From a virus: a stretch of 30,996 bases of DNA. Positions 1 through 30,996 of this stretch are shown one piece after another. A model generated the notes under the pieces. It saw only the letters and a list, made by a program, of their open reading frames with translations, had not been told where the DNA came from and ran no database searches. A program made the translations under genes and the position numbers. The DNA is taken from positions 1 to 30,996 of the IMG/VR virus record IMGVR_UViG_3300006919_000254. One strand, 5' to 3'. The first letter of the stretch is position 1. Each line of letters begins with the position of its first letter.

Positions 1-22
1 GGCAAGCCTCCTAGCTCTGGGT

Positions 23-46
23 CAGCACCTCGATCCTTGAGGTCTG
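23..46. other. Short hairpin in the left-edge non-coding stretch
   Basis: CAG (23-25) and ACCTC (27-31) pair with GAGGT (39-43) and CTG (44-46), giving an 8-bp stem with one bulged C and a 7-base loop. No T-tract follows, so it is not a typical intrinsic terminator. The rest of 1-110 shows no gene I can support. An open frame runs from the edge to a TAA at 100-102 but has no recognisable content. The hairpin may belong to a gene upstream of the window. Confidence 0.3.
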
Positions 47-110
47 GCGGACTTAACGCAGTCCCGCACGGTAGGGCTGTATCGGCCCAACGGTTATTAT
101 AAAAACACAG

Positions 111-138
111 TTGAAATGGCAAAACAACACCTTAGAAT
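111..138 (+). promoter_or_regulatory. Sigma70-like promoter for the packaging module
   Basis: TTGAAA at 111-116 (5 of 6 matches to the -35 consensus) is followed after a 16-base spacer by TAGAAT at 133-138 (5 of 6 matches to the -10 consensus). An A/T-rich block (TTATTATAAAAA, about 94-105) lies just upstream and could act as an UP-like element. The predicted transcript would begin near 145, shortly before the first gene at 169. Nothing else this good is seen before 26230, so it may drive the whole leftward-to-rightward packaging and head operon. The call is from consensus matching only. Confidence 0.5.
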
Positions 139-168
139 GAAAACAGCTAAATTAAATAGTAAAACCCA

Positions 169-462
169 GTGATCATGCGGGATTTAGACGGTATGGAATT
201 GCAGGACAGACTGCTCAGAATCGAGGCAAAACTCGACAAGCTGACCGATCAGCTATCAGAACTGGGCAGGATCGATGAGCGCACCGATGCCGCTCATGCC
301 CGACTGAATCGCCATGAGCAGAGACTCGATTGGGTGGAGCGCGAGCACCGCGAACTGGTCGAGCAATTTCAAAAGCAATCCGGCTCAGCCCTCATTTGGG
401 AGCGGCTCGGCTGGATCATCTTCGCGGCGCTTCTCGCCATCGCAGGCCAGTGGCTCAAGTGA
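169..462 (+). CDS. XhlA-like coiled-coil protein with C-terminal membrane anchor
   Basis: A protein of 97 residues (GTG at 169), or 95 (ATG at 175) or 89 (ATG at 193); no start has a convincing ribosome site. Residues 9-70 are charged heptads typical of a coiled coil (RIEAKLDKL, RLNRHEQRLDWVERE), and residues 77-95 (WERLGWIIFAALLAIAGQW) form one membrane helix. This arrangement is that of the XhlA family (hemolysin XhlA/holin-associated), membrane proteins that act with holins in lysis or at the cell surface. It is the first gene after the candidate promoter and sits before the terminase small subunit, a position where phages often keep lysis genes. It could instead be an Rz-like spanin or another membrane-tethered coiled coil. 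The family call is by architecture, not by alignment. Confidence 0.6.
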   Translation: MIMRDLDGMELQDRLLRIEAKLDKLTDQLSELGRIDERTDAAHARLNRHEQRLDWVEREHRELVEQFQKQSGSALIWERLGWIIFAALLAIAGQWLK

Positions 463-539
463 AAATTTTTGCGGCGCGGAAAAAAGATCGATAACCGCGA
501 CTCCGGATCCTCTTCAACCAGTAAGGAAACACCATAGGA

Positions 540-983
540 ATGGATACCAATACAGGGGAAGGAAACCCAAAGAATCTGAACTGGCGTCAGTCCAAGTTTG
601 TGGCTGAGTTTGTTGAGCATGGCAACGCTACCAAAGCGGCCCAAGCGGCAGGCTATTCACACCCGAAACAGCAAGGCTCACGGTTGTTGACCCACGTTGA
701 CGTTCAAGCGGCTATTGAGGCTCATAAGCGGCAATTGATGGTGAGAGCGGTGGATAAACACGATTGGCTGATGGCCCGTCTTGAGGTCGAAGCGCTCGAC
801 GCCGAGAACAGTGATGCCGCCCGCGTTCGATCCCTTGAGCTAATAGGCAAGGTGATCGGTGCATTTGCCCCAGAAAAACAGCAGATCGAGACGGTTTCGA
901 GCGGATTCTTTGCGGATTTAGAGCCGGAAGAGGATTTGCCGGAGAATGTTTTGCCATTTAAATCAGATAGTTGCGGCGATTGA
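540..983 (+). CDS. terS: Terminase small subunit
   Basis: A 147-residue protein with the classic Terminase_2-type N-terminal DNA-binding region. Residues 16-50 carry the pattern Q-x-x-FVxEF, then GNATKAAQAAGYS, then GSRLL and VQAAI, typical of small terminase subunits. The family recognises the packaging start site on phage DNA, forms a ring, and hands DNA to the large subunit. The central part is helical; the tail is acidic (DLEPEEDLPE) and probably contacts TerL. The ATG at 540 is preceded by GTAAGGAAA around 521-529 and AGGA just before the start. The large subunit lies 2.4 kb downstream, separated by five small genes and an HNH nuclease, so the packaging pair is not adjacent. Confidence 0.88.
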   Translation: MDTNTGEGNPKNLNWRQSKFVAEFVEHGNATKAAQAAGYSHPKQQGSRLLTHVDVQAAIEAHKRQLMVRAVDKHDWLMARLEVEALDAENSDAARVRSLELIGKVIGAFAPEKQQIETVSSGFFADLEPEEDLPENVLPFKSDSCGD

Positions 984-1026
984 CCACTTTATCTGGGATG
1001 CAGTGGTCGCCCTGAGAGAGGCCCAC

Positions 1027-1159
1027 GGGTAGGGGGGGGATAGCAGATGGAAGGTTTGGCGGCGGTCGCGTACCACGGTTCCATGGGGGACTAGCCAGTC
1101 TCTACAACGAGATTTTGACACCCCCCATGGGGTAGGGGGGAGCAACTTTAGAGGGGGGG
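1027..1159. repeat. G-run-rich intergenic element with palindromes and direct repeats
   Basis: The 221-base gap after terS contains G-runs of 3 (1027-1029), 8 (1032-1039), 5 (1085-1089), 4 (1129-1132), 6 (1135-1140) and 7 (1153-1159). GGGTAGGGGGG occurs twice, at 1027-1037 and 1130-1140. CCATGGGGG (1081-1089) is the exact reverse complement of CCCCCATGG (1122-1130), and CCCCATGGGG (1123-1132) is itself a palindrome. No open frame spans it. The run spacing from 1129 to 1159 fits a four-tract G-quadruplex pattern on the + strand. Function is unknown; a packaging or terminase-recognition site, a transcription pause site or a recombination joint are all possible. Confidence 0.55.
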
Positions 1160-1204
1160 CGGTCTTTCTGAGAGTACCCACCCGAAAAACATAGGGACAT
1201 GCAA

Positions 1205-1459
1205 ATGACAAAACCACGGAAAGGCAAAGCCAAGGTCCATAAGACCGCATCTGGCAAGAAAGTCTCCTACGGGCAGGCTGGAAAAGCCAAAGATGGTGGC
1301 CCACGGGTACGCGCTGGCACTAAGAAGGGTGACAGTTATTGCGCTCGGAGCCTCGGGATCAAGAAGCGGCTGTCCAAGAAGAAGCAAAACGACCCGAATA
1401 CGCCTAATAACCTGTCGCGGAAGCGGTGGAAGTGCAAGGGGGCTAAGTCAACCAAGTGA
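1205..1459 (+). CDS. Small basic conserved phage protein
   Basis: An 84-residue, strongly basic protein, rich in Lys and Arg throughout, with two Cys (in GDSYCARS and KWKCKG) and a DPNTPNNLSRKRWKC segment near the C-terminus. I recall similar small basic proteins (KTASGKKVS, DPNSPNNLSRKKWKC style) near the packaging genes of marine phages, with no established function. An in-frame ATG also exists at 1199, but the AGGGA at 1193-1197 suits the ATG at 1205 better, so I chose the shorter form. The charge suggests nucleic-acid binding. The stop overlaps the GTG of the next small gene. Confidence 0.7.
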   Translation: MTKPRKGKAKVHKTASGKKVSYGQAGKAKDGGPRVRAGTKKGDSYCARSLGIKKRLSKKKQNDPNTPNNLSRKRWKCKGAKSTK

Positions 1460-1569
1460 AAATATTTGAAGATCTTATTGTTTTGGCGCTTATTGCCTCG
1501 CTGATGATCCCAGCCGCCTTGATCACGTTCATGATTCTGGGTGCTTGGGCGGCGGAAAACGCATTTTAA
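1456..1569 (+). CDS. 37-residue single-pass membrane peptide
   Basis: A GTG at 1456 overlaps the TGA (1457-1459) of the preceding gene and opens a frame of 37 codons ending in TAA at 1567-1569. After a short polar head (MKIFED) the product is almost wholly hydrophobic (LIVLALIASLMIPAALITF and on to WAAENAF), a single membrane helix of about 25 residues. The stop/start overlap suggests translational coupling, which supports it as a real gene despite its length. Function unknown; small holins, antiholins and membrane-targeting peptides look like this. Chance hydrophobic frames of this length do occur, so confidence is moderate. Confidence 0.5.
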   Translation: MKIFEDLIVLALIASLMIPAALITFMILGAWAAENAF

Positions 1570-1623
1570 ATGCTATATCGGTATACAAAACCTAAATCAA
1601 TGTTTAGATTGGATTCATATTGC

Positions 1624-1714
1624 CCCCTGTGGGGCCGCAGGAGCGACGATCCAGCCCCTCCCCTTGGGCTTACCTCTCCCCGTGCATCGTTCAACCTGCG
1701 GCCTCTCAGGGGCT
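1624..1714 (+). promoter_or_regulatory. Structured RNA leader before the lipoprotein gene
   Basis: GGCCGCAGG (1633-1641) is the exact reverse complement of CCTGCGGCC (1695-1703). Inside it, ACGAT (1646-1650) pairs with ATCGT (1686-1690), extended by a G-U pair, across a small internal loop, and AGCCC (1653-1657) pairs with GGGCT (1666-1670). Outside, CCCC (1624-1627) can pair with GGGG (1631-1634). A competing partner exists: GGGGCT (1709-1714) is the reverse complement of AGCCCC (1653-1658). The element lies in the 168-base untranslated gap just upstream of the ATG at 1738. No T-tract follows, so it is not a simple terminator. A cis-regulatory RNA is my inference. Confidence 0.5.
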
Positions 1715-1737
1715 TCTACAGCAAATAGGGGAAAACC

Positions 1738-2550
1738 ATGAAAAAACTAGGGTTATTTCTTGCGGTATTAGCGGCAACTGGGTGCGCCTCCACGAACTCA
1801 GAGTATTACGAGGCGGTACAGAAGACGGCTCAAGCAAATGCCATGGCGAACAAAGCCAAGTTTGATGCCTTGTCAGCGATTGCGTCATCTGGAGATGGGC
1901 AGGCGGCGAGCGCGGCGGTAATGGCTTTGGCCCTAACCCAGACCCAGAACGTCGCTCCAGTCCCCCAGCAATCTCAGGCATTGCAGTGGGCGTCCATTCT
2001 GGCCACTCCGGTTACCAGCTTGGGCATGATGTGGATGCAGGCTGACTCCGCGAAAACCATGGCTCGGTATAACGCCGACGTGGATCTGGCTCGAATCTCT
2101 GCGGATGCCACGACTCAGCAGGCGCTCTACGGTTCATTCGTTGACACTGCCTCGGCGGGTTACGACGCAATGGGCAACATTGACTACACCCCGTTCGTTG
2201 ACGGCATGGTCACCTTGGGTACTGCGGGTATCGATGGGGCGGTAGATCTCGGCACGGCTGGGTTCGACGCAAACACGGCGATTGCCACGACTGGCATGGA
2301 TAACCTGACCAGCCTCGGCACTACCGGCATGAACAACCTGACTACCCTCGGCACTGCCAGCATTACGGGTATGCAGGCCATGGGTCTGGGCGGCTTCGAT
2401 GCGCTGATTACCTTGGATGCCGACAACAACGATTTGTACAGCAACGTCTGGACTCAGTACCAGTCCTCACTGCAAAGCATCTTAGACACGATGGTCACCT
2501 GCTCGGCTACTACTGCCGCAGATGGATCTCAGAGCATTACCTGCAACTAA
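1738..2550 (+). CDS. Lipoprotein with 11-residue repeats
   Basis: A 270-residue protein with a lipoprotein signal: positive MKK, hydrophobic run, then ATG-Cys at residue 16. The -3 residue is Ala rather than the preferred Leu, so the lipobox is slightly atypical. The residue after Cys is Ala, so the +2 rule of Gram-negatives predicts outer-membrane sorting. Residues about 35-125 are Ala-rich and probably helical. Residues about 150-225 hold degenerate units of 11-12 residues, such as TAGIDGAVDLG, TGMDNLTSLGT and TGMNNLTTLGTA. Ribosome site AGGGGAAAA precedes the ATG. I do not recognise a family. Phage lipoproteins are known as superinfection-exclusion factors, Rz1-type spanins (much shorter) or virion parts. 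Position between packaging genes fits any of these. Confidence 0.75.
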   Translation: MKKLGLFLAVLAATGCASTNSEYYEAVQKTAQANAMANKAKFDALSAIASSGDGQAASAAVMALALTQTQNVAPVPQQSQALQWASILATPVTSLGMMWMQADSAKTMARYNADVDLARISADATTQQALYGSFVDTASAGYDAMGNIDYTPFVDGMVTLGTAGIDGAVDLGTAGFDANTAIATTGMDNLTSLGTTGMNNLTTLGTASITGMQAMGLGGFDALITLDADNNDLYSNVWTQYQSSLQSILDTMVTCSATTAADGSQSITCN

Positions 2551-2559
2551 GGGCTGTAC

Positions 2560-2973
2560 ATGATTACGTTGAAGCGCTTTGCGTACCACCCCGAGGGTAC
2601 GTTGGGGATCATGCAGGTTCCGAATCACAAGCTGAGCTTGTTCTATACGGTGGAGCGCCCTTGGCTGGATAACGCTCCATTCCTGTCCTGCATCCCCGAA
2701 GGAGAGTATTCCATGGTCTGGAAGCGCTCACCCAAGTTTGACTGGTGTTACGAGATCGAAAACGTAAAGGGCCGGTCACACATCCTATTCCATGTAGCTA
2801 ATTTCCCCGAAGAAGTTGAAGGGTGCATCGGGGTCGGCACGTCGCTAATGGGAGATCGCATCGCCGTAGCAGAGTCCCGCAAAGGGATCGAGGCGTTCCA
2901 TGAGGCCACTGGGGGAAATCAATGGCGGTTAAAAATCGTCAATGCGCCACTTGCGGCATTGAAAAGCCTCTAG
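2560..2973 (+). CDS. DUF5675 family protein, possible peptidoglycan-acting enzyme
   Basis: A 137-residue protein matching the DUF5675 layout: a TVE (30-32) in place of the usual TLE, CIPEGEY (44-50), NVKGRSHILFH (68-78), Asn81 and GCIGVG (88-93), which resemble the family's IPxGxY, NVPGRxxILIH, GN and GCIxxG signature. The conserved His78 and Cys89 recall the His/Cys pair of L,D-transpeptidases, but a catalytic role is only a suggestion; the family has no agreed function. In other phages such proteins occur near lysis genes. It follows the lipoprotein by 9 bases. The last 52 bases overlap the HNH gene in another frame. No other endolysin candidate is seen in the window, which makes this one worth testing for lysis. 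Confidence 0.75.
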   Translation: MITLKRFAYHPEGTLGIMQVPNHKLSLFYTVERPWLDNAPFLSCIPEGEYSMVWKRSPKFDWCYEIENVKGRSHILFHVANFPEEVEGCIGVGTSLMGDRIAVAESRKGIEAFHEATGGNQWRLKIVNAPLAALKSL

Positions 2974-3389
2974 ATGAGTTTCCTCTTCATGGGAGGGGAG
3001 ACTACCGAAAGAGGGTTTGCAATCCCTGCCACAGATTAAAGCAGGAGACATACAGGTCCGCGAGTCCCGAGGCCTATCTATTTAGTCGGCTTAACAACAA
3101 GGCCCGCAAGGTAGAGGTCAGCATCACCAAGGAAGATCTGCGGGCGATGTGGGATTTGCAACAGGGAAAGTGCGCCGTCACGGGGATGCACATGACCTAC
3201 TACCCCCGCCGGATGAGGGATAACACGGGGCTAAACGCATCGATAGACAGGATCGACCAGAGCAAAGGCTATGAGAAGGGCAACGTCAGGCTGGTCTGCT
3301 ACAGGGTAAATCTCATGCGTCATGCGGGAGAGGACGCTGATCTGCTGTGGTGGTGCAAGCAAATCATTGAGGGGATAGAGGGTGAATGA
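2922..3389 (+). CDS. HNH endonuclease with N-terminal zinc finger
   Basis: A 155-residue protein. Residues 8-36 form a zinc-binding pair, CATC (8-11) and CNPC (33-36). Residues 83-131 form an HNH-type core: KCAVTG (83-88), SIDRID (107-112), KGYEKGNVRLV (115-125) and Asn130. The first half of the usual second zinc pair is present (Cys84), but Thr replaces the partner Cys. HNH proteins next to terminase genes (such as HK97 gp74) are needed for DNA packaging in several phages; others are free-standing homing nucleases. Position directly before terL, with a 8-base overlap of its start, suggests a packaging role. The ATG at 2922 has GGGGGAAA before it. The 52-base overlap with the upstream gene is unusual and could mark an invader. 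Confidence 0.82.
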   Translation: MAVKNRQCATCGIEKPLDEFPLHGRGDYRKRVCNPCHRLKQETYRSASPEAYLFSRLNNKARKVEVSITKEDLRAMWDLQQGKCAVTGMHMTYYPRRMRDNTGLNASIDRIDQSKGYEKGNVRLVCYRVNLMRHAGEDADLLWWCKQIIEGIEGE

Positions 3390-4971
3390 CGAGCAGTTGA
3401 TGGAGGCCGCGAAAGTCTTCAAGAAAGATTTTCCGGTCTACGCCAAGAACGTCTTGAAGGTCGTGAACAAGGAGGGCGAGCAAGTTCCTTTCCGCCTCAA
3501 CGACGGCCAGAAGATGGTTCATCAGCAACTGGAACAGCAACTCAAGGAGCAGGGGAAGATACGCGCCCTGATCCTGAAGGCCCGACAGGTGGGGATTTCA
3601 ACGTATGTGGAAGGTCGATTCTTCTGGAAGATTACGCAGACACGCAACGCCAATGCGTTCGTTCTTTCGCACCTTGCGGAGTCTACTAACGCGATCTTCA
3701 ACATGGTTCGCTCGTTCTACGATGGGGTTCCTCACGAAGCTTTCAAGCCAAAGCTCAGTAGTCAGAGTGCCGCCACCCTTGTATTCGACGAAATCAACTC
3801 GCGATACCGAGTGGGTACGGCACGATCAACTCAGACAGGGCGAGGACAGACTAACCGCTTTGTCCATGGATCGGAGGTTGCCTTCTACCCGCAGGGGGCA
3901 GATATCGTAGCCGGTTTGCTACAGACGGTCGGTGGCAACGGCAGTGAGGTGATTCTCGAATCCACCGCCAACGGTGCGGGTGGCTGGTTCTACGACCAAG
4001 TCATGAAGTCCCTGCGCGGGGAAACCGACTGGATTACTTGCTTTGTCCCATGGTTTGCCATGCAGGAATACCGCGCCCCAGTGCGTCCGTACTTCGAGCG
4101 CACCAAGGATGAGGAGCAACTGGCGGCTAAATACGGGCTGGATGATGAGCAACTCCAGTTCCGCCGCAACAAAATGGACGAACTGGGCGGGCATGACCTG
4201 TTCAGGCAGGAGTATCCGACTACCCCGATTGAAGCGTTCCTCACATCAGGCCGCTGTTTTGTTGAAGATGACGTCCTCGCTGACGCGGAAAAAGAGTGTT
4301 ATTCGCCCGATTTCATTGGTGAGTTCCGCAGTGACGGCATGTCGGAGCGTAGTTCTGGGCCATATCGGGAGTGGTATCCGCCCAATCCGGACGACTCCTA
4401 CGTTGTAGGCGTGGACGTCGCAGAGGGCTTGGCCTACGGAGACTACTCGGTCGCGCAAGTGCTCGACTCACGCGGCAGGCAGGTGGCTTGTTATCACGGG
4501 CATATCGATCCATGGGAGTGGGGCAACACCGTCGCCATGATTGCGAAAAGGTACAACACGGCCTATGTCATCGTCGAAAGAAACAACCACGGGCTGACGA
4601 CGCTTCGCCGCCTACAAGAATTGAACTACCCGTCGCTGTTTGTTGAAAGCTCAGTTGACGGTGCTTATGGAGACCGCATGACGAAGCGCGGTGGTTTCCT
4701 GACAACGAGTAAGACCAAGCCGCTAATCGTCGACAACCTCGCCGCACTACTTCGGCAACGTGATTCAGGCATTGCTGACCTTGAGTTAATCAAAGAACTT
4801 CGCACCTATGTCATTGATGAAAAAGGGGCTACCAATGCTCAAAACGGCTGTTATGATGATAGAGTGATGGCGTTTGCCATTGCCCTCCATGGATTGGCTT
4901 CAATGCCGCGACCCAAGAGTTTTCCGGTCGCAAGGCGCTTCAAAACTGTTGATACCGTGGCGGGCTGGTAA
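3382..4971 (+). CDS. terL: Terminase large subunit (packaging ATPase and nuclease)
   Basis: A 529-residue protein, normal TerL length. The N-terminal ATPase has a Walker A-like KARQVGIST (66-74), a Walker B-like FVHGSEVAF with Glu165, and a coupling motif ESTANG (193-198). The C-terminal RNase H-type nuclease has its acidic residues at Asp345 (VGVDVAEG), Glu399 (VIVERNNHG) and Asp492/Asp493 (CYDDRVMAFA). The enzyme cuts concatemeric phage DNA and pumps it through the portal into the procapsid. The start is a GTG at 3382, with GAGGGG at 3369-3374; it overlaps the HNH stop. The stop overlaps the portal ATG (TAATG). Walker B shows Ser-Glu where Asp-Glu is common, a variant I recall from other phage terminases. 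Confidence 0.95.
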   Translation: MNDEQLMEAAKVFKKDFPVYAKNVLKVVNKEGEQVPFRLNDGQKMVHQQLEQQLKEQGKIRALILKARQVGISTYVEGRFFWKITQTRNANAFVLSHLAESTNAIFNMVRSFYDGVPHEAFKPKLSSQSAATLVFDEINSRYRVGTARSTQTGRGQTNRFVHGSEVAFYPQGADIVAGLLQTVGGNGSEVILESTANGAGGWFYDQVMKSLRGETDWITCFVPWFAMQEYRAPVRPYFERTKDEEQLAAKYGLDDEQLQFRRNKMDELGGHDLFRQEYPTTPIEAFLTSGRCFVEDDVLADAEKECYSPDFIGEFRSDGMSERSSGPYREWYPPNPDDSYVVGVDVAEGLAYGDYSVAQVLDSRGRQVACYHGHIDPWEWGNTVAMIAKRYNTAYVIVERNNHGLTTLRRLQELNYPSLFVESSVDGAYGDRMTKRGGFLTTSKTKPLIVDNLAALLRQRDSGIADLELIKELRTYVIDEKGATNAQNGCYDDRVMAFAIALHGLASMPRPKSFPVARRFKTVDTVAGW

Positions 4972-6956
4972 TGGACGAACTCTCACAAGAGGACGTCGGG
5001 TTTGATGTTGAGAACCCTGACGGCACTCAAGATATCGAACTTCAATCTCTCGGGGCCAGACTAAGAGGTCTTTTCACCGAGTACAAGGATGCTCGTAGAG
5101 AAACTGAAGATGAGTGGATCAAGGATCTGCGTCAGTTCTCTGGGCAATACGACCCTGACACTCTTGCCCGCTTGAGCGAAGCATCTGGCTCGCGGAGCAA
5201 GGTCTTTGTTGGTCTCACCCGAACCAAAGTTATGGCCGCATACAGCAGGCTTGTTGACCTGTTGTTCCAGAGCGGAGACGCATTCTTTGGTGTAAGCCCC
5301 ACCCCTCGGCCCAGCATCAACCCGCTGAAGCGGCAAGAGATGCAGAAGCTGTTGATTCAAAGCATTGTGGAAATGGGGCAGGGCCAGCCTGAAGAGGTGA
5401 TCCGTCAGGTTCTGGCTGAGAACGAAGAGAGAATTGAGCAAGGCCTCAAAGAGCAGGAAGAGCGCCTTGCAATGATGGCTTCTGAGGAAATGCAGAAGGA
5501 CATCGAAGACCAGCTTATTGAAGAGAATACCGAGCAGAAGATGAAGGAGGCCATCCTTGAGGCCTGCATCTTTGGCTCCGGCGCAATCAAGTCTGGAACG
5601 GTAAAGATCGACCGCACTCAAGCTTATCAGCGGATGGAAGATGAGATGGGTCGCTCCAGCTATGCGATGGTCATGGAGGAGAAGGCGGTTCCTGAGATTG
5701 AGTCAGTATCGATCTTTGACCTGTACCCAGACCCGTTCTGCACCAGTCTGGAAGATTGCTCCGGAATGTTCCGGCGTCACATCCTGACTCGCCGCCAGTT
5801 CCGAGAGTTGGCTGATACGCCCAGCTTTGATTCAGAAATAATTCTTGCCACTCTGCGTGACAGGCGAAATGGAAATCATGAAGAGGAAGATCACGAACGG
5901 ACTCGCCGCGAAATTGCTGGCATTGTGGATCATGGCGATTCCCATCGGTTCGAGTTACTGGAGTTCTGGGGGTCTATTGACGGATATGATCTTCAAGACG
6001 TGGGAGTCGAGTTACCGGAGGGTTCAGACCCCAGTCAGGATTTCGACGCGAACGTATGGATTGTCTCGGGTAAGGTTATCAAGGCCTCTCTGAATCCAGT
6101 TAAAGGCTACCGTATCCCCTACAACATATTCCCCTATGAGCGCACACCTCACCAGTTCTGGGGTGTGGGAGTACCGCGCATGATGCGTGATTCTCAGCAA
6201 ACGATGAATGCGGCAACGCGCATCTGGCTGGACAACATGGCGCTTAGTTCAGGTCCGATGGTTGAGGTTAATACCGACCTTCTCGCGGCGGGTGAGGATC
6301 CTACCGATCTTCATCCGTGGCGAGTTTTTTTACGGTCTGGCGGGGATGGATCAATGCCAGCGGTCAGGTATTACCAGCCTGTCGCTAATGCCAACGGACT
6401 TAACCAAATCATCGAGATCTTCCGACGCTTCGCGGACGAGACGACATCGCTTCCGTCGTATACCCACGGCGAGCAAACGAAGAGCCTGAACAAGACGGCG
6501 ACAGGTATTTCAATGTTGATGGGAGCCGCGAATGTGGCCCTGAAGAGCACCATCAAAAACATTGACGATTTCCTTATTCGCCCTATGATTGAATCATTGT
6601 TCCACTTCAATATGGAGTTCGGGACAAATGAGCGAGCCAAAGGCGATCTCAAGATCGTCGCTCGCGGTAGCACCGCACTTGTGCAGAAAGAAGTGCAGAG
6701 CCAGAGACTCCTTCAATTCCTCTCTCTGGTTTCAAATCCAATGGACTCTCAGTTAATTGATCGAGGCAAGCTCCTGCGTGACATCGCGCAGAGCATGGAC
6801 ATCGATGCTACTGACGTTATCAAGTCTGAGGAACAGCTAATTGCCGAACAACAAGCGTTACTACAGCAAGAGCAAATGCTCGCCGCGTCAGGCGCGGGCG
6901 ATCAAGGTGCTATCTCTAACGGAGGAATGGCCCCTCCTGATGGAGTTGCTGGCTGA
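4971..6956 (+). CDS. Portal protein
   Basis: A 661-residue protein right after terL. Its length, its N-terminal region (EYKDARRETEDEWIKDLRQFSG), its long Glu/Gln-rich helical insertion at about 125-195, and the NIFPYERTPHQFWGVGVPRMMRDSQ segment fit the P22-like portals of podoviruses. Twelve copies form the ring at one capsid vertex through which DNA is packaged and later released; it also nucleates head assembly. The C-terminal region (about 615-661) is Gln-rich (EQQALLQQEQM) and then loses structure. The ATG at 4971 overlaps the terL stop, implying coupled translation. The last 17 bases overlap the next small gene. The portal role is well supported by position; the P22-like subtype is by pattern recognition. 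Confidence 0.9.
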   Translation: MDELSQEDVGFDVENPDGTQDIELQSLGARLRGLFTEYKDARRETEDEWIKDLRQFSGQYDPDTLARLSEASGSRSKVFVGLTRTKVMAAYSRLVDLLFQSGDAFFGVSPTPRPSINPLKRQEMQKLLIQSIVEMGQGQPEEVIRQVLAENEERIEQGLKEQEERLAMMASEEMQKDIEDQLIEENTEQKMKEAILEACIFGSGAIKSGTVKIDRTQAYQRMEDEMGRSSYAMVMEEKAVPEIESVSIFDLYPDPFCTSLEDCSGMFRRHILTRRQFRELADTPSFDSEIILATLRDRRNGNHEEEDHERTRREIAGIVDHGDSHRFELLEFWGSIDGYDLQDVGVELPEGSDPSQDFDANVWIVSGKVIKASLNPVKGYRIPYNIFPYERTPHQFWGVGVPRMMRDSQQTMNAATRIWLDNMALSSGPMVEVNTDLLAAGEDPTDLHPWRVFLRSGGDGSMPAVRYYQPVANANGLNQIIEIFRRFADETTSLPSYTHGEQTKSLNKTATGISMLMGAANVALKSTIKNIDDFLIRPMIESLFHFNMEFGTNERAKGDLKIVARGSTALVQKEVQSQRLLQFLSLVSNPMDSQLIDRGKLLRDIAQSMDIDATDVIKSEEQLIAEQQALLQQEQMLAASGAGDQGAISNGGMAPPDGVAG

Positions 6957-7125
6957 GCGATTAGCTGATGCCCAGACGAAATTAGAGTCTGCGGATAAAG
7001 ATAATTTTAGGTTCGAGCAGGGCCGTGTGACTGAGTTACGCGATGCGCTTGAGCTAGAGCAAGCCGCTGAAGCGGTTATCGAAGCTGATCGGGCACTACG
7101 AGTGCGACCACCCAGCATCGACTGA
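6940..7125 (+). CDS. Small acidic helical protein coupled to portal
   Basis: A 61-residue, mostly helical and acidic protein (MELLAERLADAQTKLE and so on, ending RVRPPSID). The frame is open further left, but that part reads as portal antiframe and lacks a start signal, so I place the start at ATG 6940, inside the portal's last codons. GGAGG at 6921-6925 lies 14 bases upstream and can pair with CCTCC at 6933-6937, so the ribosome site may be exposed only when ribosomes finish the portal gene. I do not recognise a family. Small proteins at this position in other phages are head-assembly or scaffold-associated factors. Start choice is the least certain point. Confidence 0.62.
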   Translation: MELLAERLADAQTKLESADKDNFRFEQGRVTELRDALELEQAAEAVIEADRALRVRPPSID

Positions 7126-7152
7126 CGGACACCCCACTGAGGAACCGGAAGA

Positions 7153-8052
7153 ATGAAAGTAGATCCAGCAAAACTTGAAGCGGAAGCACAGGAGTTAATG
7201 GCACAACTAAAAGGTGAAGTTCCGGCCCCTCAAGAAGAGGAAACGCCAGAGGAAGTTCAGCTAGAGGTTGACCTAGAGGCACCCGAAGAGCCATCGGAAA
7301 CTGTCCAAGAAACTGTGGAGGCTCCCGTTGAGGACGAGCGCGGCGAATTGTCCGAAACGGAGTTGGCACTGAAGAAGGCCGACGAACGCTACAAGAATGC
7401 ACAAAGGAAGATGACTCAGGCAACCACTGAGGCTAAAGAACTGCGACGTATGCACGAGCAGACAATGGCCGAGTTAGGTGAACTGAAGCGTCAGCTTGCA
7501 GAGAAAAACGTTGATCTAGAGAAGTTGAAGCAAGTCAGGGAAGAGTACCCAGACCTTGCGGCACCAATTCTGGATCAGATGGAAAGGACGCAAGCACAAG
7601 TTGCCGAAACCAATGCCGAGCTTGAAAACCTCCGGCAGATGCGAGAGCAAGAAGCTGTAGCCCAAGCGCAAGAAGCGCATATGGCTCGCATCAGGGAAGC
7701 GCACCCCGACTTGGACGACATCGTCCAATCAGGAGACTGGGCTGACTGGCTGGAGATACAGGACGCGCAAGTTCAGAACTGGATTGAAGCCGGTTCATCG
7801 AACGACGTAAACGCGGCTCTGTATAAGTTCAAGGGCGACATGGGATTCGGACAACCGACGCCGCAAGAGCGGGTACTGGAAAAGGCGAAAGCGGCGGCAG
7901 AGCCAAAGCTCCCTAAATCCAGAAAACCCGATACTGGTGCCGGACAAAAAGTTTGGTCTCGGGCGGAAATCAAGGCGATGTCGCTGAAAGATTTTGAAGC
8001 GAATCAAGACGCAGTGATGGAAGCGTGGAGGCAAGACCAGATCCGGCGTTGA
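7153..8052 (+). CDS. Scaffolding protein
   Basis: A 299-residue protein between portal and capsid, the usual place for the scaffold. Residues 20-65 are very acidic (EEETPEEVQLEVDLEAPEEP). Residues about 70-165 are long Glu/Lys/Gln heptads, a coiled coil. Residues about 175-200 contain AHPDLDDIVQSGDWADWL. The C-terminus is basic (KLPKSRKPDTGAGQ) and ends in an amphipathic helix with WSRAEIKAMSLKDFE, as scaffolds often do to touch coat protein. The role is to guide capsid protein into a shell of the right size and then leave. AGGAAC/GGAAG precedes the ATG. Family is assigned by position and composition rather than by motif. Confidence 0.82.
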   Translation: MKVDPAKLEAEAQELMAQLKGEVPAPQEEETPEEVQLEVDLEAPEEPSETVQETVEAPVEDERGELSETELALKKADERYKNAQRKMTQATTEAKELRRMHEQTMAELGELKRQLAEKNVDLEKLKQVREEYPDLAAPILDQMERTQAQVAETNAELENLRQMREQEAVAQAQEAHMARIREAHPDLDDIVQSGDWADWLEIQDAQVQNWIEAGSSNDVNAALYKFKGDMGFGQPTPQERVLEKAKAAAEPKLPKSRKPDTGAGQKVWSRAEIKAMSLKDFEANQDAVMEAWRQDQIRR

Positions 8053-8079
8053 TTAACTCTTGCATAGAGGTATTTAACA

Positions 8080-8955
8080 ATGGCTATTGGTGCTAATGGC
8101 TCTGGAGCGGCGTTTACTTACGCGGCTAATCAGGGCGGCTTCATCCCAGAAGTCTTTTCAAAACTGTTGCAGGCTAAGTTCTACAGCGCGTCTGTACTTC
8201 CTGCTATTTCCAACACTGACTACGAAGGCGAGATCTCTGGTCAGGGCGACAAGGTTCACATCCGAACCGTGCCCGCAGTATCGGTTGCCGACTACACTGG
8301 CTCAATCAGCTACGCTGATCTGACCACCAGCACTGTCGAGCTTCTGATCGATCAGGCTAAGAGCTATGCGTTCAAGATCGACGACGTTCTGTCTGCACAG
8401 GGCGACATCGATATGCTGGCAGAGGCTTCTAAGGACGCCGCTGAGTCTATGCGTATCGCAGTCGAGACTGACGTTCTGGCTAACGTCGTAACTGACGCAA
8501 CCACTATCGGTTCGCAGACTACGATCACGTCAAGCAACATCCTTACCAGCATCCTTGACATCGCTAAGGAACTGGACGAGTTGAACATCCCTGAAGAGGG
8601 CCGCTTCATCGTTCTGCCTCCCAGCATGATCTCTCTGCTCAAGCAGAGCGAACTGCGTCAAGCGTACCTGACGGGTGATGCGACTTCGCCTCTCCGTAAC
8701 GGTCAGGTGGGTCAGGTAGACCGCTTCACGGTTTATCAGAGCAACATGCTCTACACCCCTGCGTCTGGTACTGATGCTACTTACACCCACGTTCTCGCGG
8801 GTCATCCGAAGGCAATCACGTTCGCTTCTCAGTTCACTAACACTGAGACCGTTCGTCTTGAGAGCACCTTCGGCGACGGCGTCCGTGGTCTGAAGGTTTA
8901 TGGCCGCAAGGTCGTAACTCCAGACTGCCTCGCTGTAGGTAAGTGGAAGGTCTAA
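8080..8955 (+). CDS. Major capsid protein
   Basis: A 291-residue protein after the scaffold. The N-terminal FIPEVFSKLLQAKFYSASVL, the NTDYEGEISGQGDKVHIRTVP strand, IDQAKSYAFKIDDV, and the C-terminal segment THVLAGHPKAITFASQF are typical of HK97-fold major capsid proteins of marine and other podoviruses. It would form the icosahedral shell. It is short for the family (about 290 versus 300-400), with no added domain visible. AGAGGT precedes the ATG. The coding strand has a regular, C-ending codon pattern (ATC, AAG, GAC, CTG) stronger than that of its neighbours, as expected for the most highly made protein. It is followed directly by an intrinsic terminator, which would cap expression here. Confidence 0.92.
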   Translation: MAIGANGSGAAFTYAANQGGFIPEVFSKLLQAKFYSASVLPAISNTDYEGEISGQGDKVHIRTVPAVSVADYTGSISYADLTTSTVELLIDQAKSYAFKIDDVLSAQGDIDMLAEASKDAAESMRIAVETDVLANVVTDATTIGSQTTITSSNILTSILDIAKELDELNIPEEGRFIVLPPSMISLLKQSELRQAYLTGDATSPLRNGQVGQVDRFTVYQSNMLYTPASGTDATYTHVLAGHPKAITFASQFTNTETVRLESTFGDGVRGLKVYGRKVVTPDCLAVGKWKV

Positions 8956-8965
8956 GGACTGAGTT

Positions 8966-8989
8966 GGGGGAGGTTTTCCTCCCCCTTTT
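8966..8989 (+). terminator. Intrinsic transcription terminator after the capsid gene
   Basis: GGGGGAGG (8966-8973), a TTTT loop (8974-8977) and CCTCCCCC (8978-8985) form a perfect 8-bp stem with a tetraloop, followed directly by TTTT (8986-8989). This is a textbook rho-independent terminator, though with a short U-tract. It lies 10 bases after the capsid stop. No promoter is visible in the 18 bases to the next gene, so downstream genes probably rely on readthrough or a phage-specific promoter. Confidence 0.88.
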
Positions 8990-9007
8990 CACTTTAAGGA
9001 GAGGAAG

Positions 9008-9289
9008 GTGGAAGAAGCTAAGACCGAAAAAGACGACCTGTACATCGAAGCTAGAGAGCAGTTTGGCGTAACGCTCGACAGGAGAGCGACGTTAGCTGAA
9101 CTCCAAGACCAGATGGACGGACTGAGAAGGAATGGAAAGCAACCAGAAGAGGTTCTGCCTGCAAAGGTGCCGAAGAAGCTTCGCAACATCGTGACTGGAA
9201 ACATTTTCGATTACGACCCGCTCTTCGCAAAGAATCCAAATCTGGAAGTGATTGAATGGGAGACCGTGGATGGCAACGACGAAGGTTAA
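9008..9289 (+). CDS. Small LEM/HeH-like head completion protein
   Basis: A 93-residue protein starting at GTG 9008, with AAGGAG at 8996-9001. Residues about 10-40 (LYIEAREQFGVTLDRRATLAELQDQM) have the helix-extended-helix shape of LEM/HeH/SAP-like nucleic-acid binding domains. The C-terminal 40 residues (RNIVTGNIFDYDPLFAKNPNLEVIEWE) look like a short structural tail. Genes of this type often follow the capsid gene in podoviruses and may bind DNA or reinforce the head; I have no exact family. The final bases overlap the start of the adaptor gene. Confidence 0.68.
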   Translation: MEEAKTEKDDLYIEAREQFGVTLDRRATLAELQDQMDGLRRNGKQPEEVLPAKVPKKLRNIVTGNIFDYDPLFAKNPNLEVIEWETVDGNDEG

Positions 9290-9929
9290 TGACATACTGG
9301 ATCGTGCCAGCATCATTCTTCAGGACACTTCTAATACAAGATTTGCCAACGCAGATCTTCTGAAGTTTTTTAATGATGGCCAGCGCGAGGTCGTTATATA
9401 TCGGCCTGACGCAAACGTCTCGAACACAAACTTTACCTGCGCCGCTGGAAGCAAGCAGAGCCTGCCTTCCGGTGCGCTTCGCCTTATCGACATTACGAGA
9501 AACGTAAGCGGCAGGGCTATCTCTCAGATTGATCGTAAAACGCTAGATGAGTCGTTACCCGATTGGCACAACTCCACGGCTGACGCGACTCGCAAGATTG
9601 AGCACTTCATCTACGACTCATCTGACCCGAAGAATTTTTATGTCTATCCGGCGGCAGAAAGCTCATTTCAGATAGAAGTTATCTACAGCGTATCTCCAGC
9701 AGACGTGACCCTGTCCAACTACACGACAGACACAACCACGATATCGCTGGACGACATATACGCAAACTGTCTGCTGGATTACATCCTGTACCGCGCATAT
9801 CAGATTGACTCCGAGTTCTCCGGCAACGCGGAAAAATCCCTTATGCACTATCGATCCTTTGCCAATGGTCTTGGCGCTAAGACGCAAGGCGACTCTGCCG
9901 CTGACCCTAGAGTGGGAGCCATGCAGTGA
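9270..9929 (+). CDS. Head-tail adaptor (DUF6682-like)
   Basis: A 219-residue protein. I use ATG 9270 (GGGAG at 9258-9262, spacing 7); an upstream TTG at 9252 is in frame but has no signal. Matches to DUF6682 as I recall it: DILDRASIILQD near the N-terminus, DLLKFFNDGQREVVIYRPDA (about 25-45), then LPSGALRLIDITRN and IDRKTLDESLPDW. This family sits next to portal/capsid genes in many podoviruses and forms the adaptor ring below the portal. The C-terminal half is helical (ANCLLDYILYRAY), as adaptors usually are. The gene starts inside the preceding one and its stop overlaps the next GTG. Confidence 0.75.
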   Translation: MATTKVNDILDRASIILQDTSNTRFANADLLKFFNDGQREVVIYRPDANVSNTNFTCAAGSKQSLPSGALRLIDITRNVSGRAISQIDRKTLDESLPDWHNSTADATRKIEHFIYDSSDPKNFYVYPAAESSFQIEVIYSVSPADVTLSNYTTDTTTISLDDIYANCLLDYILYRAYQIDSEFSGNAEKSLMHYRSFANGLGAKTQGDSAADPRVGAMQ

Positions 9930-10549
9930 AGTACCTTGATATCTCAGACTATGTCCGAACAGAGGCGCGAGGCGCTCCTGAGTTCCTAATTGAACGAGCC
10001 GTTCGCGAGTCGGTCATTGAGTTCTGCGTCAAGACAGATGTCTATCGCCTAGAGCCAGAGACAATCCAGATCATCGCCGGCATCGATGAGTACGATCTGA
10101 CGACACCTGCCGGCACAGAGCTTAACCACATCATTGAGATTTACCGCAATCGGCGCACCTTGCGTCCGGTTTCTTACTCTCGACTGCTGGAAGTAAAAGG
10201 CGACGGCACACAAACCGGAACGCCGCAGTATTACTCGCAGAGAGACAACACGCTTTTCTATGTGGCTCCGGTTCCAGCAGAAGCTGAGACTCTGAGTGTC
10301 CTTTATTCAGTCAAGCCTACCTCCACGTCAACCAGCATCCCCGACACCATCGGCAAGGAGTACAGAGAAGCCATCGTCCATGGCGCGATCTACCGACTAC
10401 AGATGATGTCCGATCAGCCTTGGTCAGATATGGGCGGCGCACAGGGCAACAAGTCTCTGTTCGACACCCGAGTAGGGCAGGTGATCCGCGAGGTGAAATA
10501 CGGATATGGCGGCGGAGCCTTAACAGTTAAATCGAGGGCGTTTATCTAA
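9926..10549 (+). CDS. Second connector/tail-tube protein
   Basis: A 207-residue protein starting at GTG 9926, overlapping the adaptor's TGA (GTGA). It begins with a helical segment (FLIERAVRESVIEFCVKTDVYR), then a beta-rich part ending in TPQYYSQRDNTLFYVAPVPAE, then a short helix/loop (EYREAIVHGAIYRLQMM) and a Gly-rich end. The layout resembles DUF6682-adjacent tail-tube or adaptor-partner proteins of podoviruses; I cannot name a Pfam family with certainty. It shares the helix-strand-helix order with the upstream adaptor, so the two may be distant paralogues. The stop overlaps the next ATG. Confidence 0.62.
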   Translation: MKYLDISDYVRTEARGAPEFLIERAVRESVIEFCVKTDVYRLEPETIQIIAGIDEYDLTTPAGTELNHIIEIYRNRRTLRPVSYSRLLEVKGDGTQTGTPQYYSQRDNTLFYVAPVPAEAETLSVLYSVKPTSTSTSIPDTIGKEYREAIVHGAIYRLQMMSDQPWSDMGGAQGNKSLFDTRVGQVIREVKYGYGGGALTVKSRAFI

Positions 10550-10926
10550 TGGCTTATTCAGACACGATCAACTTGGTCGTTGGTGACACGCTACCAGAAG
10601 TGACGGTCACCCTCCGAGATTCAAATAAAGCCGCATCCGGCCAGACGCTTGATGCAGAAGACCCCACCACTTGGGATCCGATTGATCTCACTGGCGCAAC
10701 CGTGCGCATGAGAATCCGGAAGGTTGGGTCAACTACTGTGACTAGCACTTTGACCATGACGGTCGTGTCTCCGGAAACAGATGGCAAGGCCACCACAAAC
10801 TTCCCGTCCGGAACCCTATCTGAGGCTGGCGTTTTTGAGGCAGAGGTAGAGGTGACTTACTCCGGCGGCGGGAAGCAGACAGTAAATGATTTGCTGAAGC
10901 TCAAGATTAGGGATGACTTCGATTAA
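10549..10926 (+). CDS. Ig-like structural protein, BppU-N-like
   Basis: A 125-residue beta-rich protein. The pattern NLVVGDTLPEVTVTLRD ... PIDLTGATVRMRIRK ... GKATTNFPSGTLSEAGVFEAEVEVTY ... DLLKLKIRDDFD matches the N-terminal Ig-like fold seen in phage baseplate/receptor proteins such as BppU_N. This fold usually anchors other domains on the virion. The gene overlaps both neighbours (TAATG at each end) and lies just before the 18-residue-repeat protein, so the two may form one appendage: this small domain as the anchor, the repeat protein as the stalk. Confidence 0.65.
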   Translation: MAYSDTINLVVGDTLPEVTVTLRDSNKAASGQTLDAEDPTTWDPIDLTGATVRMRIRKVGSTTVTSTLTMTVVSPETDGKATTNFPSGTLSEAGVFEAEVEVTYSGGGKQTVNDLLKLKIRDDFD

Positions 10927-11837
10927 TGTTAAGAGCCGCCTACTCATATCAACTGATTAAGGCGTCTGCTGAGCGGGCAAAGGTTTCGTTCGCCTCCGAT
11001 TCGGTCAACACATCCCTTCGAGTTTCATTTGCCGACCTGACGGCAAGCCTCGACTACATCAGCTTGGCCGCAAGTTATCTGGTTATTGCAGAGTCTCTGA
11101 ACCGATACCTAGAAGATTCTCTGGCGTTTAGCGATCTGGCGAGCCTCTCTGTCAGCAAATCTGCGTCTGACTCTGTAGAAGTTACGGAGCTTGTGGCGCT
11201 GTCCGTGACTGTCCCGCAAGCGGACTCGGTTGGTGTTGCCGATGTGTTTAGCAAGACCGTCGCATACGTCCGAAATTTGTCTGACTCAGCAAGCCTGACA
11301 GAGGTACATAACGTCACGTTTAATTCAGTGCAGTCAGACTCTATGAGCGTTTCTGATTCGCCTGCCCTGTCTCCAGAGCTTAGCAAGGATGACACCTTTT
11401 CGTTCTCCGACGCATTTACCAGAACCGTTTCCTACCATCGGGATCTAGCTGATACGTTCACGATGGATGATCTGGCTAACGTCGGAGACTTGGTCAAAGA
11501 CACCAACCTCGACAAGGGAAACGTCTTTGGAGTTACAGAATCTCTGTCGTACTCAGCGCAAAAGGCTGTTGCCGACACGCTTCAAATGCAGGAAGCCTTG
11601 TCCAAGGCAATGGCCTCGGATTTCGCAGAGGCGCTGTCCGTATCTGACGATCTTTCTTTCTCGGCTGATCTTGGCTTGACCGACTCAGCCGCAATGTCCG
11701 ACTCGCCATCTAAGTCTGTGTCGTTTTCAGCGGCAGATTCTTTTGGCGTATCCGAATCAATCACTGTGAGCCTGATTGTCCAAAGCCGCAGTGCATTTAA
11801 CCAAGACGCATTTAATGCGTTTGCTTTTAACGAGTAG
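10926..11837 (+). CDS. Protein of tandem 18-residue repeats, probable virion fibre or stalk
   Basis: A 303-residue protein made almost wholly of degenerate repeats. The anchor Asp-Ser (or Asp-Thr) occurs at residues 64, 82, 100, 120, 138, 156 and 176, then after a less regular spacer at 217, 253 and 271, with weaker positions near 198 and 235. Spacing is 18 residues with occasional 20 or 22. Consensus: DS-x-x-V/F-S/T-D/E-x-x-S-x-S-V-x-x-x-x-A. The protein is rich in Ser, Asp and Ala, has no Cys and no Trp, and ends in a short AFN repeat (SAFNQDAFNAFAFNE), like the aromatic C-terminal tags of some marine phage structural proteins. I know of no named family. Overlap with the Ig-like gene suggests a common appendage. 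Confidence 0.72.
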   Translation: MLRAAYSYQLIKASAERAKVSFASDSVNTSLRVSFADLTASLDYISLAASYLVIAESLNRYLEDSLAFSDLASLSVSKSASDSVEVTELVALSVTVPQADSVGVADVFSKTVAYVRNLSDSASLTEVHNVTFNSVQSDSMSVSDSPALSPELSKDDTFSFSDAFTRTVSYHRDLADTFTMDDLANVGDLVKDTNLDKGNVFGVTESLSYSAQKAVADTLQMQEALSKAMASDFAEALSVSDDLSFSADLGLTDSAAMSDSPSKSVSFSAADSFGVSESITVSLIVQSRSAFNQDAFNAFAFNE

Positions 11838-11848
11838 GGAGAAACGAA

Positions 11849-12271
11849 ATGTTTCAAGATGGAATGAAGATGAGCGGCAAGCTCACGATCTCACTGAACG
11901 ACGAAGTCGTGCGAGAGGTCGATAACCTTGTAGTGACCTCGGGTAAGGAGTTTGTTGCTTCCCGAATGATCGGCACAAGCTCTAACGTCATGAGCCACAT
12001 GGCTGTTGGTAGCGGCTCCACTGCCGCCGCCGCAGGCGACACCGCTCTGGGTTCAGAGTTGGGGCGCACCACCTCTAGCGACAGCGTGTCTGGTGCGGTT
12101 GTCACCTACAGCGCAACCTTCGCCGCAGGAACTGGAACCGGCGCAGTCACCGAGGCAGGTCTTTTTAACGCTTCAAGCGCTGGCGACATGCTCTGCCGCA
12201 CAGTGTTCTCGGTGGTGAACAAAGGCGCGTCTGACTCCATGACCATTAGCTGGGCAGTCACTGTTAGCTGA
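11849..12271 (+). CDS. Short tail fibre/collar-like protein
   Basis: A 140-residue beta-rich protein starting at ATG 11849, with AGGGAGAAA upstream. It contains NLVVTSGKEFVASRMIG, MSHMAVGSGSTAAAAGDTAL and ELGRTT, the pattern of a widespread short phage tail-fibre-like family in which a fixed core (VTxGK, MAxGxGxxxxxxxDTxL, ExxR) precedes a variable strand region. The C-terminal TEAGLFNASSAGDMLCRTVF and TISWAVTVS continue this fold. It opens the fibre block and likely forms part of the base that joins fibres to the tail. Exact role is inferred from pattern and position. Confidence 0.65.
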   Translation: MFQDGMKMSGKLTISLNDEVVREVDNLVVTSGKEFVASRMIGTSSNVMSHMAVGSGSTAAAAGDTALGSELGRTTSSDSVSGAVVTYSATFAAGTGTGAVTEAGLFNASSAGDMLCRTVFSVVNKGASDSMTISWAVTVS

Positions 12272-12286
12272 TAGAGGAGTCTCCTG

Positions 12287-12898
12287 ATGGCGGTTAAGTT
12301 TAGTAACAACGCCAAGACGACAATCACAGGTTCGTTGACTACGTCTGCGACGAGCGTTTCGGTTTCCGACGCCTCGAACTTCCCTACTCTCGGAGCGGGG
12401 GACTATACCTATGCGACTCTCGCAGAGGCGTCTACGCCTGCGAATTTTGAGATTGTCAAAGTCACCGCCATCAGCGGCACTACGCTTACTGTAACTCGGG
12501 CACAGCAGGGCACGACGGCACGTTCTTTCTCTTCGGGAGACCTGTGTGAACTGCGCGTAACGGCTGGCCTCATGGAGGAGGCGATTGACGAAAAAGCTGA
12601 TTTGGCGGACTTGTCTGTAACCGTTGCCTCTGCCGGCACAGCAAACCTTTCGTACAGCAACGCTACCGGCGTCTTTACTTACACGCCGCCCGACCTGTCG
12701 GGCTACTTAACCAGCTTCACCGAAGTCAATGACCTCACAGCCTCCGTGACATGGGCAGATGTTCCGGACGCCAACATTACGCAGTCCAGCGTTACGCAAC
12801 ATCAAGCGGCATTGAGCATAACGAAGTCCCAGATCACTGATCTTGGCACTCCGGCTACGCTTGACGATGCAACCGCACTAGCTATCGCACTGGGATAA
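12287..12898 (+). CDS. Tail fibre base protein
   Basis: A 203-residue protein. Residues 1-100 match a common N-terminal fibre domain: FSNNAKTTITGSLTTSATSVSVSDASNFP, then EIVKVTAISGTTLTVTRAQQGTTARSFSSGD and ELRVTAGLMEEAI. In other phages this part attaches fibres to the tail. Residues 100-203 are less conserved, end in DLGTPATLDDATALAIALG, and may trimerise. AGGAG at 12275-12279 is 7 bases before the ATG. It is shorter than most such fibres, so it may be the anchor onto which the long fibres encoded downstream are mounted. Confidence 0.75.
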   Translation: MAVKFSNNAKTTITGSLTTSATSVSVSDASNFPTLGAGDYTYATLAEASTPANFEIVKVTAISGTTLTVTRAQQGTTARSFSSGDLCELRVTAGLMEEAIDEKADLADLSVTVASAGTANLSYSNATGVFTYTPPDLSGYLTSFTEVNDLTASVTWADVPDANITQSSVTQHQAALSITKSQITDLGTPATLDDATALAIALG

Positions 12899-12901
12899 AT
12901 C

Positions 12902-13234
12902 ATGGCAAACACATTTAAAAATGCGGCTCTGGCGGATGTGAACAACTCCGCTTACGACACGCTGTATACCGCACCAGCGGCCACTACGACGGTTGTGCTT
13001 GGCTTGGCGATTGCCAACAAAACTGCACAGGGCGTCAGCGTACAGGTGCAGTTCTCAGACTCGTCTGGAAGCACTACGCACCAGCTTCTGGAGAACGTAG
13101 AGATTCCGGCCAAAACAACGCTGGAAACGCTGGCTGGTCAGAAGTACATCCTAGAGACGGGTGACGCGCTCAAGGTTCAGTCAGGTACGGCGTCTGCACT
13201 TGACGTTGTCTTAGGAATCATGGAGATCACCTAA
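12902..13234 (+). CDS. Small beta-rich tail-fibre-associated protein
   Basis: A 110-residue protein beginning at ATG 12902 without a clear ribosome site. Pattern: YDTLYTAPAATTTVVLGLAIANK, VQVQFSDSSG, ENVEIPAKTTLETLAGQKYILETGDALKV, a beta sandwich-like arrangement. Similar small proteins occur beside fibre genes in many marine phages; I recall no assigned function. Its stop overlaps the ATG of the first long fibre (TAATG), so the two are coupled and may work together. The long fibre has no N-terminal anchor, and this protein could supply it. Confidence 0.6.
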   Translation: MANTFKNAALADVNNSAYDTLYTAPAATTTVVLGLAIANKTAQGVSVQVQFSDSSGSTTHQLLENVEIPAKTTLETLAGQKYILETGDALKVQSGTASALDVVLGIMEIT

Positions 13235-14466
13235 TGACTCGCTCCAGAGTAAAAAAAGATTTCGCTGTAGGCATCGACGATAACGCTACGTCTACAGCCA
13301 TTACGATTGATAGCTCTGGCAATGTGGGGATTGGTGCGACTACTCCTTCCAGCTTATTGACTATCAGGAACGACTCCACAGTCGGCACAGATGTGGAGAT
13401 GTCTCGTTGGAGGACGGCGTCTGGCGGCAACCTGCGTTTCTATGTGTCGGACTTGGCGGCGTCTAATCCTGAGTGGAGAATTGAAAGCAACGCTTCTGAG
13501 CCGCTTTATTTGAGTAATGCTGGGTCAGGCTCAACTAGCTTTGTTGGAGTCAAAACCGCTGGCCTCGAACGTATGCGTATCGACTCAGAGGGCAACGTGG
13601 GGATTGGTGAGACTAATCCAGCACAAGCGTTAGTTGTTAGACGCTCCACTGGAAACGCATATCTTGATGTCGCACGGGCTACTCAATCTCAAGGGCAAGT
13701 GGCGTTACAACTAAGCGGAGGTACTGGCGGCACTAGCTGGATCATGTATCAATCGGGATCGTCTGACGACTTGCGTTTCTACGGAGACGGTAGCGATCGG
13801 ATGACTCTGACCTCTGAGGGCAAGCTAGGCATTGGAACAACAGGCCCAGCTTTCCCGCTTGACATAAGAGCGCCGTCTGGGGGTGGTGATGCCGTGTTGC
13901 GCGTTCACAATCAGCACACAGGCTCTGGTGACGATGCGATATTGCGCTTGTCTATCGCAGGAAACACAGCCGACAGCATTATCCAATTTGGCGACACCAA
14001 TGATTCCGATGTTGGCAGGATTGCTTATCACCACAACGGCAACACGATGCGTTTCTTTACAGGCGCGGATGAAGAAATGCGTCTGGAGAATGATGGCGAT
14101 CTACATGTTGAGAACAGCGTAATTGGTAGCTCTAGCACTGTTTCAGACGAGCGATTTAAAGATGACGTAACTACGATCACAGGTGCGTTAGATACTGTTG
14201 ATTCTTTGCGTGGCGTTACCTTTACGTGGAATACAGGAAAAAACACGGGCCAAACTGATTATGGTTTTATTGCTCAAGAAGTCGAGCAGGTTATTCCTGA
14301 AATTGTCCGAGACAAAAAACTGCCGCTGTTTGCAAGTGATGAAGACACTTTATACAAAACTGTGGACTATGCAAAAGTTTGCGTTGTGTTGGTCGAAGCC
14401 GTTTCAGAGCTACGGGCTGAAGTTCGATCACTAGAGACGCGCCTTTCGGCGTTGGAGGCTAACTAA
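13234..14466 (+). CDS. Long tail fibre 1 with C-terminal S74 chaperone
   Basis: A 410-residue protein. It starts almost directly in the fibre linker (GIDDNATSTAITIDSSG near residue 13) with no N-terminal anchor domain. The shaft holds repeats of the form ERMRIDSEGNVGIGETNPA, typical of trimeric beta-helix fibres. The C-terminal 107 residues are an intramolecular chaperone of the peptidase S74 type: Ser304 in SDERFK with Lys309 five residues later, then DTVDSLRGVTFTW, DYGFIAQEVEQVIPEIV and a coiled coil (AVSELRAEVRSLETRLSALEAN). The chaperone drives trimer folding and cuts itself off at Ser304. Its last 20 coding bases equal those of fibre 3, and part of it equals fibre 4. Confidence 0.85.
   Translation: MTRSRVKKDFAVGIDDNATSTAITIDSSGNVGIGATTPSSLLTIRNDSTVGTDVEMSRWRTASGGNLRFYVSDLAASNPEWRIESNASEPLYLSNAGSGSTSFVGVKTAGLERMRIDSEGNVGIGETNPAQALVVRRSTGNAYLDVARATQSQGQVALQLSGGTGGTSWIMYQSGSSDDLRFYGDGSDRMTLTSEGKLGIGTTGPAFPLDIRAPSGGGDAVLRVHNQHTGSGDDAILRLSIAGNTADSIIQFGDTNDSDVGRIAYHHNGNTMRFFTGADEEMRLENDGDLHVENSVIGSSSTVSDERFKDDVTTITGALDTVDSLRGVTFTWNTGKNTGQTDYGFIAQEVEQVIPEIVRDKKLPLFASDEDTLYKTVDYAKVCVVLVEAVSELRAEVRSLETRLSALEAN
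14269..14297 (+). repeat. 29-base identical block shared by fibre 1 and fibre 4
   Basis: The 29 bases at 14269-14297 (codons within IAQEVEQVIP) are identical to 19277-19305 in fibre 4, within longer divergent S74 domains. Synonymous positions are conserved too, which points to recent duplication or gene conversion rather than selection on protein alone. A second block, 20 bases at 14449-14468, equals 17961-17980 at the 3' ends of fibres 1 and 3, spanning the stop/start overlap. Confidence 0.85.
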
Positions 14467-16202
14467 TGCCATTTCTAGGAGTACAGCCAACCGACACGTT
14501 TGCCTCAGTAGCGAAGCAGACGCTGACCGGCGACCTTTTAGGTACAACCGTATTTACGTTGGATCACGGGGTGTCTTCGGCAAACGATATTGCGCTGTAC
14601 ATTAATAATGTCCGTCAGGAGCCTGTTACCGCATACACAGCATCGGGTAGCACACTGACTCTGACTGAGTCTATAAACGCCGCCGACGACGCTTACGTCA
14701 TCTTTATCGCGAGAACTTATCAGTCCGTCAGTATGAAGGGTATTGCTGACGACACTGAAGATCCCATCTTGACCATTGATGGATCTCTCACGACTGGCGG
14801 CGATGCCGTTCTAAATGTTGGCCAAAACCAAGCTAGTGGCTACTACGTTCAAGACAAAACCTTTGGCTTTGAAATATCCAACGGAGGGGTCGGAGGTAAC
14901 ACAGCGCAGATCAAAAATGCGGGGAATGTGATCCTTAGCCACAACCAGATTCAGGACAATCTAATCCTGAGAACCAACAACACAGGTCGCGTCACGATAC
15001 TTAGCGGCGGAAACGTGGGGATTGGTGAGACTGATCCAGACAATAGACTGCATGTAAAACAATCAGCAGATAATTCTGGGGCTGGATTAGGTATAAAAAT
15101 CGAAAAGAACGCCGACGATAGTGCTTTGTTTGTTGGCTACAGAGACAACACAGATACGTGGCAAATTAATGCAAGCTATACGTCTACGGGTTCGTTTGAG
15201 CCTATTAGCTTTCATACTTCTGACGCAGAGCGTATGCGTATCGACTCCAGCGGCAACGTGGGGATTGGTGTCACCGATCCTGACGAAAAGCTTGAGATTA
15301 GCGGCGGCGATTTAAAAGTAGATACCAACGGCACCGCTGGAGTCATTCACTTTAGTCAAAACTCTGACGAGACCAAAATTATAGGCAGGAATACAGGCCA
15401 TGCCACCCTGCCAAACACGCTGGATTTTTATGTCAATTCCGCAGTTGCTTCTCGCTTGAGCGAAAGGAACGCTTCGTTCGGCGGCGGTTACACCATCAAT
15501 AATACCGTTGATACCTCCTATGCAGTGTTGGTTGGCGCGGGCTACGGCGCTGTAGTTTCTGGAGATGACGGCGGCAGAGGTTTGTTTGGCACGAACGTCA
15601 CGACAACCAATGCAAATGTCCCTGTCATCGCCAACACGCACGGATCTTATGGCGGTATTGGTCTTTCCTGCTCTTGGGGTGTCGCCGCAATTGTTAGAAA
15701 AGGCGGGTCTGTAACCGCTGGCGACACGCTCGACACGGTGGTTCGTTTTGACAATGACGGCTTGAAGTTCGGTAGTGACACTGCCGCCGCTAATGCGCTA
15801 GATGATTACGAGGAAGGGACTTGGACAGCAACTTTGCGTGGCTCCACTGAGCCAGCAACACTGATTTCTGACGCATCAAATTACTACACCAAGATAGGGA
15901 ATGTGGTGAAGGCCAGAATCAGCCTAGAAAACATCGACACTACAGGCTATGCAGGGGATGTTTCTTTTACTGGCCTTCCATTCACCTCTGCAAATAACAC
16001 CAGAACTATAGGCACATTGATTAGTTACAGAGGTATGACCACCTCCGCTACAGCGACAACCGGAGTGGTCGCAATGGTTTTCCCTAACAGTTCTACCATT
16101 TCTACCCGAGAAGGCGATTCTAATAACGCATGGCTTGTACCACAGCACAGCGCCGGAACGGGGAAATACTTTTTCGTCGACATTGTTTACATGACGGCGT
16201 AA
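14466..16202 (+). CDS. Long tail fibre 2, non-S74 C-terminus
   Basis: A 578-residue protein. The N-terminus (MPFLGVQPTDTF then a beta domain with DIALYINNVRQEPVTAYTASGSTLTL) is an anchor module shared with fibre 3 (MPFIGKQP). The shaft carries the repeats GNVGIGETDPDNRLHVKQ and ERMRIDSSGNVGIGVTDPDEKLEI. The C-terminus lacks S74; from about residue 450 it has EEGTWTATL, YYTKIGNVVKARISLENI and FTGLPFTSANNTRTIG, a beta-sandwich end module found on other marine phage fibres that could be the receptor-binding head. It overlaps fibre 1 (TAATG). It would need no chaperone cleavage or borrows one, which is unusual in this array. Confidence 0.82.
   Translation: MPFLGVQPTDTFASVAKQTLTGDLLGTTVFTLDHGVSSANDIALYINNVRQEPVTAYTASGSTLTLTESINAADDAYVIFIARTYQSVSMKGIADDTEDPILTIDGSLTTGGDAVLNVGQNQASGYYVQDKTFGFEISNGGVGGNTAQIKNAGNVILSHNQIQDNLILRTNNTGRVTILSGGNVGIGETDPDNRLHVKQSADNSGAGLGIKIEKNADDSALFVGYRDNTDTWQINASYTSTGSFEPISFHTSDAERMRIDSSGNVGIGVTDPDEKLEISGGDLKVDTNGTAGVIHFSQNSDETKIIGRNTGHATLPNTLDFYVNSAVASRLSERNASFGGGYTINNTVDTSYAVLVGAGYGAVVSGDDGGRGLFGTNVTTTNANVPVIANTHGSYGGIGLSCSWGVAAIVRKGGSVTAGDTLDTVVRFDNDGLKFGSDTAAANALDDYEEGTWTATLRGSTEPATLISDASNYYTKIGNVVKARISLENIDTTGYAGDVSFTGLPFTSANNTRTIGTLISYRGMTTSATATTGVVAMVFPNSSTISTREGDSNNAWLVPQHSAGTGKYFFVDIVYMTA
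15244..15268 (+). repeat. 25-base identical shaft-repeat block in fibres 2 and 3
   Basis: Bases 15244-15268 in fibre 2 equal 17203-17227 in fibre 3 and encode the SSGNVGIG shaft repeat. Close copies lie at 13591-13609 and 15012-15027, and a weaker one near 18840. A 17-base stretch (CGTATGCGTATCGACTC) is also identical at 13570-13586 and 15231-15247. These short identities could promote recombination between fibre genes. Confidence 0.8.
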
Positions 16203-16256
16203 CAACTACCCCTTTCGGAGATTGGGGCGGACAGTCCATAGCCAAAGGAGATAAAC

Positions 16257-16517
16257 ATGGCACTTACAGAAGCAGTAGAAATTGACAAGGTAGAAATCGT
16301 AGGCCCGTACAAGGCAGTGCAAGTACGCACAGCCACGGTCATCTACCGAGACGACGAGGAAATCTCTCGCTCATTCCATCGGCACGTTGTATCTGCTGGC
16401 GATGACTACAGCAACGAAAACCCTGAAGTGCAGGCCATCTGCGCCGCAGTTCACACTCAAGAAGTGATCGACGCTAAGCAGGCCGCAGACGCCGCAAACG
16501 AGCTTCCACAGGAGTAA
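16257..16517 (+). CDS. Small conserved HRH protein of the fibre block
   Basis: An 86-residue protein with EIDKVEIVGPYKAVQVRTATVIYRDDEEISRSFHRHVV and EVQAICAAVHTQEVIDA. I recall this family (QVRTAxVIxxDGxEISRxxHRH) from cyanophage and other marine phage genomes, usually among fibre or tail genes, without known function. It lies in the only sizeable gap of the fibre array, with AAAGGAG upstream of the ATG. The HRH cluster could bind a metal, but that is a guess. Confidence 0.7.
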   Translation: MALTEAVEIDKVEIVGPYKAVQVRTATVIYRDDEEISRSFHRHVVSAGDDYSNENPEVQAICAAVHTQEVIDAKQAADAANELPQE

Positions 16518-16520
16518 GCC

Positions 16521-17978
16521 ATGCCGTTCATCGGTAAACAGCCAAAGGTAGGCGCATTTCAACTGATTGACAGTATCACTACGTCAGCTACCGCTACTTA
16601 TGCGCTGACGGTGGACGGGTCAGCTTACTTTCCAGAGTCAGCCAGAAATTTAATTGTTTCACTGAACGGTGTAACGCAGGCTCCTGATTCTGCCTATACC
16701 GTTTCTGGATCAAACATTGTCTTTGACTCTGCGCTGACTGCCAGTGATGTAGTTGACTACATCTTGGTGATCGGTGATGCGGTAGACATTGGCATACCTT
16801 CAGATGGCACGGTTGGCACAAGCCAGATGAGTTATCCGCTGGGTAATTTTAGCTCTACTGGTATAGACGATAACGCCACAAGCACTGCGATTACGATTGA
16901 TTCAAGTCAGAACGTAGGTATTGGAGCCGCTCCAACCGCATCGTCAAGTTATAGGACACTAAACATTACTGGCGGTGCTGATGTGGGGGGCGCTTTACGT
17001 CTCTCTACCACAGCAAATGAGAACGGTCATTTATTCCAGTACAACGATGGCATTTACCTCTCTGGCGATGAAGTCACGTTTATTTCTACAGGTGACCCCG
17101 CTGTTGGCGGCGATGTAAAAACTGCGTATCGAGTTGACAGGACTGCCCAGCTACATAGGTGGTTTGACCCCTTAGATGGCACAACTGAGCGAATGCGCAT
17201 CAACTCCAGCGGCAACGTGGGGATTGGCGTTACTGACCCTGCTCAAGAACTAGAGGTGGCAGGAGCAATACTGGCATCATCCGTTCCTTACTCCTCAAAT
17301 CAAGACGAGGCTTATTTAATTGCGGGAACCGCTGGGTGGACAGGGGCTACAACAAACTGGAACACGTTTGGTTTCCAGCACAGAATCAAGACAGATGGTG
17401 GTGGCGTCCCACGGGTAACTATAGACAATGCCGCGGGTGAGGTGTTCTCTGTTTATAACTCAGGCGTTACGGTTGTTGGTGGGCAGACCCCTGCTGGAGG
17501 GGGCGCAGGCATATTTGGCGCTCTTCAGGCAATAGGCTTTGGTTCTAGGTCAGGCGTGTTGGGATCGCACGGGCCTAATTGCTTCAATATCTATTGGTCT
17601 AGTCCCTCTCTACAGGCGTGGGTGGATTCAACCAATATTGGTACGTTCTCCCTGACATCAGACTACAGAATAAAAAGAAATATAGAGTCAATGTCGGAAC
17701 CTGCATTAGCAAGGATCGCACAGTTAAGGCCCGTCACCTATCAGCCAGCAAATTTTAAGGATCTCTTTGAGGAATCCGACGAAATTAAAGAGGGATTTAT
17801 TGCGCATGAGCTTCAAGAGGTAATTCCAAGTGCAGTTGACGGAGAAAAAGATGCTGAAGATCAAATACAGAGTTTAAAAGTGGACGCTTTATGCGCTGTC
17901 TTAACCAAAGCCATCCAAGAACAGCAAGCAATCATCGAAGATTTACAGACCCGACTATCTGCGTTGGAGGCTAACTAA
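16521..17978 (+). CDS. Long tail fibre 3 with S74 chaperone (second subtype)
   Basis: A 485-residue protein. Anchor module: MPFIGKQPKVGAFQ, then NLIVSLNGVTQAPDSAYTV, similar in layout to fibre 2. A GIDDNATSTAITIDSSQ linker and GNVGIGVTDPAQELEVAG repeats follow. The C-terminal 106 residues are an S74 chaperone of a different subtype from fibres 1 and 4: Ser380 in SDYRIK with Lys385, ALARIAQLRPVTYQP, EGFIAHELQEVIPSAVDGEKD, then a coiled coil. The catalytic Ser-Lys pair is intact, so self-cleavage is expected. Overlaps fibre 4 (TAATG). Confidence 0.85.
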   Translation: MPFIGKQPKVGAFQLIDSITTSATATYALTVDGSAYFPESARNLIVSLNGVTQAPDSAYTVSGSNIVFDSALTASDVVDYILVIGDAVDIGIPSDGTVGTSQMSYPLGNFSSTGIDDNATSTAITIDSSQNVGIGAAPTASSSYRTLNITGGADVGGALRLSTTANENGHLFQYNDGIYLSGDEVTFISTGDPAVGGDVKTAYRVDRTAQLHRWFDPLDGTTERMRINSSGNVGIGVTDPAQELEVAGAILASSVPYSSNQDEAYLIAGTAGWTGATTNWNTFGFQHRIKTDGGGVPRVTIDNAAGEVFSVYNSGVTVVGGQTPAGGGAGIFGALQAIGFGSRSGVLGSHGPNCFNIYWSSPSLQAWVDSTNIGTFSLTSDYRIKRNIESMSEPALARIAQLRPVTYQPANFKDLFEESDEIKEGFIAHELQEVIPSAVDGEKDAEDQIQSLKVDALCAVLTKAIQEQQAIIEDLQTRLSALEAN

Positions 17979-19456
17979 TGGCTATCACTAAACTCAACAG
18001 CCAAGCGATCCCACCGAACACCATCATTGAGTCTGATCTGTCGTATCCGCTGACTAACTTTAGCTCAACGGGTATTGACGACAATGCGACAAGCACTGCG
18101 GTCACTATTGATGCCAACGAGAACGTCGGGATCAACGAGTCCTCACCCGACGAGTTACTTCACGTCAAAGGCCCAGATGAAGTCGTTATCAAAATTGAGG
18201 CAACTGGCTCTCAAGCCCCCACGCTATACGATGGCTCACCGAAGCTCCAGCTTGTGCCAATGGCAACGAATGGAATTACAGGCGAGGCAATTATAGAGGC
18301 GATTGCTCCGAGTAGTTTTTTGCATGGCTCTCACCTGATCTTTCGTGCCGGTAAATCACCAAATCAGTATGACGGGACGAACTACACCGGCGGCTCTTTC
18401 TCGTTTCATGATGGCAACACACAGGTATGCAGTATCTCCGACCAAGGAATCGAAGCCGCTAATTTCAAGGCTACTTCAGGCGGCACGACAGCGCTTTCTT
18501 TGACTTCTACGGGCCGCGTAACCACAGGTGAAAACCTTGAAGTTGCGGGCACTATTACAAGCGGTCAGATCTTTGCCAGTGACACAGTAACAACTGGCTC
18601 TCCATCAAATGGTGCGGCTGATTTTCTATCCCTACTGAATAACGATACGGGCGGTAACCACCATATAGGTATTAAGTTTGCCAGCGCAGATGCGGGAGGA
18701 AATCTTCGCCACGGCGCTTACGTTACCGCATTAAAAGATGGCACATGGGGAGATGGCACTGGCTCATATCCCATGCACTTAACATTTTGGACGCGACCCG
18801 CTTCGAGTGGGGTTCAGATTGAGCGGATGCGTATTCAGTCTAACGGTAACGTGGGGGTCGGTACTAATAGCCCTATCGCCAAACTTGATGTCAGGGGCGA
18901 AACTCATACTACTGGCATAAGGATTAAGCGGAACGATACCTCGGGCATAAACAACCCTAACGATGACTACGTCACCCTAAGTCTTGCTGATAACGACTTG
19001 AATTTCGTTATAGATAATGACGCGGATGGCGATGCAGGAAATTATCGTTTTTTTAAAAGAGCGGCTAACGCGGATGTCGAGCTATGTCGAATTGACAGCA
19101 ACGGTAATGTCCATGCGGACGGCAACGTGGTTGCGTACTCAACAACCATCTCAGACGAGCGCCTTAAAGATAACGTACAGGGCATTACAGGCGCACTAGA
19201 CACTGTAGACGCACTGCGCGGTGTGACCTACACATGGAAACAAGGGTCGCGCGAAGGCAAACGTGACTATGGTGTGATTGCTCAAGAAGTCGAGCAGGTT
19301 ATTCCAGAGATCGTACACGACACCATGATGCCTTTGCTGGGCGACGAAGAAACTGTTTATAAGACGGTGGACTACGAAAAGCTTTGTGCTGTTCTCATTA
19401 GCGCTGTATCTGAGTTGCGGGCTGAAGTGGAGGAACTCCGTGCCTCTCGTAACTAG
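17978..19456 (+). CDS. Long tail fibre 4 with S74 chaperone
   Basis: A 492-residue protein. The N-terminus is short (MAITKLNSQAIPPNTIIESDLSYPL) and enters the GIDDNATSTAVTIDANE linker early. The shaft has ERMRIQSNGNVGVGTNSPIAKLDVRG and a unique middle (GTWGDGTGSYPMHLTFWTR). The C-terminal 101 residues are an S74 chaperone with Ser392 in SDERLK and Lys397, DTVDALRGVTYTW, DYGVIAQEVEQVIPEIV and a short coiled coil. It is closest to the chaperone of fibre 1 with a 29-base identity. The end of the gene overlaps the glycine-rich adhesin start. Confidence 0.85.
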   Translation: MAITKLNSQAIPPNTIIESDLSYPLTNFSSTGIDDNATSTAVTIDANENVGINESSPDELLHVKGPDEVVIKIEATGSQAPTLYDGSPKLQLVPMATNGITGEAIIEAIAPSSFLHGSHLIFRAGKSPNQYDGTNYTGGSFSFHDGNTQVCSISDQGIEAANFKATSGGTTALSLTSTGRVTTGENLEVAGTITSGQIFASDTVTTGSPSNGAADFLSLLNNDTGGNHHIGIKFASADAGGNLRHGAYVTALKDGTWGDGTGSYPMHLTFWTRPASSGVQIERMRIQSNGNVGVGTNSPIAKLDVRGETHTTGIRIKRNDTSGINNPNDDYVTLSLADNDLNFVIDNDADGDAGNYRFFKRAANADVELCRIDSNGNVHADGNVVAYSTTISDERLKDNVQGITGALDTVDALRGVTYTWKQGSREGKRDYGVIAQEVEQVIPEIVHDTMMPLLGDEETVYKTVDYEKLCAVLISAVSELRAEVEELRASRN

Positions 19457-20681
19457 CGGACAGATTAGCCTGAATGATATGCACGTTGAGGTGGGCGGAA
19501 CCAGCGCTACTGAGTGCAGTCTTAACGACGCTGACATTCGCGGCCTGATTGGAAAGTCCTCTGCGGCTCAATCAGGCTTCAACGAGTTTTACGGCGCGAG
19601 TAGCACTTCATACATTGTATTAGCGCCTGCGGCAGGAACCTACACCACTTTTGACGATGGCGACTTTAGGTACTACGTTTTCAGCGGAGCAACAAATACC
19701 GCCCCAAATCTAACAAGCCTTGGCGACTCTGGAAGTAACGGAGAAAAGCTTTACTTCAGAATGTGGGGCGCTGGAGGCGGCGGCGGTGGAGGTGGTCAGT
19801 ATGCTGGAGCAGATGGCGGCGCTGGCGGATATTCGTCTGGTTATTGGATTCCTACCGCAACCGGACTTCTGAGAATACAGGTAGGTTCAGGCGGTCAGGG
19901 TGGCGAGAACATGAACAACGGCTACCCAGTTATCGACGGGGGCGCTGGAGGACAGCCGAGCGGTATTTCCAGCACCAACCTAGAGGGGGGCGCTGGCGGC
20001 GCTGGTTACGGCGCTGACTCTTCCTCTGAAGTCGGAGGGGGTGGCGGTGGCGGTGGCGGCACGAGATTTAGGACGAACTGGAGTACAGGTAGCCCTGCTT
20101 CACCAACCTTTGAAGTTTGGGTGGGCGCAGGCGGAGGCGGTGGTGGCTCAGACCAAAGCGCTTCAGGCGCTCCAACCGCAGGTGGTAGTGGCGGCGCTGG
20201 GTCTACGTCAAATTCCACGGGCCTAGATGCCTCGACAATCGGCAACTCTGGCGGTGGCGGCGGTGCGACAAGTAGCACTGGAGGTACTGGCGGTGTTGTT
20301 TCTGGAAATGGGCAATCAGGCCAAGCTGGAGTCTTATACCACGGCGGTGATGGTGGTACTGGCCCTTCAAACTCCTATGGCGGTGGCGGCGGTGGCGGAG
20401 CAGGTTACTACGGAGGCGGTGGTGGTGGTACTGGTGGCTCCTCTCAAGCCGCTGGCGGCGGTGGTGGCTCTGGCTCCAACAGTGGATCAGTCACGCTTAC
20501 CGCCGCCCTACGCCGCTCGTATGGTAACCGTAACGCGGTTCAATCAAATGCGGTAGGTTTTGTAAGCGGAGCCAGTGCCGGAGGTTTAAAAGGGCCGCAA
20601 ACATTGGGCGCTCCAGCCACTACGAGGGCAGGAACTGGCGGCTCTGGTTGTGTTGTTCTGTACCACAAGTTTCAAAACTAG
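19440..20681 (+). CDS. Glycine-rich tail adhesin
   Basis: A 413-residue protein, GTG start at 19440 with GGAGGA at 19429-19434; longer upstream readings run antiframe through fibre 4 and are rejected. Residues 1-50 form a module (PLVTSGQISLNDMHVEVGG, SLNDADIRGLIG) common at the start of small phage tip proteins. From about residue 108 to 355 long Gly tracts (up to 8 Gly) alternate with short variable loops (QYAGADGGAGG, DSSSEVGGGGG). This resembles poly-glycine-II sandwich adhesins such as gp38 of T-even/S16 phages, where the loops touch the receptor. The last residues (GTGGSGCVVLYHKFQN) close the domain. Role in host binding is an inference. Confidence 0.75.
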   Translation: MPLVTSGQISLNDMHVEVGGTSATECSLNDADIRGLIGKSSAAQSGFNEFYGASSTSYIVLAPAAGTYTTFDDGDFRYYVFSGATNTAPNLTSLGDSGSNGEKLYFRMWGAGGGGGGGGQYAGADGGAGGYSSGYWIPTATGLLRIQVGSGGQGGENMNNGYPVIDGGAGGQPSGISSTNLEGGAGGAGYGADSSSEVGGGGGGGGGTRFRTNWSTGSPASPTFEVWVGAGGGGGGSDQSASGAPTAGGSGGAGSTSNSTGLDASTIGNSGGGGGATSSTGGTGGVVSGNGQSGQAGVLYHGGDGGTGPSNSYGGGGGGGAGYYGGGGGGTGGSSQAAGGGGGSGSNSGSVTLTAALRRSYGNRNAVQSNAVGFVSGASAGGLKGPQTLGAPATTRAGTGGSGCVVLYHKFQN

Positions 20682-20692
20682 GCGAGGTAGCT

Positions 20693-21085
20693 ATGAATTA
20701 CAAAACGGAAAACGTGGACATCTACACTCGCGCAGTGCAGGTGCTCATCAACAACCCCGTACAGGCTGACATTGATCCGTCGATCAAGTTTTTCGAGGAA
20801 AAGGTGAAGGTCGAAGGGGATAACACTGTTTCTCTGGGCATGGACGGCTCTGTGTTGCACACCCACTACACAGACCTTAACAAAGACACAGAGTTTAACT
20901 TGCTAAACCCAGAGGATAACTCTGTTATGGGTACGCAAACTTACGAGCAGTTTTTCATGAGCCTGTACTCATTGTATTGGCATATGGCACAGGATCGAGA
21001 TTCTATTTCACAGGAGCCAGAAGTTCCGGTCGAAGAGGCTCCGGTGGAGGAGCCTGTGATTTCGGATGATGGAACAGTTGACTAA
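20693..21085 (+). CDS. Hypothetical acidic protein after the adhesin
   Basis: A 130-residue protein from ATG 20693 (GCGAGGTAG just upstream). Residues 1-105 form a mixed domain (YTRAVQVLINNPVQADIDPSIKFFEE, SLGMDGSVLHTHYTDLNKDTEFNLL, TYEQFFMSLYSLYWHMAQ), and the last 25 are an acidic Pro/Val/Glu tail (EPEVPVEEAPVEEPV) that is likely disordered. I do not recognise a family. Chaperones and fibre-assembly helpers often sit just after an adhesin gene, so assembly help is a possibility only. Confidence 0.6.
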   Translation: MNYKTENVDIYTRAVQVLINNPVQADIDPSIKFFEEKVKVEGDNTVSLGMDGSVLHTHYTDLNKDTEFNLLNPEDNSVMGTQTYEQFFMSLYSLYWHMAQDRDSISQEPEVPVEEAPVEEPVISDDGTVD

Positions 21086-21109
21086 ACATCGTTTACAGGG
21101 AGAGAAACA

Positions 21110-21319
21110 ATGAGTGAAAACACAATTGAAATTGACGGCGTTAAGCATGATGTGGACTCAATGACAGATGAGCAGAAGTATTTCATCAGTCAGATTCAGG
21201 ATCTGCAAAAGCGAGCGGCACAGCTTCGATTCTCTATGGATCAACTGACGGTGGCGCAGGACGTGTTCACTAAAAACCTAATGTCATCGTTACAGCAGGA
21301 GGAAGAGGTAGCGGCATGA
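21110..21319 (+). CDS. DUF6447-like small protein
   Basis: A 69-residue protein with GGGAGAGAAAC before the ATG. It begins with a short strand pair (NTIEIDGVKHDVDSMTDEQKYFISQ) and continues as one helix pair (IQDLQKRAAQLRFSMDQLTVAQDVF), a layout I associate with DUF6447. Such proteins occur in marine phages close to tail or lysis genes and are uncharacterised. ATGA overlap with the next gene implies coupled translation. Confidence 0.65.
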   Translation: MSENTIEIDGVKHDVDSMTDEQKYFISQIQDLQKRAAQLRFSMDQLTVAQDVFTKNLMSSLQQEEEVAA

Positions 21320-21558
21320 ACTGGGTAATGGAATACCTAATGAATATTTTGGCGGCAATCAGCCAGCTTTTTAATGCCTTGATCGGGGGCGATCCCAATT
21401 TAACCGTAAGTGCTAGGTGCTATTTGAGCAGAGAGCATTGGTTTTGGGGGGCATTACGAAAGCTACTCAACTTGGTTTTTTGGAGGGAGGAAGACCATTG
21501 TTATAAGTCGTGGAGGGCTGACGTGGCCTTTTGCGACACCGTCAGCGCGGTGAAATAG
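21316..21558 (+). CDS. Small membrane-associated protein with Cys/Trp-rich tail
   Basis: An 80-residue protein. Residues 1-23 form an amphipathic or membrane segment (MNWVMEYLMNILAAISQLFNAL), followed by a GGDPNLTVSAR loop and a Trp-rich part with Cys35, Cys62 and Cys73 (REHWFWGALRKLLNLVF, EEDHCYKSWRADVAFC). I recall similar proteins (NAxxGGxxxxTxSxR then DxHCxxAW) in phages, without known role. The location directly before the holin suggests lysis or membrane work. It overlaps both neighbours (ATGA at the start, TAGTG at the end). Confidence 0.58.
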   Translation: MNWVMEYLMNILAAISQLFNALIGGDPNLTVSARCYLSREHWFWGALRKLLNLVFWREEDHCYKSWRADVAFCDTVSAVK

Positions 21559-21938
21559 TGAACCTGATAAGTCTTTTAGTCGGCCCAGTAACCGACCTTG
21601 TGGGTGGCTTCCTCAAAAACAAGCGAGAGGAGAGTCAGGCTAGGCACGAAGCAAAGATGGAGGTCATAAGGAATGATGCCAACTGGGAAACCCTTATGGC
21701 TGGGGCTTCAGCGTCTAGCTGGAAAGATGAGTGGTTCACCATTCTGCTCTCTACTCCAATCCTTGCTGTTATATGGGGCGTTGCTATCGATGATGGCCGT
21801 GTCATGGATCGCGTACATGACGCTCTTGGTGCTCTGGCTACTCTTCCTGAGTGGTATCAATACCTTCTCTTCGTCGCAGTAACAGCGAGCTTTGGCATCC
21901 GTGGTGCCGACAAAATTATGGAGTTGCGGAAAAAATGA
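21558..21938 (+). CDS. Holin of the GTA three-TM family
   Basis: A 126-residue protein from GTG 21558, overlapping the previous TAG. Residues 1-18 are hydrophobic, 20-45 charged, then SASSWKDEWFTILLSTPILAVIWG (about 51-74) and LPEWYQYLLFVAVTASFGIRGADK (about 97-118). The SWKDEW motif ahead of a helix and the FGIR end match the GTA_holin_3TM family, named for three membrane segments and first described in gene transfer agents. Holins open the inner membrane at lysis time. No ATG is near, and the longer reading from 21531 includes the neighbour's tail, so GTG is the best start. Confidence 0.78.
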   Translation: MNLISLLVGPVTDLVGGFLKNKREESQARHEAKMEVIRNDANWETLMAGASASSWKDEWFTILLSTPILAVIWGVAIDDGRVMDRVHDALGALATLPEWYQYLLFVAVTASFGIRGADKIMELRKK

Positions 21939-22135
21939 ATCCCGAAGCCTTTGACCAGTGGCGGGTTATTCCGAGGCTGTTGATGATTACGATGCTCATC
22001 AGTACCTACCGCGTGGTGGAGTGGTACATGGAATTGCCTGATCCCTCTACCCAGCAGACCACCTTGGTTTCAATTATGACTGGGATGCTTTCCGGTTCCT
22101 TTGGTCTGTTCCTTGGAAGCGGGAGGAAAGAGTAA
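21935..22135 (+). CDS. Small two-helix membrane protein, possible holin partner
   Basis: A 66-residue protein from ATG 21935 (ATGA overlap with the holin stop). Two membrane helices are seen: about 16-34 (RLLMITMLISTYRVVEW) and about 45-61 (LVSIMTGMLSGSFGLFLG), joined by YMELPDPSTQQ. Similar proteins (DQWRxxPRLL, LPDPTxxQ) follow holins in marine phages. It could be an antiholin, a second holin or a spanin-like accessory; the sequence does not tell which. Confidence 0.68.
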   Translation: MNPEAFDQWRVIPRLLMITMLISTYRVVEWYMELPDPSTQQTTLVSIMTGMLSGSFGLFLGSGRKE

Positions 22136-23769
22136 TGGTTGCTATTAATATCAATGCCTTCGGTGGCATGTCGGAAAAGCTTGCCCCGCGACTGCTCCCC
22201 GACACCATGAGCCAGTATGCGGAGAACGTGGACTTTAGCCACGGTACGCTTAGGCCGTTGCAGAGCGATGGGTCTGTGACGATAACGCCTGCGTTAGGAA
22301 CCATATCCGGAGCAACTGAAACTATATTCCGAACCAAGGCGGGAACATGGCTGGCATTTAGTAGCGACGTGGATGTTGTCGAAAGCCCTGTTGCTGGCGA
22401 CATATATGACCGCGTGTACTTGACTGGTTATGGTTCATACCCGCAAATCACAGCTTCTCCGTACAACAACGTGTACAAGCTAGGGCTTCCAAGACCTTCA
22501 GCGCCTACCGTTACCTTGTCACCCAGCACGTCAGCAAATGTAGCTACAGAGAACCCTGTCAGCAGGGCATATCTTGTCACGTTTGTAACTGCCTTTGGCG
22601 AGGAAGGCCCGCCTTCTTTAGTTACGACGAGTGAGATTTACGACGTATACACAGATCAGACGGTCACCGTAACAGTGGGTTCCGCGCCTTCTGGCAGGAA
22701 CTACGCATACATTCGGGTGTACCGGACGGACGAAGACGGCACGTTTCGATTTCTTTCTCAAATATCCAGCAGTGGTTCTTCGTTCACTGACTCAGCCGCA
22801 GACAGTGCTCTTGGTGAAGAGGTTCCAAGCTCTGACTGGATAGGCCCGAATGACAGCATGATCGGCCTTACAGCGATGCCTAACGGAATCACGGCAGGAT
22901 TTTTCGGACAAACGCTATGCTTCTCTGAAGCGTTTCTGCCACACGCATGGCCGGAGGCGTACCAGCTTACGACTGCGTATCCAATCGTTGGGCTTAGCCG
23001 CACAGATACGGGCTTGATTGTCTTGACGGAAGGCAAGCCGTACATGGTGCAGGGTGCAGATCCAGCGGGAATGGTTATGACCGAGCTAGACATAGCCCAG
23101 TCCTGCGTCTCGAAAAAGTCGATTGTCGATATGGGCGGCTCTGTCATCTATGCCTCTCCGGACGGCTTGGTTGGCATTTCCGGATCGGGGTCTGCCGTTG
23201 TTACTGATGCGATATTCACAAAAGATCAGTGGTCTACCTATGCGCCTTCCGGATTGATTGGGTTCAGGTGGGAGGATCGATACGTCGGATTCTCTGATCG
23301 CGGCGGCACTTACCCAGAAGGGTTTGTATTCGACCCGAGAGGCGGTCAAAACGCCTTTTCAATAATAGACAGGGCAAACGACATTGTTGCTGGGTTCAAT
23401 GACCTTAGCTCAGATGAGCTTTATCTGATTACTGCCTCTGGTTCCGACTTGATATTCAATGGCGGCACTGGATATTACTCAGTTGATTTTCACTCCAAGC
23501 ACTTTTTTACGCGAAGGCCGATTAACTTTGGCGTTTGCCAAGTTGCGTTCGGCGAAGATCTGGGTAACGGCAACACATCCGTAAAAATATATGCGGGAGA
23601 AAAATCCCCTTCGACCCTTGTCCACACAGAAGTTATCAGCAACACGGAATCTGTCGCCACATTCAGGTTGCCCAGCGGGTTCCGCAACAGTGTATTTCAG
23701 GTTCGCGTAGAAGCTAACAGAGAGGTGGCAGGTATCACTCTTGCTGAATCTCCGAGAGAAATTACTTGA
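22135..23769 (+). CDS. Tail nozzle/stabilisation-like structural protein
   Basis: A 544-residue protein starting with TAATG overlap. The N-terminal NAFGGMSEKLAPRLLPDTMSQYAENVDFSHGTLRPL, the middle SRAYLVTFVTAFGEEGPPS and RNYAYIRVYRTDEDGTFRFL, then HAWPEAYQLTTAYPIVGLSRTDTGLIVLTEGKPYMVQG and YPEGFVFDPRGG form repeated beta sheets, consistent with a propeller-like platform. This pattern is that of podovirus nozzle or head-closure proteins (T7 gp12- or P22 gp10-like role), which close the tail end. I infer the role from layout and its place before the tip protein. It could also be a fibre-bearing hub. Confidence 0.65.
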   Translation: MVAININAFGGMSEKLAPRLLPDTMSQYAENVDFSHGTLRPLQSDGSVTITPALGTISGATETIFRTKAGTWLAFSSDVDVVESPVAGDIYDRVYLTGYGSYPQITASPYNNVYKLGLPRPSAPTVTLSPSTSANVATENPVSRAYLVTFVTAFGEEGPPSLVTTSEIYDVYTDQTVTVTVGSAPSGRNYAYIRVYRTDEDGTFRFLSQISSSGSSFTDSAADSALGEEVPSSDWIGPNDSMIGLTAMPNGITAGFFGQTLCFSEAFLPHAWPEAYQLTTAYPIVGLSRTDTGLIVLTEGKPYMVQGADPAGMVMTELDIAQSCVSKKSIVDMGGSVIYASPDGLVGISGSGSAVVTDAIFTKDQWSTYAPSGLIGFRWEDRYVGFSDRGGTYPEGFVFDPRGGQNAFSIIDRANDIVAGFNDLSSDELYLITASGSDLIFNGGTGYYSVDFHSKHFFTRRPINFGVCQVAFGEDLGNGNTSVKIYAGEKSPSTLVHTEVISNTESVATFRLPSGFRNSVFQVRVEANREVAGITLAESPREIT

Positions 23770-25658
23770 AGCTAAAATCATCACAGCGCAAGAGCATTGC
23801 GACCGTACCTAGCAGTTTCACTGCACAGGAGCGTCGTTATGCGCAGTCGGTTTCAGAGGCGGTAGATACTCTGTCAGGCCGTCGCGGCAACATCATTGAC
23901 CGTGCTGTTACCTTCAGAGACTTGCTTGACACAGGGGTTCTCAGACTCGCTGGCGGAATACTCGGCGGTGGCGGCGTTGATGTTATCAACCCAAATGATC
24001 CCAACGGGACTGACTCTGGGCCTACGGAGCTTCCGACTCAGCCCACCAATCTGGTAGCGACGGGCGGATTTAACATTGTATTTTTGGAATGGGATCTGCC
24101 CCCATACAACGGGCACGATTATGTAGAGATATTCCGTTTCGCAAGCGACAACATCGTTGCGGCAGAGGCGGCGGGCGCTTACACCAGATATTACGGAGAC
24201 CTATATTTCTATACCGATACTAATGTAGGAAGCTCTGAGACTTGGTATTACTGGGTAAGGGCGGTAAATATAGACGGCATAGAAGGGCCGTTTAATTCGT
24301 CCGCAGGAACACCTGCTACTACAGCCCTTGACTATGAATTTATCGCAGGCCTCATAGACGATTCATTAAGTGCGGATGGGCAGGCTCTGGGCCTGAACGA
24401 CACTATCAATGCCTTAGAAAACTTTACCGGATACACATCATCCTACAACGGAGACAGCCTTGTCGTCAGGATGGGCGACGTTGAGACGGTAGCTGGAAAT
24501 GCGGCTACAAGCGCCCAGTTGCAGACTGAATCTACCACGCGGGCAAACGCGGACAGTGCGCTATCGGCTCAGATAAGCACCCTTAGCTCCACAGTGGGTA
24601 GCAACACAACCTCCATTCAAACGAATGTCTCAACGATCAACGGCATCCAAGGAAAGTATGCAATAAAGATCGACAACAACGGCCATGTCTCTGGCTTTGG
24701 CCTCATTTCTCAAGCCAATGACCATAGCGCCGGTTTTGTTGTACAGCCCACATCGGCTTTCATAATCAACGCGGACAGGTTTGCCATAGCCGCCCCATAT
24801 AACGCCAACAGCTCCACAAACAGCAATGTGGGGACAAATATTCCATTCAAGGTTCTAACGACTGCTCAAACAATCAATGGCGTATCAGTCCCTGCTGGCG
24901 TTTACATTGATGATGCGTTTATTCACGAAGCTCAAATTACTAACGCCCTTATCAAAGACGCGACAATTACTAGCGCGAAGATAGATGATCTTTCGGCGAG
25001 TAAAATATCGAGTGGCACTATCACGATAGATAACAACAACGACATCGCTATTCGGCAGGGCAAGTCTTCTTACTACGGGACGGCTAACGGTTTTTGGCTT
25101 GGGCGTCTTAACGGCTCTGCGGCTTTCAATCTTGGCAATAACACCGACTACGTTAAATTCAACGGAAGCACACTAGAGATTACTGGGGCGTCAATAAACA
25201 CAGCTAGTATCGGTACGCTCCAGCTTGCCGGTAACGCGGTGACTGTTCCTGTAGGCGCTTCAAACAACAATCTTGGTAATTCTGTTACCACAAGCACCTC
25301 AAATTGGACTCATGTCATAACTTCTCCTTCAGTTAGCTGGACTTCCACCAGCGACAGACCGTCAGCGTTTATTGTTCAGGGCATTTGCAACTTTTTGTCT
25401 CAGCAAAGCGGCGGTCAGGTTGGCCTCTATTTGAGGGTAGAGGTAATTAGGAGCAACCAAAGCAATTACATTCCTCAAACTGTAGGCGTGAGTAAAGCTA
25501 TTGCAGATTCTTCTGCTTTTTCGGCTATAAGCGTATTTGTTGATACTAGCGGGTGGAGTTCCAGCGGGAGCGTTACATTCAAGCTTGAGGCTCGAATCAC
25601 TGGGGGATCGTATAACCTTGGTGGTAATGGTATTTCAGTGCTGGCGGCGAAAAGATGA
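23766..25658 (+). CDS. Tail tip protein with fibronectin III and DUF1983 (lambda J-like) regions
   Basis: A 630-residue protein from TTG 23766 (TTGA overlap), the only start available near the open frame. Residues about 88-185 form a fibronectin type III domain (TQPTNLVATGGFNIVFLEWDLP to WYYWVRAVNIDGIEGP). Residues about 215-295 are an Ala/Thr/Ser-rich coil, and about 296-380 match DUF1983 as in the C-terminus of lambda J: KYAIKIDNNGHVSGFGLIS, SAFIINADRFAIAAP. Next is a fibre-like part (DAFIHEAQITNALIKDATITSAKIDDL), then a beta-rich end. Lambda-type tip proteins bind the receptor and trigger ejection. In a genome with podovirus-like genes it is odd and suggests module exchange. Confidence 0.82.
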   Translation: MKLKSSQRKSIATVPSSFTAQERRYAQSVSEAVDTLSGRRGNIIDRAVTFRDLLDTGVLRLAGGILGGGGVDVINPNDPNGTDSGPTELPTQPTNLVATGGFNIVFLEWDLPPYNGHDYVEIFRFASDNIVAAEAAGAYTRYYGDLYFYTDTNVGSSETWYYWVRAVNIDGIEGPFNSSAGTPATTALDYEFIAGLIDDSLSADGQALGLNDTINALENFTGYTSSYNGDSLVVRMGDVETVAGNAATSAQLQTESTTRANADSALSAQISTLSSTVGSNTTSIQTNVSTINGIQGKYAIKIDNNGHVSGFGLISQANDHSAGFVVQPTSAFIINADRFAIAAPYNANSSTNSNVGTNIPFKVLTTAQTINGVSVPAGVYIDDAFIHEAQITNALIKDATITSAKIDDLSASKISSGTITIDNNNDIAIRQGKSSYYGTANGFWLGRLNGSAAFNLGNNTDYVKFNGSTLEITGASINTASIGTLQLAGNAVTVPVGASNNNLGNSVTTSTSNWTHVITSPSVSWTSTSDRPSAFIVQGICNFLSQQSGGQVGLYLRVEVIRSNQSNYIPQTVGVSKAIADSSAFSAISVFVDTSGWSSSGSVTFKLEARITGGSYNLGGNGISVLAAKR

Positions 25659-26224
25659 GTCAAGCTGTTTTATATGATTCTGATGGGGCTATTAAGTGCG
25701 AGATCTTTGGCCCAGAAGAAACTCTTCTCGAATATATAGAGAACTCAGAGTTTAGTGGCCTGTTTACTCAGGATCACTGCTCAAATGAAACCCATTATGT
25801 GGATGGTGGCGAGGCAAGAGAAAAGGGCGCACAGCCATCAGAAAGCCACTTGTTTGATTACCAAACGAAATCTTGGGTTTGGGACATTGGTCTGGCAAAA
25901 AATAATCTGTGGTCACTGATTAAGGCCGAAAGAAATGGCGCAGAGTTCGGCACATTTGTCTGGAATGACCACACATTTGACTGCAATGAATTGTCCCAGC
26001 GCCGAATACAGGGTGCAGTTCAATTGGCCGCGCTCGACACCAGCATAGTTATGGACTGGACGTTGGCAGACAACACCGTTCAGACGTTCAATGCGACAGA
26101 ATTACAGCAGATTGGGCAGGCTCTAGGAGCGCATGTGAACGCCTGCCACGTCAAAGCCAGAGGCCTCAGAGACCAGATAAATGCGGCTGAAAGTGAGGCA
26201 GAGCTTAGCGTTATAAGTTGGTAG
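25655..26224 (+). CDS. DUF4376 fibre-assembly-like protein
   Basis: A 189-residue protein with ATGA overlap at the start. The C-terminal half carries the DUF4376 pattern: IKAERNGAEFGTFVWNDHTFDCNELSQRRIQGAVQLAAL, then MDWTLADNTVQTFNATELQQIGQALGAHVNACHVKARGL. The N-terminal part is a short beta region. DUF4376 proteins occur next to tail fibre and tip genes, including tail fibre assembly proteins, and may act as a chaperone for the tip protein. It is the last gene before a promoter/hairpin gap. Confidence 0.75.
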   Translation: MSQAVLYDSDGAIKCEIFGPEETLLEYIENSEFSGLFTQDHCSNETHYVDGGEAREKGAQPSESHLFDYQTKSWVWDIGLAKNNLWSLIKAERNGAEFGTFVWNDHTFDCNELSQRRIQGAVQLAALDTSIVMDWTLADNTVQTFNATELQQIGQALGAHVNACHVKARGLRDQINAAESEAELSVISW

Positions 26225-26286
26225 CGTTGTTGAGTTTTAGCTCTTAAACGCTATGATGATATAGGCAGTACCCCGCCCGTGGGGTA
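26222..26286 (+). promoter_or_regulatory. Promoter and hairpin node before the ejection block
   Basis: TTGAGT (26230-26235) and TATGAT (26252-26257) are 16 bases apart: 4/6 and 5/6 consensus matches. Overlapping this, TAGCGTT (26222-26228) is the exact inverted copy of AACGCTA (26247-26253), so a hairpin covers the -35/-10 area from the stop codon on. A second hairpin, TACCCC (26269-26274) with GGGGTA (26281-26286), follows. Neither has a T-tract. Seen in the sequence; the regulatory meaning is inferred. The gap to the next start is 137 bases. Confidence 0.5.
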
Positions 26287-26361
26287 GATCGGGAAAACTC
26301 ATATATATCAATGGATTGCTGGCGACCCTGTCGCGGGCATTTCCGTGCGTGGGAGAAAAGT

Positions 26362-26766
26362 GTGGCTTTGGAGCCGGTGGACATAAGAGAGGTATGGCCA
26401 ACCGTCCGAGAAGGGCTGGCTCTGGTCAAGGAGACGACCGACCCGCCATGGATCCCCGAGGATGTTTATGCGGCTTGCGTGGGCCAGAAGGCGTTCCTCT
26501 ACATGGATCGCGATAGAACAGAGAGGGGGTTCGCTGTTGTTCGCTCAACGTATTGCGAGTTTGAGCGCATCAGCAAGTTTTTACTTTGGGTTGTTTACGA
26601 CCCCGAGTACGGCACAGCAGACCACTACCGAGAGGAGTGGGAAGAGCTTGCCATGAAGACGGGACACGACGCTGTTGAATTTGTCACCCCGATTGACGCC
26701 ATAGGGCGACTGACAAGAAAGCATGGGTATCGAAAGGTATCCAGCCTGTACCGAAAGGATTTATAG
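26362..26766 (+). CDS. GNAT-like phage protein, internal virion (gp13-like) candidate
   Basis: A 134-residue protein from GTG 26362, chosen for GGGAGA at 26351-26356; an ATG at 26311 in frame would add 17 residues but has no site. Residues 1-60: LEPVDIREVWPTVREGLALV, then WIPEDVYAACVGQKAFLYM. Central strands: GFAVVRS, KFLLWVVYDPEYGTADHYREEWEELAMKTG. End: EFVTPIDAIGRLTRKHGYRKVSSLYRKDL, where GRLTRKHGYR is GNAT-like. Phage GNAT-like proteins of this size lie at the start of ejection-protein blocks (T7 gp13-like). The acetyl-CoA loop is weak, so an enzymatic role is doubtful. Confidence 0.7.
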   Translation: MALEPVDIREVWPTVREGLALVKETTDPPWIPEDVYAACVGQKAFLYMDRDRTERGFAVVRSTYCEFERISKFLLWVVYDPEYGTADHYREEWEELAMKTGHDAVEFVTPIDAIGRLTRKHGYRKVSSLYRKDL

Positions 26767-26775
26767 GAGCGAGCA

Positions 26776-27348
26776 ATGGGTGGTGGAAGTCCAGACAGAC
26801 CCGATGAATCGGAAGCCTACCGAGCATTAGCCGAGCAGAGCGCGACGTATTTCAACCGATACAAAGATGTCTTTGTGCCGCTTGAGAATCAGTACATCCA
26901 GTCTGTATTCGATGCTGGCGGTGGTGCGGCGTATCAGGATGCGATGGATGGTGCCACGTCTATGGCGCAGGCGCAGTTCGACGACCGCATTGGTGGCTTG
27001 CAGTCAGGGATGCTGGCAAAGGGCATCGACCCTAACTCCGGTCGCTTTCAGGCAGGAACAGCAGACGCATTCGAGAAGCTGGGCACGATTCGCGGCTTGG
27101 CTGGCGCAGACGCAGGCATCAATAACACTGATCGATTCCTTGGCGGAATACAGAACGTCGTCAAGATGGGTCAGGGTCTGGCAAGTGAGGCGATGCAGGG
27201 CCAGATAGGTCTGGCTTCTACCGCAGAGGACAAGATTCGCTCCCAGTTTGCGACCGATTTTGCTGACGACCAACAGCGTAGTCAGGCGCTTGGCACAGCG
27301 GCAGGCATGGCGGCAGGCGGTGCCTATAACTACTTCGGGGGTAATTGA
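26776..27348 (+). CDS. Small internal virion protein A
   Basis: A 190-residue protein with AGGAG before the ATG. It is rich in Gly, Ala, Gln and Asp, with a helical middle (YFNRYKDVFVPLENQYIQSVFDAGGG; LQSGMLAKGIDPNSGRFQAG) and a Gly/Ala-rich end that could insert in a membrane (TAAGMAAGGAYNYFGG). I see no known domain. The layout of an N-terminal GGGSP, helical core and Ala/Gly-rich C-terminus, repeated in the next two genes, is like podovirus ejection proteins. Its stop (TGATG) overlaps the next start. Confidence 0.62.
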   Translation: MGGGSPDRPDESEAYRALAEQSATYFNRYKDVFVPLENQYIQSVFDAGGGAAYQDAMDGATSMAQAQFDDRIGGLQSGMLAKGIDPNSGRFQAGTADAFEKLGTIRGLAGADAGINNTDRFLGGIQNVVKMGQGLASEAMQGQIGLASTAEDKIRSQFATDFADDQQRSQALGTAAGMAAGGAYNYFGGN

Positions 27349-27923
27349 TGGATTACCTCGCATTCTTGCAAGGCCTGCCTGATGAAGCCCGTCAGCAGTT
27401 TTTCGACTTTTACGGCAGTGGCGGTGGCGGTCAGCAGGCGGCGGCTATCGAAAACTCTGGCACACCCGCGAGCCCTACTTATAACTACAGCGCAAACCAA
27501 AATCCTTACGGCGGCATCAACCCGAACGCTTACGCAGGGGACGACAAGGAAGGGGCTTCAAGGCTATTCGCGGACATCATTCGTGCCCAGACAGATGACT
27601 ACCTGAATCGCTTTGCGCCGATTGAGGATTTTCTGGCGGGATCTATCACCGGCACCGGAACCACTTTCTTGGAAGGCGACATGGCTCGCACCCGAGAGTC
27701 AGTTCTGGGCGGAGCGCAGTCGGCGAGAGGTCAGTACAGCAGGAATCTCAGCAGATACGGAGTACAGGGCAACGCTCTGGACAACTCTATGGCCACCACC
27801 AGCGCAATGGTAGGCGGTCTTAACGACACCCGCGACAGAGACGAAGACAGAAAGCTGGCCCTACTGGGCGGCGGTCTCGGATCTATCGCGCCCAAGATTA
27901 GATCATCACAGGGGGCAACCTGA
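27348..27923 (+). CDS. Small internal virion protein B
   Basis: A 191-residue protein from ATG 27348 (TGATG overlap); a TTG at 27345 is in frame but less likely. After a short N-terminal helix (YLAFLQGLPDEARQQFFDFYG) comes a Gly/Gln/Ala linker, then a helical middle (LFADIIRAQTDDYLNRFAPIEDF; RESVLGGAQSARGQYSRNL) and a polar tail. It resembles protein A in residue usage and in motif order (FxxYxDxxxP near the middle, then a GMLxxxG/RYGVQGNALD loop), so they may be paralogues. Ejection role is inferred from context. Confidence 0.6.
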   Translation: MDYLAFLQGLPDEARQQFFDFYGSGGGGQQAAAIENSGTPASPTYNYSANQNPYGGINPNAYAGDDKEGASRLFADIIRAQTDDYLNRFAPIEDFLAGSITGTGTTFLEGDMARTRESVLGGAQSARGQYSRNLSRYGVQGNALDNSMATTSAMVGGLNDTRDRDEDRKLALLGGGLGSIAPKIRSSQGAT

Positions 27924-28438
27924 TGACCCTTATAGCGGCAGGGCAAAACACTCGTAACAGGGCCATGCAAGGTCTTCAGGCTATGTCTCAGGAAGAGGCA
28001 GAGCGTGAGGCGCTGTATCAGCAGATGCGTCAGTCACAGAAGGCGCAGAACGCTCAGTTGGCTGGAACCGGCTTGGGTATCGCTGGCTCGTATGCAGTCA
28101 ACAACCCAGACAACGTCGCGGCACTTGGTAGCAAGATCTTCGGTGGAGGTCAGGCAGGAGTTTCGGCCACCTCTGCGCTTGCGGCGGCTTCTAATCCAGC
28201 GGCAGTTGGTGCTTTAGCAAGCCCCGTTGCCCCAAGCGGTGTTACAGGCGCTTTGACAGCGGCTTCTAACCCTGCGGCTGTGGGAGCTTTATCAAGCTCT
28301 GCGACAGGGGCTGGAGCGGCGGCAGGAACCGGAGCGGCAACTGGAGCCGCAGGATCTCTTGCTCCACTTGCGGCAATGGCCGGTCCTCTTGCCATCGGTC
28401 TTGGTGCGGCCTTCTTTCTCAGCAAACTTTTCGACTAG
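27923..28438 (+). CDS. Small Ala/Gly-rich membrane-active virion protein
   Basis: A 171-residue protein with TGATG overlap. Residues 1-45 are helical and Gln/Glu-rich; residues 46-171 are strongly Ala/Gly/Ser-rich. Two 13-residue copies, AASNPAAVGALAS at 88-100 and AASNPAAVGALSS at 113-125, are encoded by 39-base direct repeats (28184-28222 and 28259-28297). The end (LAAMAGPLAIGLGAAFFLSKLF) is one membrane helix. It looks like a pore-forming ejection protein that enters the host envelope; that is an inference. Confidence 0.62.
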   Translation: MTLIAAGQNTRNRAMQGLQAMSQEEAEREALYQQMRQSQKAQNAQLAGTGLGIAGSYAVNNPDNVAALGSKIFGGGQAGVSATSALAAASNPAAVGALASPVAPSGVTGALTAASNPAAVGALSSSATGAGAAAGTGAATGAAGSLAPLAAMAGPLAIGLGAAFFLSKLFD

Positions 28439-28447
28439 GAGGCCACG

Positions 28448-29914
28448 ATGGTCACACGACGCGGCTATTTAAGCTCTACTGGGGGATTCGCTGACGGCTT
28501 CACGTCTGGCTTTGGTCTGATGAATCAGGCCTACACCGATAAGCGCAAGCTGGATCAGGCTGAAGAGAATATGCAGTACGAGCGGGAGCGTGATGTGGCC
28601 CGAGATGCTGAGTCTTTGCGTCGATATGACGCATCAGAAGCCGCCGCAGAGCGCAGGTTTGATGCTCAGCAGAATTCGGCTATTCGTCAAGCAGAATTGG
28701 CCCAATCCCAACTTGAAGCAACGACCGAATCAAACCGCATTAGTTCTGGAATTGCATCCGCTAGAGCCGAAACGGAGTTACTGCGACAGCAGGCCGCTAC
28801 CCGTGAAGCCGAAGCCGCAGATGCAGAGCAAGCTCAAGCTGAGTATATGACTCGGGCTACCAACGCCTACGGTCGCATCAACACAATGCTTCAGGCTCCG
28901 GTCGGGACATACAGCTACGACCAAATTATTGCGGCTATAGATGAAACTCAGGGCGGTGCGCTCGATATCCGAACCCTGCTCGGCGCAGACTATCAGGCAA
29001 ACATTGCTGGCATGACGGCTGAACTCCGAAAGGGTCTTGAGGGAGGAAACCTAGACCTCAATAACCGTGCAATCTTGGATGGACTGACCTCACTGTTTGA
29101 TAACAGGCGCGGTAGGTTGATTGGGAAGACTGTAGACGAAACCTTTGCTAATGCTCCCGAGCAGTTCAAGACTGGCGACTGGGAGGTGGCAGATCGTTTT
29201 GTTACTAACGTCAAGCAGAATGCAGACAATCCTTCCATGCTCTCGGCAACAGTCGGCGTCAGAGTCGTCAACAAGAAGACTGGAGAAACCGCTTATTACG
29301 ATGCTCCTCTGACAGAAAACAGAGGGGCTGGCGCTCCTCCCGCTGGCATCTCTATTGAGCAGGCGCTCGACGGTATCGCAGGAACGTCAATGCTTCTGCA
29401 AGAAATCGAAAAGTTCCGCCCAGAAATTGAGCGCGGATTGATTCGTCAGAAGTTCGGCGACGATAACTTAAAGTTTGAAAACGCTGTCGATGCAGAGATC
29501 CAGAGAAGCCTGAAAAGGGCGGCAGAAGACGGCGAAGACGCCAGATCAATTATCCCCACCAAAGCTAATGGTTCGTTGACTATCGACGATCACAGGAATC
29601 TCGCTCGATCCAAGGTTCTGGGTACAGGCCGTGGAGACAGTCTCGACTTCAGGAGCGACCGTCTCCGCATGGTCTCTCAGGCAAAAGAAGAGTTCGCGCC
29701 AATTCTTGCTAGGGCGCTCCAGTCTGACGCAGACGGAAACACTTCAAGACTCACGTTCACTAACTCAGAGATATTGCGTATGGCCGCAATGTCGGATGAC
29801 CGATCTGCACTTGAGTCTTACGTCAAGCAGTTGGCAGAGGCAAAGGGTGGGTTCTTCCAAGAGCCGAAGAGAAATCCAAGAAGGGGCGTAGCCGCCGCCG
29901 CAATGGAGCGTTAA
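28448..29914 (+). CDS. Long coiled-coil internal virion protein
   Basis: A 488-residue protein with AGGAGG before the ATG. Residues about 35-140 are a long charged coil (RERDVARDAESLRRYDASEAAAERRFDAQQ, ELLRQQAATREAEAADAEQAQ). Next is a mixed domain (YDQIIAAIDETQGGALDIRTLLGADY, LFDNRRGRLIGKTVDETFANAPEQF, ATVGVRVVNKKTGETAYYDAPL) and a helical C-terminal half (IQRSLKRAAEDGEDARSIIPT, NSEILRMAAMSDDRSALESYVKQL). I know no family for it. Its place between the membrane protein and the very large protein fits a periplasm-spanning ejection protein. Confidence 0.62.
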   Translation: MVTRRGYLSSTGGFADGFTSGFGLMNQAYTDKRKLDQAEENMQYERERDVARDAESLRRYDASEAAAERRFDAQQNSAIRQAELAQSQLEATTESNRISSGIASARAETELLRQQAATREAEAADAEQAQAEYMTRATNAYGRINTMLQAPVGTYSYDQIIAAIDETQGGALDIRTLLGADYQANIAGMTAELRKGLEGGNLDLNNRAILDGLTSLFDNRRGRLIGKTVDETFANAPEQFKTGDWEVADRFVTNVKQNADNPSMLSATVGVRVVNKKTGETAYYDAPLTENRGAGAPPAGISIEQALDGIAGTSMLLQEIEKFRPEIERGLIRQKFGDDNLKFENAVDAEIQRSLKRAAEDGEDARSIIPTKANGSLTIDDHRNLARSKVLGTGRGDSLDFRSDRLRMVSQAKEEFAPILARALQSDADGNTSRLTFTNSEILRMAAMSDDRSALESYVKQLAEAKGGFFQEPKRNPRRGVAAAAMER

Positions 29915-29917
29915 TAC

Positions 29918-30996
29918 ATGCCTCTGACAAGCAGGATTGGACTAGCCGATTTCGATAGTCCTCGCCGCGAAGATGAAGATCAAGGTCTTACTCAATTCGG
30001 CGCAGGCTTTTCGGCAGGACTAAAACAAACTCAGGGTCTTTTGGGCGGGGGTCTTCCCGCCCTTATCAATAGTGCGCTCGGAAACGAGGACGCCACCCTT
30101 GAGTACCTCGACTACTACAACAAGAAAATGGAGGAAGCCGCTGAGATTGGTGGTGACTTCCAGCGTCTTGAAGATATCGACGGCGCAGAGGATGCAGTCC
30201 AGTGGCTGACCTACACCCTTGGTCAGGCTCTCCCTAGTATCGGGACGTCAATCATCGGCGGTGGCGTCGGTGGCGCGGCAGTCCAGTACGGCGCGAAAAA
30301 ACTGATCGCGGAAACCGTTGAGCAACAAGTCAAAAAGAAAGCTGGCGATGCCTTTGAAAAGGCAATGGTCAAAAAGGAACTGGCCAGACGCACAGCTAAG
30401 GCTAGACGAGTAGGTCAAGCGGCTGGCGGCTTCGGTGCGTCAATGGCTATGAACGCTGGCGAGACCTTCGCCAACGTATACGAAGAGAGTGGTGGCATAC
30501 AGGATCCAGCACTGGCGCTAGGTACAGGTATCGCGGCTGGTGCTCTGGATGCGCTGGCTCCGATGTCCATCCTCAAGAAAATCCTGCCTGACAACATGGC
30601 TGAGCCGTTCAAGGAGGCCATGGTTGACCGCCTTCTGCGCAATAAGGGTATGGTTCAGCGGGCCTTTATCGAGGGCGTCCGCACGGGCGGTATCGAGGGC
30701 GCTACAGAGGCCGCTCAAGAGGTTTTGCAGGCCACAGCCGTGGGTATGTTTAACGACCCTGAGAGCGGCTACAAGACCTACGGAGAGTCATTCTTCGACG
30801 CCCTTAATAACCCCACAGAACAGCAGAAATCCCAGTACCTGAACGCATTCGCGGCTGGCCTTGTCGGCGGTGGCGGCATGGGCGGCATCAGCGGCGCTCT
30901 GTACAAGCCCCGATCTGCGCCAGAGGTGCAGGAAGAGGATCCACAGCAAAGCCCAATGCCAGACTCGGAAGGCAATATGCCTGTCGAGACCCCGCA
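29918..30996 (+). CDS. Large internal virion/ejection protein, 3' end outside window
   Basis: An open frame from ATG 29918 with GGAG at 29905-29908 runs through the window edge without a stop: at least 359 residues. It has Gly/Ala-rich hydrophobic parts (PSIGTSIIGGGVGGAAVQYGAK at about 104-125, GFGASMAMNAGETF, TGIAAGALDALAP, NAFAAGLVGGGGMGGISG) between helical stretches, and GIEGATEAAQEVLQATAVGM near residue 250-270. The EGxTEAAQE motif is frequent in very large phage virion proteins of the T7 gp16 or DarB type. It is probably the big ejection protein. True length and any lytic domain are outside the window. Confidence 0.72.
   Translation, partial: MPLTSRIGLADFDSPRREDEDQGLTQFGAGFSAGLKQTQGLLGGGLPALINSALGNEDATLEYLDYYNKKMEEAAEIGGDFQRLEDIDGAEDAVQWLTYTLGQALPSIGTSIIGGGVGGAAVQYGAKKLIAETVEQQVKKKAGDAFEKAMVKKELARRTAKARRVGQAAGGFGASMAMNAGETFANVYEESGGIQDPALALGTGIAAGALDALAPMSILKKILPDNMAEPFKEAMVDRLLRNKGMVQRAFIEGVRTGGIEGATEAAQEVLQATAVGMFNDPESGYKTYGESFFDALNNPTEQQKSQYLNAFAAGLVGGGGMGGISGALYKPRSAPEVQEEDPQQSPMPDSEGNMPVETP

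Follow-up and report, generated by a model that had tools for sequence, protein, structure and literature searches.

A phage lipoprotein family with a unit-wise variable 11-residue rod, a structured RNA leader and lysis-type gene neighbours

A published survey describes lipoprotein genes as rare in phages and as the usual sign of a spanin; in the same survey, conserved Cys pairs were reported for o-spanins, and approximately 13% of the Gram-negative phages covered, several of them marine, had no recognisable spanin (PMC6139136). The o-spanins, exemplified by lambda Rz1 and T4 PseT.2, are outer-membrane lipoproteins encoded in or near the lysis genes, and the u-spanin gp11 of phage T1 is a single lipoprotein with a long periplasmic part and no partner. 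Llp of T5 and Cor of phi80, T1 and N15 are further phage lipoproteins, which act in superinfection exclusion.

Here, we describe a phage lipoprotein, referred to as LIPO, that recalls all of these and matches none in full. The stretch of DNA analysed (the window) is a 30,996-base record of an uncultivated virus (positions 1 to 30,996 of IMG/VR record IMGVR_UViG_3300006919_000254) and contains a podovirus-like late region. From its sequence and gene neighbours, we tentatively read LIPO as an outer-membrane lysis lipoprotein, spanin-like in role, a reading that we hold to be possible and still short of probable.

A lipoprotein gene among packaging genes and its uncultivated relatives

The late genes of the window run in the order small terminase, 86-aa basic protein, LIPO, DUF5675, HNH endonuclease, large terminase, portal, scaffold and major capsid (Table 1). 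LIPO thus lies between the two terminase genes, in agreement with a preliminary description of this DNA that had placed it in the packaging region. The closest large terminase from a cultured phage, that of Roseobacter phage CRP-7, is 35% identical. Several fibre-like proteins with related sequences are encoded further downstream (13234-14466, 16521-17978 and 17978-19456), and three fibre-like proteins of the window carry, judged by eye, an S74-type chaperone-like ending.

Table 1. Features of the LIPO locus and of other window genes discussed in the text
Feature	Position	Strand	Remarks
XhlA/holin-like small protein	169..462	+	coiled coil, then C-terminal transmembrane segment; weak match
Terminase small subunit	540-983		5' of LIPO
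37-aa single-transmembrane ORF	1456..1569	+	GTG overlaps stop of preceding gene
Conserved structured RNA leader	1606..1737	+	132 bases, directly before LIPO start codon
Leader helix 1	1622-1639/1697-1713	+	
Leader helix 2	1645-1650/1686-1691	+	
Leader helix 3	1653-1657/1666-1670	+	
Shine-Dalgarno AGGGG	1727..1731	+	3' of leader hairpin, read from sequence
Lipoprotein gene LIPO	1738..2550	+	270 aa, ATG start
Signal peptide and lipobox MKKLGLFLAVLAATGC	1738..1785	+	predicted lipidated Cys16, Ala at +2
Conserved domain, residues 17-159	1786..2214	+	holds most invariant residues
Six exact 11-residue units, residues 160-225	2215..2412	+	consensus LGTAG[IMF][DN][GN][LA][VT][TD]
NN-type cap, residues 226-270	2413..2547	+	helix end, then beta-hairpin bounded by Cys255 and Cys269
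DUF5675 (Pfam PF18925)	2560..2973	+	9 nt after LIPO stop; endolysin candidate by position only
Terminase large subunit	3382-4971		3' of LIPO
Membrane protein (phrog_2524)	21531..21938	+	holin candidate

LIPO begins with a signal peptide whose lipobox reads LAATGC-A, Cys16 being followed by Ala17. The lipobox with Ala at +2 noted earlier is therefore present, and the signal extends to the whole family: each of the 92 distinct members with an intact N-terminus carries the lipobox Cys, followed by Ala, Ser or Thr and never by Asp. A lipobox combined with an outer-membrane sorting signal, as found here, is what would be expected of an o-spanin.

The family itself is unnamed. An alignment query recovered it in 214 IMG/VR stretches (122 with a single query), and the fetched IMG/VR loci yielded 92 distinct mature proteins. 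Its phages are uncultivated and mostly marine, and LIPO shares their sequence stretches with lysis-type and DNA-packaging genes. Most invariant positions fall in residues 23-135, among them a Trp/Met-rich stretch from Q83 to W99 (QWAS..LA.P...LGMMW). No relative was found by tblastn among 50,697 phage records, and two scans of bacterial and archaeal genomes, covering 84,980 species, gave none either; LIPO matched no PHROG profile, its best Pfam match had an E value of 0.19, and sequence and fold searches of the PDB returned chance matches only. Weak PHROG matches to Cor covered residues 1-22, that is, the signal peptide, and nothing of the mature protein. In a scan of 44 members, matches to Cor and spanin PHROGs spanned approximately residues 1-40, again the signal peptide and lipobox, and homology was rejected.

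These searches bear on whether LIPO could be a virion component that has kept a lipoprotein-type leader. Capsid and packaging genes surround LIPO, and in one gene order it comes one gene behind that of the major capsid protein, which would suit such a role; however, neither PHROG virion families nor solved structures gave a match, and a Sec/lipoprotein signal would export the protein from the cytoplasm, where tailed-phage heads are assembled. We thus consider a virion role highly improbable. The preliminary description had itself named clear homology to a virion protein as evidence against its reading, and none was found.

A rod of exact 11-residue units and a covarying leader

Within LIPO, the identity at lag 11 is 26, whereas shuffling leads one to expect 7.5 (z 7.3, 0/2000); lag 22 gives a further peak, and lag 12 gives none. 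The repeats first described as units of 11-12 residues in the C-terminal third are thus real, with the period fixed at 11 and the position corrected to 60-83% of the protein. Two cap types, NN and W, occur in the family. The distance from a DYxxF motif to the cap ranges from 45 to 144 residues for the NN type, being 1 modulo 11 in 49 of 50 proteins, and from 58 to 157 residues for the W type, being 3 modulo 11 in 30/30. Because the spacings of each cap type fall, with one exception, in one class modulo 11, rod lengths change by whole 11-residue units; the register is kept in 79 of the 80 measurable members, and 79 proteins carry 3 to 12 units each and 484 in total. Indeed, an otherwise nearly identical protein from contig L083 has one additional exact 33-base unit, making the gain of a unit visible in the DNA.

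The 484 units are rich in Gly and Thr and essentially lack Lys, Arg and His. They may bear some resemblance to the repeats of type I antifreeze proteins, which are likewise 11 residues long. AlphaFold models the rod as one helix over residues 151-250 (pLDDT mostly 74-85, compared with 61 overall) ending in a hairpin, with the conserved domain poorly modelled. The helical amphipathic pattern at 11/3 was not significant by permutation (fraction 0.23); given this result and the Gly/Thr-rich composition, the helix stays putative. Of the amphipathic hendecad bundle originally envisaged, a hendecad helix is plausible, and AlphaFold models it as a single helix; bundle formation and amphipathicity stay hypothetical. 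Beyond the rod, a C-terminal Cys pair spaced by 10-15 residues is present in 84 of 92 members and is predicted to close a disulfide.

The RNA preceding LIPO folds into a long three-helix hairpin. Across 17 distinct homologous leaders, 96.8% of cells are paired and 11 pairs have changed on both sides; none of 500 shuffles reached any of these measures, and sliding the partner lowered pairing to 52% or less. The claim that LIPO has its own RNA leader is therefore well borne out, and since no Rfam family matched at the gathering threshold or at E 1, the leader is a structured RNA new to Rfam with strong covariation. A covariance model located the leader in three settings. In the window's gene order, it precedes LIPO; in four contigs without LIPO (L229, L235, L236 and L333), DUF5675 comes straight after it; and in two others (L352 and L356), the gene for a 125-aa secreted protein stands between it and DUF5675. 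These placements assign the RNA to the operon and mark the place of LIPO as a variable slot in which exported proteins are encoded. The signal peptide of the 125-aa protein is an ordinary one, and the protein has two or more Cys residues; it is unrelated to LIPO and fills the LIPO slot.

Lysis-type neighbours and the possible roles of LIPO

DUF5675 is the next gene after LIPO in 20/20 loci of the window's gene order, with a gap of 0-10 bp. Of 89 loci, in several unrelated gene orders, 73 were found to contain an M15 endolysin or DUF5675, at a median distance of 371 bp and in 63 cases at no more than 3 kb. The endolysin is further off, at 3.3-4.6 kb, in one gene order. Outside the window's gene order, the neighbours include the M15 endolysin, XhlA-like or 3TM holins and other small membrane genes. 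The M15 gene is assigned to an endolysin family by both PHROG (5.9e-33) and Pfam, and one neighbour is a GTA_holin_3TM.

The two genes largely exclude one another: among 24 contigs, 13 carry DUF5675 without M15, and M15 is present in 10 of the other 11, a pattern that may go back to one historical event. In two Mu-like Vibrio phages with no other annotated endolysin, DUF5675 is found at the endolysin position; in several cultured phages, it has a transmembrane or holin gene nearby; and in contig L269, it stands behind a pair resembling an i-spanin and a Pro-rich lipoprotein, whose spanin matches are weak. These endolysin-like positions, the exclusion of M15 and the holin- or spanin-like neighbours make DUF5675 a plausible lytic enzyme and, by position, a plausible replacement for the M15 endolysin. 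H78, N81, G88 and C89 are invariant in DUF5675, the first and last of these hinting at an enzyme that depends on Cys. The His...Gly-Cys motif, with H78 and C89, raised the idea of a YkuD-type L,D-transpeptidase, which neither sequence nor fold searches of the PDB supported.

Other small membrane genes of the window deserve mention. The 37-aa ORF is coupled to the basic 86-aa gene through a GTGA overlap and may encode a pinholin or lysis regulator; it precedes LIPO in many, and not all, of the contigs sharing the window's gene order. Three small genes at 21316-22135 (phrog_3342, phrog_2524 and phrog_10198) encode at least two membrane proteins, and in other gene orders homologues of these genes stand beside the lipoprotein or endolysins. 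A homologue of the phrog_2524 protein adjoins an annotated endolysin in Vibrio phage K396.

In a six-frame scan of contigs from nine phages (31-58 kb), all of them fragments, LIPO alone came out as a credible lipobox ORF preceded by a ribosome-binding site. Its standing as the sole lipoprotein of the scanned contigs, the export signal and the gene neighbourhood favour a role in the outer membrane at lysis. LIPO would be secreted, carry a lipid on Cys16 and be sorted, late in infection, to the outer membrane, with the conserved domain next to the membrane, the 11-residue units forming a stiff rod of adjustable length and a small hairpin, closed by a disulfide, tipping this rod. As the cycle ends, LIPO would act together with the presumed wall-cleaving DUF5675 of the same operon, which would take the slot filled by the M15 endolysin in other members, and would help to breach the outer membrane, as spanins do elsewhere. 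The leader RNA would probably set the translation or timing of the LIPO-DUF5675 unit.

Several observations stand against this lysis role. PF03245, the i-spanin profile, was absent from 14 contigs, the window holds no convincing type II membrane neighbour, and LIPO has no C-terminal transmembrane segment of the u-spanin type, its C-terminus being modelled as a beta-hairpin. LIPO is also bigger than most known o-spanins, the enzymatic role of DUF5675 is putative, its model having no fold match in the PDB, and the replacement of LIPO by the unrelated secreted protein in two contigs is reminiscent of an accessory-gene slot. In addition, no credible lipoprotein was found in five DUF5675 contigs lacking LIPO (26-55 kb, likewise fragments). 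The LIPO function is therefore dispensable or met otherwise, and the notion that every such phage must carry a lipoprotein is weakened.

Exclusion and other envelope roles retain some weight because the slot is variable, the stalk and caps change and LIPO is dispensable. For superinfection exclusion, LIPO would bind the phage's own receptor, either on the periplasmic side, as T5 Llp does, or at the surface by means of its stalk, and so stop adsorption or injection. An optional gene in a slot for exported proteins would fit, and a stalk of varying length with two cap types on a constant base would suit different receptors; moreover, lytic phages are among the carriers of known exclusion lipoproteins, in which a disulfide forms within the molecule (PMC9586334). 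However, Llp has approximately 61 residues and its gene adjoins that of the receptor-binding protein (PMC9586334), whereas LIPO exceeds 200 residues and, in the main gene orders, has genes for lysis, capsid or packaging beside it. We regard exclusion as rather unlikely. The earlier suggestion that LIPO blocks superinfection or acts in release thus holds better in its second half, with DUF5675 next to LIPO and M15 or holins nearby elsewhere; exclusion gained no positive evidence, the Cor matches being confined to the signal peptide.

Still less likely, in our view, is a late accessory envelope protein, such as an adhesin, a vesicle or cell-wall protein or a shield, needed for neither lysis nor exclusion. 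The absence of LIPO from close DUF5675 relatives, the other secreted protein in its slot and the composition of the rod would agree with such a protein, but the wide distribution of the family, the strongly conserved residues 23-135, shared by different gene orders, and the recurring lysis neighbourhood argue against it.

Comparison with known systems

The LIPO family is widespread, lies beside lysis genes and is the sole lipoprotein in the scanned contigs, making it a candidate for another way through the outer membrane. With rods that differ by whole units, the family supplies a natural series for probing the effect of rod length, and the leader RNA adds a new candidate regulator of a late phage operon. 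The lysis reading could be taken further, to a new class in which a single lysis lipoprotein uses its rod as a length-adjustable, periplasm-spanning ruler with no i-spanin or second anchor and a new RNA times the lysis operon; we judge this extended version unlikely.

Like the o-spanins, LIPO is a phage outer-membrane lipoprotein, by prediction, in or near lysis genes, and its Cys pair parallels the conserved Cys of many o-spanin families; it differs in its larger size, its repeat rod, the lack of a linked i-spanin among the genes searched and a sequence match limited to the signal peptide. Like T1 gp11, it would be a single lipoprotein with a long periplasmic part and no partner, but it ends in a Cys-bounded beta-hairpin. 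LIPO is not filed as a spanin, because it has neither the C-terminal transmembrane segment of a u-spanin nor the linked i-spanin of a two-component o-spanin, although it may work like one. With Llp and Cor, it shares the status of a phage lipoprotein with a likely intramolecular disulfide, yet it is approximately four times larger, is stalked and is not beside receptor-binding genes in its main gene orders. The apolipoprotein, synuclein and LEA repeats are unlike the LIPO units in composition. With the hendecad helical-repeat proteins, finally, LIPO shares an exact 11-residue unit and a predicted helix, and it is set apart from them by Gly/Thr-rich units with essentially no basic residue and no significant amphipathicity.
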